DNA of 64,000 bases from Bdellovibrio sp. NC01 (lineage in GTDB: Bacteria > Bdellovibrionota > Bdellovibrionia > Bdellovibrionales > Bdellovibrionaceae). Shown here piece by piece: positions 1-64,000 of this stretch (the first letter of the stretch is position 1; each line of letters opens with the position of its first letter). The notes below the pieces were generated by a model. The model was not told where the DNA came from and searched no databases. It saw only the letters and a program-made list of their open reading frames with translations. The stretch is from the NCBI RefSeq assembly GCF_006874625.1, contig NZ_CP030034.1, forward strand, positions 868,001 through 932,000. Reading direction: 5' to 3'. Made by a program: the position numbers and the translations under genes.

Positions 1-951
1 ACATACAATGACATGTATCCTCAAGCAGACGGCTCAAAAGTTTTCAACTCTGTGGCAGCGATTTGTCCTGTGGTGAGTTTGAAGCCGACTCTTGAAAGTC
101 TGTATGGCAGCTTGATTGTTGGTCCTGTATTCGCGAATTTGACGAAGCAGCAGTTCGTTGATGCTCGTAAAGGTTTGAATGTTGCGGACCTTTTGGAAGA
201 TAGCCGTCTTCCTAAAAAGAAAAGCGAGATGGTAGATTTCATTGGCAATCTTGCTTCAACGTCTCTGCAGCGTCGTGGAATTGCTAGTACGCCAGATTCA
301 TTCTTTAAATCGAATAACTTCTGGAATTGGAAGCCAAGGGTGGCAACTCCGATGTTGGTGTGGGCTGCGAAGAACGACATCGTCGTGAATAATAAGTTGA
401 ATGCTTATGTGATGGAGAACGATGATTACTATGAGAAGTCTCCGTATGTGGGCGTTTTAAATATCGCTTATGGTAGTCACTGTGGTTTTCAAGGTGCCTA
501 CGGTCCTTTGGCGACGTCAGCAGTACTGAGAACTTTCGTGATGACTCATAGTCCGGAATTCTTGCCGACATATTATCAAACTGTGACTCCGTGGAGTTAT
601 GGCTTCAAAAAAATGTACGGTGTTGAAGAACACGTGGGCCAAGCATTTGAATTTAAATCTGGTTCAAGCGATGTGAAAGTGTCATTCCGTATCTTTAACT
701 GGAGTGGCAGCAAATGTTACGAAGCGGGACCTTGGAGTGGCACAGACGAATGTGTGACGACGAAGTCTTATGCCGTGCCAGTGAGTTCGTTGAAATCACT
801 AGGCGCGCGCGTGCCACGAAGCGCGATCGAAGCGCAGGCAATCACTCGCGAGTTCAATACGAAAGTGGAATTTAGAACGAAGGATTATCAGCCGCTCAAC
901 GGTACTAATGCCGGGGAGTTCGTGATGGTGACTCGTACTAATTTTGAATAA
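1..951 (+). CDS. alpha/beta hydrolase, C-terminal part (cut by window start)
   Basis: The frame is open to base 1, with codons before the first ATG at 13, so the start and probably the nucleophile Ser lie upstream of the window. Counting from that Met, the acid residue is probably Asp122 (AAKNDIVV) and the base His156 in GSHCGFQGAYG, the usual order for an alpha/beta hydrolase and reminiscent of the YheT-type group. About 110 residues follow the His, which is long and may be a separate domain. Substrate unknown. The gene converges on the OmpA-family gene, with a shared hairpin terminator between them. Confidence 0.6.
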   Translation, partial: TYNDMYPQADGSKVFNSVAAICPVVSLKPTLESLYGSLIVGPVFANLTKQQFVDARKGLNVADLLEDSRLPKKKSEMVDFIGNLASTSLQRRGIASTPDSFFKSNNFWNWKPRVATPMLVWAAKNDIVVNNKLNAYVMENDDYYEKSPYVGVLNIAYGSHCGFQGAYGPLATSAVLRTFVMTHSPEFLPTYYQTVTPWSYGFKKMYGVEEHVGQAFEFKSGSSDVKVSFRIFNWSGSKCYEAGPWSGTDECVTTKSYAVPVSSLKSLGARVPRSAIEAQAITREFNTKVEFRTKDYQPLNGTNAGEFVMVTRTNFE

Positions 952-960
952 ATAAAAAAA

Positions 961-984
961 AGCGCGGAACTTCCGCGCTTTTTC
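961..984. terminator. bidirectional hairpin terminator
   Basis: AGCGCGG and CCGCGCT pair around a short AACTT loop. An A-run precedes the hairpin and a T-run follows it, so it can end both the hydrolase gene (plus) and the OmpA-family gene (minus). Confidence 0.85.
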
Positions 985-1007
985 TATTACGTTGAGTTAG
1001 CAAATCG

Positions 1008-2084
1008 TTACTCAATGCTAGCTAATGCTTGGCGAAGAGCATCTTCATCTTTAACACCAACGAATACCAATTCTGTTTTACGATCGGCTTTGACAGAGCC
1101 ACCAGAAGCTTCAGATGCGCCTTTGCCCACTGCAGTTACTGGTACGTCTTTCAATCCATTTTTTTGTAGGATTGATTTAACTTGTTCAGCTCTGGCTTTA
1201 GAGATTCTTTCGTTAGTTTTGTCGCTACCAGTAGCGTCAGTGTAACCAACGACTTCCACTCTTTCTAAAAGGTCGCTATTTTCATTCAAGACTTTTGCGA
1301 CTTTAGACAATCTTTGAGTGTCTGCTTTAGATACTTTGTAAGCACCTGAAGAGAACTCGATCGCACCAGCTGTTGCAAGAGAGCTGTAAGCTACGTCGCG
1401 CAGTACTGGAGCTTCTTCAACTGGGGCAGCCTCAGTCAATGCTTGTGATGATGTATCTACAGGCTCTGCTTGAACTGTTCTTGCTGAAGTTTTGTAAGCG
1501 TGTGGATTCCAACCGATTTGCAAGTCCACGAGGTACATGTACGCCGGTTCGCCGGTATTATTAGTCAGTGCCATCGCACGACCACCCACGCGGCCTAACC
1601 ATGCTGGAGCCATGTTGAACTCTTTAAGTACTTGCAAACCTACGAATTGCGCGTCGGCTTGTTCTGCACCGTAGAATTCACCTTGACCCATGAATTGGTC
1701 GGCTACGACACCTGTTTGCCAGCGAGAGTCTGAACGATAACGAGCAGCGAGTTCGACCGCAGCATTATTAATGCTGGATTGTACGGCTGTTGTTTGGCTG
1801 AAAGATTGGGAGTTGAAACCGTAACCAACCTCACCAACCCAAGGCGATTCGAAATAATAAGAACCTAATAGTTTTAATGTTCCTGGTGTACCTTCCACAG
1901 AACCATTACCACCACCGTCATATCCAGTGTAACCACCACCGGCCCCGATAAATGGAATTAGGCCTTGCGGATTTGTTTCAACCGCCTCTTTCGAAAATTG
2001 AAGCGTACTGGAAGTTGCCGATTGGTCCTGAGCCTGTGCAAGGGCCCCAACGAACAGCAATGAAGCAAGAATGAGTTTTTTCAT
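1008..2084 (-). CDS. OmpA-family outer membrane protein
   Basis: A 358-residue envelope protein. The ATG at 2084 is chosen because it has a GGAG ribosome site just upstream and begins a signal peptide (MKKLILASLLFVGALAQAQ); an ATG at 2132 would add 16 charged residues with no function. Residues about 25-190 are glycine/aromatic-rich with alternating patterns that fit an outer membrane barrel. The region after about residue 240 is an OmpA C-terminal peptidoglycan-binding domain, with VEVVGYTDATGSDKTNERIS from about residue 276. It probably tethers the outer membrane to peptidoglycan. Confidence in the OmpA domain is high; the barrel is inferred. Confidence 0.88.
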   Translation of the reverse strand: MKKLILASLLFVGALAQAQDQSATSSTLQFSKEAVETNPQGLIPFIGAGGGYTGYDGGGNGSVEGTPGTLKLLGSYYFESPWVGEVGYGFNSQSFSQTTAVQSSINNAAVELAARYRSDSRWQTGVVADQFMGQGEFYGAEQADAQFVGLQVLKEFNMAPAWLGRVGGRAMALTNNTGEPAYMYLVDLQIGWNPHAYKTSARTVQAEPVDTSSQALTEAAPVEEAPVLRDVAYSSLATAGAIEFSSGAYKVSKADTQRLSKVAKVLNENSDLLERVEVVGYTDATGSDKTNERISKARAEQVKSILQKNGLKDVPVTAVGKGASEASGGSVKADRKTELVFVGVKDEDALRQALASIE

Positions 2085-2254
2085 GGGTGTCTCCTTTTTT
2101 CTGTCAGTCTCAGTATCCGCCTGATTTTCCATAGGTCAAATTTTAGGAGCATCATAAACTCATTTGTGTAGTCATACATGGAGGAGCCATGTGTGCTGTC
2201 ATTCGCTGGATCTACAATTATTTCGCACGCGAAATTTTTTAGACGAGAGTTATA

Positions 2255-3427
2255 TCAGTGCGTGTGTGCTTTAGATGGAAAAACGATTCCGAAAAGATAA
2301 ACGCAAAGGCCTAAGAGTAAGAACGCAATGGAAAGAATGCACACGCCCTGCCACTGATACTTGCTCCATGCATAGCTTGCGAGCCATGAGCCCATCGCTG
2401 CGCCAGAGAAGTACGCAAACATATAAGCTGTGTTCAAGCGACTGCGCGCCTCAGGCAGAAGACTATAGATACGCGTTTGATTAGCAACGTGCGCAGCTTG
2501 CACGCCTAGGTCCATCACAAAGACACCAATGCCCAACGCAATCAGTGAAGTGCTTCCCCAAATTAGGAAAATAAAAAACGAAAGTAATGTTAAGAGAATA
2601 CCGAAGCCCACCGAATTGCGTGGATTGCTGCGGTCCGATTTACTTCCGACAATAGGAGCAGCCAAAACACTAACAGCACCAATAAGGCCGAAGACACCAA
2701 CTGTTTTGACTCCAAGATTGAAGGGCTCATGACTGACAAGATGGATCAGTGTTGCCCAGAACGCACAGAATGAGGCGTTAAGGACCGCACCGAAGAGCAT
2801 GCTTTCACGAAGTTGCGGCAGAGTTTTAACTAAGTGCCACACCGATTGTAAAAGTCCCCAGTAACTTCCTTGATAAGTGGGCTCACTACGAGGAAGTGTG
2901 ATTTTTAAGGCGGCTCCTAAAATCACTAAAGCGACTCCGGCAGAAATAAACATCACGCGCCAACCGAAGGCATCACCGACGAAGCCCGCAACGGTGCGAG
3001 ATAACAAGATGCCAAGTAACAAACCACTCATCACAATGCCAACAACTTTGCCACGCGTTTCAACCGGCGCAAGGTTTGCGGCAAAGGGGATTGTTAGATG
3101 GGGAGTCATCGTTGAGATGCCAATGAAGAAACTAAAGATATAAGCAGCGGTTAGACTTTGTGAAAAACCGAAGGCCATCATAGAAAAACCTGACAGCACG
3201 GTGAACAAAACAATTAAGAATTTTCTTTCACTGCGATCGCCCATAGGCACGAGCAATAACATCCCCAGAGCATAACTAATTTGTGTCAGTGTTGGAATCC
3301 AACCAATTTCAGTATCACTACCGCCTAAGCTTTGCTGAATTTGTTGCAGCAAAGGTTGGCAGTAGTAAAGATTGGCGACACAGATCCCGGCCGCAAGAGC
3401 CATGGACCACAACACTGACTTTTTCAT
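2255..3427 (-). CDS. MFS transporter (YnfM/arabinose-efflux-like)
   Basis: A 390-residue inner membrane protein with about 12 hydrophobic segments and the MFS loop 2-3 signature (PMGDRSERKFLIV). The length is normal for a 12-helix MFS exporter. The ATG shares one base with the stop codon of the upstream FixH-like gene (TAATG), so the two are probably translationally coupled. Substrate cannot be told; the family usually exports sugars or small drugs. Confidence 0.85.
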   Translation of the reverse strand: MKKSVLWSMALAAGICVANLYYCQPLLQQIQQSLGGSDTEIGWIPTLTQISYALGMLLLVPMGDRSERKFLIVLFTVLSGFSMMAFGFSQSLTAAYIFSFFIGISTMTPHLTIPFAANLAPVETRGKVVGIVMSGLLLGILLSRTVAGFVGDAFGWRVMFISAGVALVILGAALKITLPRSEPTYQGSYWGLLQSVWHLVKTLPQLRESMLFGAVLNASFCAFWATLIHLVSHEPFNLGVKTVGVFGLIGAVSVLAAPIVGSKSDRSNPRNSVGFGILLTLLSFFIFLIWGSTSLIALGIGVFVMDLGVQAAHVANQTRIYSLLPEARSRLNTAYMFAYFSGAAMGSWLASYAWSKYQWQGVCILSIAFLLLGLCVYLFGIVFPSKAHTH

Positions 3428-3879
3428 TACTTAAACATGAACGGCATCGCCGCAGAGTCTATAGTTTTTGTTCCTTGTTGAATGCGACCGCGAATTTCCC
3501 AGGCACCTTCCATTGAAAACAAAACTTGTGTCACATGATAAAGGCCAGGGACTTTATCATCTTTTTTTAAGACAACAGGTTCTGATCCGTGACCCATGTC
3601 AGGCATATATAAAGAAACAACCAATTGCTGATCTGCTTTAAGAACGGCGGGTTTGTTTAATTGCCTACCTTGGTTTAAATCCCAAAGTTTCAAATCAAAT
3701 TCAGCGGCGTCTTTTGCAGTCGGTGCCGCAACGACAACTGGTTTTTTTGTCCAGGTAACAACGCCACAGAATTTCTGTTGTGAGAAATACATGTCACAAC
3801 CTTCCGGCGCTTTGCCCTTCTTTTTCGCAAACGCAGTTTCAAATGATAACGCCATTAATAGAACTAAAACGTAACGCAT
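3427..3879 (-). CDS. secreted FixH/YtkA-like protein
   Basis: About 150 residues from the ATG at 3879, chosen because it begins a signal peptide (MRYVLVLLMALSFETAFA) behind a GAGGTGA ribosome site; an upstream ATG at 3963 would put 28 non-signal residues in front. The remainder is a beta-rich domain with MPDMGHGSEPVVL and PGLYHVTQVLFSMEGAWEI, which match the pattern of FixH/YtkA-like domains, linked in other bacteria to metal or envelope functions. It is coupled to the downstream MFS gene. The exact role is unknown. Confidence 0.65.
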   Translation of the reverse strand: MRYVLVLLMALSFETAFAKKKGKAPEGCDMYFSQQKFCGVVTWTKKPVVVAAPTAKDAAEFDLKLWDLNQGRQLNKPAVLKADQQLVVSLYMPDMGHGSEPVVLKKDDKVPGLYHVTQVLFSMEGAWEIRGRIQQGTKTIDSAAMPFMFK

Positions 3880-4082
3880 AGTCACCTCAACATCTTTGAT
3901 CGCCTCACTATAGAAAGCCAAATCGGGGGCGGCAAGTCTTAAGTGCTTAGGAGATATGAACAAAAGTCAAAGTGCACACCGTGCCACGTATTGTTGCGGT
4001 CTAGAAATTGGCTTAAAAGCAGTGTGACGACAATGTCCGAAAATGGCCAGTTGTAGAGGGATTTTTACGTTATAGTGGGTTT

Positions 4083-5501
4083 ATGAAAAAGGACGATATC
4101 TTTTATACAGCAATGCTTGCCCGCGATCACCGCTTCGATGGGAAGTTCTTTGTAGGAGTGAAAACGACTGGAATCTATTGTCGTCCGATTTGTCCTGCGA
4201 AACCTAAGCGCGAAAATGTCGAATTTTTTGCGAATCATCATGCGGCGGAAAAAGCGGGCTATCGCCCCTGTTTACGTTGCCGTCCTGAAAGTGCGCCGCA
4301 ATCACCAGCATGGGTTGGTACGACCGCCGTCGTACAACGTGCCATAAAGGTCCTAAATAATTTGGAAAGCATCGAATTCAACGAAGATCGCTTCGCTGAA
4401 TTGTTTGGTTTAAGTGCTCGCCATTTGCGTCGCTTGTTCATGGAAGAGGTCGGCAAGACGCCAAAGCAAATTGCTTTTGAAAATCGTCTGAATCTTTCAC
4501 GAAAACTGATTAGTGAAACGCAGTTGGCGATGACCGAAGTGGCCTTTGCCTCTGGATTTTCTTCGATCCGTCGTTTTAATGATGCCTTTAAAGAACGTTT
4601 TAAGAAAACTCCATCGCAGATTCGTCGCCAAAAAATAAAAGACGGGGAGCCTTTGCGCATTTCATTACCTTATCGCCCGCCGTTTGATTTTGAGGGACTG
4701 ATGATGTCGTACTTCAATCATCGTGTTGGCGATTTGGAATGGTTCGAAGATGGAAAGATGCATCGCATTTTTTCGTTGAACGGGCAGGTTGGGAAAGTCG
4801 CAATTAGCAATGATGTTGAGATGTCTGCGTTGATGCTTGAAATTGACTTCCCAGATACGACGATGATCCATGCGATTGTCACTCGCGTGCGCAATGTATT
4901 CGATTTGGATTCTGATCCATTGGTTATTGCCAATACTCTTGAGCAAATTCCAGTCGTGAAAAAGATGTATCGTAAATTTCCGGGAGTGCGTTTGCCATCG
5001 GGATGGGACCCGTTTGAAATTGCCATCGCTGCGATTCTTGGACAACTGGTTAGTATTGAGCGGGGTCGTTCGCTTGTTCATGATCTGATGGCGATGTTAG
5101 GGGATGAAATCGAATATGGCGGAAAGATCTATCGTCTATTTCCGACGGCTCAACAAATTGTCGATGGAGATTTGACGAAACTGAAAACGACCACGGCGCG
5201 AAAGATGGCCCTAAAGGGTTTTGCACGAGCGATCGCGGAAGGAAAGCTGTCTTTAGAGTCGACTCAAGATGTGGATCTGTTTCATAAAAATATTTTATCT
5301 ATCAAAGGCATTGGCCCGTGGACTGCGAATTACATCGCATTGAAAGCCTTGCGCGGCACAGATGTTTTTCCGGCGACGGATTTAATTTTGGGAAGAGCCT
5401 TGCAGCAACATGCTAAGGATATTTTAGACAAAGTCAGTCCATGGCGAGGCTATCTGGCGGCACTCATGTGGCGTGAATATGGTAAAGGAGCAAACAAATG
5501 A
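4083..5501 (+). CDS. alkA: Ada-type sensor / AraC HTH / AlkA DNA glycosylase fusion
   Basis: A 472-residue alkylation-repair fusion. Residues 1-75 are an Ada N-terminal zinc domain with four cysteines (GIYCRPIC and PCLRC); one of these accepts methyl groups from DNA phosphotriesters in the family. Residues about 80-185 are an AraC-type helix-turn-helix (LSARHLRRLF, EVAFASGFSSIRRFNDAF). The rest is AlkA, with a helix-hairpin-helix/GPD region (SIKGIGPWTANYIALKAL) and its catalytic Asp in FPATDLILG. It excises alkylated bases and may also be the response activator. The stop overlaps the ATG of the methyltransferase gene. Confidence 0.92.
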   Translation: MKKDDIFYTAMLARDHRFDGKFFVGVKTTGIYCRPICPAKPKRENVEFFANHHAAEKAGYRPCLRCRPESAPQSPAWVGTTAVVQRAIKVLNNLESIEFNEDRFAELFGLSARHLRRLFMEEVGKTPKQIAFENRLNLSRKLISETQLAMTEVAFASGFSSIRRFNDAFKERFKKTPSQIRRQKIKDGEPLRISLPYRPPFDFEGLMMSYFNHRVGDLEWFEDGKMHRIFSLNGQVGKVAISNDVEMSALMLEIDFPDTTMIHAIVTRVRNVFDLDSDPLVIANTLEQIPVVKKMYRKFPGVRLPSGWDPFEIAIAAILGQLVSIERGRSLVHDLMAMLGDEIEYGGKIYRLFPTAQQIVDGDLTKLKTTTARKMALKGFARAIAEGKLSLESTQDVDLFHKNILSIKGIGPWTANYIALKALRGTDVFPATDLILGRALQQHAKDILDKVSPWRGYLAALMWREYGKGANK

Positions 5502-5974
5502 TTCAGTGGGAACTTAAGACAGCGGTGGGATCCATGTTCATCGTAGCTTCTGAAAAAGGTTTGCGTGGAATTTATTGGAAGAAACAAGACATTCCATTTG
5601 CGAGCTCTTTACGAGATCGCACGGAAGGCATGTGTATGGTTCGTGAAACTGTTGAACAAATCGAATCCTATCTGCGCGGCGATTTGAAGAAGTTCACGTT
5701 GCAATTAGATCTGATTGGCACTGAATTTCAAAAACTGGTTTGGGCTGAACTTTTAAAAATCCCTTATGGTAAAACTCTGTCTTATAAAGAGCTGGCAGAA
5801 AAAGTGAATAAACCCAAAGCCTGTCGCGCGGTGGGGACGGCAAATGGCAGAAATCCGATTTCTATTGTTGTCCCTTGTCATAGAGTTATCGCCAGTGATG
5901 GCACTTTGGGAGGATATGCCGGAGGTTTGCCGGCGAAGTCGAAACTTCTCGCTCTTGAAAGTTTAAAGCTTTAA
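5498..5974 (+). CDS. ogt: methylated-DNA-[protein]-cysteine S-methyltransferase
   Basis: A 158-residue suicide repair protein that removes alkyl groups from O6 of guanine. The active site is VVPCHRV, with the acceptor Cys, followed by the usual GGYAGGLPAKSKLLALE. The helix-turn-helix part (IPYGKTLSYKELAEKV) is also present. The ATG overlaps the alkA-fusion stop by four bases (ATGA). Together the pair carries out the jobs that E. coli splits between Ada, AlkA and Ogt. Confidence 0.95.
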   Translation: MIQWELKTAVGSMFIVASEKGLRGIYWKKQDIPFASSLRDRTEGMCMVRETVEQIESYLRGDLKKFTLQLDLIGTEFQKLVWAELLKIPYGKTLSYKELAEKVNKPKACRAVGTANGRNPISIVVPCHRVIASDGTLGGYAGGLPAKSKLLALESLKL

Positions 5975-5993
5975 GATTTCTTTAGGGGGAGTC

Positions 5994-6248
5994 ATGGCGC
6001 AGTTTCGTAAAGGTTCATCAGTGACTTGGTCGTGGGCTGGTGGGACGATTCACGGTAAAGTCGAAGAAGTTTTTAAAGAGTCCGTTTCTAAAACGATTAA
6101 GGGTAAGAAGATCACACGCCATGGTTCAGAAGAAGAGCCTGCCTATTTAGTTCGCGCGGATTCCGGCAATATTGCGCTGAAATTGGAACGAGAACTTCGC
6201 AAGTCATTAAAGACGAAAATCAAAATTGTATTTGAGCCTTTGCCGTAG
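5994..6248 (+). CDS. DUF2945 / HVA1 Tudor-type small protein
   Basis: An 84-residue basic protein beginning MAQFRKGSSVTWSWAGGTI, with GKVEEVF and a Lys/Arg-rich stretch leading to EEPAYLVRADSGN. This matches the small DUF2945 (hypervirulence-associated Tudor-like) family, whose function is not known. A GGGGGAG-like ribosome site precedes the ATG. It follows the repair pair by 19 bases and may share their transcript. Confidence 0.75.
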   Translation: MAQFRKGSSVTWSWAGGTIHGKVEEVFKESVSKTIKGKKITRHGSEEEPAYLVRADSGNIALKLERELRKSLKTKIKIVFEPLP

Positions 6249-8486
6249 TTAGACACCAGCTTCCGGTTTTTGTGACTTGCGCGGAGAAGTTTTCTTTTCC
6301 GTTGAGTCTTTAATTTTCACCTTGTTCATCAGATCCTCGAGCGCAAAGATTAATTCTTTATCTATACTATCGATTAAGAGTTTCAGTTGTTGCTCGGTGA
6401 TCGGCTCGGTCTTGGAGCGCTCAACTCTTTCTGCAAGATCCTTTAAACGCAGGGCGCCCAGTATTGCGGCAGACGATTTTAGAGTGTGCGCAATTGGCGG
6501 AATAGCTTCGAAGTTTTTACTGTCCAGGTGAATGCGCATTTTGCTGACGGCCTCTGGCGCGTCCTCGGCAAATATTTCGACGAGCTCTTTAAAGAACTTT
6601 TCTGAATGAGCTCCTGCTTGTGCTTTTAATTTCTTCACAGTGATTTCGTCGATGGCAGAGCGGCCTCTGGCAATCCACTTTTCAATTTTAAATGCCAGAT
6701 CATTAAAGGCAATGGGCTTACTGATATAGTCATTCATTCCGGCTTCAAGGCATAATTCAATATCGCCTTTAATTGCATTCGCCGTCGTTGCTAGAATAGG
6801 GATGGCTTTATTCGCAGTCCCTGCTTGTCCTTGGCGAATGGCCCGGGTTGCCTCGTAACCGTCCATAATGGGCATCTGTGCATCCATTAAGATTAAGTCG
6901 AAGTCTTCATTCTGAAGTATTTGAATTGCAAGTTGTCCGTTTTCAACAACCTTACAGGTGCAGCCCATAAGCCCAAGCATTTCTTCTGCGACCTTTTGAT
7001 TGATACGATTGTCTTCGGCTACAAGAATATGCGCTTGCAATGGCTTCACCGAGCTAATGCTTGAAATGGATTGAATGGAATGATCGTACTTCGCAATTTT
7101 TAACGTCAGTGAAAAGAAAAAGCGTGAGCCTTGGCCGGCGACGCTTTCGGCATCGATCGTTCCATTCATCATCTCGACAATTTGTTTGGAAATCGCAAGT
7201 CCTAAACCTGTGCCACCATAACGGCGGCTCATAGAGTTATCGCCTTGTGAAAAGCTTTGGAAAAGTTTAGCACGCGTTTCGTGATCGAAGCCAACTCCTC
7301 GGTCGATCACTTCGAATAAAAGCTTGGCACTGCTGTGATCTTCGTATTCTTGTTTGCTGACTCGTAAAAGAATGGGCCCTTGATCGGAAAACTTGATGGC
7401 GTTATTTAAAAGATTTAGCAGAATCTGACGGATACGTAAGGGATCGCCGGTATAGAATTCGGGAACTTCCTCTTGCACGTCCAAAATAATTTCTAGGTTC
7501 TTTGCTTTCGCGGAGTATTCGACGATAGAGACTGTGCTTTTTAAAAGAGAGGCCAGTTCAAAGTTTGTTTCTTCGAGTTGAAATTTTCCAGACTCGATTT
7601 TTGAAAAATCCAAAATGTCGTTGATAAGTGACAACAAGGATGCGGAAGAAGTTTTGATGGTTTCGACATATTCCATTTGTCGATCGTTTAAGGGGGAGTG
7701 TTCAAGCAACTTCGACATACCTATGATTCCGTTCAGAGGTGTGCGAATTTCGTGACTCATGTTTGCAAGAAATGAGGACTTTAGTTTCAGCATTTCTTGA
7801 GACTTTTTGTTGGCGGCCTCCAGGTAAAGCTCTCCTGCTTTACGATTTTTGATTTCTTTACGCCATGTAAAAATCGCGAGCAGGAAAAGTCCCGCGCCAC
7901 ATAACAAGGCAATAGTGAAAAGCAGCATGATTTGGCGAAGATGATTTTCGGCGGAAACGACGCGTTCTTCTAATGTCGCAGCTTCTTCATTGATGAAATC
8001 GACTAGCGTTTGTTCGATTTCGGCGACGGTTGAATCTGAAAGTGTATTTTGTAATTCCCGGGCATTCGCACGAAGTCCATTGCTTATGTCAGATGCACGT
8101 TGGTACCAATCCTTTAGTTTTGTCTCTGTCAGAAATGAAATTTTTTGAACTCTTCTTGTCTGAATTTTGTTGTTTCCTTGAAGGTCGTGCAAATTACGTA
8201 AGCCGGCGCGAACCTCATTCTCTGCAGCGCTGAAATCTTCTAGGCTTGTGGATTGTGGATGAAGATAGAGCGCACTGAGTGAGTTTTTAGATTTTTCAAA
8301 TGCACTTTTAAATCCACGGGCTTCATAAAGATTGCGGTCGGTATTTTGACGTAATACCGCCGCTGTTTGAAAATTTCTTGCGGACACAAACGACAGCAAA
8401 GCTATAAGCAGCAACGTCAACAGACCTATGGTGGCGACAAGGCGAGGAGATTTTAATTTCCACTCTTGTAAAAGATTGGTCAACAT
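6249..8486 (-). CDS. hybrid sensor histidine kinase with receiver and Hpt domains
   Basis: About 745 residues, BarA-like in layout: a membrane segment near the N terminus, a helical periplasmic sensor of about 145 residues, a second membrane segment, HisKA with the phospho-His in SHEIRTPLNG (about residue 245), an HATPase domain (NNAIKF, GGTGLGLAISK), a receiver (VAEDN; LILMDAQMP; KPI) and a C-terminal Hpt domain (HTLKSSAAILG). All phosphorelay residues are visible. An in-frame TTG at 8522 could add 12 residues; neither start has a good ribosome site, and ATG 8486 was chosen because it puts the membrane segment near the N terminus. It is divergent from a response regulator that is the obvious candidate partner. 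Confidence 0.9.
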   Translation of the reverse strand: MLTNLLQEWKLKSPRLVATIGLLTLLLIALLSFVSARNFQTAAVLRQNTDRNLYEARGFKSAFEKSKNSLSALYLHPQSTSLEDFSAAENEVRAGLRNLHDLQGNNKIQTRRVQKISFLTETKLKDWYQRASDISNGLRANARELQNTLSDSTVAEIEQTLVDFINEEAATLEERVVSAENHLRQIMLLFTIALLCGAGLFLLAIFTWRKEIKNRKAGELYLEAANKKSQEMLKLKSSFLANMSHEIRTPLNGIIGMSKLLEHSPLNDRQMEYVETIKTSSASLLSLINDILDFSKIESGKFQLEETNFELASLLKSTVSIVEYSAKAKNLEIILDVQEEVPEFYTGDPLRIRQILLNLLNNAIKFSDQGPILLRVSKQEYEDHSSAKLLFEVIDRGVGFDHETRAKLFQSFSQGDNSMSRRYGGTGLGLAISKQIVEMMNGTIDAESVAGQGSRFFFSLTLKIAKYDHSIQSISSISSVKPLQAHILVAEDNRINQKVAEEMLGLMGCTCKVVENGQLAIQILQNEDFDLILMDAQMPIMDGYEATRAIRQGQAGTANKAIPILATTANAIKGDIELCLEAGMNDYISKPIAFNDLAFKIEKWIARGRSAIDEITVKKLKAQAGAHSEKFFKELVEIFAEDAPEAVSKMRIHLDSKNFEAIPPIAHTLKSSAAILGALRLKDLAERVERSKTEPITEQQLKLLIDSIDKELIFALEDLMNKVKIKDSTEKKTSPRKSQKPEAGV

Positions 8487-8624
8487 GAAGGAATTTATAT
8501 CTGAAAAATTTTGATATCCCAAAGAGGACTTCGCAAACTAAACAAATGACACATTTAAATCAGTGGAATATTTGATCGTTTACATAGACGATTACGGTAT
8601 AGCTCCCAGTGGAAGGAGGCTTGT

Positions 8625-9368
8625 CTGGAAACGCAAAGCAAAAGAGTACTTCTTGTCGAAGATGCTCGAGACATACAACACATCGTAAAAGCAACGATCG
8701 GTGAACTTTGTACGCTGAAGTGTGTAGAGACGACTGCTGAAGCGGATATCGAACTACGCAATAGCAACTACGCTTTGTTATTGCTTGATGTGAATCTTCC
8801 AGATCGTGATGGTTTTGAGTATTGCCGCGAGCTGCGTAGCCAAAGAATGTTTTATGATCTGCCTATTATCATTCTTACCGGACAATCACAGCTTGATAGC
8901 AAAGTTCATGCGTTTGAACTAGGTGCTGACGATTACATTACGAAGCCGTTTGAGGCGCGGGAATTAAAAGCGCGTGTTCTTTCGAAGCTCCGTCGTAGTG
9001 GGAAAGCGAATGAGACTTCGTTTTTCGCCGGGGGGTTTAGAGTCGACTTCTCGGTGCAGAAAATTTTTTCGATTGCTGATGATGAAAAGGAAACCGCTCT
9101 GAATTTGACTCCGATCGAATTTAAGTTGTTGAGCCATTTCTTGCAAAACGAAGGCAAGATTTTTTCCCGCCAAGAATTGCTCGATTTGTTTTGGGCTGAC
9201 AGCATGTACGTATCTAAACATACAGTGGATACTCACATTTCTTCGCTAAGAAAAAAAATGGGTCCCGCGGGAGCGAGCTTGCGTTCGATCTTTAAGCAGG
9301 GTTATCGTTTCGCAGCGGGAATGGGGCCAAAGACCAAATCTCATTTTGACAAACAGGTCGATTTGTAA
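8625..9368 (+). CDS. OmpR/PhoB-type response regulator, apparent CTG start
   Basis: A receiver plus winged-helix DNA-binding regulator of about 247 residues. The frame is open back to 8559, and translation from CTG at 8625 gives a standard receiver start (METQSKRVLLVED) with the acidic pair. The phospho-Asp (LLLDVNLP), Thr (ILTG) and Lys (ITKPF) follow. An AAGGAGG ribosome site at 8613-8619 sits five bases before the CTG. No ATG, GTG or TTG is in frame until TTG 8775, which would remove about 50 residues including the acidic pair. The winged helix (about 135-235) ends with DTHISSLRKKMG and GYRF. Probable partner of the divergent hybrid kinase. Confidence 0.85.
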   Translation: METQSKRVLLVEDARDIQHIVKATIGELCTLKCVETTAEADIELRNSNYALLLLDVNLPDRDGFEYCRELRSQRMFYDLPIIILTGQSQLDSKVHAFELGADDYITKPFEARELKARVLSKLRRSGKANETSFFAGGFRVDFSVQKIFSIADDEKETALNLTPIEFKLLSHFLQNEGKIFSRQELLDLFWADSMYVSKHTVDTHISSLRKKMGPAGASLRSIFKQGYRFAAGMGPKTKSHFDKQVDL

Positions 9369-9379
9369 GAATCTTCGGC

Positions 9380-11242
9380 ATGCCCCAAGCCAGTTTATCA
9401 TCAGAGCACGCCGATATTATTTTCTATAACGGATTCATTTCCACGTTAGATCAAACAAATAAAGAAGTTCAAGCGGTCGCAGTCAAAGGCGATCGTATTA
9501 TCCTGACGGGTACAGATGCGGATGTCATGAAAATGAAATCCGCTTCCACGAAATTAGTCGACCTCAAAAAGAAAAGATTAATTCCAGGTTTGATCGATAG
9601 CCATATGCACGTCATTCGTGGGGGATTGAACTACAATATGGAATTGCGCTGGGATGGGGTCGAATCTTTGGCGGTTGCTTTGCGTATGTTGAAAGAACAA
9701 GTGCAAAGAACTCCGGCGCCACAATGGGTGCGTGTTGTTGGTGGCTTTACGGCACATCAATTCAAAGAAAAGCGTTTGCCAACTTTGCAAGAGATCAACG
9801 AGATCTCTCCGGATACGCCTGTATTTATTTTGCATCTGTATGATCGTGCCTTGATTAACCAAGCGGCACTGCGTGTTTGTGGATTTACTAAAGACACTCC
9901 AAATCCTCCTGGTGGAGAGATTGAACGTGATGCTCATGGAAATCCAACGGGTATGTTGATTGCGAAGCCGAATGCTTTGATTTTATATTCGACTCTTGCC
10001 AAAGGCCCGAAGCTGCCTTTGGAATATCAAATCAATTCGACTCGTCATTTTATGCGTGAAATGAATCGTCTTGGTGTGACGGGTGTTATCGATGCGGGCG
10101 GTGGTTTCCAAAACTATCCGGAAGACTATGATGTGATTGATCGCTTGGCCAAGGATCAACAACTGACAATTCGAATCGCCTATAACCTCTTCACACAGAA
10201 ACCAAAAGGGGAGCTTGAGGATTTCAAGCGTTGGACTGATACAGTTCAGTATGGTCAAGGCAGCAATTATTATAAACACAATGGTGCTGGCGAGATGTTG
10301 GTGTTTTCAGCGGCAGACTTTGAAGATTTCCGCCAACCTCGCCCGGATATGCCAGAAACTATGGAGCACGAGCTTGAAGACGTCGTGCGCTTATTAGCGG
10401 AAAAACGTTGGCCGTTCCGTATGCATGCGACTTACAACGAAACAATTGAACGTGCGTTGAATGTTTTTGAAAAAGTGAATCGCGATATTCCATTCAATGG
10501 ATTGCACTGGTTCTTCGATCACGCCGAAACTGTGAATCAAAAAAATATTGATCGCATTGCTGCGCTTGGTGGCGGTATCGCCATTCAGCATCGCATGGCT
10601 TATCAAGGTGAATACTTCGTTGAACGTTATGGGGCGAAAGCTGCTCAGGAAACGCCACCAGTGAAACGAATGTTGCAGGCGGGGGTTACTGTCGGCGCCG
10701 GTACTGATGCGACTCGTGTTGCGAGCTACAATCCGTGGATTTGTCTGTATTGGCTGGTCACTGGAAATACCTTGGGTGGACTTAATCTTTATCCACAAGA
10801 AAATTGTTTGGATCGTGAAAAGGCATTAAGTCTTTGGACGAAAGAGAACACTTGGTTTTCGAATGAAGAGGGTATCAAGGGGCAAATCAAAGTCGGGCAG
10901 CTTGCTGACTTTGTTCTGCTAAGTGATGATTTCTTTAAAGTGGAGAGCGAGAAAATCAAAGATATCACTTCATTGATGACCGTCGTTGGCGGAAAAATCG
11001 TGCATGGTGATGGAGAGTATGAATCACTGGCTCCAGAGCTTCCTCCGGCAAAGCCTGATTGGTCGCCTGTCAATTATTTTGGGGGATATCAATCAAGAGC
11101 ACTCGAATCAAAACGTTTCGCCTTTGATTCGAGTGTATTAAAGAAGTGCTGTTCTATTCACCCTGATGTGAAGAAGTTCAGAAACTCTTTAGAAGAAGTT
11201 GTTTTGGATTGGAGTCTGGGCTGCTCGTGTTGGGCCTTTTAG
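9380..11242 (+). CDS. amidohydrolase family 3 (YtcJ-like) metal-dependent hydrolase
   Basis: A 620-residue TIM-barrel hydrolase. The N-terminal metal ligands are in PGLIDSHMHV, later ligands in PFRMHATYNE and FDHAET, and the catalytic Asp in GAGTDATR; the composite-domain return (GQLADFVLLS) is also present. Members act on N-substituted amides or formamides; the substrate here is unknown. Beyond the usual end there is a tail of about 60 residues ending with four cysteines (KKCCSI and GCSCWAF). It lies 11 bases after the regulator gene and may be co-transcribed. No strong ribosome site is visible before ATG 9380. Confidence 0.85.
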   Translation: MPQASLSSEHADIIFYNGFISTLDQTNKEVQAVAVKGDRIILTGTDADVMKMKSASTKLVDLKKKRLIPGLIDSHMHVIRGGLNYNMELRWDGVESLAVALRMLKEQVQRTPAPQWVRVVGGFTAHQFKEKRLPTLQEINEISPDTPVFILHLYDRALINQAALRVCGFTKDTPNPPGGEIERDAHGNPTGMLIAKPNALILYSTLAKGPKLPLEYQINSTRHFMREMNRLGVTGVIDAGGGFQNYPEDYDVIDRLAKDQQLTIRIAYNLFTQKPKGELEDFKRWTDTVQYGQGSNYYKHNGAGEMLVFSAADFEDFRQPRPDMPETMEHELEDVVRLLAEKRWPFRMHATYNETIERALNVFEKVNRDIPFNGLHWFFDHAETVNQKNIDRIAALGGGIAIQHRMAYQGEYFVERYGAKAAQETPPVKRMLQAGVTVGAGTDATRVASYNPWICLYWLVTGNTLGGLNLYPQENCLDREKALSLWTKENTWFSNEEGIKGQIKVGQLADFVLLSDDFFKVESEKIKDITSLMTVVGGKIVHGDGEYESLAPELPPAKPDWSPVNYFGGYQSRALESKRFAFDSSVLKKCCSIHPDVKKFRNSLEEVVLDWSLGCSCWAF

Positions 11243-11481
11243 TTATTTCCAACTGGAGAGGTAATCGACTGCTGCAAGATATCTAGTACTCGCGCAAGTC
11301 CTTCAGGCATGTCAGAGTGATAGTGACGCTCTAAATCCATCATGTATTCAACATGGTACTTCGCTTCATTTCTTGCCTGAGCCGAAAGGTTTGGGTTCGT
11401 TTCGATTTGTTGCATAAGTGCTTCCAATTTTTGCATTGTCGGCGTCGGTGCCGATTCAGCATGGGCGGTTGCGCCAATCAA
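11239..11481 (-). CDS. small secreted protein, probably frameshifted at its start
   Basis: An 80-residue frame (from TTG 11481) whose N terminus looks like the end of a signal peptide (LIGATAHA then ESAPTP), followed by a soluble helical region (MQKLEALMQQIE, YHVEYMMDLERHYH). The good start is an ATG at 11503 behind an AAGGAG site, but it is in another frame: ATG is followed by six A's, and losing one A would join the frames as MKNNAATLIGATAHAES. This is either a real disruption, a sequencing error in the A-run, or slippage. The stop overlaps the end of the amidohydrolase gene. Function unknown. Confidence 0.55.
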   Translation of the reverse strand: MIGATAHAESAPTPTMQKLEALMQQIETNPNLSAQARNEAKYHVEYMMDLERHYHSDMPEGLARVLDILQQSITSPVGNN

Positions 11482-11503
11482 AGTTGCGGCATTGTTTTTT
11501 CAT

Positions 11504-11813
11504 CTTAATCTCCTTGTTGATTTGTTTGGTTCTTCAGTAAAGCAATGGCGATACCAACTTAAGACACTCTGAAAGTGCGCTAATTTGAATTTGAGTCCTG
11601 GTGTGACGGGCTTCCGACAGGGCGCTTGTTGGTTGCCCGGTCAAAGTCGAGATTCCGACACATTCGTCAATTACATCTGAGTGAGACTCATCTAAGTTGT
11701 TGAAAGCACTCAGGTTGGCTGTAAAGAAATGTTCAAATTCCTCTTTAGAATCGTCGTAAATATGCCGTTTATATAAGTGACCATAAAATGTGAATATTGA
11801 ATGAGGCTATTGA
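11504..11813. other. intergenic region upstream of the fibre gene
   Basis: About 310 bases between the divergent small secreted gene and the fibre operon, so it should hold both promoters. The last 60 bases before the fibre ATG are A/T-rich (TATATAAG, CATAAAATG) and fit a promoter, but no firm -35/-10 pair can be fixed by eye. On the minus strand one frame stays open from 11806 to a stop at 11534 without any ATG, GTG or TTG. Confidence 0.4.
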
Positions 11814-14800
11814 ATGTTACTGAACGCCCTTCAAAAACTTGTACATTGTTTAGCACCACGAATCGTGGCGGGTTTTCTCGTACTTGTTCCATCCCTGGTT
11901 TCAGCATCTCCGGCAGCTCTCACTTATCAAGGTCGTATCATCAAATCTGACGGCACTCCGTTGGAATATAATAACGTCAGCTTCATTTTTGAAATCACAG
12001 ATCCGACGGGTGCGTGTGTTGTTTATCGTGAGCAAGTGAACGGTTACAACATGACGAATTCCAGTGGCGTGTTTGACGTCGCAATCGGTAAGGGCACTGT
12101 TGTGTTTCCTGCTGGTGGTTCATTTTCAGTTCTGGATTCTTTTAACAATAGCGTTGCTTCTTTGAATTGTCGCAATAGCGGAACTCCCTATGTTCCAGCG
12201 GTCGATGATCTTCGTAAATTGCGTGTGCAATTTTATGACGGCGTAGGTTGGCAGACAATTTCCCCGGATTCGCAAATTCGTTCGGTTCCATTTGCAGGAT
12301 ATTCTTTATCTGCGCAAAAAATCGGTGCGCACACTGCGAATGATTTCATTTTGAAAAGTGAAGTGAATAATCCAGGCGCTGGAAGTCTGTCGTGTGATAA
12401 CGGCAATTTCTTGACGTGGGATTCAACAACGATGAAGTTCGGTTGTGCTGGTGTCGCGGGGGCAAGTGGCGGTACCGTCAAAACTGTGACTGCGTCTGCG
12501 GGAAGTGCTCCGTATTTGTCGGTCAGCGCAGATACAACAAATCCGGTTATTACTTTGAACGTTGGAACGGTCGCGGGCACAGTTGCGGCGGGAAATGATT
12601 CGCGCTTTACAGATGCGCGTGCGCCAACGGGGGCAGCAGGTGGCGCCTTGACGGGCACTTATCCAAATCCTGGTTTGGCTGATAATACTGTTACGACAGC
12701 GAAAATCGTCGACAACGCCGTTTCGACTGCAAAATTATTTTCTAATCCTGGTATCAATCGCATCGTCATGACGGACTCGTCAACGGGTGCGACTCTTGCG
12801 CCGTTGTCGTGTGCTTCGGGGCAAGTTTTGACATGGAATGTGGCGACGGGTTGGCAGTGTACGAATCAAACTTCATTAGCAGTCGGATCTGCTTCTGTCA
12901 GTGCGAACTTCACTGGTTCCCTTGCTGGAGATGTCAGTGGTACGCAAGGCGCGACGAGTGTTGATAAAATTAAAGGTTATGCTTTGAATTTTGCGACCGC
13001 GCCGACAAATGGTCAGGTGCTAAAATATAATGGCACACAATGGGTTGCGGCTGCATCTGATGGCGGTACGATTACAGGACTTAATTCAGATGTCTCAGCA
13101 TCTGGTTCTGGTGTTGTTGCGGCCACTGTTAATTCAGTCGGTGGTTCAACAGCTGCGAATGTGCATTCTGCAGAACTTGCGGCGAATGCAGCGACCAATG
13201 CTAACACGGCTTCGACAATTATTAAACGTGATGCCTCTGGGAATTTTGCGGCTAGTAATGCAACTTTAAATAGTGTGATTCTTAAAGATGGTTCGACGAA
13301 TACAGTCACGCTGCAAGCGCCAGCATCGGTCACTTCTTCTTATGTTTTGAAATTCCCAACGGCAGTAGGTTCTGCAAATCAAGTTTTAACGACGGATGCA
13401 TCGGGTAATTTGTCGTGGACTTCACCCGCGGTTACCTCTGGCATTAGTGTAACTTCGCCTATCACAAACTCTGGTACAGCAAGTGCCCCGGTGATTGGTA
13501 TTCAGGCGGCAAGCGGTTCACAGAACGGTTATCTGTCATCTGCGGATTGGACGACATTTAATTCGAAACAAGCTGCAGGTAATTACATCACTGCTTTGAC
13601 TGGTGATGTGACGGCGACAGGCCCTGGTTCTGTGGCTTCAACAGTTGCCAAACTTCAGGGATCTACGTTAACGATCACGACTCCAGCAAATAAAGATTAT
13701 TTGAAATACAATGGCACAGCATTTGTGAATTCACCTTTGGCAGCGAGTGATTTAAGCGGAACAATTCCTGCTGCGAATCTTCCAGCATTTACTGGTGATG
13801 TGACATCTTCTGCAGGCTCAACGACTCTAACGTTAGCAGCAGCGGGCACTGCTGGGACATATTATAAGGTCACAACGGACTCTAAAGGCCGTGTCACATC
13901 AGGGGCGGCATCACTTGTTGCTGCAGATATTCCTTCTTTGGATTGGGCAAAGATCACGACGGGTAAGCCGAATACCTTAAGTGGTTACGGCATCATTGAT
14001 CAGTTAGTATCAAATGCGGGTGGCACTCCGTCGATTCAAACGGGTGTTGATGCTTCGAAACCAGGAACGCCTTCTGCGGGCGCAATTTATTTCGCGACCG
14101 ATTCAAAAGTTATTTATCAATATAATGGTGGTACTTGGGTTTCAATCGCTTCTGCGACCGGTTCTGGTGGTACGATCACTGGTGTAACTGCTGGCACTGG
14201 ATTGTCTGGTGGTGGTACAACTGGTTCGGTGACATTGAATCTTGCAAATACGGCGGTGACAGCGGGTTCTTATACTCGTGCTACGATCACAGTGGATGCG
14301 CAAGGCCGTATCACTTCGGCGGCGAATGGTGCTGCTATCGATTTAACTTCGGGTGTGACAAATATTTTGCCTATTGCAAATGGTGGTACGGGGGCTTCGA
14401 CCGCATTGGGTGCGATCAATGCGTTGTCTCCGTTAACGACAAAGGGTGATATCTTAGTTCGCGATGCCACAAATAACATCCGCTTACCCGTCGGTACAAA
14501 TGCACAAGTTTTGTCGGCTGATTCCACACAGGCAAGTGGCTTGAAATGGATTACTCCAACGAACGGAACTGTGACGAATGTAACTGGCACTTTGCCCATC
14601 GTCGTTGCAACAGGCACGACGACTCCGGCAATCAGTGTGAATGCAGCGACCACCTCTGCACAAGGTGTGGTACAAGTAGGTTCTGGTATCGCTGTTTCTT
14701 CGGGTACTATTTCTGCTGATCCTGCGAATTTCCCGTCTGCAGTTCCAGTTTCTAAAGGTGGTACGGCAGCGACTTCAATTACGGCAAATAGTTTGGTTGC

Positions 14801-15821
14801 GGCAAATGGCACGGGCACGGCTTATCAGTCGTTTACTTGTGGAGTCGGTCAGACTATTACGTTTAATGCCAGTGGTGTTGCGGGCTGTTCGACATATACG
14901 GCAGCAGGTATGTACTTGAATGGTGGTAATAGCTTTGGTGCTGCGGCGACGATCGGTACGAATGACAACTACTCTTTAGGTTTTGAAATTAATAACGCAG
15001 TTAAGATGACTTTGGATACAACGGGCTTCTTGGGAATTGGTTCAGCGTCACCTGTGCGCGATTTACATATTAAACGTGATAATGATGGCGGTACGGGTGT
15101 GACGTTGGATAATGCGACAACGGGCACGTCGGCACGATCTATTATCAGTCTTAATTCCGATGGCGGCGGTTTTGAAATTTTCAGTACCAGCACGACATTT
15201 TCCGGAACATATGGTGCATTGCCAGTTGCGGATGCGGCGGTGATTCGTTCCTATTCAAGTGCGGGCCTTCGTCCAAGCAATATGTTTATCGGTACCGGTG
15301 GGGCAGATCCTTTACATCTTATCACGGGCAATTCGCCACGTTTAAGTATTGATGGCACAGGTAATGTGGGTATCGGTACGACGGCGCCAAGCGAAGTTTT
15401 GGAAGTCAATGGTAACGTCAAAGCCGCATCTTATCTTTACACTTCAGATGCGCGCCTGAAAAAAGATATCATTACGTTGCCAGATGCTTTGGGAAAAGTT
15501 CTGCAACTTCGTGGTGTGAATTTCGTTTGGAAAAGCAATGATGAAAAGACCATGGGTTTCATCGCTCAGGAAGTTGAAAAGATTTATCCAGAGCTTGTAA
15601 AAACAGATGCGAAGACAGGATATAAAGCCGTACAATACGGAAACATCGTCGCTGTATTAGTGGAAGCTTTGAAAGAAGAGCATAAACAACGTGTGCAAGC
15701 TCAGCGTGGTATCGCTAGTGTACAAGACGATTCGCAAGCACGACTGCAAAAGCTTGAAAAAGAAAATGAAGATTTAAAAGCAAGACTTGAAAGACTCGAG
15801 AAATTGCTGAGCAATAAGTAG
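11814..15821 (+). CDS. giant tail-fibre-like surface protein with S74 chaperone (MAT-like)
   Basis: A 1335-residue secreted fibre. A signal peptide ends near SLVSA (about residue 32) and is followed by a small domain (ALTYQGRIIKSDGTPLE) found at the head of many Bdellovibrio surface proteins. The long middle is low-complexity Gly/Ser/Thr/Asn-rich, with motifs common in phage tail fibres (NGGTGAST, TVDAQGRITSA, TDSKGRVTSG, TGTYPNPGLADNTV). Residues about 1211-1290 are an S74 intramolecular chaperone, with Ser1211 in SDARLKKDI as the expected self-cleavage residue, then a coiled coil at the C terminus. In this family the chaperone trimerises the fibre. The layout fits the MAT fibres reported to act in prey recognition; the target is unknown. 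Confidence 0.85.
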   Translation: MLLNALQKLVHCLAPRIVAGFLVLVPSLVSASPAALTYQGRIIKSDGTPLEYNNVSFIFEITDPTGACVVYREQVNGYNMTNSSGVFDVAIGKGTVVFPAGGSFSVLDSFNNSVASLNCRNSGTPYVPAVDDLRKLRVQFYDGVGWQTISPDSQIRSVPFAGYSLSAQKIGAHTANDFILKSEVNNPGAGSLSCDNGNFLTWDSTTMKFGCAGVAGASGGTVKTVTASAGSAPYLSVSADTTNPVITLNVGTVAGTVAAGNDSRFTDARAPTGAAGGALTGTYPNPGLADNTVTTAKIVDNAVSTAKLFSNPGINRIVMTDSSTGATLAPLSCASGQVLTWNVATGWQCTNQTSLAVGSASVSANFTGSLAGDVSGTQGATSVDKIKGYALNFATAPTNGQVLKYNGTQWVAAASDGGTITGLNSDVSASGSGVVAATVNSVGGSTAANVHSAELAANAATNANTASTIIKRDASGNFAASNATLNSVILKDGSTNTVTLQAPASVTSSYVLKFPTAVGSANQVLTTDASGNLSWTSPAVTSGISVTSPITNSGTASAPVIGIQAASGSQNGYLSSADWTTFNSKQAAGNYITALTGDVTATGPGSVASTVAKLQGSTLTITTPANKDYLKYNGTAFVNSPLAASDLSGTIPAANLPAFTGDVTSSAGSTTLTLAAAGTAGTYYKVTTDSKGRVTSGAASLVAADIPSLDWAKITTGKPNTLSGYGIIDQLVSNAGGTPSIQTGVDASKPGTPSAGAIYFATDSKVIYQYNGGTWVSIASATGSGGTITGVTAGTGLSGGGTTGSVTLNLANTAVTAGSYTRATITVDAQGRITSAANGAAIDLTSGVTNILPIANGGTGASTALGAINALSPLTTKGDILVRDATNNIRLPVGTNAQVLSADSTQASGLKWITPTNGTVTNVTGTLPIVVATGTTTPAISVNAATTSAQGVVQVGSGIAVSSGTISADPANFPSAVPVSKGGTAATSITANSLVAANGTGTAYQSFTCGVGQTITFNASGVAGCSTYTAAGMYLNGGNSFGAAATIGTNDNYSLGFEINNAVKMTLDTTGFLGIGSASPVRDLHIKRDNDGGTGVTLDNATTGTSARSIISLNSDGGGFEIFSTSTTFSGTYGALPVADAAVIRSYSSAGLRPSNMFIGTGGADPLHLITGNSPRLSIDGTGNVGIGTTAPSEVLEVNGNVKAASYLYTSDARLKKDIITLPDALGKVLQLRGVNFVWKSNDEKTMGFIAQEVEKIYPELVKTDAKTGYKAVQYGNIVAVLVEALKEEHKQRVQAQRGIASVQDDSQARLQKLEKENEDLKARLERLEKLLSNK

Positions 15822-15822
15822 T

Positions 15823-17289
15823 ATGAAAAGAACGATTCTTTTAACACTTTTAGTACTTCCATGGATCACGGGAATCAACACCCTCACTGAAGGTTATCGA
15901 GTTCCCCATGGCACAAGTATGCGCATTTACGCTAAAGATGGTAGTGCGCAGGGTGCATGTCTCATCGTGCAGAATAATCATGCGACCAGCGATCTTTTTG
16001 TTCCCACTCATTCAACAACGGAATGGTCACGTTTTGTGACGGCAAGTAAGCCCGCTTTTATCGCGCCGACGACATGTTATCCAAAATCGTGTAAAGAAAT
16101 TTTAGGTCTGATGGGTTCGCCTGCATCTGGCCTTTATACAATTGATTCTGATGGCAACGGTGGCAATGCCGCTTATCAGGCTTATTGTGATATGACGACC
16201 GATGGTGGTGGATGGACAAGAGTTTTCCGTCACAATATTTCGGCTGGTTATTTTGCAACTAGTAATGATGCACTTTCAGTCAATACTGCCAGTCCAACTG
16301 CGACGATGTATTCCATTGCTAATAAAATTCCTGATTTTGTCACGAACGGAAAATATCGTTTTAGAATTGATTGGCCTGGAACAACTACGAGGAAAAATAT
16401 TTGGCTGCAGACGACAAGTCCGACGGTAGACGTTTCTCCGGCTGGCGTGGTGCCGTTAGGCGTGAACGCTTACACGGATACACGCGTGATGGGTTGGGGA
16501 GGACTTGAATATTCAAATGGAACACACGCTACTGCTTCCGGGGCAGCTTTATTTGACGGCTCAGTTAATCATGGGAACTGGTTTTTCGCAATTGGTGCAA
16601 CCATGGGGTGGGGTGCTGTGGTAAAAGGTATTCCTGCTGATACTTCGATCAGTGCCGATGGCGTGCCGGAAGTTGAGCTGTGGATTAAAGACGATGACAC
16701 GTATACTGTTTACAACTCGTGCAAAGACATTCTTGATAGTGGTGCTTCCATCGGTTCGGGTATCTACACTATTGATCCAGGCAAAATCGGAACACCGATT
16801 CCAGTGGTATGTGATATGACGACTGACGGCGGTGGCTGGACTCGTGTGTTCACTCAAGACTTCACGAATGGTGGTTTGTTTACAAGTACGGCGGAGTCTT
16901 TATCTACGAACACCGGTTTGCCGTTATCATACAAATACTCCATCTTAAATCGCATTGCTTCGTTCTATAGAACTGGAAAATTAGAATTGCGTATTGCATG
17001 GCCGGGCACTTCAACGAAACGTAATTGGTGGACTCAAACAAGTAACTTCACGACAAGTCCTGCTGCAGGTTACGTGGGGATTGCAATTGATTCCACAAGT
17101 AACGCTTGGGGCGGTCTTGAATATGACGGCACAAGCACAACATTGGCCGATGGTTCCGTAAATATTGGTAACTGGTATTATGCAATCGGTTCGCAAATCA
17201 ACTATGGCACGCCACCAGGTATTCCGGCTTCTGATGATGTGATCGCAAGTCCGGGCGCTGCTTCAAGAACTGAACTGTGGGTGAAGTAA
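15823..17289 (+). CDS. secreted protein with two fibrinogen-like domains
   Basis: A 488-residue protein with a signal-like start (MKRTILLTLLVLPWITG). Two modules repeat, about residues 86-290 and 296-488. Each opens with a fibrinogen C-like signature (SCKEILGLMG then CDMTTDGGGWTRVF; SCKDILDSG then CDMTTDGGGWTRVF) and ends with a matching strand (VELWIK, TELWVK). In animals such domains bind acetylated sugars or glycoproteins. The ATG lies one base after the fibre gene's stop, so the two are almost certainly one operon and this may be a fibre-associated adhesin. Specificity and location (free, fibre-bound or surface) cannot be told. Confidence 0.8.
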   Translation: MKRTILLTLLVLPWITGINTLTEGYRVPHGTSMRIYAKDGSAQGACLIVQNNHATSDLFVPTHSTTEWSRFVTASKPAFIAPTTCYPKSCKEILGLMGSPASGLYTIDSDGNGGNAAYQAYCDMTTDGGGWTRVFRHNISAGYFATSNDALSVNTASPTATMYSIANKIPDFVTNGKYRFRIDWPGTTTRKNIWLQTTSPTVDVSPAGVVPLGVNAYTDTRVMGWGGLEYSNGTHATASGAALFDGSVNHGNWFFAIGATMGWGAVVKGIPADTSISADGVPEVELWIKDDDTYTVYNSCKDILDSGASIGSGIYTIDPGKIGTPIPVVCDMTTDGGGWTRVFTQDFTNGGLFTSTAESLSTNTGLPLSYKYSILNRIASFYRTGKLELRIAWPGTSTKRNWWTQTSNFTTSPAAGYVGIAIDSTSNAWGGLEYDGTSTTLADGSVNIGNWYYAIGSQINYGTPPGIPASDDVIASPGAASRTELWVK

Positions 17290-17290
17290 T

Positions 17291-17839
17291 TTATTTTAAT
17301 CCTTCGTTGTAGATATGATTCCAGTTACTCATGGTTTGAATCATGACAACCTTATCTTTCAAAGCAGGGCGACTTAAAATGCGCAGAAGTTCAGGGCGCA
17401 TTTGTTTGTGCGCACTTTTGATCGTTTTAAATAATTTTACAGTGTGGTCCCAGCTTCGTTCGTCGCATCCCGTTGGTAATTCTTCACGACGTGACCACAG
17501 ATTTTGAATCTGTCTTTTAGCTGCCCACCAATAGTGACGCCATAGCGGGAAATCAATCATCACGATTTTATCGGCAAGTTCTAAGCGCTTGACTAAAATA
17601 TCTAGCGGACCATAGCCATCAATAATCCAGCGATCTTGATTTTGAATTTGTTTGATAATGGCGATTGATTCTTTGTAGGGTCGAATCTTCATTCCCTCAA
17701 CAAATTGAATACTATCCACATGGGTCAGCGGAAGTTGCAAGGACTGCGCAAGTTTTCGTGCCAATCGAGTTTTCCCACCGCTTGAGTTGCCGATAACGGC
17801 AACCTTGTGAATGTCAGACTTGGGCGGTGTACTAGGCAC
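17291..17839 (-). CDS. FlaR-like P-loop nucleotide kinase family protein
   Basis: A 182-residue P-loop protein with Walker A GNSSGGKTRLARKLAQ near residue 17, then THVDSI and a WIIDGY strand, as in the adenylate-kinase-like group often labelled DNA topology modulation protein. Arg/Trp-rich stretches (RHYWWAAKRQIQ) are typical of it. True substrate unknown. It converges on the fibrinogen-domain gene with a one-base gap and no obvious terminator. Confidence 0.72.
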   Translation of the reverse strand: MPSTPPKSDIHKVAVIGNSSGGKTRLARKLAQSLQLPLTHVDSIQFVEGMKIRPYKESIAIIKQIQNQDRWIIDGYGPLDILVKRLELADKIVMIDFPLWRHYWWAAKRQIQNLWSRREELPTGCDERSWDHTVKLFKTIKSAHKQMRPELLRILSRPALKDKVVMIQTMSNWNHIYNEGLK

Positions 17840-17921
17840 GATGAACTTCTCCTGAAGTCATTAGCTTGCCTTTTTGGAGCGGTGAAAGCTAGTGGTAAAT
17901 TGAAAGCGACTATGATGAAAT

Positions 17922-18419
17922 GTGTCCATGATCGCGACCGATAGATTAATAATTAAACTGTGGACCGAGGATTTAGCGCAGGAATTTTTTGAACTGACGC
18001 AAGATCCGGGATTCACATTGTTCCCGATTACCGACTATCGCCAAGCGAGTGTCGATGATGCTCGCGAATGGATCCGTAAGAATACATGCAAGTATGCGGT
18101 GATCGAAAAGGCGACCGGTAAGGTTATTGGGATGGGTGGTTTGACGCCATGGAATTATCAAGGGGAGTCGTTGATTGATATCACGTATCGTCTTGGGTCT
18201 GCTGCTCAAGGAAAAGGCTACGGTACAGAGCTCGCTCGTGCTCTAGTAAATTATGGCTTTAGTGAAATGGGTTTAGAGCAAATCACGGCAACAATTACTC
18301 CCGACAATATTCCGTCGAAGGTTTTGGCTGAAAAACTTGGTTTGAAGTTTGATAAAAAAATTGTGCTCTTAGGTGTGGAAACAGACTTGTATCGTCTGTA
18401 TAAACAAGCGCGCTCTTAA
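17922..18419 (+). CDS. GNAT acetyltransferase (RimJ/RimL type)
   Basis: About 165 residues with the start TDRLIIKLW and an acetyl-CoA site in GSAAQGKGYGTELARALV, then ITATITPDNIPSKVLAEKLG, the classic pattern of this N-acetyltransferase group. Translation may start at GTG 17922 or at ATG 17928; neither has a clear ribosome site. Substrate unknown. Confidence 0.85.
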   Translation: MSMIATDRLIIKLWTEDLAQEFFELTQDPGFTLFPITDYRQASVDDAREWIRKNTCKYAVIEKATGKVIGMGGLTPWNYQGESLIDITYRLGSAAQGKGYGTELARALVNYGFSEMGLEQITATITPDNIPSKVLAEKLGLKFDKKIVLLGVETDLYRLYKQARS

Positions 18420-18652
18420 AATTGTGCCTTCGCAAAAATAAAGTTACTTCTCTGTTTTTCTCGATATTTGTGTAGCTCAACGAGGCCAATACCGTCGAGT
18501 TCGGATAATTCATTCAACATAAATCAATCATTCCCCGGTGCTTTTTCACAGGTCTTACAGACTGTGGTTGAGTTGTGAAAGCAAAAATCTAAGAATTTAT
18601 TTAATGTGAAAAAATTCGGAACCAAAAACACTCGCAACTTTTGGAGAAGAGC

Positions 18653-19837
18653 ATGACGTCGTTATCGAGAAAAGCATTAGGTATAAGTCTTATCGCGATG
18701 GGATTTTCTTCCATCGCAATGGCCGAAGCCAAATTTGAAATCTATGGTTTCGCGCAACTTGATTATATTCAAGATTTCAACCGCGTGGATCCGACATGGC
18801 AAGACACCTTACGTCCGTCTAAGCTGCCGACTTCACCAGGCGACTTCGGTAGTGACGGGCAAGCGATCCTCAGTGTGAAACAATCGCGCTTTGGTGTGAA
18901 TGCATCGACACCGGTTAGTGGTGATACGCTTTCAACTAAATTTGAATTCGACTTCTTTGGTGTAGGGGACGATGCGGGTCAGACGACGATTCGTTTGCGT
19001 CACGCTTATGGTCAATGGGGAGATTGGTTAGCCGGTCAGACGAATTCTTTATTTATGGATGGAGATATCTTTCCGAATGTTATCGATTATTGGGGACCGA
19101 TTGGTATGGCCTTCTATCGTAATCCACAAATTCGTTGGACAGCGATGCATGATGGTCATCAATCTTTTGCCATAGCGATCGAAAGACCCGGCGATGACGT
19201 CGATCCAGGACAACTGCGTACGATCGATCCTGATGTTGTTGCGAATGCGCAAAAGGATGAGAAGTATCCAGACTTAACGGCGCAGTGGAAGATGATGGGT
19301 GATTGGGGGCATTTCCAAATTGCCGGCATCGTTCGCCAAATTGGTTTTGAGACGAAAACCGCACCGCATGAACCAAGTGATCGTGAAACAGGTTGGGGGG
19401 CCGACATCACCGGCAGCTTTAAAATGGCAACAGGCAAACTTATGTTAGGAGTTGTCACTGGCGAAGGTATCGCAAGCTATATGAATGACGGTGGCTCGGA
19501 TATGGGACCTGAAGGCACCTTGGGTGATATCTCTGCCAAAGTGATTCCATTGACGGGTTTCTTGGTTTACTACGACCACAACTGGAATGACAAGCTGACC
19601 ACAACATTGGGTTATTCACAAAGTGAAGTGCAAAACAGTTCGTTGCAAACGGACGATGCTTTCAAACGTGGTCAATACGCATCGATCAATTTGCTTTCAA
19701 CACCAGTGAAGAACTTCATGTACGGCGCAGAATATCTGTGGGGTTCGCGCATGAGCAAAGACGATTCGACGACTCACGATCAACGCATTCAAATTTCAAT
19801 GAAATATAGTTTCTCAAGTTTGGATTTCTTTAAATAA
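18653..19837 (+). CDS. DcaP-like trimeric outer membrane porin
   Basis: A 394-residue outer membrane protein. ATG 18653 is chosen over a TTG at 18641 because a GGAGAAG ribosome site lies between them and a signal peptide follows (SLIAMGFSSIAMAEA). The mature start KFEIYGFAQLDYIQDF, the QSRFGVNAS strand and the final aromatic strand (MKYSFSSLDFF) fit DcaP-like porins, some of which favour dicarboxylates. It is 18 bases upstream of a periplasmic asparaginase gene, so it may admit Asn/Asp or peptides. The specificity is inference. Confidence 0.8.
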   Translation: MTSLSRKALGISLIAMGFSSIAMAEAKFEIYGFAQLDYIQDFNRVDPTWQDTLRPSKLPTSPGDFGSDGQAILSVKQSRFGVNASTPVSGDTLSTKFEFDFFGVGDDAGQTTIRLRHAYGQWGDWLAGQTNSLFMDGDIFPNVIDYWGPIGMAFYRNPQIRWTAMHDGHQSFAIAIERPGDDVDPGQLRTIDPDVVANAQKDEKYPDLTAQWKMMGDWGHFQIAGIVRQIGFETKTAPHEPSDRETGWGADITGSFKMATGKLMLGVVTGEGIASYMNDGGSDMGPEGTLGDISAKVIPLTGFLVYYDHNWNDKLTTTLGYSQSEVQNSSLQTDDAFKRGQYASINLLSTPVKNFMYGAEYLWGSRMSKDDSTTHDQRIQISMKYSFSSLDFFK

Positions 19838-19855
19838 TAACCTCAGGGAGAGAGT

Positions 19856-20914
19856 ATGAAAAAAATTATGAGATACGTTTGTATGTCGATCCTTGTTTTC
19901 GCAAGTGCCAGCTATGCGGCTGACAAGAAAATGAAGATCCATATTTTAGCAACCGGCGGAACAATTGCCGGGGCACAAATGAAACAAGGTGAGTACGGCT
20001 ACAAGTCAGGGACTTTCAAAGTCGAAGATTTGATTGCGGCAGTTCCTAACATGGGCGACCTTGCCGAACTTTCGGGCGAGCAAGTGGCGAACATCGGTTC
20101 GCAAGATATGAGTGACGAAGTGTGGTTGAAACTTGCAAAGCGCGTAAATGAAGTTTTGAAATCCGATGCCGACGGCGTTGTGATTACGCACGGTACGGAC
20201 ACGATGGAAGAAACCGCGTTTTTCTTAAACCTCGTCGTGAAAAGTGATAAACCCGTTGTACTTGTTGGTTCGATGAGACCCGCAACAGCGATCAGTGCCG
20301 ATGGCCCGGGCAATCTGTACAATGCGGTCGCAGTCGCTGCGAGCCCTGGCGCTAAAAAGCGTGGTGTTCTTGTTGTGATGAACGATGAGATCCATCAAGC
20401 ACGTGCCGTGGAAAAAATGAATACTACAAACGTTGAAACCTTCCACAGTCCAGAGCGTGGACCTGAAGGTTTAGTGAATACCGGGAAAATTTCTTGGTTT
20501 GAATCTTCTAACAAGAAGCACACGACAAATTCTGAATTTGCTGGTGCAAATCCAAATAAACTTCCACGCGTAGATATCATTTACGCTCATTCAAATATGT
20601 CTCCAGATCTGATTGAGTCTGCGGCTAAAGCGGGTGCAAAAGGTATTGTCATTGCAGGTGTGGGCGACGGTAATATGAACCAAGCTTCTTTGACGATCTT
20701 AGAAAGGCTGCAAAAGAAAAATGGTTTGCTAGTCATTAGAAGTACACGTCTTCCGACGGGACTTGTTCTTCGTAACAATGAAGTTGACGACGATAAAGCA
20801 GGCTTTGTGGCGTCAGGGGAGTTTAATCCAGCGAAGTCTCGTGTGTTGGCTCAACTAGCGTTGACTAAAACGACAGACCCTAAAAAAGTTCAAGAAATGT
20901 TCGAGAAATATTAA
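19856..20914 (+). CDS. ansB: L-asparaginase, periplasmic type II
   Basis: A 352-residue enzyme hydrolysing asparagine to aspartate and ammonia. A signal peptide (MKKIMRYVCMSILVFASASYA) sends it to the periplasm. Both active-site motifs are intact: ILATGGTIAGA with nucleophile Thr36, and THGTDTMEETAFFL with the Thr-Asp pair. The conserved SMRPATAISADGP region follows, as does the C-terminal end of the fold. A GGGAGAG ribosome site precedes the ATG. It is probably co-transcribed with the porin. The product aspartate is the substrate of the convergent AspT/AspD genes. Confidence 0.93.
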   Translation: MKKIMRYVCMSILVFASASYAADKKMKIHILATGGTIAGAQMKQGEYGYKSGTFKVEDLIAAVPNMGDLAELSGEQVANIGSQDMSDEVWLKLAKRVNEVLKSDADGVVITHGTDTMEETAFFLNLVVKSDKPVVLVGSMRPATAISADGPGNLYNAVAVAASPGAKKRGVLVVMNDEIHQARAVEKMNTTNVETFHSPERGPEGLVNTGKISWFESSNKKHTTNSEFAGANPNKLPRVDIIYAHSNMSPDLIESAAKAGAKGIVIAGVGDGNMNQASLTILERLQKKNGLLVIRSTRLPTGLVLRNNEVDDDKAGFVASGEFNPAKSRVLAQLALTKTTDPKKVQEMFEKY

Positions 20915-20926
20915 TTACTTCTTCAG

Positions 20927-20955
20927 GAAGACGTCCTTACTTCGAGGACGTCTTC
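20927..20955. repeat. perfect 10-bp inverted repeat between convergent genes
   Basis: GAAGACGTCC and GGACGTCTTC are separated by nine bases, directly between the asparaginase gene and the outer membrane efflux gene, overlapping the latter's last codons. It could end transcription from both sides but has no T-run on either strand, so it is called a repeat rather than a clear terminator. Confidence 0.55.
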
Positions 20956-22364
20956 ATATCAGACTTCCAACCGCCACCTAAAGATTTATACAAATCGACG
21001 ACCGAGACCAAACGTGATTGCTGTGATTTCACAAGGTCTAACTGCACTTGAAACAAATTTCTTTCCGCATCGAGTACTTCCAAATAAGGCGATTGACCGT
21101 TTTTATAGCGTAATTGCGCAAGGTATAGATTTCGTTCCACAGCAGTGATCTGTTTCTTTTGTGCCTCAACTACTAAAGCATAAGATTCGTAGGTTTTAAG
21201 GGCGTTTCTAACTTCAACAAAGGCATTTTGAATGACTTGGCGGTATTGAAGCTCGGCCGCTTTTTGTTGCGCTGTTGCTGCTTCAACTAAATAGCCAGTT
21301 CGTCCACCGTTAAAGATTGGCATCGAGATACTGGCGCCATAACCCCAAGTCTGAGAGCCATTGTTGAAAAGATTCTTAAGTTCAGAACTTTCATAACCAA
21401 ATAAACCACCCAAAGAAATGCTGGGGAAGTAGTAGGCTTTCGCAACACCAATTTGCGCGTTGGCAGAAACTAAGTTTTGTTCCGCGGCAGAGACGTCGGG
21501 GCGACGCTCAAGCAATGATGACGGCAACGCCGAAGGCAGTTGTGGAGGTACCACGATATCGTCAAGTTTGCGCCCTCGTGCCAGCGGCGATTCGATGATC
21601 TCTTTAGGACTTTGACCAATCAGCACCGAAAGAAAACTTTCTGCTCGGCCAATTTGATCTGCAAGTTTTGAAACGGTCGCTTCAGCTGAATGCATTTCTG
21701 ATTCTGATTGTCGTGCATCGAGTTCAGAACCAATACCGCCCTTAAAGCGCTTAAACATTAACTCGTAGGATTCGGTGCGCGACTTTAACGTGTCCTGCGC
21801 AATCGCGTATTGCAAATCTAACGAGCGCAATGCGAAGTAACCATTTACCACTTGAGAAATCACGGTCAACTGCACATTCGCGCGCGAATAATCGGCGTTT
21901 AGTAATTGTGCTTTTGCTGATTCATTCAAACGACGAATTTTCCCCCACAAATCGATTTCGTAACTTAAACTTAGGCCCAATGAAAAACTATTTCCGGTAC
22001 TGTCGGTACCTGCAGGAATCGGGGTTAATCCGGTTTCAGTTACTTTTTCTCGAACAGCAGACGCATTTAAATCCAAATTTGGCCAGAACTGGGATTTAGA
22101 AATTCCAAGACGGGCACGCGCCTCATCGACACGGGCCAAAGCAATTTCTAGATCCAGATTGTTTTTAATCGCGGCATGAACAAGTTTATCTAAAGTTTCA
22201 TCGCCGAACTGTTTCCACCAGATAATTTCGATATTCTGATCTTTCGAGTTTGCAAACAATGCCGATGGCAATTCCGAATTCGGCCGTTTGTAATCAGGGC
22301 CTACGGCACAGGCGCACAGAAAGCCATATGTGCTAAGACCCGCAATAAGCCATTGTCTTTTCAT
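20937..22364 (-). CDS. outer membrane efflux lipoprotein (NodT/OprM type)
   Basis: A 475-residue outer membrane channel. The lipobox LCAC places the lipidated Cys at residue 19, followed by the family's AVGPDYKRP. Two TolC-type helical repeats are visible (LDLEIALARVDEARARLGISK; YLAQLRYKNGQSPYLEVLDAERNLFQVQ spans the second, from 21126 down). It forms the exit duct of the RND pump encoded just upstream; its ATG overlaps the RND gene stop by four bases. Confidence 0.92.
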   Translation of the reverse strand: MKRQWLIAGLSTYGFLCACAVGPDYKRPNSELPSALFANSKDQNIEIIWWKQFGDETLDKLVHAAIKNNLDLEIALARVDEARARLGISKSQFWPNLDLNASAVREKVTETGLTPIPAGTDSTGNSFSLGLSLSYEIDLWGKIRRLNESAKAQLLNADYSRANVQLTVISQVVNGYFALRSLDLQYAIAQDTLKSRTESYELMFKRFKGGIGSELDARQSESEMHSAEATVSKLADQIGRAESFLSVLIGQSPKEIIESPLARGRKLDDIVVPPQLPSALPSSLLERRPDVSAAEQNLVSANAQIGVAKAYYFPSISLGGLFGYESSELKNLFNNGSQTWGYGASISMPIFNGGRTGYLVEAATAQQKAAELQYRQVIQNAFVEVRNALKTYESYALVVEAQKKQITAVERNLYLAQLRYKNGQSPYLEVLDAERNLFQVQLDLVKSQQSRLVSVVDLYKSLGGGWKSDMKTSSK

Positions 22365-25300
22365 AAAGTGCCTCCTGCCGGCATCGGCGGTGGAGTCTGC
22401 GGAGTTGATTTCTGCTTCTTAGCGGACTTCTTGATTTTTATTCCCGTGATCACCACAAAGAACATTGGGATAAAGAACGTCGCAACGAAAGTACTGACCA
22501 ACATCCCGCCGATAATCCCTGTACCGATCGAGTGACGACTGGCAGATCCGGCACCGCTAGAAGTTGCAAGTGGAACTGCACCTAAAATAAATGCCAGTGA
22601 GGTCATGACAATCGGACGGAAACGCAATTTAGCGGCTTCATAGGCGGCATCACTGATGCTTAAACCTTCCTGCATTTTTTCGACGGCAAATTCAACGATC
22701 AAGATAGCATTCTTCGCAGACAAACCAATCAAGGTTACGAGTGCCACTTGGAAGTAAACGTCGTTTGCAAGACCGCGTAAGTAATTGGCGACGAGGGCTC
22801 CTAAGATGGAATAAGGAACTGATAACAAGACCGAAAATGGTAAGCCCCACTTTTCATATTGTGCTGCCAGGATCAGGAATACGAAAATGAGCGCATATAT
22901 GAAAACTTGAGCGGAAGCGCCACCGGTTAATTTTTCCTGATAAGCCGTGCCCGTCCATGCAACGCTATAGTCTCCGGAAAAACTTGCTGCCAACGTATCT
23001 TCAACAACTTTGATGACTTGCCCCGTACTGTATCCCGGCGCTGGATTTGCGATAATACGCGCTGCTGGAAAGATGTTAAGACGCTCAACCATTTCTGGGC
23101 CGGTGATTTTTTTAACGTCAACGAGTGCCGTGATTGGAATCATACTGCCTGTGTCAGAACGCACGTAAATGTTACGGATATCGTCGGGACGAGCTCGATA
23201 GTCGCCCTCGGATTGTAATTGCACTTTGAAGGTGCGACCAAATTTATTGAAGTCATTAATATAGTAACTACCGAAGGTCGCAGACATTGCATCAAAGACC
23301 GTATTGATCGGCACCTGATAAGCTTTGGCTTTTTCGCGATCGAGATTTAAATAAATCTGCGGAATATTCGCACTGAAGTTAGAGTTCACACTGCCAATGG
23401 CAGGATTATTTCGTAAAGCATCCATAAATTTCGTCGTCATGGTTGCCAACGTTTTACTGTCGGAACCGCCACGATTTTGTAAATAGAATTCAAGACCACC
23501 AGTTGTACTCATACCGACGATGGCTGGTGGACTTAACGCGATGATAGCGCCGTCACGAATGATCTGATTTAAACCGAAGATGCTTCTGACGACTGCTGTT
23601 GAAGACTGATCTGCTTTCGGGCGTTCTTTCCAGTCTTTCAAAGTGATAAAGCTTGTTCCTGTGTTCGTGCGATTTGAACCAGAAATCAAATCAAAACCAG
23701 AAAGGGAAACCACGTCCTGAACGTTAGGATTATTAGTTATGTATTTATCCATTTGATCGGCAACGGCAGCAGTTCTTGAGACAGAGGCACCGTCTTGCAG
23801 AGCCGGGATACCAAAGACGTAACCTTGGTCTTCGTCAGGAACTAAGCCCCCTGGTACTAATTTGAACAGACCCACGATAGCGCCACAACAAATCAGGAAC
23901 AACGTCGCACTGATTAATATTCTTTTATTGAAGAACTTAACTCCTGATACATAGCCGTTTGTCATTTTATCAAAGAAATTATTGAACCAACGGAAGAAGC
24001 GATTTGGTTCGTGATGTTCTTCTTTTAATAACATCGCACATAATGAAGGAGTCAGAGTTAATGCGACCAATCCTGAAATCGTAACCGACACCGCAATAGT
24101 AATCGCAAACTGTTTGTACATTTGACCGGCCAAACCACCCACGAACGCGACGGGAATAAAGACGGCACACAGGACAAGGACGATGGCGATGACGGGGCTT
24201 GTGACCTCCTCCATCGCTTTGACGGTGGCATCTTTAACAGGAAGTTTTTCTGTGCGCATGATGCGTTCGACGTTTTCCAGAACAACGATGGCGTCGTCGA
24301 CCACCAGACCAATCGCAAGCACCAAACCGAATAGAGTCAAAGTGTTAATCGAAAATCCTAAAGCGTACATACCCGCAAAGGTCCCGATGATGGAAACCGG
24401 TACCGCAAGACAAGGAATCAAGGTCGCACGCCAGCTTTGTAAGAATAAGTAAACGACCAAGAACACCAAGACCATCGCTTCAATCAAAGTATGAATGACC
24501 TCTTCAATAGAAACTTCGATGAATTTTGTCGTATCAAAGGGAATGTCGTAAGTAAGGCCCGGAGGAAATTTTTGCGACAGATTATGCATGGTCTGTTTAA
24601 CCATGTCGGCAGTTTGTACTTGGTTCGCACCGGGCGCCAGATAAACCCCGATACCGATCGCAGTTTTGCCATTCCATTTTGTTTCAACATCATAACTTAA
24701 AGCACCTAATTCCACGCGAGCAATATCTTTGACTCGAAGTTTAGAACCATCAGTGTTCGAGCGCACGATGATGTCTTCAAATTGTTTGGGATTTTCCATG
24801 CGACCTTGTGTCGTTACTGTGAACGTAAAGTCGACGGGGTTTTCTAAGGGTTCGGCACCGACTTTACCGGCTGCGAATTGCGCATTCTGTTCTTTGACGG
24901 CATTGATGACATCAGTCGCCGTCACTTTCATTTGCGCCATGCGATCGGGTTTAAGCCATAGGCGGATGGAATAATCCTGCGCGCCGAAAATGCTGGCATC
25001 ACCCACGCCGGGTATACGTTTAATTTCGTCTAGCACGTTAATTAAGGCGTAGTTACTGATATAAACTGAATCATAGCGCTGATCGGGCGCACGTAAGCCG
25101 ATCATTTGTAAAATCGCGGAAGATTTCTTTTTGACGGTAACACCTTGACGACGAACCTCTTCAGGTAAAGTCGACATCGCGGTTTGCACACGGTTGTTTA
25201 CGTTAATAGTGTTTTGATCGGGATCTGTGCCGATAGCGAACGTGACTGTCAAAATCATGTCACCGTTACTTGAATTTGTTGACTGCATGTACAGCATGTT

Positions 25301-25522
25301 TTCAACACCGTTGACCTGCTGTTCGATAGGGGCCGCGACGGTTGAAGAAATTGTTTCTGCGGAAGCGCCTGGATATTTCGTTGTGACGGAAACTTGTGGT
25401 GGAACGATTTCAGGATATTGCGAAATTGGAAGGGCTTTGATCGAAGCATATCCCGCAATCATAATGACCAAAGAAATCACACATGCAAAGACGGGTCTTT
25501 CGATGAAAAACTTTGAAAACAT
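22361..25522 (-). CDS. RND multidrug efflux transporter (AcrB/MexB, HAE1 family)
   Basis: A 1053-residue inner membrane proton-driven pump, normal length for HAE1. The start MFSKFFIERPVFACVISLV is typical. The TM4 proton-relay Asp pair is in IGLVVDDAIVVLENVERI and the TM10 Lys in SAKNAILIVEFAVEKM. The periplasmic porter and docking regions have the usual motifs (FAIGTDPDQNTI). It works with the fusion protein upstream and the outer membrane channel downstream. The drug or metabolite exported is unknown. An AGGAT ribosome site precedes the ATG. Confidence 0.95.
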   Translation of the reverse strand: MFSKFFIERPVFACVISLVIMIAGYASIKALPISQYPEIVPPQVSVTTKYPGASAETISSTVAAPIEQQVNGVENMLYMQSTNSSNGDMILTVTFAIGTDPDQNTINVNNRVQTAMSTLPEEVRRQGVTVKKKSSAILQMIGLRAPDQRYDSVYISNYALINVLDEIKRIPGVGDASIFGAQDYSIRLWLKPDRMAQMKVTATDVINAVKEQNAQFAAGKVGAEPLENPVDFTFTVTTQGRMENPKQFEDIIVRSNTDGSKLRVKDIARVELGALSYDVETKWNGKTAIGIGVYLAPGANQVQTADMVKQTMHNLSQKFPPGLTYDIPFDTTKFIEVSIEEVIHTLIEAMVLVFLVVYLFLQSWRATLIPCLAVPVSIIGTFAGMYALGFSINTLTLFGLVLAIGLVVDDAIVVLENVERIMRTEKLPVKDATVKAMEEVTSPVIAIVLVLCAVFIPVAFVGGLAGQMYKQFAITIAVSVTISGLVALTLTPSLCAMLLKEEHHEPNRFFRWFNNFFDKMTNGYVSGVKFFNKRILISATLFLICCGAIVGLFKLVPGGLVPDEDQGYVFGIPALQDGASVSRTAAVADQMDKYITNNPNVQDVVSLSGFDLISGSNRTNTGTSFITLKDWKERPKADQSSTAVVRSIFGLNQIIRDGAIIALSPPAIVGMSTTGGLEFYLQNRGGSDSKTLATMTTKFMDALRNNPAIGSVNSNFSANIPQIYLNLDREKAKAYQVPINTVFDAMSATFGSYYINDFNKFGRTFKVQLQSEGDYRARPDDIRNIYVRSDTGSMIPITALVDVKKITGPEMVERLNIFPAARIIANPAPGYSTGQVIKVVEDTLAASFSGDYSVAWTGTAYQEKLTGGASAQVFIYALIFVFLILAAQYEKWGLPFSVLLSVPYSILGALVANYLRGLANDVYFQVALVTLIGLSAKNAILIVEFAVEKMQEGLSISDAAYEAAKLRFRPIVMTSLAFILGAVPLATSSGAGSASRHSIGTGIIGGMLVSTFVATFFIPMFFVVITGIKIKKSAKKQKSTPQTPPPMPAGGTL

Positions 25523-25534
25523 AGTTTCATCCTT

Positions 25535-26668
25535 TTATTTTTGAGCAATCTTCGAACCACTCACGATCTTGACTGTTTGTCCGTTACGAATTTTTGATGC
25601 TCCTTCAACCACGATGACTTCGCCTCCACGCAGGCCGCGATTCACGACAACGTCATTGACGATCTCTTCACCCAGTTCGACGCTAATCTGGCGGGCAATG
25701 TTGTTTTCTGTGACTGAAAAGATGATAGGACCATTTTGAGTTTGCACCACCGATTTTAGTGGAACCGTGATGACGTTACGAAGGACAAAGCCTTTCACGA
25801 AGACGCTGACAAACTGTCCTGGGCGCAGAACCGAATTTGCGTTGGCAATACTCGCACGTGCTTTCACAGTGCCCGTTGAAGTATCGACAATCTGGTCATT
25901 AAAGTTCAAATAACCGATTTGGGGATAAAGCTGCCCATCGCCCATACGAATCTGAACTTCAATTTTTTCTAGGCTGTCAGGTCTGCTTAATTTTCCGGTG
26001 GCCGCCAGTCGTTGTAGTTGCAGCAATTCATTGTCGGTATAACTGAAGTTGACATAAGCGGGATCAGTTTGGGAAATCGTGGTTAGCAATGAATTTTCAG
26101 AATTCGCGACAATCAAACTTCCCTCTGCAACGGTTTCTTTACTGGTATAGCCGTCAATTGGGGCGGTCACTGTGGTGTAACCTAAATTAATTTGTGCTTC
26201 TTCTAATTTAGCATTAGCTGCATCTAAGGCGGACTTCGCAGCACTGTAGACCGCGACAGCGTCGTCACGGTCCTTCGCACTGACGGCATTTTCTTTATAA
26301 AGTGGAATGATGCGATTCATACTTTGGCGCGCATTTACCAGACGCGCCTTTTGAATTGCCACTTCGCCTTTGGCTTGATTTAAAGACGCGATGTAAGGGG
26401 CGGGATCAATCTTAAATAAAAGACTTCCCGCTTTGACCTTATCTCCCTCTTTGTAATAGCGCTTTAAAAGAATTCCTCCGACTCGGGCACGCACTTGAAT
26501 ATCGCGAATACCCGAAATTTGTCCGACAAATTCCTTAGTAATAGGAATATCCCGCACTGAAGTTTTGATGGCAGTCACCTCGGGTATCATGGCAACCTTT
26601 GGCGCTTCTTTTTTTGAACATGCTGCCATCGAAAGCAATAAACTCAGAGTCATTACTTTTAAGCGCAT
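25535..26668 (-). CDS. RND efflux periplasmic adaptor (membrane fusion lipoprotein)
   Basis: A 377-residue AcrA/MexA-type adaptor. The lipobox MAAC puts the lipidated Cys at residue 17. The lipoyl half-motifs (VRARVGGILLKRYYKEGDKV, then LGYTTVTAPIDGYTSKE) flank a helical hairpin, and beta-barrel and membrane-proximal domains follow. It bridges the RND pump and the outer membrane channel. It starts 21 bases after the aspartate decarboxylase stop, behind an AAGGGG site, so the pump looks co-transcribed with aspT-aspD. Confidence 0.93.
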   Translation of the reverse strand: MRLKVMTLSLLLSMAACSKKEAPKVAMIPEVTAIKTSVRDIPITKEFVGQISGIRDIQVRARVGGILLKRYYKEGDKVKAGSLLFKIDPAPYIASLNQAKGEVAIQKARLVNARQSMNRIIPLYKENAVSAKDRDDAVAVYSAAKSALDAANAKLEEAQINLGYTTVTAPIDGYTSKETVAEGSLIVANSENSLLTTISQTDPAYVNFSYTDNELLQLQRLAATGKLSRPDSLEKIEVQIRMGDGQLYPQIGYLNFNDQIVDTSTGTVKARASIANANSVLRPGQFVSVFVKGFVLRNVITVPLKSVVQTQNGPIIFSVTENNIARQISVELGEEIVNDVVVNRGLRGGEVIVVEGASKIRNGQTVKIVSGSKIAQK

Positions 26669-26689
26669 AACAAACCCCTTACGGCATTC

Positions 26690-28363
26690 CTACATGCCTT
26701 TCTTTTTTTTAGTCGGACGAAGGTGCTTCGTATGCTGCCATTCTTCCACATAGTCTTGTGCAGCTTCAGCAAGTTGTTTACCAATGCGACCGTATGCGGA
26801 GTCGTCAAGGTTTGCCAAAGACACACGTAACGACCATTCTGGACCGCCGAAGCCGCCACCTGGCATAAGGACAATTGATGTTTGTTGGGCAAGACGGAAA
26901 AGAATGTCGACGGGCTCGTAATTATCGGTCAGATATTTCGTGAATTCTTTGCCATACATCAGCTCTGCCCACACCATCAAATCAAGTTCGCAGTAGTAAC
27001 CAGAACGCAGTGGATTTTCAGGAAGGGCAATGCCTAAGCCATCAAACAAGGCGTGCAGACGACGCTGTACGATTTGTTGAGTAAGAGTTTTATATTTATT
27101 TTCTTCATCCATCAGGGCGGAGAGTGAAAACAAGGTCATCATCACTTGTTGCGGTAGCGATAAGCCAGCCGTGTGATTCAAAGCCACTTGTCTGCTATCG
27201 GCCACCATACGATCGATGAACTTCAATTTATCTGGCTCTAATGTGATCGTGCCGTACCGATGATTTAGTTCTTTTCTTTGCGTAGCTGGAAGTTTCGCAA
27301 TCATATGATCGAAAATATTATTTTCATGAATTGCAATGGCTCCTAGGCGCCAACCCGTACAACCGAAATATTTTGAGTAAGAATAAACGCCGATTGTATT
27401 CTGTGGCAGCTCCGCCATGATTGAACGGAAACCAGGAACAAATGTTCCATAGACGTCGTCAGTAATAATAATCAAATCAGGTCGTTTGGTTTTTACGATC
27501 TTCACGATTTGTTTCATGATCTTGTCTGAAACGGCAGTTGATGGTGGGTTGCTTGGATTGACCAAGAAGAAGGCTTTGATTTTTGGATCCAGCAACTTTT
27601 CAACCTGCTTTTCGCTGTACTGCCATGTGTGCATTCCCGTGGAAGCATCCATTTCATCCGCTTGCAGACGAGTCACTTTAAATTTATAGCGATCTAAAGT
27701 TGGCATCTCGATGTAAGGTGTGAAAGTCGGCGTCCCTAACGCGATATGATCGCCTTTTTTCAACAAACCGTTCACCATTAAGGAGTCAAAGATATAGCAC
27801 ATAGCTGCTGTACCACCTTCGACGGCAAAGATGTCAAAGTGGCCCCGAGGAGGATGGTTGCCGCACATCTCTTGATCAAGATAGGCCTGCACGATTCTTT
27901 CGTTATGTTTTAAAATACGATCAGGAACGGGATAGTTATCACCGATAATACTATCAACGATTTCATGCACGAAAGCGTCAGCATTGAATTTATAGTTGTC
28001 GACGACGAAATCAATGGCGTCACTTAAAAACTCTGCACCCAGGGCTTTGGGATTTCTGGCTAAATATGTTTCTAATCTTTTAGCGATTCCCGTTTTCTGA
28101 GGCATACCGCCAAGACCAGGCTCACTCCAGACGCGTTTACTTTCAGTCAGTGCAAATTGTCCTAACAAAAAGAAAGCCTCGCGCGGTGTTGTGGCGATCC
28201 AGTTAGGATTACCACGACCTGCATTCAGCATGGCGATGGTGCTGTTTTTCGATGTCTCTGAAGCAAGAGCGATCAAGGCATCTTTCAACTCAAATGGGCT
28301 GAGTTGTTGAAGCTTCTTTTGCATCGCTCTGGGTACTTTCATTTTTACTGATTTCGTGGACAT
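26690..28363 (-). CDS. aspD: aspartate 4-decarboxylase / bifunctional aspartate aminotransferase
   Basis: A 557-residue PLP enzyme of the AspD/AsdA type, which turns aspartate into alanine plus CO2. The PLP lysine is in YSYSKYFGCTGWRLGA; the aminotransferase fold-I landmarks NPSNPPS and ITDDVYGTF are intact. It is longer than ordinary aspartate aminotransferases (about 400), as expected for AspD. The pairing with an AspT gene 27 bases upstream supports decarboxylase rather than simple transaminase. A GGGAG ribosome site precedes the ATG. Confidence 0.9.
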   Translation of the reverse strand: MSTKSVKMKVPRAMQKKLQQLSPFELKDALIALASETSKNSTIAMLNAGRGNPNWIATTPREAFFLLGQFALTESKRVWSEPGLGGMPQKTGIAKRLETYLARNPKALGAEFLSDAIDFVVDNYKFNADAFVHEIVDSIIGDNYPVPDRILKHNERIVQAYLDQEMCGNHPPRGHFDIFAVEGGTAAMCYIFDSLMVNGLLKKGDHIALGTPTFTPYIEMPTLDRYKFKVTRLQADEMDASTGMHTWQYSEKQVEKLLDPKIKAFFLVNPSNPPSTAVSDKIMKQIVKIVKTKRPDLIIITDDVYGTFVPGFRSIMAELPQNTIGVYSYSKYFGCTGWRLGAIAIHENNIFDHMIAKLPATQRKELNHRYGTITLEPDKLKFIDRMVADSRQVALNHTAGLSLPQQVMMTLFSLSALMDEENKYKTLTQQIVQRRLHALFDGLGIALPENPLRSGYYCELDLMVWAELMYGKEFTKYLTDNYEPVDILFRLAQQTSIVLMPGGGFGGPEWSLRVSLANLDDSAYGRIGKQLAEAAQDYVEEWQHTKHLRPTKKKKGM

Positions 28364-28390
28364 AAAAATTCTCCCTTGAATTTTATTTCT

Positions 28391-30085
28391 TTAAACCAAC
28401 ATGAAGACGATCACTGCACCCCAGATAGTTTTGAGCGTGTTGGCGACAGCGTAAGTCACGGTATAACCTAAAATTGGAACTTTACTGTGAGCGGTTTCTT
28501 GGATGGCGCCAATAGCCGCTGTCGTTGTCATACTGCCAGCGCAAGCGCCGAATAGAATCGCTGGATGAAATTTGAATAAGTATCTGCCGACGAAGACAGA
28601 AAATAGAGCTGTCAAAACTGTGACTGCGATACCGGCAAAAAATAAACTGATACCGACCGCTTTAATCCCGGCCACGAATCCTGGTCCTGACACAAGTCCC
28701 ACGATGGCAACGAAGGCTCCCAGTCCAACAGAGTCAAAAACCCACAAGCCAGCTGGAGGAATTTGACCAAATGTAGGACTTGTTGCGCGCCAGTAGGATA
28801 ACAATAGACCCGCGATCAATGCGCCACCACTTGTACTAAGACTTAAAGGAATTCTGCCGACGTTAAATGACAACAAGCCGATTAAGCCCCCAAGTAAGAC
28901 CCCAAGGCCAATGAATACCATGTCTGACATGATGGTAGGGCGTTGTGGAGAGCCGATTTCTTTCGCAACTCGTTCGACGTCTTCCAATCTTCCAAGCAGA
29001 GTCACAACGTCGCCCGCATTCAGTTTTAAATTTTGATGAATAGGCAGTTCATGCTCAATACGTGTGACTTTGCGAACGAAAACATTTTTTCGGAAATCAT
29101 TGCCTTTGAATTTAATAACGTCAGCTGCGGTCTTGCCGAAATACTCTTTATTAGTAACGACGACGTCAAGGATCTCTATCTTGAAATCCAGAAGTTCAGA
29201 ATCATCAATCTCTTCACCAATTTCATCTTCGTGCTCGACCATATATTTGCGATTGCCAGCGATGGCGACCACATCTCCCGGAGAGATTACGACATTGCCG
29301 TTAGGATCAATGATGGTGCCTTCGTGACGCATACGAGTGACAAATATCGGAGCTTCACGACTGAACGAAGACTCAAACTCAGAAACTTTTTTATTGGCAT
29401 AAGTAGCGCCAGTGACTTTGTATGTACGAACAACGTTGCTAAGACGCGCTGAAATCACACCGGGCTCTTCAACTTTTTGTCCTAGCTTTTGTTCGTAGTC
29501 CTTACACTCTTTAACAAGATCAATCTTGAGAAGTTTTGGACCAAGGCTTGAGTAAACGTAAGCAAAACCGATCGTACCGAAGATATATGTGACGGCGTAA
29601 GCAATCGGAATTGAATTATTGTATTGAGTCTTGGCATCCGCTGCGATGTTGGGGAGGTTATTAATAGTATCTTGTCCCACACCGATAACAGCGGACTGTG
29701 TAAGGGCACCAGCAAGTAGACCTGTTGAATAACCTAAGTCAAAACCCATGATTTTCGCGACACCGAAGGCGATCAACAAACCCCCAACGCAGACGACGGC
29801 TGCGAAGAGCGCTTGTGGCAGACCGTCAGTCTTTAAACCTTGTATGAATTGCGGGCCGACTTTATATCCAACCGCGAATAGAAAGAGCATGAAGAAAATG
29901 GCTTTGGTGTCGGGCCCAATGTGAATTCCTAATTGTCCGATGATCACGCCCGCAATCAAAGTGCCCGTGACCGACCCAAGTTGAAAATAGCCAATCTTCA
30001 ATTTTCCAAACAGATATCCCAGGCCGATGGTTAAGAAAAAAGCCAACTCCGGATGCGCTTTGAGTTGATTGAACAACCAGTTCAT
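28391..30085 (-). CDS. aspT: aspartate:alanine antiporter AspT
   Basis: A 564-residue inner membrane exchanger of the AspT/YidE/YbjL family. Hydrophobic helices at both ends (about 1-190 and 390-564) flank two cytoplasmic TrkA-C-type domains (about 215-380; NVVISPGDVVAIAGNRKYM and LNAGDVVTLLGR). Swapping aspartate in for alanine out is electrogenic, and with proton-consuming decarboxylation by AspD it builds proton motive force. A GGAGG site precedes the ATG. It heads the five-gene minus-strand run aspT-aspD-RND. Confidence 0.92.
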   Translation of the reverse strand: MNWLFNQLKAHPELAFFLTIGLGYLFGKLKIGYFQLGSVTGTLIAGVIIGQLGIHIGPDTKAIFFMLFLFAVGYKVGPQFIQGLKTDGLPQALFAAVVCVGGLLIAFGVAKIMGFDLGYSTGLLAGALTQSAVIGVGQDTINNLPNIAADAKTQYNNSIPIAYAVTYIFGTIGFAYVYSSLGPKLLKIDLVKECKDYEQKLGQKVEEPGVISARLSNVVRTYKVTGATYANKKVSEFESSFSREAPIFVTRMRHEGTIIDPNGNVVISPGDVVAIAGNRKYMVEHEDEIGEEIDDSELLDFKIEILDVVVTNKEYFGKTAADVIKFKGNDFRKNVFVRKVTRIEHELPIHQNLKLNAGDVVTLLGRLEDVERVAKEIGSPQRPTIMSDMVFIGLGVLLGGLIGLLSFNVGRIPLSLSTSGGALIAGLLLSYWRATSPTFGQIPPAGLWVFDSVGLGAFVAIVGLVSGPGFVAGIKAVGISLFFAGIAVTVLTALFSVFVGRYLFKFHPAILFGACAGSMTTTAAIGAIQETAHSKVPILGYTVTYAVANTLKTIWGAVIVFMLV

Positions 30086-30246
30086 GGTGTGCCTCCATGA
30101 ACGTGAGATTAGTTTAAGTTGGTTGATTTAGTTATTGCAGTGCAAAGCAAATGCAAACAAACAACCCTGGACCTAGTCTAGGAGAGGACGTTGTTGGTGA
30201 TGAATCACACTGGATTACGTCGAGGATTTGGTCTTAAACAGAATTT

Positions 30247-30786
30247 TTAGCGCAACGCCATTTCGATCGCCGTGCGCACAAGCTTCGTTAAATCTTTTGC
30301 GTCTTTGGCAGTACTGCGCGCATCACGGGCAAAGCACGCAAGAACACGCGCGATGTCTTTACTTTGTGAACTGCGTTTTTTATGACCGTCAGTCAGGGTT
30401 TGGTGGAGAGCTTTTTCGAAGTCTCCCCAATAGACGTCCATTTCTTTCGGTGCATATGTCGTAGCATTATTTAGCATGTCCAGCGCATCTTTCGAAGGGT
30501 AGTACATCTTAAAGGGCTCGATCACATAAATATCAAACAGCGCCTGAAGCTTTCCTTCACTAGATTTAGTTTTTTCCGCACGCGTTTTGAAATCAATCCT
30601 GAAGTCTTCAATATGTGAATAGATGCATGCTGAAAAGACAGCGTCTTTATCAGGGAAGAGCGCATATAATGTGGGGCGAGAAACCTCGGCGACCTCAGCA
30701 ATATCAATCATGGTCACTTTCTTATATCCCATTTTCGCAAAAAGAGATTTCGCCTTTTCTATTACGTCATTCTTATTTGTTTTCAG
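30247..30786 (-). CDS. TetR-family regulator, apparent CTG start
   Basis: A repressor of about 179 residues if read from CTG 30786. The helix-turn-helix is VTMIDIAEVAEVSRPTLYAL, followed by FPDKDAVF. The first in-frame ATG (30732) would delete helix 1 of the DNA-binding domain. The open frame upstream reads MKTNKNDVIEKAKSLFAKMG, a normal TetR N terminus, and GAGG sits six bases before the CTG. The ligand domain is unassigned. It is divergent from the SDR gene across a 12-9-12 palindrome that is its likely operator. Confidence 0.82.
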   Translation of the reverse strand: MKTNKNDVIEKAKSLFAKMGYKKVTMIDIAEVAEVSRPTLYALFPDKDAVFSACIYSHIEDFRIDFKTRAEKTKSSEGKLQALFDIYVIEPFKMYYPSKDALDMLNNATTYAPKEMDVYWGDFEKALHQTLTDGHKKRSSQSKDIARVLACFARDARSTAKDAKDLTKLVRTAIEMALR

Positions 30787-30826
30787 TTGAAACCTCGCTT
30801 TAGCCCAGTTTGCTCTTTGCGCTACT

Positions 30827-30859
30827 TTTACATTTTAATGGAAAATGTTAAAATGTAAA
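30827..30859. promoter_or_regulatory. 12-bp perfect palindrome, likely TetR operator
   Basis: TTTACATTTTAA and TTAAAATGTAAA are exact inverse complements separated by nine bases. The site lies between the divergent TetR and SDR genes, ending 21 bases before the SDR ATG and starting 40 bases before the TetR start. Both position and symmetry fit a dimeric repressor controlling both genes. Confidence 0.75.
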
Positions 30860-30880
30860 GGAACCAAATTGGAGGTTTAT

Positions 30881-31630
30881 ATGAGTTTCAACAATAAAAC
30901 AATTCTGGTAACAGGCGCGGGTTCAGGCATCGGTGAAGCCTGTGCGAAACTTTTGGCAGAACGTCATGCCAATGTCATCGTCTCTGACATTAATAAAGAG
31001 GCGGCAGAGCGGGTGGTCGGTGAAATCAAAGCAAAGGGTGGGAAAGCTGAAGCGGTACTTTGTGACGTGACCAGTGAAGAACAAGTGAAAGCGATGATTG
31101 ATAAAATTGTGAAGGACCATGGCGCACTTTTCGGAGCAGTTAACAACGCGGGTGGAAATAGTGCTGGGACTGCTATCGGCGATACAACTTTAGCAAGATG
31201 GCGTCGCACTATTGATTTGAATTTGATCAGCGTATTTTCATGCATGCATTATGAAGTCAACGCCATGTTAAAAACCGGTGGTGGAGTGATCGTAAATATG
31301 GCTTCGATTCTGGGCACTGTAGGAATCGGCGGAGTCTCGGACTATGTTTCAGCAAAGCACGGTTTGATCGGCTTAACCAAAGCTGCGGCATGGGAATACG
31401 GTGACAAAAATATTCGTGTGAACTCGGTTTGCCCGGGCTTTATTGAAACTCCACAGATGATTCGTGAAACTCCGGCGGAAATTGCCAAAGGTTTAAAATC
31501 GAAATCAGCATTTAATCGATTAGGTCAGCCTAGCGAGATTGCGGGTCTGGTGGCATTTTTGTTATCTGATGAGGCGTCGTTTATTACTGGCAGTCATCAT
31601 TTGGCAGACGGCGGATATACAGCGGTTTAG
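30881..31630 (+). CDS. SDR-family NAD(P)-dependent oxidoreductase
   Basis: A 249-residue short-chain dehydrogenase. ATG 30881 is chosen because a TTGGAGG site lies six bases upstream; an earlier ATG at 30845 would sit inside the palindrome. The cofactor loop is TGAGSGIGEACA, the NNAG motif is present, and Ser/Tyr/Lys of the active site are in NMASILG and YVSAKHGL. The C terminus (FITGSHHLADGGYTAV) is classical. Substrate unknown; it is probably controlled by the adjacent TetR protein. Confidence 0.9.
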   Translation: MSFNNKTILVTGAGSGIGEACAKLLAERHANVIVSDINKEAAERVVGEIKAKGGKAEAVLCDVTSEEQVKAMIDKIVKDHGALFGAVNNAGGNSAGTAIGDTTLARWRRTIDLNLISVFSCMHYEVNAMLKTGGGVIVNMASILGTVGIGGVSDYVSAKHGLIGLTKAAAWEYGDKNIRVNSVCPGFIETPQMIRETPAEIAKGLKSKSAFNRLGQPSEIAGLVAFLLSDEASFITGSHHLADGGYTAV

Positions 31631-31720
31631 TTTGTTGCGTTCTAGAAAGTCATTGTCTGTTTCCTCGCATTTCGGTTGAGTTGTCATTGCATTGGACCTT
31701 GGCAGTTTTAATCTTGCGGT

Positions 31721-32860
31721 ATGGAACAGACAATGTTGACCCGAAATCTTATCGCGACTTTGTTGTTGTGTATTCTTGCCGCGGGCTGCGTTTATGTAAT
31801 GCTGCCGTTCGTGCCGGCACTGATTTGGTCCGCGACGATTGTTGTCGCAACCTGGAATCTAATGAAGCGTATTGAGCGGCATGTTCACGACAGCCGAGCG
31901 ATCGCAACCACCATCATGGTCGGAGTGATGGCCGCATTGGTTATCATTCCAGTTGCCATTGCGTCTTATATTATTTTTTCTCGAGTGGATGATGCGATCA
32001 CTTGGTTGCGCGATCTTCCGCAATACACCTTGCCGCCGGCACCTGATTGGCTAAGCAAAGGTCCTTTAGCTTCAACCAAACTTGCACGCGATTGGAATGA
32101 TCTTTCCGCAAAGGGCCCTGGTGCTTTAGCTAATTACTTACAACCTTATTTAAAACCCACTGCTTTGTGGCTTGCCGCTGCAGCGAAGTCCTATGGCTTG
32201 TTAGTTGTTCACATGATACTTACGCTGGCATTAACTGGAGTCTTTTATGCGAAAGGTGAAATGGTCGCTAAGGGCTTAATTATGTTTGCACGACGTATCG
32301 CCGGCGATCGCGGGGAGTTCTCTATCGTACTTGCAGCGCAAAGTATTCGCGCGGTGGCTCTTGGAATTGTTGTGACTGCAGTGACTCAAACAGTACTGGG
32401 TTCTGCGGGTTTAGCCCTGGCGGGAGTGCCGTTCACTCCGATTTTAACTGCTGTTATGTTTATTTTTTGTATCGCACAGTTGGGCCCGGTGATTCCAATG
32501 CTTGCCGGAGTGGCGTGGCTTTACAATAAAGACTTCAATACGACGGGGACCATTTTACTTGCGTGGACTTTGTTCGTTGGAATCATTGATAACGTACTTC
32601 GTCCCTTGTTGATTAAACGAGGCGCCGACTTGCCATTAATTTTAATTCTTGCCGGTGTCATCGGCGGATTGATTGCTTTCGGAGTGGTGGGCTTATTCAT
32701 CGGTCCGGTATTTTTAGCAGTGACATTCCGTTTACTCCAAGCATGGGTCGGAGAAGGTGAGCAAGGAGCCATCAGCAAAACGTCTCAAGGGCCACTGGTA
32801 AAGTCAGATGTACCGCAGGAGTTTATCGATTCACCAGATATTCACGGCACGCCCCTGTAG
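31721..32860 (+). CDS. AI-2E family transporter (UPF0118)
   Basis: A 379-residue inner membrane protein with about eight hydrophobic segments, the family's N-terminal pair (LLLCILAAGCVYVMLPFVPA) and the conserved C-terminal run (LRPLLIKRGADLPLIL then GLFIGPVFLAV). Some relatives export autoinducer-2, others are Na+/H+ antiporters; its cargo cannot be told. The ATG at 31733 is an alternative start. Confidence 0.85.
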   Translation: MEQTMLTRNLIATLLLCILAAGCVYVMLPFVPALIWSATIVVATWNLMKRIERHVHDSRAIATTIMVGVMAALVIIPVAIASYIIFSRVDDAITWLRDLPQYTLPPAPDWLSKGPLASTKLARDWNDLSAKGPGALANYLQPYLKPTALWLAAAAKSYGLLVVHMILTLALTGVFYAKGEMVAKGLIMFARRIAGDRGEFSIVLAAQSIRAVALGIVVTAVTQTVLGSAGLALAGVPFTPILTAVMFIFCIAQLGPVIPMLAGVAWLYNKDFNTTGTILLAWTLFVGIIDNVLRPLLIKRGADLPLILILAGVIGGLIAFGVVGLFIGPVFLAVTFRLLQAWVGEGEQGAISKTSQGPLVKSDVPQEFIDSPDIHGTPL

Positions 32861-32897
32861 ATTCACACAATATATAGACAGTTTATTTTAGGGTTGA

Positions 32898-32923
32898 TTT
32901 TGTATAGTATTATCTATACAAAA
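32898..32923. promoter_or_regulatory. palindromic operator upstream of the lipocalin pair
   Basis: TTTTGTATAG and CTATACAAAA form a perfect 10-bp inverted repeat around TATTAT, 52 bases before the first lipocalin ATG. The same half-sites with the same six-base spacing recur at 34973-34996 next to the MerR regulator gene, so this is the likely site for that regulator. Confidence 0.8.
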
Positions 32924-32975
32924 GCGCAAATGGCATAATAGAGTGCCTTATCAAATGTAAAGACGGGAAAATTTC

Positions 32976-33494
32976 ATGAAAAAATTAGTTTCGTCCTTGG
33001 CCCTAATTCTATTTTTTGGTTTTGCAACGGCCCATGCCGCGGATCGCACGGACCCTGAAGTCGTTTCGACGGTTGATTTCGCAAAGTATGCGGGTATGTG
33101 GTATGAGATCGCTCATGCACCAAACTTCTTTCAGCGTGGTTGTGTACGCTCGACAGCTGAATACGCCGTTCAGTCTGCGGTTTCAGTTTCCGTGAAGAAC
33201 ACTTGCTACAAAGCAAATGGCTCAAAGAGCGATATCACGGGTGAAGCAAAGGTCGTGGACTCGGCTGTGCCAGCAAAACTTAAGGTTCGTTTCAACTTTT
33301 TTGCTCGCGGTGATTATTGGATCGTGGATTTGGATCCGGACTATCAGTGGTCCGTTGTCAGTGGGCCAAATAAGAAGTCACTGTTTATCCTGTCCCGCCA
33401 GGCTCCGATGGATGAACAGATCTTAAATTCAATCATCGTCAGACTGAAGCAACGCGGTTTCAATGTTGATGACCTTATTTATGACCAGTATTGA
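32976..33494 (+). CDS. periplasmic lipocalin (Blc-like)
   Basis: A 172-residue secreted lipocalin. A signal peptide (MKKLVSSLALILFFGFATAHA) is followed by the lipocalin signature (KYAGMWYEIAHAPNFFQRGC) and the later structurally conserved DYWIVDLDPDYQWSVVSGP and LFILSRQAPM. Bacterial Blc-type proteins bind fatty acids or lysolipids. There is no lipobox, so it should be soluble in the periplasm. It is the first gene behind the palindromic operator and is followed three bases later by a second lipocalin. Confidence 0.88.
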   Translation: MKKLVSSLALILFFGFATAHAADRTDPEVVSTVDFAKYAGMWYEIAHAPNFFQRGCVRSTAEYAVQSAVSVSVKNTCYKANGSKSDITGEAKVVDSAVPAKLKVRFNFFARGDYWIVDLDPDYQWSVVSGPNKKSLFILSRQAPMDEQILNSIIVRLKQRGFNVDDLIYDQY

Positions 33495-33497
33495 TCA

Positions 33498-34025
33498 ATG
33501 AAAATCATCGTTGTTATTGGCACTCTAATTTTGCTGGGAGGATGTGGAACGATGTCTTCGACAAAACCACTACCAACGGTTTCCCATGTCGACATTTCCA
33601 GATTCATGGGAGATTGGTACGTCGTTGCAAATATCCCAACCTTCGTTGAAAAGGGCGCCACAAACGCGATCGAATCATACTCGTGGAATGAAAAAGAAAA
33701 TCGGATCGACGTTGATTTTCGCTTTAATGCCGACACGCCGAAAGGTCCTGTAAAGCGCTATCCTCAAAAAGCTTGGATCTATGACAAGAATACAAATGCT
33801 GAATGGAGAGTGCAGCCTTGGTGGCCTCTTAAGTTTTCGTATCTTATCATAGATCTGGCACCTGATTATTCGTACACGGTGATCGGGGTTCCAAGTCGTA
33901 ACTACGTATGGATAATGGCGCGAAAGCCAGTGATGGATTCCGCGCTTTTTGCAGAGGTTGTTTCTAAGGTGCAGTCTTTTGGTTACGACACTTCAAAAAT
34001 ACAAAAGGTGCCGCAAATTTGGTAA
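33498..34025 (+). CDS. lipocalin lipoprotein (Blc-like)
   Basis: A 175-residue lipocalin with lipobox LGGC (lipidated Cys at residue 16), so membrane anchored. The lipocalin motif is RFMGDWYVVANIPTFVEKG, with later YLIIDLAPDYSYTVIGVPS and VWIMARKPVMD. It is a divergent paralogue of the soluble lipocalin just upstream, giving a soluble plus anchored pair. Probably lipid binding or transfer at the envelope, in line with the lipid-modifying operon across the regulator gene. Confidence 0.88.
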   Translation: MKIIVVIGTLILLGGCGTMSSTKPLPTVSHVDISRFMGDWYVVANIPTFVEKGATNAIESYSWNEKENRIDVDFRFNADTPKGPVKRYPQKAWIYDKNTNAEWRVQPWWPLKFSYLIIDLAPDYSYTVIGVPSRNYVWIMARKPVMDSALFAEVVSKVQSFGYDTSKIQKVPQIW

Positions 34026-34026
34026 T

Positions 34027-34944
34027 TCAGGTTAGGTCTTTCAAATAACTTTGAAATTCACTCATAGAGGAGAAAATCACGACATCACGTTTTAAATTCA
34101 ATTTTAGCTGAGCAGTATTTCTTCCAGCCAGAAGAAATACGATCTGCGAAGGCAGGTTTCTGTCCAAGAAGTTAATGTAACTAAAAAGACTTTCCTTCGC
34201 GCCTTCATTTTCTGACACCGTGCTTGAGATTAAAAGATGAGTGGCATCGTAGCGGAGGCACGTTTCACTCAGGTCTTTTTTCGGGGTGCTTGGTCCTAGA
34301 TATAATGTTTTTAAGCCTTCAATTCGGCTTAAGCTTGAAGCGAAAGAGATTCCTAAATCGTGTAAATCTCCTTCTGGCGTGGTCATAACCAAGCGTGATT
34401 TCGCTTTAGTTTTTTTGCTTTCCTTTTGTACGAGAATTAATTGTTCTTTGATAAATGCAGATAAAATGTGTTCTTGCCCGACAGTAAGCTGTCCGTGTGC
34501 TACCTGTTGGCCGATCTGGCCAGCAAGTGGGGTAAGGAGGTTGGCAATAAACATATCCGGTTTTAAGTCGCGTCTCTTTTTATGAAGAAGATCCGCAACT
34601 TCATCCCATTTAAACAGGTGGGCAAGATCCAAGATTTTATATATGGACTCGACATGTTTGTTGGCGGGAGCGGCAGTTGCATTAGCGGTTTCTTGTTGTG
34701 GAAGGATTTTTTCTAAATCCGCTAAGTTGAGCTTGGCAATATTGCCGATCTTGTAGCCCTTGTCGATAAGGGCCTGTAATAAACGAGCCTTTTCGATGTC
34801 TTGACGAGAATAGAGTCTTCGTCCCGTTTCACTGCGCTTTGGTTTGAAAGCTTTATAACGTGTTTCCCAGCCGCGCAATGTAAACTCGGAAATCCCAGTA
34901 AGCTCAATAACTTGTCTAATCGAAAACGATTCATTTTTGGTCAT
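34027..34944 (-). CDS. MerR-family regulator of CarH/LitR type (B12-binding)
   Basis: A 305-residue regulator. Residues 1-75 are a MerR winged helix (YSIRQV-like start, LRGWETRYKAFKPKR, GRRLYSRQDIEKARLL). Residues about 95-215 match the cobalamin-binding part of CarH/LitR: the Glu-His pair in LTVGQEHILSAF (E158, H159), the lower-ligand His195 in EGDLHDLG, and LYLGPSTPKKDL. The cap Trp expected in the GEAW-type motif is Val148 here. CarH/LitR proteins repress in the dark with adenosylcobalamin and release DNA in light. It lies between two palindromic sites and probably controls the lipocalins, the lipid operon and itself. The start has a weak ribosome site. Confidence 0.85.
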   Translation of the reverse strand: MTKNESFSIRQVIELTGISEFTLRGWETRYKAFKPKRSETGRRLYSRQDIEKARLLQALIDKGYKIGNIAKLNLADLEKILPQQETANATAAPANKHVESIYKILDLAHLFKWDEVADLLHKKRRDLKPDMFIANLLTPLAGQIGQQVAHGQLTVGQEHILSAFIKEQLILVQKESKKTKAKSRLVMTTPEGDLHDLGISFASSLSRIEGLKTLYLGPSTPKKDLSETCLRYDATHLLISSTVSENEGAKESLFSYINFLDRNLPSQIVFLLAGRNTAQLKLNLKRDVVIFSSMSEFQSYLKDLT

Positions 34945-34972
34945 CTAGTCTGATTGTACATCCTTCGCTATA

Positions 34973-34996
34973 TTTGTATAGAAAAAACTATACAAA
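34973..34996. promoter_or_regulatory. palindromic operator between merR and the lipid operon
   Basis: TTTGTATAG and CTATACAAA are perfect inverse complements around AAAAAA, in the divergent region 28 bases before the MerR ATG and 39 bases before the FAD gene GTG. The half-sites and spacing match the site at 32898-32923 exactly. Confidence 0.82.
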
Positions 34997-35035
34997 AATG
35001 AGAGAATAAGACATATCGCGTAGGTGAGGTGTCAA

Positions 35036-36292
35036 GTGAAGACAGCGGTAATCGGTGCAGGTATTAGCGGCTTGGGAGCGGCTTGGATTTTGAGTCAAGC
35101 TGACGAGGTACATCTTTTTGAGTCAGAAAGCCGTTTAGGTGGACACGCTCACACCGTGCACGTTAACGAAGGGGCTTCGAGTATTCCGGTAGATACCGGT
35201 TTTCTAGTCTATAATGAGCTGACATATCCGCACCTAACACGTTTTTTCAAAACCCTAAATGTCGACACAGTCGAATCTGACATGTCGTTAGCGATCAATG
35301 CACGTCACAAAAATTTGGAATGGGCAGGTACGAACCTCGATACGGTTTTTGCGCAACGGACAAATATTCTTCGTCCGGGTTTTCTGCGAATGCTATACGA
35401 GATCACGCGTTTTCATCGTGAGGCAGAGGCTAACAAGGAACTTGCTCATAAAAATAACTGGAGTCTTGGTCAATTGATTAAGGCGCGCGCGTACAGCGAT
35501 GGCTTTAAGCGTGACTATCTTTTACCGATTGGCGCCGCCATTTGGTCGACTCCGGAGCGAGGCATGGAGGATTTTCCTGCCGAAACATTTTTGACGTTTT
35601 TTATTAATCATCGTCTTTTACAAATTAATGATCGCCCCATTTGGAGAACAGTTAAGGGCGGATCGATCGAGTACGTAAAAAAAGTCAGCCAACGAATTCC
35701 TTTCCTGCATTTGAATTCTCCAGTTCAAAATGTCGAAAGGCGCGCTGGAAAAGTTCTAGTTCGTACGGCTGGTGAATGTTTGGAGTTCGACCGAGTCGTT
35801 TTTGCGACCCATGCGCCAGTGACTTTGCGAATTTTAGAAAACGCCACGGAGCTAGAGCGAAGAGTTCTTGGCGGAATTAAAACCGCGGGCAATAAAACCT
35901 ATTTGCATAAAGACAGTTCATTCATGCCTTCTCGTAAGAAGTGCTGGTCTTCCTGGAACGTGGTGGGTTCTCCAGACAGTCAAAGTCATGAAAATGTCTC
36001 TTTGACGTACTTCATCAACAAACTGCAACCACTTCCAACTGACCAAAATTTTTTCGTCACATTGAACCCGCGTTCGCCGATACAAGATGTGTTGCGTGAA
36101 TTTACTTATGAACATCCACAATTCGACCGTACTGCCATTGAAGCGCAGAAATCGTTAGCCACAATACAAGGCCAAGGTGGGATTTATTTTGCGGGTGCTT
36201 GGACAAGATATGGCTTTCACGAAGATGGACTGTTGAGTGCTGTTCGAGTTGGTGAGCTTTTAGGAATGAAAGCTCCGTGGGAGGTCTCATGA
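35036..36292 (+). CDS. FAD-dependent amine-oxidase-like oxidoreductase
   Basis: A 418-residue flavoprotein with the dinucleotide motif AVIGAGISGLGAAWIL at the extreme N terminus, ESRLGGHAHTV, and the C-terminal FAD motif IYFAGAWTRYGFHEDGLLSA. GTG 35036 is chosen for its GAGGTG site; GTG 35024 would precede it. The same protein accompanies DUF1365, a cyclopropane-synthase homologue and DUF1295 in light- or singlet-oxygen-responsive clusters of other Proteobacteria. Its reaction is not established; it probably acts on an unsaturated or modified acyl chain. First gene of the operon. Confidence 0.85.
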   Translation: MKTAVIGAGISGLGAAWILSQADEVHLFESESRLGGHAHTVHVNEGASSIPVDTGFLVYNELTYPHLTRFFKTLNVDTVESDMSLAINARHKNLEWAGTNLDTVFAQRTNILRPGFLRMLYEITRFHREAEANKELAHKNNWSLGQLIKARAYSDGFKRDYLLPIGAAIWSTPERGMEDFPAETFLTFFINHRLLQINDRPIWRTVKGGSIEYVKKVSQRIPFLHLNSPVQNVERRAGKVLVRTAGECLEFDRVVFATHAPVTLRILENATELERRVLGGIKTAGNKTYLHKDSSFMPSRKKCWSSWNVVGSPDSQSHENVSLTYFINKLQPLPTDQNFFVTLNPRSPIQDVLREFTYEHPQFDRTAIEAQKSLATIQGQGGIYFAGAWTRYGFHEDGLLSAVRVGELLGMKAPWEVS

Positions 36293-37035
36293 GCTCGTTG
36301 CAGATCCTAAAAGGACATGTGTATCACAGTCGGAATCACGAAGTGCGACACTCTTTTAGGTATCCCACTTTTGCATTGCTATTTTCCCTGAAATCAGAGG
36401 ATGAATTTTTACGTATTCTAAAGCGTAAAACCGCAGGTCTGTTGTCTTTAAAGCCACGTGATTATTTGCACGGACATCGAGATTCTTTACAGAACTCGAT
36501 AAGCCGTTTTTTAAAAGAGCAATGCCACTACGATGCGGAAGAAGTTGTGCTGCAGACTTATCCTCGGATGCTAGGCTTCGCCTTCAATCCGGTCAGTTTC
36601 TGGTTTTGCTCCCGAGCAGGGAAGCTTGAAGCCGTCTTATGTGAAGTAAATAACACTTTCGGTGAGCGGCACTTTTATTGGATTCACCCTCCTGAGGGAA
36701 TTCAGAAGTCGCAGTTTTATCGCTCGGATAAAGTTTTTCATGTAAGCCCCTTTTTTCCGGTCGATGGGTTTTACAAATTTCGCTTTCATTATGATGAGCT
36801 TCATAGACGAGTGGATATTCACTATTTTGATAGCAACGAACAATTGCGTTTTACGTCTTGGATCGAAGGGCGCGTTTCTGATTTTGAAACTGAATCGGTG
36901 GCGCGTTTATTTTTGTCCTATGGATGGATGACACTTTTGGTGGTGATTCGCATTCATTGGCAGGCATTAAGACTTTGGCTGAAGCGAGTCACTTTTTATA
37001 GGAAGCCCGCACCCCCGCGCGAGGAGGTCACATGA
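36289..37035 (+). CDS. DUF1365 family protein
   Basis: About 248 residues from ATG 36289 (GGGAGG site upstream; a GTG at 36277 is less likely). The start LKGHVYHSRNHEVRHSFRYP and the central YPRMLGFAFNPVSFWFC are hallmark DUF1365 motifs. No function has been shown, but it is a steady neighbour of the FAD oxidoreductase and CFA-synthase-like genes. Its ATG overlaps the upstream stop (ATGA), and its own stop overlaps the next ATG. Confidence 0.88.
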   Translation: MSSLQILKGHVYHSRNHEVRHSFRYPTFALLFSLKSEDEFLRILKRKTAGLLSLKPRDYLHGHRDSLQNSISRFLKEQCHYDAEEVVLQTYPRMLGFAFNPVSFWFCSRAGKLEAVLCEVNNTFGERHFYWIHPPEGIQKSQFYRSDKVFHVSPFFPVDGFYKFRFHYDELHRRVDIHYFDSNEQLRFTSWIEGRVSDFETESVARLFLSYGWMTLLVVIRIHWQALRLWLKRVTFYRKPAPPREEVT

Positions 37036-38204
37036 GTTCGCTGACATTGAAAACAAAAATTCTAATTAAGCTTTTGCAGAAATCAAAAGGGGCCACGCTT
37101 CATGTTACTTTTCCCGATGGATCGGTGGATTCATTCGGATCGGGCTCAGCTCAGATCGCAATTCAGGCCAAAAGCTGGAAGGTTTTTGATGAGCTTGTGG
37201 ATAAAGGTGATCTTGGAATGGCAGAGGCGGTGATTCGCGGGGATCTTTTGGTGGATGACATTTCGGCATTGGTGCAGTGGGCCTGTGCAAACGAAGATTC
37301 CATGAACCGTCTTTTGCATGGAGCTTGGTATGGAACATTCTTGGCGCGCTTACGACATCTGATGAAGCCAAACACCAAAGATGGTGCCAAGAAAAATATC
37401 ATGGCCCATTACGATCTTGGTAACAGTTTTTATCGCCTGTGGCTTGATCCAAGTATGACGTATTCTGCGGGATTGTTTGAGACTGATTTGGAAAGTCTTC
37501 ATGAAGCACAGATGAAAAAGTATGACCGAATTATCGACGCGCTTAACATTTCCGCGAACGATCATATTCTAGAAATTGGTTGTGGGTGGGGAGGCTTTTT
37601 TAGTCGGGCCGTCGAGCGCACAGGTTGTCGTGTCACTGCGGTTATGAATTCGCCGTCACAAGCTCAGTATAATCGCGAGCTCATTGCGAAATCAGGATTC
37701 AAAAACTATGTTGAACTGAAGCAGCAAGACTACCGGGAAATTGAAGGACGTTTTGATAAAATCGTATCCATCGAAATGGTTGAAGCGGTTGGCGAGAAGT
37801 ATTGGCCTGAATTCTTTGGTAAAGTCAGCAGCTCTTTGAAAAACAAAGGTGCAGCGCTTGTTCAGTCGATCACCATTCAAGATCAATACTTTGACCAATA
37901 CCGAAGCAAGACCGATTTTATTCAACGTTATGTATTTCCCGGCGGTATGCTTCTGGCGCCCAAAGTGTTTGCTGCTTACGCAAGCCGATTTGATCTTAAA
38001 GATGAAAAGCCCTTCGAGTTTGGAATTTCATACGCCGACACATTATTGAAATGGAATCAAAACTTTCAGGCGGCCGAAAAAGACGTTCGTCATCTTGGAT
38101 TCGATGACAAGTTCATGCGTCTTTGGAATTTATATCTGACTTATTGTGAAGGTGCATTTCGGGCTGAGCGTATAAACGTTGGCCATTATCTTCTGCAAAA
38201 ATAG
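37032..38204 (+). CDS. cfa: cyclopropane-fatty-acid synthase family methyltransferase
   Basis: A 390-residue SAM enzyme. It has an N-terminal lipid-binding region, then the family motifs HYDLGNSFYRLWLDPSMTYS, the SAM loop LEIGCGWGGFF, KIVSIEMVEAVG and QRYVFPGGMLL. CFA synthases add a methylene from SAM to unsaturated phospholipid acyl chains at the inner membrane. Here it could make cyclopropane or another methylated fatty acid. A GGAGG site precedes the ATG, which overlaps the DUF1365 stop. Confidence 0.9.
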   Translation: MSSLTLKTKILIKLLQKSKGATLHVTFPDGSVDSFGSGSAQIAIQAKSWKVFDELVDKGDLGMAEAVIRGDLLVDDISALVQWACANEDSMNRLLHGAWYGTFLARLRHLMKPNTKDGAKKNIMAHYDLGNSFYRLWLDPSMTYSAGLFETDLESLHEAQMKKYDRIIDALNISANDHILEIGCGWGGFFSRAVERTGCRVTAVMNSPSQAQYNRELIAKSGFKNYVELKQQDYREIEGRFDKIVSIEMVEAVGEKYWPEFFGKVSSSLKNKGAALVQSITIQDQYFDQYRSKTDFIQRYVFPGGMLLAPKVFAAYASRFDLKDEKPFEFGISYADTLLKWNQNFQAAEKDVRHLGFDDKFMRLWNLYLTYCEGAFRAERINVGHYLLQK

Positions 38205-38215
38205 AAGGGAAAGTT

Positions 38216-39271
38216 ATGGCGTTGGGATTTTTTATAGACTTAATGGAGCGCGGGCTGATTCCAGAAAATCTTGTTCGCGCGGGCATTCGCAAGCTTTGTC
38301 GCGAACGACTGAAAAGTCTTGCCGTTGTTGATCGAGAAATTGAACAAGAGCGAAATTCTGCTTACGTGAAGGACCTTAAAAAATCCGCGATCGCGTTCGC
38401 GACAGAAAAAGCAAATCAGCAACACTATGAGCTTCCAGCTAGTTTTTATAAATTGGTTCTAGGCAAACGGAAAAAATACAGTTCAGGATATTGGCATGCT
38501 GGATGTGAAAATCTTGACGATGCCGAAGAAGCCGCATTGGAAATGACTTTTGCACGAGCTGAAGTCATCGACGGTATGAGAATCCTAGATATGGGCTGCG
38601 GTTGGGGCTCCGTTTCGCTAAAGTTAGCTGAACAATTTCCCAAATCTCAAATCGTGGGAATTTCTAATTCCCATTCGCAACGTCAGTACATTCTAGATCA
38701 AGCAGCCCAACGAGGCCTTCAGAATGTCACGATCTTGACGGGCGACATCAGCACGTTTGCGGCCCCCGAAGATTGGTTCAATGGTTTTGATCGCGTTATC
38801 AGTGTGGAAATGTTGGAACATGTACGAAATTATGAAAAATTGTTTGAACAAGTCAGTCGCTGGTTGAAGAGCGACGGAAAGTTTTTCGTTCATATCTTTA
38901 CCCACAGTCGATATGCATATCCGTTTGAAACAGAGGGCGACGATAACTGGATGGGAAAATATTTTTTTACCGGCGGGCAAATGCCAAGTCATCACTTGTT
39001 GTCCTATTTCCAAAAAGATCTGTTCTTAGAGCAACAGTGGAGCTGGCGCGGTACGCACTATCAGAAAACATCAGAGGCGTGGCTTCAGAACATGGATAAC
39101 AACCGTGAGATTATTTTGGCAATTTTCCGCGAAGTCTATGGAGCCGAGGAAGCCGAAAGATGGTTTGAGCGTTGGAGAGTGTTCTTTATGTCCTGTGCCG
39201 AGCTATTTGGTTTCAATGAAGGCCGCGAGTGGGGAGTTTCTCATTACCTATTTAAGAACAGACAACGCTAA
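38216..39271 (+). CDS. CFA-synthase-like SAM methyltransferase, second type
   Basis: A 351-residue SAM methyltransferase that shares HYELPASFYKLVLG and the SAM loop LDMGCGWGSVSLKLAE with CFA synthases, but has a different C-terminal half (MGKYFFTGGQMPSHHLL, WRVFFMSCAELFGF). This form is a usual second methyltransferase of the light/singlet-oxygen lipid cluster. Its product is unknown; relatives of this cluster have been linked to methylated or furan fatty acids. It starts 12 bases after the first enzyme. Confidence 0.85.
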   Translation: MALGFFIDLMERGLIPENLVRAGIRKLCRERLKSLAVVDREIEQERNSAYVKDLKKSAIAFATEKANQQHYELPASFYKLVLGKRKKYSSGYWHAGCENLDDAEEAALEMTFARAEVIDGMRILDMGCGWGSVSLKLAEQFPKSQIVGISNSHSQRQYILDQAAQRGLQNVTILTGDISTFAAPEDWFNGFDRVISVEMLEHVRNYEKLFEQVSRWLKSDGKFFVHIFTHSRYAYPFETEGDDNWMGKYFFTGGQMPSHHLLSYFQKDLFLEQQWSWRGTHYQKTSEAWLQNMDNNREIILAIFREVYGAEEAERWFERWRVFFMSCAELFGFNEGREWGVSHYLFKNRQR

Positions 39272-39279
39272 GAGGAGTT

Positions 39280-40074
39280 ATGGATCAGTTTTGGATGCAA
39301 GTTCTTGGCGCGTTTGTAGTGATGGTGTTGTTAATGACACTGACATGGCGATTTGCCAAGCGGTGGAACAACTATAGTATCGTGGATGTTATCTGGCCAC
39401 TTTCGTTTTCTGTGGTGGGCGGTCTTTATTATTTGACGAGTGAAGGATGGTGGTTAAGAAAAGCGCTCGTTTTAGCTGTCGTAATGCTCTGGAGTCTTCG
39501 TCTTTCATTCTTTCTTGGCAGAAGAGTATACTCTCACCATCCGGCTGAGGATTCCCGTTATAAGACTTTACGTCAGGATTACGGGACAAATCTTGTATGG
39601 CGCTTTTTTCTTTTCTTTCAATACCAGGGCATCAGTGTCGTTCTTTTAAGTATTGTATTCTTGATGCCGCTAAGAAACAGTGCTGAAAATCTAAATGGGT
39701 TAGAGATTGCGGGGCTGTTGTTGAGCCTGCTTTCTTTATTCGGAGAAAGCATAGCAGATGCGCAGGCTCAAAAGTTCAAAACAAATCCAGCGAATCATTC
39801 TAAGGTTTGTGATGTGGGACTGTGGAAGTACTCCCGTCATCCAAACTATTTTTTTGAAAGTATGATTTGGTGGGGATTTTATGTGACGGCTCTAGGCACG
39901 CCCGGTGGGGCATATACTGTCTATGCACCGTTGATCATTTTATTTATTTTGGTAAAGGTCACAGGCATTCCTCCGTCAGAAACTCAAGCCTTACAAAAAA
40001 GAGGAGACGCTTACCGTGAATATCAATCACGAACCTCTGCTTTCGTTCCGTGGTTTCCCAAGAAGGGGAAATAA
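39280..40074 (+). CDS. DUF1295 membrane protein (steroid 5-alpha-reductase-like)
   Basis: A 264-residue inner membrane protein with several hydrophobic segments. The motifs NNYSIVDVIWPLSF, DSRYKTLRQDYG and KYSRHPNYFFESMIWWGFY are typical of DUF1295, a distant relative of steroid 5-alpha-reductases. Such proteins probably reduce double bonds in lipids with NADPH, which fits its place next to two acyl-chain methyltransferases. A GAGGAG site precedes the ATG. Confidence 0.87.
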   Translation: MDQFWMQVLGAFVVMVLLMTLTWRFAKRWNNYSIVDVIWPLSFSVVGGLYYLTSEGWWLRKALVLAVVMLWSLRLSFFLGRRVYSHHPAEDSRYKTLRQDYGTNLVWRFFLFFQYQGISVVLLSIVFLMPLRNSAENLNGLEIAGLLLSLLSLFGESIADAQAQKFKTNPANHSKVCDVGLWKYSRHPNYFFESMIWWGFYVTALGTPGGAYTVYAPLIILFILVKVTGIPPSETQALQKRGDAYREYQSRTSAFVPWFPKKGK

Positions 40075-40076
40075 AC

Positions 40077-40544
40077 ATGTGGTGGCGAAAAATTTTTGAT
40101 AGAGCAAAGAGTTTTATAATCGAGCAGCTGAAACAAGGTGCGACGGCGGAAGGATTAGCTCTGACCTGTTCTGTCGGATTTGCCTTAGCGCTTTTTCCGG
40201 CTCTTGGGACGACGACGGCTCTTTGTCTTGTCGTGGGAACGGTGATGAAGTTAAATCAGCCAACCCTTCAAGCGGTGAATTATTTATTGGCACCGGTTCA
40301 ACTTCTTTTGATTCCCGTATTTTTAAAATTAGGTGCGTGGATTTTTTCGGTGCCAGCCGTTTCAATTAATCCAAAGACGGTGATCGCTGAATTTTTTGAG
40401 GCCCCAGGATTATTCTTTGTAAATTATGGTCTTGCCGGATTAATGGCGATGATTGCCTGGCTGGTGGTCATGCCGGCTTTGTCGTTTCTTGTTTATCGAA
40501 TCTTGAAAGTGTTATTCAAAAATCTTTGTAAGGTGAAAGAGTGA
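40077..40544 (+). CDS. DUF2062 membrane protein
   Basis: A 155-residue protein with an amphipathic start (MWWRKIFDRAKSFIIEQL), a DUF2062 signature (SVGFALALFPALGTTTALCL) and three to four membrane segments. ATG 40077 is chosen for its AGGGG site; an upstream GTG at 40050 would overlap the DUF1295 gene. Function unknown; it is sixth in the lipid operon and its stop overlaps the next ATG. Confidence 0.8.
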   Translation: MWWRKIFDRAKSFIIEQLKQGATAEGLALTCSVGFALALFPALGTTTALCLVVGTVMKLNQPTLQAVNYLLAPVQLLLIPVFLKLGAWIFSVPAVSINPKTVIAEFFEAPGLFFVNYGLAGLMAMIAWLVVMPALSFLVYRILKVLFKNLCKVKE

Positions 40545-41254
40545 TGAAATTTATCATTTTTCTGATTTCTTTTTTTCCGTTGCTTGTATGGGGTGAATCA
40601 CAAACCCGAATCTCAAAGATTTATGCAATTGGAAAGCTGCAAGAAGAACCTTTGTTTGTGCAAACAACCGAAGTTCAAACTCGGGGCTCTGGCAATTTCA
40701 CGTCGAATGCAAAGATAGAAGATGCGACGGGGAAAATATTGATGACCGAAAAAGTTGCCGTGGAAGGTGACTCTTTGGTCTCTCAATATGTTGAGCAGCT
40801 TCAGGCAAACGAAGCGTGGGAGTTAGCGGTTCAAAAAAATAATGCCGTCTTTAAAACGTTTAAGCTTTCGAAAAATGGACGTGAAGAGGTCAGTCAAAAA
40901 ACGCAAAAAGTGGGCTCTTTTATCAATGGCCCGCTGATCGAATCTTTCATTCAGAAAAACTGGCTTCAATTAATGGAGGGCAAAAATGTAAGCACGGCCT
41001 TCAGTGTTTTAGAACTCGAACGCACTGTGGATTTCAGGTTTGAGAAAATTAAAGACAGCGAACGAGCAGGCAAGCGGGTCGCGGTTATAAAAATGAAACC
41101 AGCGAACTTTTTTATCTCGATGCTGGTGGATCCGATTATACTTGAGTTTGATCTTGAAGCGAAAAAGCTGGTTTATTTTAAAGGTCGCACACCTTTGAAA
41201 ATGGAAAGCTCGGGACAATTAAAACCACTGGATGCCGAGATTCTTTATTATTGA
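40544..41254 (+). CDS. secreted protein of unknown function, last gene of the lipid operon
   Basis: A 236-residue protein with a signal peptide (MKFIIFLISFFPLLVWG). The rest is beta-rich with long alternating strands (LVSQYVEQLQANEAWELAV, SVLELERTVDFRFEKI), which suggests a lipid-binding or barrel-like periplasmic fold, but no family was recognised. The start overlaps the DUF2062 stop (TGATG), so it is translated with the operon. Confidence 0.75.
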   Translation: MKFIIFLISFFPLLVWGESQTRISKIYAIGKLQEEPLFVQTTEVQTRGSGNFTSNAKIEDATGKILMTEKVAVEGDSLVSQYVEQLQANEAWELAVQKNNAVFKTFKLSKNGREEVSQKTQKVGSFINGPLIESFIQKNWLQLMEGKNVSTAFSVLELERTVDFRFEKIKDSERAGKRVAVIKMKPANFFISMLVDPIILEFDLEAKKLVYFKGRTPLKMESSGQLKPLDAEILYY

Positions 41255-41384
41255 TGACTTTCGTAAGTCTCGCAGAGCCATTTTACTTTATCTTGTTGGT
41301 ATTTTGGGTTCACAAATAAAACCCTGACAATGCTCCGATTGGAAGACCGCTATATTGCGCCTTCAAACCAACCTGGAGTTTTAA

Positions 41385-41702
41385 ATGAAAACGTTATCTG
41401 TTGTAGCTTTAGCGAGTCTTTTTTCATCACTAACTTTCGCGGCTGATTGCCTGACTCAAGATGGAGTTGTGATCGAAAACGGAACGAGTGCAGTTCTTTA
41501 TCATTCTGCAAATCCGTCAAAAGAATTCGGTCCTCACTACAAATGTTCTTACTCAACTTCTCAACGAATCAGAACTTGCAACAACGGCGTGTTGTCAGTA
41601 GTTCCCCGCGAGTGTTCGCAATACGATTCAGGTGGTTGTGTCGATGCTTGGGAAGATCTTCTTGCGGATTCGGAATTTGTGTTCGCTCGTTGTAACGACT
41701 AA
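41385..41702 (+). CDS. small Cys-rich secreted protein
   Basis: A 105-residue protein with a clear signal peptide (MKTLSVVALASLFSSLTFA) and a mature part of about 86 residues containing six cysteines (ADCLTQ, HYKCSYS, IRTCNNG, PRECSQ, GGCVDA, ARCND), probably three disulfides. A GGAG site precedes the ATG and a strong terminator follows. No family recognised. Confidence 0.8.
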   Translation: MKTLSVVALASLFSSLTFAADCLTQDGVVIENGTSAVLYHSANPSKEFGPHYKCSYSTSQRIRTCNNGVLSVVPRECSQYDSGGCVDAWEDLLADSEFVFARCND

Positions 41703-41711
41703 GTGGAAATG

Positions 41712-41741
41712 AAAAAAGCCTACCCTGTGGTAGGCTTTTTT
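41712..41741 (+). terminator. rho-independent terminator
   Basis: A 13-bp stem (AAAAAAGCCTACC / GGTAGGCTTTTTT) around CTGT, ten bases after the Cys-rich protein stop. The A and T runs make it usable from both sides, including for the minus-strand gene at 41777. Confidence 0.92.
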
Positions 41742-41776
41742 ATCTTCAAATTCCGCAGCTGATGTGATGTACGGAA

Positions 41777-41965
41777 CTATTTGTTCTGTTTGAAAATCTC
41801 ATCGATGTTGGCGTGAAGTTTCGACGTTAGGCTTTCCATCAAGGACTTTGTGAAGTCTTCAAGTGTGTCGGCGGATTCGAAGTTTTCTTCTAGGAGTTCA
41901 GCTTCGGCTGTGAGTTGTTCTTCTGGTGCCGGTGGTAGATTTTTTGGATCTTGAGAGTGGGACAT
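41777..41965 (-). CDS. small acidic protein, unknown
   Basis: A 62-residue acidic protein (MSHSQDPKNLPPAPEEQLTA, then a helical LEDFTKSLMESLTSKLHANI). A GAGGAA ribosome site precedes the ATG and the terminator at 41712 follows, so it looks genuine. No signal peptide and no family recognised. Confidence 0.65.
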   Translation of the reverse strand: MSHSQDPKNLPPAPEEQLTAEAELLEENFESADTLEDFTKSLMESLTSKLHANIDEIFKQNK

Positions 41966-42010
41966 AATAATTCCTCGCAGTTTATTTATTGGTGATGCGG
42001 AGTTTGGATG

Positions 42011-42085
42011 GGGCTCGGCACATCGTGTGCCTCGGTCCTTCGGACTGCCTTCGGCACCCTCACGTTAGCTTCCTGCTAAGGTGAG
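42011..42085. other. run of four consecutive hairpins, possible structured RNA
   Basis: Within 75 bases lie GGCACA-TCG-TGTGCC, GTCC-TTC-GGAC, TGCC-TTC-GGCA and an 11-bp stem with one mismatch (CTCACGTTAGC / GCTAAGGTGAG). The bases after it (GCGAACCCACGACCC) resemble the T-arm of a tRNA read on the minus strand. The stretch lies between a minus-strand small gene and tRNA-Pro and has no coding potential. It could be a tRNA-locus remnant, a palindromic repeat or a small RNA. Confidence 0.45.
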
Positions 42086-42115
42086 CGAACCCACGACCCA
42101 GTTTTGATCGAAGAC

Positions 42116-42133
42116 TCGAATCCTATCTGCCCG
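42116..42133 (+). repeat. inverted partial copy of the tRNA-Pro 3' end
   Basis: TCGAATCCTATCTGCCCG on the plus strand copies the last part of tRNA-Pro (TCGAATCCTATCTCCCCG on the minus strand) with one change. The two copies face each other across the terminator hairpin at 42147-42187. Confidence 0.65.
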
Positions 42134-42146
42134 TACCCGGAAAAAC

Positions 42147-42187
42147 AAAAAAGCCGTCTACAATCTTTGATTGTACACGGCTTTTTT
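42147..42187. terminator. terminator after tRNA-Pro
   Basis: A 19-bp stem with one mismatch and a three-base loop (AAAAAAGCCGT...ACGGCTTTTTT) just downstream of the tRNA in its minus-strand direction. It works on either strand. Confidence 0.88.
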
Positions 42188-42194
42188 GAAAAAA

Positions 42195-42271
<77 letters not shown>

Positions 42272-42356
42272 ACAGAGATCAGGAAACTAATAATTAATGA
42301 CGGTTTTGTCAAACTAGTAGATTCTAACGCGTAATATAAGTATCCTTTTTTACATC

Positions 42357-43019
42357 ATGGAAAAGCTGCTCAATTCGCTCCCTAAACCAGTTTTGGCAAT
42401 TTTAGCTATTTTAGTAGGCATTGGCGTCGTGATGATGATCAATCCGCCGCACACAGTTTGTGACACGCAAGAGGAAGCTCTGCGCGAATCGTTGAAGGGA
42501 ACTCTTTTTCCGACGGAAGTTAAGAAGAATAAGATTCCACCGACGTTGGGGCGCGCGAAAGAGGCCTGCCAAGTTGGGAACTCTGCGGGTTCTTGTTTCG
42601 AATATTTTTCGGCATTAAAAGATATTGCTCAAGAAGTAGGCAAAGCATCGAGCGAATGTACGGCGCAACTCTACGGAGTGAAGGAAGTGTCGTCAGCGAT
42701 TGGGGATGGGATTGAAGTGATGGCGCGCCTTGCGTGGGGAGTAAAACCGCCAGAGCCAGGGCCTGAGAAATTTGGATGGATGCAAGACGCAGAAGTTGCT
42801 TCGTTTTGTCGTCTGAAAAGTATCTACGCGCGCGCGAATGGCGAGGAAGCTTGGAACGGTCTTCGTGCGAAGATCTTTAACAAACTTCCTGGTGAAGAAA
42901 TACCTGTCACAACGGATCCTAATGTTGTTGCTGTCGAACCAAAGAAAGCGACAGCCGTTTTGTCAGAGCTAGATATTTTTAATCGCAGTATTTTTTCTGT
43001 TCGCTGCGAAGTTTACTAG
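42357..43019 (+). CDS. membrane-anchored protein of unknown function
   Basis: A 220-residue protein with a single N-terminal membrane segment (PVLAILAILVGIGVVMMI) and a soluble part with seven cysteines, several in pairs (ACQVGNSAGSC; SSECTAQL; ASFCRL). It is probably anchored in the inner membrane facing the periplasm. No ribosome site is evident before ATG 42357. No family recognised. Its stop overlaps the end of the convergent gene at 43016. Confidence 0.7.
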   Translation: MEKLLNSLPKPVLAILAILVGIGVVMMINPPHTVCDTQEEALRESLKGTLFPTEVKKNKIPPTLGRAKEACQVGNSAGSCFEYFSALKDIAQEVGKASSECTAQLYGVKEVSSAIGDGIEVMARLAWGVKPPEPGPEKFGWMQDAEVASFCRLKSIYARANGEEAWNGLRAKIFNKLPGEEIPVTTDPNVVAVEPKKATAVLSELDIFNRSIFSVRCEVY

Positions 43020-43222
43020 ATCGAAGCCAGTTGCAGAATCTTCCACGTGGGACGCTTCGTTTTTGAAAATTGAAGCTTCCCCCAGAATGTAAAATCCTTA
43101 TCTGTTTTGTGCTTAATCATATAATCAGCAGCGTGGATTTTTTCGATATCCCACTCGCTTGGGTTCAGACCGAAAGATTTTAGTTCTGCTTGTAAAACCA
43201 TGTTCAACATTTCTTGTTTCAT
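43016..43222 (-). CDS. small protein of unknown function
   Basis: A 68-residue soluble protein (MKQEMLNMVLQAELKSFG start, basic KTKRPTWKILQL end). A GGGGAA ribosome site stands before the ATG. It overlaps the end of the convergent membrane-anchored gene by four bases. No family recognised. Confidence 0.65.
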   Translation of the reverse strand: MKQEMLNMVLQAELKSFGLNPSEWDIEKIHAADYMIKHKTDKDFTFWGKLQFSKTKRPTWKILQLASI

Positions 43223-43374
43223 AAAAATTTCCCCTTAAAGATTGTGGTTTGAATTTTCATGAAGACCCTATTGCAGGGCGGGTGCCGGATGTTTTATCGG
43301 CCAAGTGAAATATAGGGGGAGCTAAGGCGCTCTATGTCTTGAGTTGTCCTTGGGGCTGGTCTAGCTTCTTGGAT

Positions 43375-43773
43375 ATGAGACTGAATGTTTTCAACAAATA
43401 CCTGATTGTCCAAGTTCTGGTGATCATCGCCGTCACCTTCATTTTTAAATTGATTCCTGATCGCCAAGTTGCCGCGACCGTCGCAGGGGTGCTGTTTGTC
43501 GTTATGCCGCTTGTATTGTTGATTATAGAATATAGACGCGCGAAGTTTTCCCAGAAGATCTGGTACGTGGGGGTTCTTCAGTTTTGGTTGATGTTTGCGC
43601 TACCCATTTTAGGGATTCGTTTGCTGAATTGGGGAGTGCCGTTTGATCAGCTCTCTTTTATGGGGATTCCAGGGCCGGTTCTGCATCAGTGGTCAAGTAA
43701 GAGCTACCTTCTGATGGTTATTATAACTGTCTGGTGTTCATGGAAGCTTAGAAAAGCGCAGAACAATAAGTAG
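43375..43773 (+). CDS. small inner membrane protein
   Basis: About 132 residues with four hydrophobic segments (LIVQVLVIIAVTFIF, VAGVLFVVMPLVLLII, GVLQFWLMFALPILGI, YLLMVIITVWCSW). ATG 43375 is chosen because the earlier TTG frame start would add 12 unlikely residues. A terminator follows at 43781. Function unknown. Confidence 0.7.
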   Translation: MRLNVFNKYLIVQVLVIIAVTFIFKLIPDRQVAATVAGVLFVVMPLVLLIIEYRRAKFSQKIWYVGVLQFWLMFALPILGIRLLNWGVPFDQLSFMGIPGPVLHQWSSKSYLLMVIITVWCSWKLRKAQNNK

Positions 43774-43780
43774 AAATAAA

Positions 43781-43807
43781 AAAAAGCCGGCTATAAACCG
43801 GCTTTTT
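43781..43807. terminator. rho-independent terminator
   Basis: A 10-bp stem (AAAAAGCCGG / CCGGCTTTTT) around CTATAAA, between the membrane protein gene and the convergent rpsR. A further short hairpin, CCTCCG / CGGAGG at 43817-43835, stands between it and rpsR. Confidence 0.9.
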
Positions 43808-43877
43808 TCGTTTTGCCCTCCGACTTCGCCGGAGGAGCTTACTTTCCAAAAGGAAATCTCTCTCGAATCAGGATCGA

Positions 43878-44147
43878 TTAGATCTCGAAAGGAACTGGAG
43901 AGATTGCTTCAGCTCTAGAGAAAGTATCGTAAGCGTCTGTACCAGAAGGCAACAAAGCTAGATTACGAGATTTTTTAACTGCTGCAGCTACACGTTTTTG
44001 TTGAGCAACTGAAAGCTTAGAAATGCGAGAAGGAGTGATTTTGCCACCATCGCCGATAAAACGAGTCAAAGATGCTGGATCTTTGTAATCGAATACGTGG
44101 TCGCCTGCGAATTCTTGTCTGTATTTGCTACGAGTTGTTTTTTTCAT
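43878..44147 (-). CDS. rpsR: 30S ribosomal protein S18
   Basis: An 89-residue S18 of the zinc-free type (no cysteines): DYKDPASLTRFIGDGGKITP, SRISKLSVAQQKRVAAAVKK and RNLALLP are the family core. ATG 44147 has a GAGGAAA site; a longer upstream frame is spurious. Here rpsR is not beside rpsF or rplI but divergent from rpmB. Confidence 0.95.
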   Translation of the reverse strand: MKKTTRSKYRQEFAGDHVFDYKDPASLTRFIGDGGKITPSRISKLSVAQQKRVAAAVKKSRNLALLPSGTDAYDTFSRAEAISPVPFEI

Positions 44148-44349
44148 GTTTCCTCTTTTTGATTCCCTTTTGGTTAGCGAGTTATTGTGTGTACAAGAAA
44201 AAAAGGTTGCCATCAAGTGTCTTTTTACTTTATATGGTTGTTTCTTGTTTGCGGCGTCCATATTGATTTTGAGGCATAAGAAATGCCTTGAAGGGGTCTC
44301 CCAGACTTGTATCCAGGGCCTTATGGGTCCGCCGTAATATAAATAAGAG

Positions 44350-44374
44350 CTTACCGACCGGGTAGGCAAGCTAT
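44350..44374 (+). promoter_or_regulatory. leader hairpin before rpmB
   Basis: AGCTTACC...AAGCT can fold into a stem directly upstream of the GAGGAG ribosome site of rpmB. Ribosomal protein leaders often fold this way for autogenous control, but the role here is only a guess. A second small palindrome (AGGCAT-AAGAA-ATGCCT) lies at 44272-44288. Confidence 0.35.
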
Positions 44375-44386
44375 GAGGAGCTTAGA

Positions 44387-44674
44387 ATGAGCAGATGTGA
44401 AATTACTGGAAAAGGACCTGTTGTAAAAAACTTGGTTTCTCACTCCAACATTAAAACTAAATCAACAGCTCAACCAAATGTTCAAAAGAAACGCCTATTT
44501 AGCCGTGCTTTGAACTCTATGGTTAGATTGCAAATCGCTGCAAGCACACTTCGCGACATGGAACACGTAGGCGGTTTTGACGCTTACCTTCTGAACGCGG
44601 ATGACGCAAAACTCTCTAAAAGAGCTATGGCGATCAAATCTAGAATCAAAAAGAAAATCAGCACTAAGAAATAA
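44387..44674 (+). CDS. rpmB: 50S ribosomal protein L28
   Basis: A 95-residue L28: MSRCEITGKGPVVKNLVSHS, then NIKTKSTAQPNVQKKRLFS, and the C-terminal GGFDAYLLNADDAKLSKRA seen in alphaproteobacterial-type L28. Strong ribosome site. It is divergent from rpsR and is followed 11 bases later by the L24-type gene. Confidence 0.93.
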   Translation: MSRCEITGKGPVVKNLVSHSNIKTKSTAQPNVQKKRLFSRALNSMVRLQIAASTLRDMEHVGGFDAYLLNADDAKLSKRAMAIKSRIKKKISTKK

Positions 44675-44685
44675 GAGGCTTCGCC

Positions 44686-44946
44686 ATGAAATTGAAAATC
44701 AAAAAAGGCGCGACAGTACAAGTTATCACTGGCTCTGACAAAGGCAAAAAGGGCACAGTATTGGCTGTAGACGCAACTGCAATGAAGATCCTAGTTCAAG
44801 GTGTGAAAGTTGAAACACACTACGATAAAAAAGACGGTCTTTTGAAAAAAGAAGGCTTCATCGACTATTCAAATGTGAAACTAGTTGAAGCTGCTGCTAA
44901 AGAGAAAAAAACTTCTAAGAAAGCATCTAAATCTAAGTCCGCATAA
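44686..44946 (+). CDS. rplX: 50S ribosomal protein L24 (KOW-domain)
   Basis: An 86-residue protein whose first 40 residues are a KOW domain (IKKGATVQVITGSDKGKKG), followed by DATAMKILVQGVKVETHY and a Lys/Ser-rich tail. It looks like L24, though at this locus rather than in the usual spc operon, so it could be the only L24 or a paralogue. Probably co-transcribed with rpmB. Confidence 0.8.
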   Translation: MKLKIKKGATVQVITGSDKGKKGTVLAVDATAMKILVQGVKVETHYDKKDGLLKKEGFIDYSNVKLVEAAAKEKKTSKKASKSKSA

Positions 44947-45159
44947 CTAGTGCCAGCTGACGCTGGTATTAGACTAGGCAATATCTTCCTAAGATAAATG
45001 TCTAAATTTGGTCTCGAGTTAGATCTCTTCGTTTCGGTCTCTTACATAGCTGCTTAAAATCAAAGTTGGGTTTATGAGCTTTTCATAGACCCAGACTTGC
45101 AAGTACAACTTGCTTGTTTGCACCCGGCCTGAATGATTCAGGGAACAAAAGGAGCAGCT

Positions 45160-45507
45160 TTGAAAAGAGACCAATTCTCTCTAGATAAAACTAAGAAAGC
45201 ACTGATCGCGACAGCGAGCACAGTGCTTTTTTTTTCGTCCCTAGCACACGCTGAAATCGGCGACTCTTTGGTGCTTTGCAAACACAATAAGACCGTTCGT
45301 ACTTTGCGAATCGAAACAACATCTGATCAAAGATGCAAAGCGATTTACACGAAACAAGGTGTTGATCAAAACATTGGTTCTGGTCAAAATCATAACTCGT
45401 GTGAAGAGTACGTTGCTGGAGTTCGTAAAACTCTTGAAGACGCGAAATGGAATTGCCGCGAAGTTAAAGAAGCGCGCACTTCTATGGTCGCTCCAGTAAC
45501 TGAATAG
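45160..45507 (+). CDS. small secreted protein, unknown
   Basis: About 115 residues from TTG 45160, chosen because an AAAGGAG site lies six bases upstream; ATG 45133 would add nine residues. A signal peptide follows (ALIATASTVLFFSSLAHA), then a mature part with four cysteines (LCKHN, QRCKAIY, NSCEEY, WNCREV). No family recognised. The region 44947-45159 before it holds hairpins (CCAGC-TGAC-GCTGG; GGGTTTATGA / TCATAGACCC) that may end the ribosomal transcript. Confidence 0.65.
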   Translation: MKRDQFSLDKTKKALIATASTVLFFSSLAHAEIGDSLVLCKHNKTVRTLRIETTSDQRCKAIYTKQGVDQNIGSGQNHNSCEEYVAGVRKTLEDAKWNCREVKEARTSMVAPVTE

Positions 45508-45531
45508 TCGGTTATGACTTAAGGAGCTTCT

Positions 45532-46365
45532 ATGAAATCTGAGTTGGTGGTTGCAGTCGCACAAATGACTTCGATCGACGATGTCGATGCCAACTTGATG
45601 CAGATGGAAGCTCTGCTAGAAGAGATTTTCAAATCTGATTCCAAGCCCCGCTTCGTGGGCTTTCCGGAAAACTGCCTGTACATGAGAATCAAAGAAGGCG
45701 AGAAGATCGAAGGGTTTTCTTTATCTCATCGCGCCTTTGCTCGTCTGGCTGAACAAGCACAGAAATATAATACCTATCTGCATTTAGGATCAGTGCCTTT
45801 GTTTGTCGAAGGGCATTTGTACAATTCATCGATGTTGATTTCTCCAGAGGGGAAAATTACGCCGACATATCAAAAAATGCACTTGTTTGACATTCAACTT
45901 GAAGGGCAAAAAGCCATTCGCGAATCCGATGTGTTTCGTCATGGTCAGAAACCGAGTATTCTTGAAGTTGATGGCTGGCGCATTGGCGAAACGATCTGTT
46001 ATGACGTGCGTTTTGCCGAGCTGTTTTCGCAATACGCTCGCAAAGAAGTGGATATGATTTTGGTGCCCGCCGCGTTCTTGGTGAAAACTGGGGAGGCGCA
46101 CTGGGAAGTTCTTTTGCGCGCCCGTGCGATTGAGAGTCAGTCTTATTTGCTTGCCAGTGCCCAAGGCGGGACACACCAAAGTGTGCGTAGCGGTGCTCGA
46201 GAAACCTATGGTCACTCGCTTATTATTGATCCTTGGGGAGCGATTGTTGCTCATGTTGAAAAGCGCTCGGTGGGTTTTGCGATCACGACCCTTAGTCGAG
46301 AGAGAATTGACAGCGTTCGTCGTCAGATTCCAATGCGCGATCATCGTCGCCTTCCTATTGCTTAA
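45532..46365 (+). CDS. carbon-nitrogen hydrolase (Nit1/omega-amidase-like)
   Basis: A 277-residue nitrilase-superfamily amidase. The catalytic triad is intact: Glu46 (GFPENCLY), Lys115 (YQKMHLFD) and Cys156 (GETICYDVRF). The IPMRDHRRLP end is typical of the Nit1 group, whose known members hydrolyse deaminated glutathione. A GGAGC site precedes the ATG. Confidence 0.9.
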   Translation: MKSELVVAVAQMTSIDDVDANLMQMEALLEEIFKSDSKPRFVGFPENCLYMRIKEGEKIEGFSLSHRAFARLAEQAQKYNTYLHLGSVPLFVEGHLYNSSMLISPEGKITPTYQKMHLFDIQLEGQKAIRESDVFRHGQKPSILEVDGWRIGETICYDVRFAELFSQYARKEVDMILVPAAFLVKTGEAHWEVLLRARAIESQSYLLASAQGGTHQSVRSGARETYGHSLIIDPWGAIVAHVEKRSVGFAITTLSRERIDSVRRQIPMRDHRRLPIA

Positions 46366-46446
46366 ATTCTAAATTTTTTGCACTATTTCAATGACACGTT
46401 CTCAATTGGTTTTTATATTCGCACCCACTGCGAAACGGAGAAATTT

Positions 46447-46701
46447 ATGATCCGAATGACTTTGCTTGTTCTTGCCTTGTCTTGCACTTTTGGCGCGGCA
46501 GTTCACGCTGCGGAAGAAGTTCCAGCAGGCAGCCAATACGATGAAGCAAAAGAAGCTGAAATCGCTAAAGCCGCTAAGAAACGCGAATACCCAGGTGGTC
46601 GCGATGAAAGCGATCTGAAGGTGCAAAGTCAGGTGGTCACTCCAGTTCGTAAGTTAGCGCCACAGGCTGAGTTGAAAAACGAAGAGCCGGCTGAAGAGTA
46701 G
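46447..46701 (+). CDS. small secreted protein, unknown
   Basis: An 84-residue protein with a signal peptide (MIRMTLLVLALSCTFGAAVHA) and a charged mature part (YDEAKEAEIAKAAKKREYPG). ATG 46447 has a GGAG site; the frame upstream is not a signal peptide. It precedes the ETF-QO gene by 12 bases, so the two may be co-transcribed. Confidence 0.65.
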   Translation: MIRMTLLVLALSCTFGAAVHAAEEVPAGSQYDEAKEAEIAKAAKKREYPGGRDESDLKVQSQVVTPVRKLAPQAELKNEEPAEE

Positions 46702-46713
46702 TAGGAGATATAC

Positions 46714-48447
46714 ATGGTTTACGATTCACTTCCAGAAGGTGTTACACGCGAGACGATGGACGTTGACGTTCTTATCGTTGGTGGTGGTTCCGCAGGTCTT
46801 TCTTGCGCCCTTCATTTGCAAAATCAAATTCAACAACACAATGAAGACGTTGCCGCTGGTAAAAAACAGGGCGAACAAATTCCTGAGCAAATGATCGTCG
46901 TGATCGAAAAAGCTTCTGAAGTCGGCGCGCACTCGATGTCGGGCGCAGTTTTGAATCCAAAAGCTTTGCGTGAGTTGATGCCGAACTTCAAAGAAGAAGG
47001 CGCTCCTCTTGATACGGAAGTGAAGAAAGATGCAGTTTACTATCTAGGTTCTGACTACTCTTTCAAACTTCCGATCACGCCTCCGCCATTCCATAACGAA
47101 GGCAACTACATCGTTTCAATCAGCAAATTGAACCGCTGGTTGGCGACGAAGTGTGAAGAAAAAGGTATTAACATCTTCCCAGGTTTCGCAGCTGTTGAAG
47201 CTTTGTATGAAGGTGACAAAATCGTTGGTGTACGCACGGGCGATAAAGGTCGTGATAAAAACGGCAATCCAAAAGGCAACTTCGAACCGGGTTTGATCCT
47301 AAAATCAAAAGTTACTATTTTTGCAGAAGGTACTCGCGGTTCATTGTTCAAAAAAGTTTCTGAAAAATTGAACTTGCGCGCTGGCAAAAACAAAGAAGTT
47401 TTTGAAGAAGGCGTAAAAGAGATCATCCAAATGCCGCCGAACACTGTTGAGGCTGGTCAAGTGATCCACACAATGGGCTTCCCATTGTCGAAATCTATCG
47501 GTGGTACATTCATCTACACATTGCCTGGCGATAAAATCATCGTAGGTCTTGTGGCGTACTTGGATTCTGAAGATCCATTGCTAGATCCACACCGTGAATT
47601 GCAAAAATTGAAAACACATCCATTCCTTCAAAGCATGTTGAAGGGTGGTAAAGTGATCGCTTACGGTGGTAAGACATTGCCAGCGGGTGGTTACTACTCA
47701 ATGCCAAAACTATACGGTGATGGCTTCATGGTTTGCGGTGACTCTGCCAGCATGGTGGACGTTCAGAAGTTAAAAGGTATCCACTTGGCGATGAAGTCAG
47801 GTATGCAAGCTGCGGATACAATCCTTGAGGGCATCCTTAAAGGTGGCGACTTCTCTGAAGCCGTGACGAAAAACTACGATGCACGCATTCAAGCGGGCTA
47901 CGTGAAAGACGAGCTTTACAGAGTTCGTAACTTCCACCAAGCCTTGAGCAAAGGTATCGTGGCTTCTATGCCTCTATTGGCTCTTCAAGAGGCAACAGGT
48001 GGCCGTGGTCTTCAAGATCCTATGCCGATCCCTCACACTGACGCAGAGACGACTGAGAAGGTTGTCGACGTTTGGGGACCTAACGGTTTCGCTGAACAAT
48101 TGGGCGAACTTCCTAAACCAGACGGTCAGTTGTTCTTTGATAAGCTTTCAAGCGTTTACTTGACGGGTACGATGCACGATGAGGATTCTCCGAATCATCT
48201 TATCTTGAAAGATGGCGATATTTGCCGCTCAGTATGTGAGCCTAATTACAAATCGCCTTGTAATCATTTCTGCCCGGCCTCTGTATACGAAATGGTTCCG
48301 TCTACAAAAGAACCAGGCAAGAAAGACCTACAAATCAATTATACAAACTGTATTCACTGTAAGACTTGTGATATTAAGTGCCCATTCGAAAACATCGAGT
48401 GGACTGTCCCTGAAGGGGGCGGTGGACCACAATACCGAGAGGTATAA
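46714..48447 (+). CDS. electron transfer flavoprotein-ubiquinone oxidoreductase
   Basis: A 577-residue flavoprotein passing electrons from ETF (fatty acid and amino acid oxidation) to ubiquinone at the membrane. The FAD loop is LIVGGGSAGLSCALHL; the central region includes GAHSMSGAVLNP. The C-terminal 4Fe-4S cluster is in CIHCKTCDIKCPFENI, followed by PEGGGGPQY as in mitochondrial ETF-QO. Length matches the family. The AGGAG site before ATG 46714 is good. Confidence 0.95.
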   Translation: MVYDSLPEGVTRETMDVDVLIVGGGSAGLSCALHLQNQIQQHNEDVAAGKKQGEQIPEQMIVVIEKASEVGAHSMSGAVLNPKALRELMPNFKEEGAPLDTEVKKDAVYYLGSDYSFKLPITPPPFHNEGNYIVSISKLNRWLATKCEEKGINIFPGFAAVEALYEGDKIVGVRTGDKGRDKNGNPKGNFEPGLILKSKVTIFAEGTRGSLFKKVSEKLNLRAGKNKEVFEEGVKEIIQMPPNTVEAGQVIHTMGFPLSKSIGGTFIYTLPGDKIIVGLVAYLDSEDPLLDPHRELQKLKTHPFLQSMLKGGKVIAYGGKTLPAGGYYSMPKLYGDGFMVCGDSASMVDVQKLKGIHLAMKSGMQAADTILEGILKGGDFSEAVTKNYDARIQAGYVKDELYRVRNFHQALSKGIVASMPLLALQEATGGRGLQDPMPIPHTDAETTEKVVDVWGPNGFAEQLGELPKPDGQLFFDKLSSVYLTGTMHDEDSPNHLILKDGDICRSVCEPNYKSPCNHFCPASVYEMVPSTKEPGKKDLQINYTNCIHCKTCDIKCPFENIEWTVPEGGGGPQYREV

Positions 48448-48489
48448 GGAAGCCCTGCGCTTGGGATGGGGCTTCTTTCAAAATGTGCT

Positions 48490-48508
48490 ACTCCGGCGAA
48501 GCCGGAGT
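48490..48508. repeat. extragenic hairpin (ACTCCGGC-GAA-GCCGGAGT)
   Basis: A perfect 8-bp stem with a GAA loop in the gap before the rlmL-type gene. Similar hairpins occur at 43817 (CCTCCG/CGGAGG) and 52465 (TCCGA-CGAAA-TCGGA). Just before it, GAAGCCC / GGGCTTC (48450-48478) followed by TTTC may end the ETF-QO transcript. Confidence 0.6.
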
Positions 48509-48531
48509 GTAAGCCTGAAAGGAATGACCCC

Positions 48532-49656
48532 ATGCCTGAATTTTTCGCCTCTACTGCGAAAGGCCTCGTAGAACCCCTAGAACAAGAACTTAAAGACTTA
48601 GGATTAAAGACGATCGACAAAACTGTCGGTGGTGTTTACTTCGAAAGTAACTGGGAAGGTTGCTACAAAGCGAATCTGCAATCTCGTTTGGCAAGCCGTA
48701 TCTTGAAACCCGTTTTGGATTTCACGGCCTATCAACCGGAAGAGTTGTACACACAAATTCTTCGCCACGATTTCACTAAATACATTAAACCAAATCAAAC
48801 GATCTCTATCGACGTGACGATTCGTGATTCTAAAATGCGCGATCAACGTTTTGTTGCGATGAAAATCAAAGACGCTGTCGTGGATCAATTCCGCGAAAAA
48901 TTCGGCGTGCGCCCTGACGTTGATAACGAAAATCCATCTTTGCGTATTCACGTGCGTGCAGTTAAAAACCAATTCAACGTTGCAGTGGATACTTCAGGTG
49001 ATTCATTGTTCATGCGTGGTTACCGTAAAGAAACGGGTGAAGCTCCTTTGAAAGAAAACTTGGCAGCAGGTCTGTTGAAGTTGTCAGAGTGGGATGGCAA
49101 ATCACCAATCATCGACTTCATGTGTGGTTCTGGAACATTCTTGATTGAAGCGGCGATGATGGCGATGAATATCGCTCCAGGTGTACACCGTAAACGTTTT
49201 GCTTTCCAAAACTGGTTGAACTACGACAAACAAGCTTGGGAAAACCTTGTACAAGAAGCAATGGACGCTGAAAAAGAAGAGTTGGATTTTGCATTCTACG
49301 GTTTCGATATCGACAACCGCGTTTTGAAAAGTGCAAAAGACAACGCGAAAAGTGCTGGCGTTGATCAAGTGATTCAATTCAAAAAAGAATCTGTTGCGAC
49401 TGTTGAACCTCCGGTTGAAAAAGGTTTGATCGTTGTGAATCCTCCATACGGCGCGCGTATTGGTGACGAAGACAATCTTCGTGACGTTTACCGTGACCTT
49501 GGCTTCACGTTGAAACACCGCTTTAAAGGTTGGGACGCGTGGATCTTGTCTGGAAACAAAGAATTGATTGCGGATTTAAAATTAAAATCAACTCGCAAGC
49601 ACTTCGTATTCAACGGTAACATTGAATGCCGTTTCTTGAAGTATTCAATGTTCTAG
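48532..49656 (+). CDS. rlmL: THUMP-domain RNA/DNA methyltransferase (RlmL-like)
   Basis: About 374 residues from ATG 48532 (AAGGAA site; an earlier ATG frame at 48466 runs through the hairpin). A ferredoxin-like/THUMP region (about 1-160; FFASTAKGLVEPLEQELK) is followed by a Rossmann methyltransferase with FMCGSGTFLIEAAM and the N6-adenine/guanine motif VVNPPYGARIGDE near residue 304. In this family the reaction is N2-guanine methylation of 23S rRNA (RlmL part, without the RlmK half). Confidence 0.88.
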   Translation: MPEFFASTAKGLVEPLEQELKDLGLKTIDKTVGGVYFESNWEGCYKANLQSRLASRILKPVLDFTAYQPEELYTQILRHDFTKYIKPNQTISIDVTIRDSKMRDQRFVAMKIKDAVVDQFREKFGVRPDVDNENPSLRIHVRAVKNQFNVAVDTSGDSLFMRGYRKETGEAPLKENLAAGLLKLSEWDGKSPIIDFMCGSGTFLIEAAMMAMNIAPGVHRKRFAFQNWLNYDKQAWENLVQEAMDAEKEELDFAFYGFDIDNRVLKSAKDNAKSAGVDQVIQFKKESVATVEPPVEKGLIVVNPPYGARIGDEDNLRDVYRDLGFTLKHRFKGWDAWILSGNKELIADLKLKSTRKHFVFNGNIECRFLKYSMF

Positions 49657-49668
49657 TAGGGGATGATG

Positions 49669-50109
49669 ATGAAAGTGTTGATTTCTATTTTGGTGTTGTT
49701 GCCTTCGCTAGGCTTTGCGGCCGTGAAGCGCGTGACTGATTATAAATCGGTATCTTGTACTCTTTCAAAAAACGAAACCAAGCTTGAAGAGAAAAAAGAT
49801 TTAAATCTTTTGCTGCTTTCTATTGAAGATCATTTGGGCAAGTTTGCTCAAGTGGCTTTTACTGATGGCCAAACGAAATTGCAGTATCAACTGTTGATTG
49901 AAGACGATGTGACTTCAAAAACGATGGATGCATTCGTTGTTCTGCAAAATCTTAAAGTAGGTGATAAAGAGATTTCTTCTGAATTCGCTGCTAAAGATCT
50001 TCAGTGGGCGAGCATCAATGATGGTACTTACAAAGTATCTTGCACGCTCTCTGCACCTCAAGCTGTTGTTGAACAAGCTCCGAAAGTAGATTCCGCGACT
50101 CATGACTGA
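49669..50109 (+). CDS. secreted protein, unknown
   Basis: About 146 residues. Three ATGs stand in tandem (49663, 49666, 49669); the third is best spaced from the AGGGG site. A signal peptide (MKVLISILVLLPSLGFA) is followed by a beta-rich mature domain with two cysteines (VSCTLS twice, near each end), probably a disulfide. It overlaps the next gene by eight bases. No family recognised. Confidence 0.7.
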   Translation: MKVLISILVLLPSLGFAAVKRVTDYKSVSCTLSKNETKLEEKKDLNLLLLSIEDHLGKFAQVAFTDGQTKLQYQLLIEDDVTSKTMDAFVVLQNLKVGDKEISSEFAAKDLQWASINDGTYKVSCTLSAPQAVVEQAPKVDSATHD

Positions 50110-50569
50110 GTCGTGGCGCTTTCTTGTTGATGAAAATCTCTTAGGTCTGTTGCGATGGTTACGAATTCTTGGATTTGATGCCATCGCTTTTCAGGCGGTT
50201 CCCGATAGTGTTCTGATTCATGAGGCCCAAGTTCAGGGCCGCATTCTTTTAACTCAAGATCGCCAATTAGTTGCTGATTTTCCGCAAGCCATTCTTGTGG
50301 CTGCTGATGAGCCCAAAGCGCAGGCATTGGAAGTAGCCAAGCGTTTAAAGCTGCAAATCACTGCGCCATTGACCCGGTGTTTGAAATGTAATGCGGAATT
50401 AAAGGAAGTTTCGAAGGCGCATGTAAACGTGCAAGTCGCGCCTAAGACCTTAGAAATTTACGATCAATTTTTCGAATGCCCCGTGTGCCGACAAATATTC
50501 TGGAAGGGCTCTCACTTCAAAAAATTGATGAAAGAAGTTGAAGCGATTAATCAAGCTCTGTCAGGTTAA
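50102..50569 (+). CDS. Mut7-C PIN-like RNase domain protein with zinc ribbon
   Basis: A 155-residue protein. Residues 1-80 are PIN-like (FLVDENLLGLLRWLRILGFD, RILLTQDRQL) with several acidic residues that could bind metal. The C-terminal part is a zinc ribbon (CLKCNAEL and FECPVCRQIFWKGSH). This is the Mut7-C/DUF82 pattern, predicted to cut RNA. It overlaps the upstream gene by eight bases and the convergent regulator gene by 23. Confidence 0.85.
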   Translation: MTESWRFLVDENLLGLLRWLRILGFDAIAFQAVPDSVLIHEAQVQGRILLTQDRQLVADFPQAILVAADEPKAQALEVAKRLKLQITAPLTRCLKCNAELKEVSKAHVNVQVAPKTLEIYDQFFECPVCRQIFWKGSHFKKLMKEVEAINQALSG

Positions 50570-51341
50570 AGAACTGCATCGTCAGACAGTAAACCGAGTC
50601 TTTGTCTGCTTCGGATTCCATGTCATTCAAAAGCTCACGACGGAATTGGCGAATTTTTTCGACAACTTTGCGTGAGTTTTCTTTTTTAACTGGAATCATT
50701 GTCGCAGCCATTTCAAACTGATGAACGCCTGGTGCTTCGACTTTGCCACGACCGATTTTACTCAATTGATCGTAGAAGTTATGCGCAAATCTGAAGTCAG
50801 GACGGAAAGCCGCCGCACGACGCTCTTGCATCACTTCCCACTTACCATCACGCTGCTCAAGGATTTTAACTTTCTCAAGGCGTTCGACGGCTTTTTCAAC
50901 TTCATCAATAGGCAGACCGAAGTGTTTTGAAATTGCTTCGATCGAGTGAGTTGATGTTGAAAGACCCAAGTATTCAACGATAGCCAAGTGATACCAGTCA
51001 GAGATCACGGCAAATGTATCTTCACCCATTTGTGTTGTCACAGCATCGCGTGCACGCACGCGGTTTGTCGCCATTTCTTTAACGACAGGGCTGCGAGCGT
51101 GTTCACTCAAAGCGAGGTCCAAGAAGTATTCTTTTTCAGAAGGAGAAAGGCTTAACTTCTCGGCCAAGTTCACTGCGCGCGCTTGGGACAAACCCATTTT
51201 GCGATTAATGATTTCACTTAAACGAGAACAAGGGATCCCCAAATCGCGAGCAAACGCGCGCAAAGAATACGCTGGATTCTTCTTTTGACGGCGCTCAAGC
51301 TCATTGATGATAAAATTTCGATAATTAGGTCTGTGTTCCAT
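50547..51341 (-). CDS. TIGR02147-type transcriptional regulator
   Basis: A 264-residue regulator. The N terminus is a helix-turn-helix (NPAYSLRAFARDLGIPCSRL, then SEIINRKMGLSQARAVNLAE) and the remainder is the DUF4423-like domain with a second winged-helix region (SKHFGLPIDEVEKAVERLEK). The family is mainly expanded in Bdellovibrio and Fibrobacter. It is divergent from the transglycosylase-like gene; ATTGT-GA-ACAAT sits six bases before its ATG and may be an autoregulatory site. Confidence 0.82.
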   Translation of the reverse strand: MEHRPNYRNFIINELERRQKKNPAYSLRAFARDLGIPCSRLSEIINRKMGLSQARAVNLAEKLSLSPSEKEYFLDLALSEHARSPVVKEMATNRVRARDAVTTQMGEDTFAVISDWYHLAIVEYLGLSTSTHSIEAISKHFGLPIDEVEKAVERLEKVKILEQRDGKWEVMQERRAAAFRPDFRFAHNFYDQLSKIGRGKVEAPGVHQFEMAATMIPVKKENSRKVVEKIRQFRRELLNDMESEADKDSVYCLTMQFFNLTELD

Positions 51342-51540
51342 ATATTATTGTGAACAATTATTTAATCTCTCATCCTCTGTCACTGACAAAGGGCCAGAAG
51401 TGTTCCATGTGCTTCTGGGGTATGTTCCAGGAAAGTGTGTGTGGCAAAGGATTTCCGGGCGTTGGTCCAACTTTTCACGTCCGCAGCGGCTTTTTGGGAA
51501 AGGCTTACAGTAATGGTGCCGATTCCCGATAAGTATTTTG

Positions 51541-52464
51541 ATGAAACGCCTGCATTTCTTAATACTTACAGCTTTGTTAACTTGGGGGAGTTACTCTCCT
51601 GGGGTCCTTACGTTGGATACAACAGCGTACGATACTTTTGTTAAAAATATGCAGGCGACGACGGCGAACTTGGCGGCTCAACAAACGGCGGCCGCCACGG
51701 CAGCTACACAAACGGCGCAGAAACAAGCTCTGATCAAAGGTGTCGTGGGCTTGTGTCCTTTGATGTTCAACCAATCCAATTCTCAACCCATGCAGGGCAC
51801 GGAACGTAAGCTTAAGAAGACCGCGAAGGATGTTTCCGACATCGCAGTGAAGGCGCGTGAGGATGCCGGTTATATTTACGAAGATGATATCGACAAAGAT
51901 ATTTCAATGAGTGTCGGTAAAGACATGGCTGGTAAATTTGCTGAAGGTTGTGATCACTTCATGAACTCGGAAGGTAAGATGGGTTCGTGGGGATCGTTTG
52001 CATTGCAGGCGATTAAAGACAAACCCAAAGCCTTCGGTGACAACGTTCCAGATGATATTACAAAGTGGTGCCCGAATTATCCGAAGATGAATAAGTCACA
52101 ACGTAACTTATTCTGGGTATGGACGATGATGTCGATGGCTTCGTCAGAATCAAGTTGTAAACCTACGAACGATAATAAAAATGCACGCAATGGTACGGCT
52201 GTAGGGTTGTTCCAATTGGAATCGCGTGTGTGCCCTAAAGCGAATGATTTGCACGAGCCAAAAGATAATATTCAGTGCGCTGTCGATTTATTGTCAGATG
52301 AATTGGAGTCGCGTGACACTTTGATGACGCCGACATCGAAAGGTTCGACGGGGACTTACTGGGGGCCGTTACGCAGTGATGATTGGAATAAAAAACGTGG
52401 TGGCGATATCGCGGGTGCAAAAAAGACCCGCGAGTTGATGAAGCAGTATCGCTATTGTAACTAG
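51541..52464 (+). CDS. secreted lytic-transglycosylase-like protein
   Basis: About 307 residues with a signal-like start (MKRLHFLILTALLTWGSYSPG), an Ala/Thr/Gln-rich helical segment (NLAAQQTAAATAATQTAQ) and a C-terminal SLT-like fold: a candidate catalytic Glu203 in SMASSESSCKP and the GLFQLE motif at about 222-227, plus paired cysteines. Such enzymes cleave peptidoglycan. In a predator it could modify its own or the prey wall. A TTG at 51538 is also in frame; the start has a weak ribosome site. Confidence 0.72.
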   Translation: MKRLHFLILTALLTWGSYSPGVLTLDTTAYDTFVKNMQATTANLAAQQTAAATAATQTAQKQALIKGVVGLCPLMFNQSNSQPMQGTERKLKKTAKDVSDIAVKAREDAGYIYEDDIDKDISMSVGKDMAGKFAEGCDHFMNSEGKMGSWGSFALQAIKDKPKAFGDNVPDDITKWCPNYPKMNKSQRNLFWVWTMMSMASSESSCKPTNDNKNARNGTAVGLFQLESRVCPKANDLHEPKDNIQCAVDLLSDELESRDTLMTPTSKGSTGTYWGPLRSDDWNKKRGGDIAGAKKTRELMKQYRYCN

Positions 52465-52491
52465 TCCGACGAAATCGGAGTGTCAGCCAGC

Positions 52492-52857
52492 CTAGAACGG
52501 TTTATTGATCGCAAGAACCGCTGCTGTCGTACCAAGTACGATCAACAAGATGGCGATCGGCCAACCGATGTAGCCTTTTCTTTTTACCAATGAAATACCA
52601 AGAGCCATCAAGATCCAGATGATCAATTTAGCCAACGCCCAACCTGGAAGTTGCGCCATGATGCCCATTTTCGCAAGCATACCGAAACCGCCCAACAATA
52701 AAAGCAACAAGCCAATACCGTGAGTCGCGAAGCTCATGATGCGCGCTGGAGTTTTCAATTGTACGCCCGAGTAAGTCGCCACCAAAAGACCGCCGAAGCC
52801 AAAGAACAAACAGATAAGGCCGGCCATGTGGATGATTTTGTAAAATTCGAATGTCAT
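52492..52857 (-). CDS. small inner membrane protein, four segments
   Basis: A 121-residue very hydrophobic protein with four membrane segments, His in the first (YKIIHMAGLICLFFGFGG) and second (SFATHGIGLLLLLLGG), which might bind heme, though no cofactor motif is certain. It is nine bases after lpxD and should be co-transcribed with it. No family recognised with confidence. Confidence 0.7.
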   Translation of the reverse strand: MTFEFYKIIHMAGLICLFFGFGGLLVATYSGVQLKTPARIMSFATHGIGLLLLLLGGFGMLAKMGIMAQLPGWALAKLIIWILMALGISLVKRKGYIGWPIAILLIVLGTTAAVLAINKPF

Positions 52858-52866
52858 TGATGACTC

Positions 52867-53919
52867 CTATTCTTCTTTCAAACCTAGATGTTTCATGATG
52901 CGTGCAACTTCTTTTCTCAAGCGTGGCAAGTTGCCGTTGCTGATCGTCGCAAGAGTTTTCATGTTGTCGCGAAGTGGTTCTAGCGGATAACCCGCGTAAG
53001 CGCCAGGTTTCAATACGTCGTTTGAAACGCCGCTGCGTCCGCCGATCATGATTTTATCACCAATTGTCACGTGGTCGCTCACAACTGTGTCGCCACCAAC
53101 CATACAGTTACTACCAACGCGGCTTGAACCTGCGATTTTAAAACCGGCAGCGAAGACGTTGTTTTCACCGATGATAACGTTATGGGCAACGTGACAGAAA
53201 TTATCGAATTTCGAACCATTGCCAATGCGTGTTTCAGTCAAAGCAGCGCGGTCGACTGTGCAGTTTGCACCGATCTCGACCCAATTGCCGATAACGACTT
53301 TGCCGATTTGTGGGATTTTTTTATGAGTGCCTTCTTTAGTTGGCGCAAATGCAAAACCGTCAGCACCGATGGTTGTGTGCGGATGGATTTCACAGTGTGA
53401 ACCGATGTCACAGTTGGCGCCCACGAAAACTTGCGGGTGCAACAAAGTGTGATCGCCGATCGTTGCATGACCTTCGATAACCGTATGGGCGCCGATTGTT
53501 GCGTAGTCACCGATGCGGACATGCTCACCAATCACAGCAAATGGACCCACGTAAACATTTTGCCCCAAATGAGCTGTTTCATGGATGCATGCTGTTGGGT
53601 GAATTTTCTCGGCCTGATTGTAGCGATTCATTTTGCCGTCGAAAAGCGGCAGAACCGTCGCCATCGCCATCTGCAAGTTGCCTGTTTGGAAGAATGTCGC
53701 GTTGCTATCTTCAGGAAGGCTCACTGATTTGTGAGCAACCACGATCGAAGCTCCCGCTTTCAAAACTGTTTCCAGCTGATCTTGCTTAGTGATGAACACC
53801 AAGCAGCCTTTTTCGAGCTGTTCAGGAGGAAGAACTTTTGTAGCAACCGCTTGAAGAGAACCGGAAACATAGGACAAATCTGCCGATTGGAGATCTTTAA
53901 TTACTTCTGCTGTTATCAT
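52867..53919 (-). CDS. lpxD: UDP-3-O-acylglucosamine N-acyltransferase LpxD
   Basis: A 350-residue lipid A enzyme that N-acylates UDP-3-O-acyl-glucosamine. The N-terminal domain binds UDP; the middle is a left-handed beta-helix of hexapeptide repeats (IGDYATIGAHTVIEGHATIG). The catalytic His is in FDNFCHVAHNVIIGENN. ATG 53919 has a GAGG site; an upstream ATG at 53940 is less likely. It is not beside fabZ or lpxA here. Confidence 0.92.
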   Translation of the reverse strand: MITAEVIKDLQSADLSYVSGSLQAVATKVLPPEQLEKGCLVFITKQDQLETVLKAGASIVVAHKSVSLPEDSNATFFQTGNLQMAMATVLPLFDGKMNRYNQAEKIHPTACIHETAHLGQNVYVGPFAVIGEHVRIGDYATIGAHTVIEGHATIGDHTLLHPQVFVGANCDIGSHCEIHPHTTIGADGFAFAPTKEGTHKKIPQIGKVVIGNWVEIGANCTVDRAALTETRIGNGSKFDNFCHVAHNVIIGENNVFAAGFKIAGSSRVGSNCMVGGDTVVSDHVTIGDKIMIGGRSGVSNDVLKPGAYAGYPLEPLRDNMKTLATISNGNLPRLRKEVARIMKHLGLKEE

Positions 53920-54044
53920 AGTGATGCCTCGCGCTAACACTTTCCCATTATTTTTTTGCTGTCAAGACACTGTGTAATAGGTTAGATCTGGTTAATAAAC
54001 ACTTTTCGATCATTTCTCACCTTATTTAGGAAGAGAGGAATTGA

Positions 54045-54602
54045 ATGGCAAAAAAGGCTGCGAAAAAGGAAGCACCTGCGGCAAAAGCAAAAAAGCCAGC
54101 GGCAAAACCAGCTGCGAAAGCGGCTCCAAAAGCTGCGGCTAAACCTGCTTCTAAAGCGGTAGCGAAACCTTCATCACCGAAACCAGCTCCAAAAGCGGCT
54201 GAGAAATCTGCAAAACCTGCGAAAGCAGCTCCTGCTCCGAAAGCGGCTCCAGTAAAAGCTGCTAAAGAGGAAAAACCAGCGAAAGCGGCAAAAGCTGAAA
54301 AAGCACCGAAAGCTGTGAAGGAAACTGCACCGGTTGAGACTGAAGCTCCTAAAAAAGAGAAGAAAGTTAAAATCGATAAAACAGGCATGAATGAAGACCA
54401 AGCCAAATGGGTAGATCTTCACGAAAAATATAAAGCGACGAAAGCTCAGGCTTATAATATCGCATCTCAATACGAAGCTAAAACTCCGATTGAGCATAAG
54501 ATTTTCGGCTGGGGCTACATCCTTTCAAATGAATACGACAGACTTGAAGTTTTATTTGAGGATGGCAAGCGTATGCTGATCAGCAATAGGAAACTAACGT
54601 AA
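54045..54602 (+). CDS. Lys/Ala/Pro-rich histone H1-like protein with C-terminal domain
   Basis: A 185-residue protein. Residues 1-110 are almost only Lys, Ala and Pro (AAKPAAKAAPKAAAKPAS and similar repeats), like histone H1-type tails that bind nucleic acid. After a charged linker, residues about 120-185 form a compact domain (YNIASQYEAKTPIEHKIFGW, then RLEVLFEDGKRMLISNRK) not recognised. It has a GAGAGGA site and is upstream of infA. Probably a nucleoid or RNA-associated protein. Confidence 0.75.
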   Translation: MAKKAAKKEAPAAKAKKPAAKPAAKAAPKAAAKPASKAVAKPSSPKPAPKAAEKSAKPAKAAPAPKAAPVKAAKEEKPAKAAKAEKAPKAVKETAPVETEAPKKEKKVKIDKTGMNEDQAKWVDLHEKYKATKAQAYNIASQYEAKTPIEHKIFGWGYILSNEYDRLEVLFEDGKRMLISNRKLT

Positions 54603-54669
54603 ACCTAAAGCTCAGGAAGGTCAGAATTCTATTGCAAGGCAATCGGTTCTGGCCTAGAAATTTACCTAC

Positions 54670-54888
54670 ATGGCAAAAGACGATTTAGTACAAATTGATG
54701 GAAAAGTGATCGACGCCCTTGCAGGGGGTCTATACAAGATCGAACTCGAAAACAAGGCGATCATTAACGCAAAACTTTGCGGAAAAATGAGACGTTTTAA
54801 TATTCGCGTGGTTGTGGGAGACCGTGTAAGCGTAGGGGTTTCACCTTACGATCCTACTCATGGTCTGATCATGTTCCGTCATAAATAA
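54670..54888 (+). CDS. infA: translation initiation factor IF-1
   Basis: A 72-residue S1/OB-fold protein that sits in the ribosomal A site during initiation. The start MAKDDLVQIDGKVIDALAGG and the core KMRRFNIRVVVGDRV, then SPYDPTHGLIMFRHK, match the family over its full normal length. Confidence 0.95.
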   Translation: MAKDDLVQIDGKVIDALAGGLYKIELENKAIINAKLCGKMRRFNIRVVVGDRVSVGVSPYDPTHGLIMFRHK

Positions 54889-54929
54889 AGATTTAACTTC
54901 CTATTATTTCCAATAAATCTAGAGGTTCT

Positions 54930-57296
54930 ATGGATCAGGCTCTTCAGAGTTATTTGGCTCGTATTGTCCCAACAGTCCCAGCAAAGTCAGCACAAGCAGT
55001 GATTGATCTTGCTGCGGAAGGGGCTACGGTTCCTTTCATCGCTCGTTACCGTAAAGAACAAACAGGCAATTTGGACGAAGTTCAAATTCGCTCTGTCATC
55101 GAAGGTCACGAAACTTTCAACGAAATCGTTAAGCGTAAAGCTTTCTTGATCAAAGAGATCGGGGAGCAAAACAACTTAACTGCTGAGTTGCAAAAACGTA
55201 TCGAGATGTCTTGGGACTTGGGTGAGCTAGAGGAAATCTACAAACCATTCAAGAAAAAGAAAAAAACCAAAGCAACTATCGCACGCGAAGCGGGCTTGGA
55301 GCCTTTGGCAAATTGGATTTGGGACATGGGTCATGGCACGTTGAAAGACGACCAGACTATGGAAATGAAAGCGAAAGCTTTCTTAAACCCAACTGCCAAA
55401 ATCGTCACTTACGAAGAAGCGCTTAAAGGTGCTCAAGACATCATCGTCGAAAAAATCGCCAATGATGCAGATCTTCGTAATATGGTTGCAAAAAACTACA
55501 ACGAAAAAGGTCGCGTTGTTTCTAAAGCAGCGAAAGGCTTCAAACCAAACTCTAAGTACGACATGTACAAAGAATTTGAAGAGCCAGTAAAAGCTTTGCT
55601 TGATGCTAAAAACAATCACCGCTACTTGGCGATGAGACGTGGCTGGCAAGAAGAAGAATTGACTCTTGATGTGAAGGGCGATGACGAAGAGATTTTAAAA
55701 TCTTACGAAAAATTCGCAACTTCAACTCCAGACAATGCTATCGGCGAATACTTGAAACAATCTGCTCGTCTTGCTTTGAACGTTTACGTTCTTCCTTCTG
55801 TTGTGAACGAAGTTCACCGTCAGTTGAAAGAAAAAGCGGATCAAGATGCGATCACGGTGTTTGCTGAAAACGTTCGTAAACTTTTGTTGGCTTCTCCATA
55901 CGGATCAAAATGCGTATTGGGTGTCGACCCTGGTTTGCGTACGGGTTGTAAAGTGGCATTGATTGATAAATCAGGCGCTTTCATTTCTCACACAGTTCTT
56001 TACACTTTGGGTGACGATGCTGATCGCAAAGCGAAGGCTTTGTTCGGTGACGTTTTGAAACAAATCCAAATTGAAGCGATCGCAGTGGGTAACGGTACTG
56101 CAGGTCGTGAAACTGAAGCGTTCTTGCGCAAAGTTTTGAAAGATCTTGGTAAAAATATTCCTGTCGTGATGGTTTCTGAGTCGGGTGCCTCTGTGTACTC
56201 TGCTTCTGATATCGCTCGTGAAGAATTCCCAGATCTTGATTTGACGGTAAAAGGTGCGATCTCTATCGCGCGCCGTTTGCAAGATCCTTTGGCTGAACTT
56301 GTTAAAGTCGATCCAAAATCTATCGGTGTTGGTCAGTACCAACATGACGTGAATCAATCGCAATTGAAAAAATCATTGGAAGCAGTGGTTGAATCTTGCG
56401 TGAACAACGTGGGCGTTGACGTGAATACGGCTTCTGCAGCGTTGTTGTCACACGTGGCGGGCATTGGTCCGGCGTTGGCGAAAGGTATCGTTGAAGCTCG
56501 TAAGAAAGCGTTGTTTGCGGATCGCTCGGAACTTTTGAAAGTTCCTAAGTTTTCTGCAAAAGTTTTCGAACAAGCTGCAGGCTTCTTACGTATTCCTGCA
56601 AGCAAACACGTTTTGGACTCTACAGGTATCCATCCAGAGCGCTACCAAGCGGTTACTGACATGGCGAAAGACCTTGGCGTTTCTTTGTCTGAAGTTATCG
56701 GTGAAGGAGCTAAGAAGCTTCTTGCACAAAGAACTAAATGGGCCCAAATCGTGGGTGAGTTTACGTTTGATGACATCGTGAAAGAGCTTGAAAAACCAGG
56801 CCGTGACCCACGTGATCCATTTAAAGTTTTCCAATACCGTGATGACATCATGGAAGTGAAAGACCTTAAAGAAGGTATGATCTGTCCTGGTATCGTAACA
56901 AACGTAACGAACTTCGGTGCGTTCGTTGATATCGGTGTTCACCAAGATGGTCTTGTGCATATTTCTGCTTTGTCTCACAAGTTCGTGGATGATCCTCGTA
57001 AAGTGGTAAATCCAGGCGATCATGTGACTGTTAAAGTTATGAAAGTGGATCAAGTTAAGAACCAAATTTCTTTGACGATGAAAATGGACGACGCGCCAGA
57101 GGCTTCAGCTCCTCGTGAAAAACGCGGCGATCAACCTCGTCAACAGCAAGGCGGTTACAAACCAGGTGGCGTAAGAATGCCTCCAGGTGGTGGCGCAGGA
57201 CAAAGACCAGCAGCAGGTGGTCCTCCAGCGAAGCCAGCTAATCCGTTCAACAATCCGTTCGCGGCTTTGATGAACACTCCGACTAATAAGAAATAA
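54930..57296 (+). CDS. tex: Tex family RNA-binding transcription accessory protein
   Basis: A 788-residue protein of usual Tex length. It has the N-terminal helix-turn-helix region (VPFIARYRKEQTGNLDE), the YqgF-like fold (LGVDPGLRTGCKVALID), helix-hairpin-helix motifs (HVAGIGPALAKGIVEARK) and a C-terminal S1 domain (GMICPGIVTNVTNFGAFVDI). A Gly/Pro/Gln-rich tail of about 60 residues follows. Tex binds nucleic acids and affects transcription and stress responses. Confidence 0.95.
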   Translation: MDQALQSYLARIVPTVPAKSAQAVIDLAAEGATVPFIARYRKEQTGNLDEVQIRSVIEGHETFNEIVKRKAFLIKEIGEQNNLTAELQKRIEMSWDLGELEEIYKPFKKKKKTKATIAREAGLEPLANWIWDMGHGTLKDDQTMEMKAKAFLNPTAKIVTYEEALKGAQDIIVEKIANDADLRNMVAKNYNEKGRVVSKAAKGFKPNSKYDMYKEFEEPVKALLDAKNNHRYLAMRRGWQEEELTLDVKGDDEEILKSYEKFATSTPDNAIGEYLKQSARLALNVYVLPSVVNEVHRQLKEKADQDAITVFAENVRKLLLASPYGSKCVLGVDPGLRTGCKVALIDKSGAFISHTVLYTLGDDADRKAKALFGDVLKQIQIEAIAVGNGTAGRETEAFLRKVLKDLGKNIPVVMVSESGASVYSASDIAREEFPDLDLTVKGAISIARRLQDPLAELVKVDPKSIGVGQYQHDVNQSQLKKSLEAVVESCVNNVGVDVNTASAALLSHVAGIGPALAKGIVEARKKALFADRSELLKVPKFSAKVFEQAAGFLRIPASKHVLDSTGIHPERYQAVTDMAKDLGVSLSEVIGEGAKKLLAQRTKWAQIVGEFTFDDIVKELEKPGRDPRDPFKVFQYRDDIMEVKDLKEGMICPGIVTNVTNFGAFVDIGVHQDGLVHISALSHKFVDDPRKVVNPGDHVTVKVMKVDQVKNQISLTMKMDDAPEASAPREKRGDQPRQQQGGYKPGGVRMPPGGGAGQRPAAGGPPAKPANPFNNPFAALMNTPTNKK

Positions 57297-57298
57297 TA

Positions 57299-57335
57299 CC
57301 GCGTACGCGGGCAGAGCCGCAGCCCCGGAAGGGGC
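57299..57335. repeat. paired hairpins between tex and a small basic peptide gene
   Basis: CCGCGTACGCGG (57299-57310) and GCCCC-GGAA-GGGGC (57322-57335, GNRA-type loop) stand between tex and the peptide gene. They may end the tex transcript or act in the peptide's leader; no T-run follows. Confidence 0.5.
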
Positions 57336-57366
57336 CTAGGCTGAAGCAACTTACAAGGGGATCAAA

Positions 57367-57462
57367 ATGGCAGCTAAAGGCAAATCTAAAAAAGGTATCC
57401 GTCACAGAAAAAAACGTCTTCTTACTAAGAAGCGTATGTACAAAGCGAAAATCCGTAAGTAA
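57367..57462 (+). CDS. 31-residue highly basic peptide (ribosomal-protein-like)
   Basis: MAAKGKSKKGIRHRKKRL continues to LTKKRMYKAKIRK: about half of the residues are Lys or Arg. An AGGGG site stands six bases before the ATG and a strong terminator follows at 57517. It resembles the tiny basic bacterial proteins with an AURKAIP1/COX24-type domain that bind the ribosome, but the match is by composition and pattern only. Confidence 0.7.
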   Translation: MAAKGKSKKGIRHRKKRLLTKKRMYKAKIRK

Positions 57463-57516
57463 TTCGACGGAGTCGGCAGAACTGTAGCGACGGCAGTCGC
57501 GAAAGCTGAAGCAACT

Positions 57517-57551
57517 AAAAAAGCCCTGGGTGACCAGGGCTTTTGTTTTTT
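57517..57551. terminator. rho-independent terminator
   Basis: An 11-bp stem (AAAAGCCCTGG / CCAGGGCTTTT) around GTGA, followed by GTTTTTT. It ends the basic-peptide transcript and can serve the convergent PLP-enzyme gene. Confidence 0.93.
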
Positions 57552-57560
57552 CAAAGCTTG

Positions 57561-58841
57561 TTAAACTCGTGACAAGGCTGTTTCTAAATCTTGAATGATG
57601 TCATTGGCGTTTTCTAAACCAATACTCAAACGAATCGCACGCGGATCAATTCCTGATTCTCCACGTTTATCACTTGGAATCGCCGAGTGAGTCATAAAGC
57701 CCGGCACTTCAATCAATGTTTTCGTTAATCCCAAACTTACTGCCAATGTGATCGAGTAAGAATTTTGTGCGATATCATCGACAAATTTCTGACACTTTTT
57801 CATAGGGCCTTTAAGTTGGAATGAAATCATCGTGCCTGGAGCAAATTTGCCTTCTGGCGATTGCAGATATTTTTTGGCCTGCTTGAACTGGTGATGACTT
57901 TTTAAACCTGGGTAAATCACGCGCTCCACTTTGGGATGTTTTTCCAAGTAAGTGGCAATTTTCATTGCTGAATCTTGCTGTTGTTCAAAGCGAATGGCTT
58001 GTGTTGAAATCCCGTAAACTAAAATGTGCCATGCTGAATAAGGATGAATGATGGCGCCGAAGTCTTTACGTGCGACACGAAGATTTCCTTCATGCTCTTT
58101 GGGCGCGATGACGGCGCCGCCCATTTCTGTACCGAAGCCAGAAATATTTTTCGTCAAACTTTGGATCACGAAATCAATGCCCCATTCAATCGGACGCAAA
58201 GCCCACGGAGTCGCAAAGGTATTATCAACGACTGTATAGATCTGATTGTCTTTGGCGCGTTTAAGATTGGCTTTCTTAACTAAGGCCGCGATTTTTTCTA
58301 AGTCGGCGATTTCAAGAATAGGATTTGAAACTGATTCGAAATACACCACACGAGTCGTAGGATCTTTCAGTTCTTGTTCAAGTTTCGTGAAGTCGTTGAT
58401 GTCGATCAAGGAATTCTGAATATTGAATCGTGGCATCCAGTTTGTGATAAGGCTATATGTACAGCCGTACAAAGTTTTATGGGCGACAACTTTTTGATTT
58501 GCTTTAAGCAAAGACAATAAAGTTGAAGCGATCGCCCCCATACCGCTACCAAAAGTGACGGCACATTCGCCACGTTCAAGTAATGCCAACTGATCTTCTA
58601 ACATTTTTGTCGTCGGTTCTTCCAAGCGGTCATAGATCCAAATGGGCTTTTCAGATTTTTGGTCGGCCGCAAAAGTACTGAAGCCTTCAGCACCACGCTG
58701 TAAGGATTCAAGACGGAAAGTTGTTGATGCGGTCATTGGCGGAATCAAGTGGTGAGAAAACTCCCAGGATTTAGATTGTGCCTCGCCGTGAATGGCTTTG
58801 GTGCGAAGAGATTTTGGCGAAGAGCTTAGCTTTTTCGTCAT
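57561..58841 (-). CDS. transsulfuration-type PLP enzyme (cystathionine synthase / methionine gamma-lyase family)
   Basis: A 426-residue enzyme of the Cys/Met metabolism PLP family. The PLP lysine is in QSLTKNISGFG, with YDRLEEPTTKMLEDQLALLE, TFGSGMGAI and DNTFATPWALRP before it and SLGLTKTLIEVPGFMTHS after it. The precise reaction cannot be separated by motifs alone; methionine gamma-lyase or cystathionine gamma-synthase are the main options. Confidence 0.85.
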   Translation of the reverse strand: MTKKLSSSPKSLRTKAIHGEAQSKSWEFSHHLIPPMTASTTFRLESLQRGAEGFSTFAADQKSEKPIWIYDRLEEPTTKMLEDQLALLERGECAVTFGSGMGAIASTLLSLLKANQKVVAHKTLYGCTYSLITNWMPRFNIQNSLIDINDFTKLEQELKDPTTRVVYFESVSNPILEIADLEKIAALVKKANLKRAKDNQIYTVVDNTFATPWALRPIEWGIDFVIQSLTKNISGFGTEMGGAVIAPKEHEGNLRVARKDFGAIIHPYSAWHILVYGISTQAIRFEQQQDSAMKIATYLEKHPKVERVIYPGLKSHHQFKQAKKYLQSPEGKFAPGTMISFQLKGPMKKCQKFVDDIAQNSYSITLAVSLGLTKTLIEVPGFMTHSAIPSDKRGESGIDPRAIRLSIGLENANDIIQDLETALSRV

Positions 58842-58996
58842 ACAGAGTGCTCCAGTCTTTAATTTGCACCAACTAGAGCATGTATTCTAATGAGTTTAAA
58901 GATGAATCGTATGGAGGGCGCGCTGCAAAGCAAGCTTGCTCGAATATAATTGTACTCGCGGAGAAATCCCGACTGTGATGTCTCTTCGAGGGATGG

Positions 58997-59989
58997 ATGC
59001 GCGGACTTTTATTGTTCTCGATTTTTACCATGATGCTAATGGCACACGTTCGGGCTCACGCAGATGAGTTGGAGCTGCTCTTTTACCGCGCTCCACAGCC
59101 GCTAGATTGGTCGACTCCAGGAGCCTTGGTCCGAAGTGCTTACCACAATTCCTTCGCTAAGGTGGGCCACTGGGAGAACGACAATTATCGGTGGGATATT
59201 TATCCGCATGGAATCTCGCATGTGAATATCAAATTGCAGTGTGGAAGTAAGTCACCTGTGTATCGTGGTATGACTTCGGATCGTTCGAATTTTTCTTATG
59301 CCTGGGATTTGATGGTGAAAGGCCGAGCACTCGAGACATTTTTGATCGACGTGCAGGGGCGCTTTTATAAGAATGATGAAGTTTTGAAATGGCTTTCGAT
59401 TTTAGAAAGCCAAGATTACGTTCGTCGTTTTCAATTGAAACTAAATTCAGCGCAGTGTTCGCGTTTGGAAAATTATCTGGCTCAATACGAAAAATTAAAA
59501 CTTTGGACGGTCTATGGCGGCCTGCGCTCGCAAGCGTTGTGGGGGCAGGGGGCTGGCTGTGCCGATTTCGCTGTGAGTTTTTTGAAAATTTTAAATCTTT
59601 TTCCGGAAGAGATCGCGACTCATTGGCGGCGGGAATTGAAAGTTCCGCTGCGGTTGTTGTCGTCGGAAACACGCGATGCTGACATTAGTTTTTGGAAATA
59701 CATTCGTGGCGCTGATGGAACATGGGCGAAAGATAGTAAAAATGCCGTGGTCTTTAGCTTTTATGATCCAGAATTAATGTATCGCTGGGTGGGAGCAAAG
59801 AATAAAGCGGTTTGGGATGTCAGCTCTTATAAAACGCCACAGGGAGATATTTTAAAAATGCCGGCAGAGAAGATATTGAAAAATATCTATCGCAAACGTA
59901 GCAATTTAAATGCGTTATTATCAGAGGCGGATCTAAAAAATCCCTATCGTTACGAGTGCGATACTTTAGGATTTTGCAAGGTCGACTGA
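58997..59989 (+). CDS. secreted protein of unknown function
   Basis: A 330-residue protein with a signal peptide (LLLFSIFTMMLMAHVRAHA). A segment GGLRSQALWGQGAGCADFAVSF (from 59517) has a lone Cys in a Gly-rich turn before a helix, as in papain-like or NlpC-type folds, and His residues lie upstream (NSFAKVGHWEND, YPHGISHVNI), but no family was recognised. ATG 58997 has a GAGGG site. Confidence 0.7.
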   Translation: MRGLLLFSIFTMMLMAHVRAHADELELLFYRAPQPLDWSTPGALVRSAYHNSFAKVGHWENDNYRWDIYPHGISHVNIKLQCGSKSPVYRGMTSDRSNFSYAWDLMVKGRALETFLIDVQGRFYKNDEVLKWLSILESQDYVRRFQLKLNSAQCSRLENYLAQYEKLKLWTVYGGLRSQALWGQGAGCADFAVSFLKILNLFPEEIATHWRRELKVPLRLLSSETRDADISFWKYIRGADGTWAKDSKNAVVFSFYDPELMYRWVGAKNKAVWDVSSYKTPQGDILKMPAEKILKNIYRKRSNLNALLSEADLKNPYRYECDTLGFCKVD

Positions 59990-60041
59990 CTTTCCGATTC
60001 GTAACTTGAGAGCTTTGGCCAATGACCTATAAGTCAAAGTC

Positions 60042-61841
60042 ATGTCTTACAGCAAAATTAAAGCAAAAAAATGGGAACTTCTTTTATTGGCCGCAGTGAT
60101 CGGAATTGTTGCTTTGTTTTGCGCAATCACGCCGAACTTAAAAACGGGCGAAGTTATTTATCCTGATTTGTATACGAACTCGAATGCGGCCTCTTCGATG
60201 GCTCGTCGCTCTGATGACGAGCCCGGCCTGTTTTGGATGAAATTCAAATTAGAGCCGAAATTTTTAGCGCCAGATACTTTGAATTTGCGCACGTGGGGTT
60301 GCGTGAATTCATTAACGACAGGAACGCAAGAGTGGAACTTGCCTGAAACGGAAAGACTTCGCTGCTACAACTCTAGGGGCTTGGTTCTTCGCCACACGTC
60401 TGAAGCTTTAAAAGCCGGTGTCGAATGGGCTGTAAGTGGTGATACCGACGAAAAGACTTTTGGATTTTCACTTGAAAAAGAATGGTCAGATCCTTTAGTT
60501 GTTTCATTGTTGATTGCGCTGTTTGCGGCTTTGGGCGTTTTGTTATTTAGAACGTTACCGTTAGCGACAGTACCGCAAAAAACTTTTGCTACGGCCGTAC
60601 TATTGGGTGCCTTAGGCATTCGCTTCTTTTTTGTCTTTATTATCCATCCACCACAGACCGGCTTGTGGTCTGATATGGGTGGCTACTTTGTGCGCGCTAC
60701 TGAAATTCTGAATGGTATTTTCTATGAGTCGCAAAATTTCCAGCCCGTTGGATTTACTTTCTGGTCGTTGATGACGCGTTGGTTGGGCGGCTGGGAGCTG
60801 CACAATTGGATGCAGGTCTTTGCTTCGTGGGGAACGAATTTATTAATTTTCTTAATCGTTGTTGAGCACTTCGGTGCGATTGCGGCGCTGTGTGCGTTGG
60901 TGCTTTCAAGCATTCACTTTCCGCAAATCAGCTTCGCGACTTATCATTTGGCAGAATGTACTTACACATTCTTGTTAACGTTAAGCCTGTGGTGGTTGCT
61001 ACGCACTTTGAAAGAAGAAAAAATTTGGAAGTTTTTCTTAGTCGGTTTGCTTTTGATGGTGAGCTTTTATTTCAAAGGCAATCACGCGTTCTTCATTCCG
61101 CTTTTCTGCTTCTGGTATTTGGTGCGCAATGGGCGCGACTTCAAGAAGACATTCGTGAACATCTCGGCCATGGCGACGGGCTGTTTGCTGTTATTGGTTC
61201 CGCATATGATTTGGACCGCGAAAGTTTATGGCAAACCGATGGCGGGTCCGACGGCGGGTGCGTTGAACTTTGTTGAAGGCAAATGTCCTTCGAAAAACAA
61301 TCGTGACTCTACGGGTATGTCATGGATGTCACCGCTATTCGCGCAGACGGGCGAGACTTTAAAAAAGACGTGGGATCACCCGTTCACAGATCAAGGCTAT
61401 TTCTGGAAAGCCGGAATCAACTGTATAAAAGAAAATCCGGCAGTGATGTTTAAAAGTTTCCGTTATGTTTATTATCTATTCCTGGGTAATGAACTTTGGC
61501 CTGGCGGCTTTAATAGTGCGTTCAGTTTCTACTATCAGCCGTGGAAGATGTTCTTTATATTCGGTCTTTTACCGCTGAGTTTGCTTGGCTGGTTGCTGCT
61601 TTCTAGAGACAAGTCAGACTCACAATCAGTGTTATTCTTGATGTTGTTGTCGGTCTTTATCACGGTCTATGTTTTCAAGTCTGAAAATCGCTTCAGGGCG
61701 CCATTTGATGCGGTCTTGTTAATTTGGTCCTCGTACAGTTTGCAGTGGCTTTACTTGAAAGCTGCGGAATTATTGCGACCTAGCCCAGTCGTGACAACGC
61801 AGGAAGCCGTGTTAACACTTTCTGAAAGTATCTCTGATTAA
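60042..61841 (+). CDS. GT-C type membrane glycosyltransferase (GT39/ArnT-like)
   Basis: A 599-residue polytopic inner membrane protein. A first membrane segment (LLLLAAVIGIVALFCAITP) is followed by a periplasmic domain of about 100 residues, then about ten further segments. The acidic loop GLWSDMGGYFVRATEI fits the catalytic Asp loop of GT-C enzymes, which take sugars from polyprenyl phosphate. Acceptor unknown. Confidence 0.72.
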   Translation: MSYSKIKAKKWELLLLAAVIGIVALFCAITPNLKTGEVIYPDLYTNSNAASSMARRSDDEPGLFWMKFKLEPKFLAPDTLNLRTWGCVNSLTTGTQEWNLPETERLRCYNSRGLVLRHTSEALKAGVEWAVSGDTDEKTFGFSLEKEWSDPLVVSLLIALFAALGVLLFRTLPLATVPQKTFATAVLLGALGIRFFFVFIIHPPQTGLWSDMGGYFVRATEILNGIFYESQNFQPVGFTFWSLMTRWLGGWELHNWMQVFASWGTNLLIFLIVVEHFGAIAALCALVLSSIHFPQISFATYHLAECTYTFLLTLSLWWLLRTLKEEKIWKFFLVGLLLMVSFYFKGNHAFFIPLFCFWYLVRNGRDFKKTFVNISAMATGCLLLLVPHMIWTAKVYGKPMAGPTAGALNFVEGKCPSKNNRDSTGMSWMSPLFAQTGETLKKTWDHPFTDQGYFWKAGINCIKENPAVMFKSFRYVYYLFLGNELWPGGFNSAFSFYYQPWKMFFIFGLLPLSLLGWLLLSRDKSDSQSVLFLMLLSVFITVYVFKSENRFRAPFDAVLLIWSSYSLQWLYLKAAELLRPSPVVTTQEAVLTLSESISD

Positions 61842-61927
61842 TACCGGAGCATTAAAAATAGGACCTTTTCGATTTTGATTGGGAGTGAGTGCAGGCTCAG
61901 TTATCCTAATACGAATAGGGAGGTCCC

Positions 61928-63316
61928 ATGATCGTTCAATCTCATATTCTCACAAAGGCCCTGGACGCGGCCTTGTCTACTGGGGCAGATTTCGCAGATA
62001 TCTTCGTTGAAGATACTTATTCATCAAACCTAACAGTTTTAAATTCTAAAGCAGATCAAGCGATCGTCGGTCAATTGTATGGTGCTGGCATTCGTTTGTT
62101 CTTTGGTCATGAAATCGTTTACGTCACAACAAACGATTTGTCTGAACAGGGTTTGGTTAAAGCTGCGTTGAATGCGGCACAAAGCCGTGGTTCGGGTGCT
62201 GCAAAAAAATCAATGCCGTTGATGCAAGTCCCGTTCGATTCGATTCACACATTTGGTGAAAAAGCTCACGAGATGAATCGCGATAGAAAATTCGGTTGGT
62301 TGAATTCTTTGGATCAACATGCGCGTGCACGCAATTCTTCCGTGACGCAAGTTGAAGCGGGCTTGAATGAAAAATTCCAACGTGTGCAAATTGCGAACTC
62401 TCGCGGTTTGATGGCGTATGATGAAAGATCTTACTCACGCATTCGTCTTGAAACGTTTGTTGAAAACATGGGTGTCAAAGAAAGCTCTGCAGATACTGTG
62501 GGGCACATGGGCACGTCAGAACTTTACGATACGGTGAATATGCAGGCATTCGCGCAAGAAAACGTAGACCGTGCGATGCGCTTAACGACAGCCGCGTATG
62601 CACCAGCAGGTGAAATGCCAGTGGTGATTGATAATTCATTCGGTGGCGTGATCTTCCACGAAGCTTGTGGTCACGGTCTTGAAACGACAAGCGTTGCCAA
62701 AGGTGCTTCGGTGTTCTGCGGTAAGCTGGGGCAGAAAATCGCCAATGACTGTGTGACTGCGATTGACGACGGTACGATGGAAAACGGGTGGGGTTCATTA
62801 AACCTTGATGATGAAGGTAACAAAACAAAACGCACAACATTGATCGAAAATGGCGTTTTGAAATCTTATATCGTTGATGAAATGGGCGCACGCCAAACTG
62901 GTTATGAAGCAACTGGTAGCGGTCGTCGTCAATCATACAAGTATGCTCCAGCATCACGTATGAGAAATACCTTCATCGCCGCAGGTAAAGATTCATTTGA
63001 AGAAATGATTCGCGACGTGGATTACGGTTTGTACGCTAAGAAAATGGGCGGCGGTTCCGTCAATCCAGGTACGGGCGACTACAACTTCCAAGTGCAAGAA
63101 GGCTACATCATTCGTAACGGACGTGTTGAAGAAGTTGTGAAAGGTGCATGCTTGATCGGTCGTGGTATCGATACGCTGGGTAAAATCACAAAAGTCTCTA
63201 ACGATTTGAAATTGGCGACAGGTATGTGCGGCTCGGTGAGCGGTAGTATTCCTGCAGCTGTTGGTCAGCCGCAAATTCTTGTATCAAGCTTGATGGTCGG
63301 CGGGAGAGCAAAATAA
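61928..63316 (+). CDS. tldD: TldD family metalloprotease
   Basis: A 462-residue protein. The zinc-binding motif HEACGHGLE begins at residue 244 and matches the HExxxH of TldD, with FGGVIFHEACGH and the GGGSVNPGTGDYNF segment typical of the family. With PmbA/TldE it degrades short unfolded peptides and matures some small peptides. Its stop overlaps the ATG of the next gene (TAATG). A GGGAGG site precedes the ATG. Confidence 0.93.
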   Translation: MIVQSHILTKALDAALSTGADFADIFVEDTYSSNLTVLNSKADQAIVGQLYGAGIRLFFGHEIVYVTTNDLSEQGLVKAALNAAQSRGSGAAKKSMPLMQVPFDSIHTFGEKAHEMNRDRKFGWLNSLDQHARARNSSVTQVEAGLNEKFQRVQIANSRGLMAYDERSYSRIRLETFVENMGVKESSADTVGHMGTSELYDTVNMQAFAQENVDRAMRLTTAAYAPAGEMPVVIDNSFGGVIFHEACGHGLETTSVAKGASVFCGKLGQKIANDCVTAIDDGTMENGWGSLNLDDEGNKTKRTTLIENGVLKSYIVDEMGARQTGYEATGSGRRQSYKYAPASRMRNTFIAAGKDSFEEMIRDVDYGLYAKKMGGGSVNPGTGDYNFQVQEGYIIRNGRVEEVVKGACLIGRGIDTLGKITKVSNDLKLATGMCGSVSGSIPAAVGQPQILVSSLMVGGRAK

Positions 63317-64000
63317 TGGATACAATCAAACAAAGTTTTGAAAAGATCGCGAACCAAGCAAAACAAGATGGTGCCAAAGTTGAAATGCTTATTTCTGGTG
63401 GCGAAAGCTTGAAGCTTGGTTATCAACAAAAGAAATTAGAAAAGTTTGAATCAACACAAACACAAATGGCTGGTCTTCGTGTAATCGTTGGTCCAAGCCA
63501 AGGTTATGCGTATACAGAAAACTTGTCGGAAGAGGCTTTGCTTCGCACTTACAAAGACGCTTTGACGAATGCAAAGACTGTGCAGTCAACAGATGCAGTT
63601 GAAGTGCCATTGATGAAACCTCAACAAATTCCTGCAATGGATCTTTTTAATCCTGAACAAGTAGCGATGGATCAAAAGTTGGAAGTGGCGCGCGTTCTTG
63701 AAGACGCATGTTTAAGTCTTGATAAACGAGTTGAGTCGGTTCCTTACAGCGGTTTTTCTGAAAGTATGAGTTTCCGCCGTATTTTGAATTCAGAAGGTGT
63801 GGATCAAGAGTTTAAGCAAAACTATTATTCTGGTTATGCCTATGCTTTGGCGAAAGAAGGGGAGTCGTCAAAAATGGATGGCGACGCTTTCTTTGCACGA
63901 TCGTTTAAAGACATCGATGCGAAAGCAACAAGCGAAAAGGGAGTTAAAAAATCTCTATCGCGTTTGGGCGCGCAGAAGTTGAAAACGGGTAACTATGCTG
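63316..64000 (+). CDS. pmbA: PmbA/TldE family protein, cut by window end
   Basis: The first about 228 residues of a TldE/PmbA protein (MDTIKQSFEKIANQAKQDGA start; MAGLRVIVGPSQGYAYTENL; later YYSGYAYALAKEG). No zinc motif is expected in this partner subunit. The ATG overlaps the tldD stop, which gives the usual co-translated pair; the C-terminal half lies outside the window. Confidence 0.88.
   Translation, partial: MDTIKQSFEKIANQAKQDGAKVEMLISGGESLKLGYQQKKLEKFESTQTQMAGLRVIVGPSQGYAYTENLSEEALLRTYKDALTNAKTVQSTDAVEVPLMKPQQIPAMDLFNPEQVAMDQKLEVARVLEDACLSLDKRVESVPYSGFSESMSFRRILNSEGVDQEFKQNYYSGYAYALAKEGESSKMDGDAFFARSFKDIDAKATSEKGVKKSLSRLGAQKLKTGNYA

What the first reader, a model, noticed from the sequence alone, without database searches (positions are those of the whole stretch)
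32898..41254. Predicted B12/light-controlled lipid-remodelling regulon around a CarH/LitR-type regulator
A MerR regulator with CarH-like cobalamin residues sits between two lipocalin genes and a seven-gene operon (FAD oxidoreductase, DUF1365, two CFA-synthase-like methyltransferases, DUF1295, DUF2062, secreted protein). CarH/LitR proteins are known to repress in the dark with adenosylcobalamin; similar gene sets in other Proteobacteria are tied to light or singlet-oxygen responses and to modified (cyclopropane, methylated or furan) fatty acids. Two matching palindromes link both arms. The lipocalin pair on one side suggests transport of the modified or damaged acyl chains. That a predatory bacterium uses light this way is inference.
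Basis: partly seen in the sequence, partly recalled or inferred. Interest (0 to 1): 0.78.

Follow-up and report, generated by a model that had tools for sequence, protein, structure and literature searches.

The report
Trp-less CarH-like regulator of furan-lipid genes
A predatory bacterium (Bdellovibrio) carries a light-protection gene set, probably making furan-containing membrane lipids, switched by a relative of the vitamin-B12 light sensor CarH that has kept its B12-binding residues but lost the two residues CarH uses to respond to light, so how it senses light is an open, testable question.

Summary
Two perfect palindromes (TTGTATAG-N6-CTATACAA) at 32900-32921 and 34974-34995 flank a MerR gene and are the only copies, even allowing two mismatches, in the 3.98-Mb Bdellovibrio genome. 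The operator is conserved across the phylum: 22 exact sites in 369 genomes against 1 for the reversed-pattern control. Elsewhere the same regulator and operator sit on carotenoid operons, photolyases, FolE and lipocalins, so a photo-oxidative regulon is well supported by comparison, though never tested.

Two corrections. First, the regulator is not a canonical CarH: Trp131 is Val and His132 is Ala. All 37 clade members examined lack the Trp, while Glu141, His142 (36 of 37) and the cobalt-ligand His177 are kept; 35 of 35 regulators of the same operon in Proteobacteria keep the Trp. The defining Wx9EH motif is not met, so AdoCbl photolysis cannot be assumed. Second, the operon looks like the furan fatty acid pathway UfaD-UfaO-UfaM, not cyclopropane synthesis: the first "CFA synthase" lacks the active-site Cys and His.

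Novelty: new variant of a known kind. The open question is the sensor: a reshaped cobalamin pocket, a CarA-like B12-independent repressor, or a partner such as the genome's single short BLUF protein.

The parts
32900..32921 (.). operator 1, perfect palindrome TTGTATAG-TATTAT-CTATACAA, upstream of the lipocalin pair
   Evidence: conserved upstream of the lipocalin pair in two relatives
32976..33494 (+). lipocalin 1 (Lipocalin_2, signal peptide-like N terminus)
   Evidence: PF08212 E 1.1e-42
33498..34025 (+). lipocalin 2 (Lipocalin_2, lipoprotein-like N terminus)
   Evidence: PF08212 E 2.6e-33
34027..34944 (-). MerR-family regulator with CarH-type cobalamin-binding domain; V148/A149 in place of CarH W131/H132; E158, H159, H195 kept
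34974..34995 (.). operator 2, perfect palindrome TTGTATAG-AAAAAA-CTATACAA, between merR and the operon; overlaps a merR promoter-like site (34980-34953, minus strand)
   Evidence: conserved in many relatives
35036..36292 (+). FAD-dependent oxidoreductase, candidate UfaD (acyl desaturase)
   Evidence: PF01593; position before DUF1365 conserved; PMC7380195
36289..37035 (+). DUF1365 protein, candidate UfaO
   Evidence: PF07103 E 1.3e-69; PMC7380195
37032..38204 (+). CFA-like methyltransferase 1, candidate UfaM; lacks Cys139 and His266 of CFA synthases
38216..39271 (+). CFA-like methyltransferase 2, closest solved relatives are plant coclaurine/pavine N-methyltransferases
39280..40074 (+). DUF1295 membrane protein (steroid-reductase-like)
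   Evidence: PF06966 E 6.9e-66
40077..40544 (+). DUF2062 membrane protein
   Evidence: PF09835 E 1.3e-06, just above the gathering score
40544..41254 (+). secreted protein of an unnamed family that recurs next to this regulator in other genomes
   Evidence: no Pfam or NCBIfam hit; iterative search, 21 ORF hits (fewer distinct proteins) in held loci

Best explanation
This is a photo-oxidative-stress regulon of two transcription units. The MerR protein, a CarH relative from a Trp-less clade seen so far only in Bdellovibrionota, binds the palindromes (each arm holds the CarH-type half-site TnnACA, here TATACA) and represses the lipocalin pair, the seven-gene lipid operon and probably itself. Light or photochemically produced oxidants relieve repression. 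The operon then converts unsaturated acyl chains of phospholipids into methylated furan fatty acids (UfaM methylates, UfaD desaturates, UfaO adds oxygen), which quench membrane oxidants; the lipocalins handle damaged or modified lipids. Shown here: gene content, operators, their conservation, target classes, the residue losses and the kept pocket residues. Inferred: repression, light or oxidant as signal, furan products, lipocalin role. Most likely the protein still binds a cobalamin through His195, but cannot switch by CarH's Trp131/His132 route.
For: Operators exact and unique in the genome. Within the order, 17 of 21 genomes with a close MerR (at least 165 bits) have the operator at up to 1 mismatch, against 3 of 120 others (Fisher p about 2e-15). 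Within the phylum, 22 exact sites against 1 for the reversed-pattern control. Targets in relatives: UfaD-UfaO-UfaM operons, carotenoid operons, photolyases, a photolyase-related protein (DPRP), GTP cyclohydrolase I, lipocalins, DUF3833. The P. putida/P. mendocina LitR regulon likewise holds phrB, ufaM and folE and is light-induced (PMC9758184). FAD, DUF1365 and CFA1-like genes occur together in 75 of 80 loci, with a MerR gene in 37. In those clusters the methyltransferase lacks Cys139, the His after Glu239 and His266 almost without exception, as here. In the sensor domain of 37 Trp-less proteins (mean identity 32%) only five columns are invariant, including Glu158 and His195. The predicted structure matches CarH (Z about 20 over 195 residues). 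The genome has a cobalamin adenosyltransferase and an AdoCbl-type mutase, so AdoCbl should exist in the cell.
Against: No expression, binding or lipid data. The genus is patchy for the system, and the genome's own photolyase lacks the operator. Myxococcus CarA also keeps EH and the B12 motif yet works without B12 (PMC9304148), so kept residues do not prove cobalamin binding. The Fisher test ignores shared ancestry of the genomes.
Confidence: 0.6

Rival explanations
1. The regulator is a B12-independent repressor like Myxococcus CarA: the cobalamin pocket is a relic or structural, and light acts indirectly through singlet oxygen and an anti-repressor.
For: CarA lacks the Trp of Wx9EH but keeps EH and the D/ExHxxG motif, the state seen here in the 37 proteins examined (PMC9304148). 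The operator is an inverted repeat, fitting a dimer rather than the tandem repeats bound by CarH tetramers.
Against: Glu158 and His195 invariant in 37 proteins at 32% mean identity suggests the pocket is still used. CarS, CarF, CarQ and CarR homologues were not searched for.
Confidence: 0.3
2. The regulator is controlled by a separate blue-light receptor, the short BLUF protein encoded elsewhere in this genome, in the way E. coli BluF lifts BluR or Pseudomonas PmSB-LOV lifts the class II LitR PmlR2.
For: The genome has exactly one BLUF-domain protein, short and without an output domain. MerR-type repressors are known to be antagonised by BLUF or LOV partners (PMC3509220, PMC9758184). No LOV core motif NCRFLQ was found.
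Against: The BLUF gene is not linked to the regulator in any held locus.
Confidence: 0.2
3. It is an ordinary CarH: AdoCbl-bound repressor in the dark, photolysed in the light, with Val tolerated at the Trp position.
For: Full CarH architecture, AdoCbl synthesis likely, regulon of the right kind.
Against: [quoted passage not shown]). H132A CarH stays largely tetrameric after light in one study, although an earlier report found disassembly (PMC10442372). The Trp is gone in the whole clade and His132 in all but one member.
Confidence: 0.12
4. A general envelope or oxidative-stress regulon that responds to a lipid or redox signal, unrelated to light.
For: Blc-type lipocalins and lipid-modifying enzymes may also serve envelope stress (general knowledge); one exact operator in another genome (G060) lies upstream of a grpE-like/dnaJ-like pair.
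Against: Photolyase, photolyase-related, carotenoid and FolE targets in many relatives are hard to explain without light.
Confidence: 0.15

Closest known systems
CarH / class I LitR (Thermus, Bacillus, Myxococcus)
   Same: MerR DNA-binding domain with the R-x-W-E-x-R-Y core, four-helix bundle plus Rossmann B12 domain, Glu141, His142, His177; half-site TnnACA
   Different: Trp131 and His132 lost; operator is an inverted repeat, not tandem direct repeats; targets are furan-lipid and lipocalin genes here (carotenoid genes in some relatives)
CarA of Myxococcus xanthus
   Same: Lacks the Trp, keeps EH and the B12 motif; regulates photoprotection
   Different: Phylogenetic relation and the CarS/CarF route not tested; different phylum
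Class II LitR (PplR/PmlR) with short LOV partner, Pseudomonas
   Same: Regulon with photolyase, ufaM, FAD oxidoreductase, folE
   Different: Class II lacks the Rossmann B12 domain; no LOV core motif found in this genome; operator TGTACA-N12-TGTACA is spaced differently
R. sphaeroides / R. palustris UfaM-UfaD-UfaO furan fatty acid pathway (singlet-oxygen response, sigmaE-ChrR, in R. sphaeroides)
   Same: FAD desaturase, DUF1365 oxygenase and CFA-like methyltransferase; in R. palustris the locus numbers RPA2571-2570-2569 give the same order UfaD-UfaO-UfaM
   Different: Regulated by a MerR protein here, followed by a second methyltransferase, DUF1295, DUF2062 and a secreted protein
Vibrio cholerae MerR (VCA0056) blue-light response
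   Same: MerR-type regulator and CFA-synthase-like gene in a blue-light response (PMC5241685)
   Different: Its B12 domain and target sites were not compared here

Membership tests
CarH (class I LitR) | MerR DNA-binding domain with R-x-W-E-R-R-Y-like recognition helix | tested here: met
   RGWETRY; W26, E27, R29 invariant in 37 proteins
CarH (class I LitR) | B12 motif D/ExHx2Gx41SxT/Vx22-27GG | tested here: met
   DLHDLG, then S at exactly x41 followed by xT/V; but the final GG is AG and the last spacing is longer
CarH (class I LitR) | Wx9EH motif | tested here: not met
   Vx9EH in the window; V 32, S 2, I 2, A 1 of 37 clade members
CarH (class I LitR) | His132 for the light-state bis-His ligation (present in many, not all CarH) | tested here: not met
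   Ala149 in the window, variable in the clade
CarH (class I LitR) | AdoCbl-dependent tetramer and DNA binding, reversed by light | not testable with these tools
   needs purified protein
CarH (class I LitR) | Operator of tandem 11-bp direct repeats with TnnACA | tested here: not met
   TnnACA (TATACA) is present in each arm but as an inverted repeat
CarA (B12-independent) | Trp lost, EH and B12 motif kept | tested here: met
CarA (B12-independent) | CarS anti-repressor and CarF/CarQ/CarR pathway | not tested
Class II LitR | Only the four-helix bundle of the B12 region kept | tested here: not met
   Rossmann domain predicted with high confidence and aligned to CarH
Class II LitR | Short LOV partner | tested here: inconclusive
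   no NCRFLQ-encoding stretch in the genome; a divergent LOV core is not excluded
UfaM-UfaD-UfaO furan fatty acid pathway | FAD desaturase + DUF1365 + CFA-like methyltransferase gene set | tested here: met
   at family level:
UfaM-UfaD-UfaO furan fatty acid pathway | Makes methylated furan fatty acids | not testable with these tools
   needs lipid analysis
Cyclopropane fatty acid synthase (methyltransferase 1) | Active-site Cys139, Glu239, His266, Tyr317 (E. coli numbering; residue roles from general knowledge) | tested here: not met
   A, E, Q, Y in the window protein; same loss in the cluster homologues
BLUF-antagonised MerR (BluR type) | Cognate BLUF protein that binds the repressor | tested here: inconclusive
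   one short BLUF protein in the genome, unlinked; binding not testable

The most novel reading that the evidence does not exclude
The Bdellovibrionota clade is a distinct class of CarH-derived photoprotection regulators that keeps the cobalamin pocket (Glu, His, lower-ligand His) but has dropped the Trp/His photoswitch. It would sense light or oxidants through a different upper ligand, a different cobalt redox step, or a BLUF partner, giving a predator phylum its own light-response system with a conserved palindromic operator.
Probability: 0.45. Interest if true: 0.78.

Novelty: new variant of a known kind. Interest (0 to 1): 0.6.

Why it matters
Among the papers I could search, no light-protection regulon had been defined in Bdellovibrio-type predators. 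The clade is also a natural experiment on CarH: it kept the B12 site and the job but lost the residues thought essential for the light switch. The 22-bp operator makes regulons predictable across the phylum, and the furan fatty acid assignment predicts a lipid class not yet looked for in these bacteria. The recurring secreted family and DUF3833 are new candidates for photo-oxidative protection.

Tried and rejected
Searching the operator at up to 3 mismatches genome-wide gave only chance-level extra sites (7 against 27 for the reversed control), so no wider regulon in this genome is claimed. The genome's own photolyase and BLUF loci were checked for the operator: none. Linkage of the BLUF gene to the regulator in held loci: none. 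The LOV core motif was sought: none. The idea that the adenosyltransferase exists only for the regulator was dropped because an AdoCbl-type mutase is present. A cyclopropane-synthase reading of methyltransferase 1 was rejected on residues. Methyltransferase 2 keeps His266 but is closest to plant N-methyltransferases, so its substrate is left open. NCBIfam's CarH equivalog model scores 104.6 against a cut-off of 400, so it does not support filing as CarH. Sites in G013 and G088 were set aside as likely chance (the G013 site lies inside what looks like coding sequence and recurs in G003; G088 has a poly-G centre), and G060 as unexplained. Papers on class III LitR and P. putida PplR (PMC6256028, PMC7515241) were not held.
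Full report
**What is there.** The window is part of a complete 3.98-Mb genome. A genome placed in the same genus (G003) has an 11,017-base contig matching a record titled Bdellovibrio sp., so the window is from Bdellovibrio. Overlapping or nearly touching reading frames indicate one operon.

**The operators.** Both palindromes are exact TTGTATAG-N6-CTATACAA. In the genome there are only these two exact sites and none with one or two mismatches. In a set of 60 genomes (own and relatives), 10 that have a close MerR, the window's own included, carry the site at up to one mismatch. In 141 genomes of the order, 17 of 21 genomes with a MerR of at least 165 bits have the site against 3 of 120 others (Fisher p about 2e-15; shared ancestry is not corrected for). 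In 369 genomes of the phylum there are 22 exact sites in 18 genomes, against one for the reversed pattern. The spacer is almost always A/T only. Each arm holds TATACA, which fits the CarH half-site TnnACA (PMC9304148), but as an inverted repeat. Operator 2 overlaps a promoter-like site for merR, which suggests autoregulation; promoter-like matches in this region are hardly above chance overall, so this is weak.

**What the operator sits on elsewhere.** Flanking genes were identified by similarity to window and relative proteins and, for many, by Pfam. Furan-type lipid operons: G000, G022, G011, G003, G035, G007, and at one mismatch G030 and G062. Carotenoid operons (polyprenyl synthase, phytoene desaturase-type, phytoene synthase): G014, G222, G231, and G077 at one mismatch. 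Photolyase: G137, G303 and the other side of the G231 site. Photolyase-related DPRP protein: G303 (second site), and G094 at one mismatch. GTP cyclohydrolase I: G120, G307, G315. Lipocalins, DUF2177 or DUF3833: G003 (second site), G046, G127, G347, and G136 at one mismatch. One exact site (G060) lies upstream of a grpE-like gene (identified by eye) and is unexplained. More distant Trp-less regulators without this operator lie next to a lycopene cyclase or a photolyase (L047, L053). Pseudomonas LitR regulons hold phrB, ufaM, folE and cryB and are light-induced (PMC9758184). A photo-oxidative role is therefore the best inference.

**The regulator.** It aligns with Thermus CarH/LitR over most of its length. 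The AlphaFold model (mean pLDDT 90.4) has CarH structures as top Foldseek hits and matches CarH-type cobalamin domains at Z about 20 over about 195 residues. The alignment shows Val148 for Trp131 and Ala149 for His132, with Glu158, His159 and His195 for Glu141, His142 and His177. Among 37 Trp-less proteins (mean pairwise identity 32%) the Trp position is V 32, S 2, I 2, A 1; Glu158 and His195 are invariant and His159 is kept in 36. The 29 Bdellovibrionales Trp-less proteins form one side of a branch (support 99/92), separate from six Trp-bearing Bdellovibrionales proteins and from 35 proteobacterial regulators, all Trp-bearing, found near the same lipid genes. The tree has some long branches, so deeper order is unsure.

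**Why that matters for mechanism.** The literature states that Wx9EH is absolutely conserved in studied CarH proteins, that with the B12 motif it defines them, and that its absence in CarA largely accounts for B12-independence (PMC8156234; PMC9304148). His132 forms the light-state ligand, and in one study H132A CarH stays largely tetrameric after illumination (PMC10442372). The window protein lacks both. It fails the CarH membership test on a defining feature and shares the CarA state, yet the strong conservation of the cobalamin contacts argues that the pocket is used. AdoCbl should be available: the genome has a PduO-type adenosyltransferase and an IcmF-like mutase (B12-binding, MeaB and mutase domains).

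**A possible partner.** The genome encodes exactly one BLUF protein, short and with no output domain, and no NCRFLQ LOV motif. BluF lifting BluR in E. coli (PMC3509220) and PmSB-LOV lifting PmlR2 (PMC9758184) are precedents for a flavin photoreceptor acting on a MerR-type repressor. The gene is unlinked, and co-occurrence could not be tested.

**The enzymes.** In R. sphaeroides, UfaM (CFA-like methyltransferase), UfaD (NAD/FAD-binding desaturase) and UfaO (DUF1365) make methylated furan fatty acids, and the R. palustris genes RPA2571, 2570 and 2569 encode UfaD, UfaO and UfaM (PMC7380195). A genome scan with DUF1365 found the FAD, DUF1365 and CFA1-like genes together in 75 of 80 loci, with a MerR gene in 37 and DUF3833 in 46; close adjacency in the order FAD-DUF1365-CFA1 was confirmed in 44. 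Methyltransferase 1 has A/E/A/Q/Y where solved CFA synthases have C/E/H/H/Y; 74 of 75 cluster homologues share the second A and the Q. This fits UfaM-type chemistry rather than ring closure, by inference. Methyltransferase 2 is nearest to plant coclaurine N-methyltransferase. The last gene belongs to a secreted family without a Pfam model that recurs beside this regulator or DUF3833 in other genomes.

**Verdict.** All functional steps remain to be tested at the bench.

Noticed in passing
40544-41254; homologues L183:5350-6039, L044:6907-7590, L180:7594-8319, L193:1474-2193: A secreted protein family without Pfam or NCBIfam model recurs next to the Trp-less regulator, DUF3833 or lipocalins in many Bdellovibrionota.
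   Followed up: partly
G000:C1:771334-771606 (L197): The genome's only BLUF blue-light sensor domain, in a short protein without an output domain, directly after a MaoC-like dehydratase-type gene (named by eye).
   Followed up: partly
G060:C4:63078-63099 (L172:6079): An exact copy of the operator lies upstream of a grpE-like/dnaJ-like pair in a genome (85% complete) where no close regulator was found.
   Followed up: no
L026, L027, L028, L029, L034, L035: A second, Trp-bearing CarH-like family exists in some Bdellovibrionales genomes (W followed mostly by E instead of H), not linked to lipid or carotenoid genes in the loci looked at.
   Followed up: partly
38216-39271: Methyltransferase 2 is a bacterial homologue of plant coclaurine/pavine N-methyltransferases, sitting in a lipid operon; substrate unknown.
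   Followed up: no
L188 (G231), 7276 and a second near-operator in the same stretch: One genome has the exact operator between a photolyase-bearing unit and a carotenoid operon, plus a second near-operator sequence in the same 14.5 kb.
   Followed up: no
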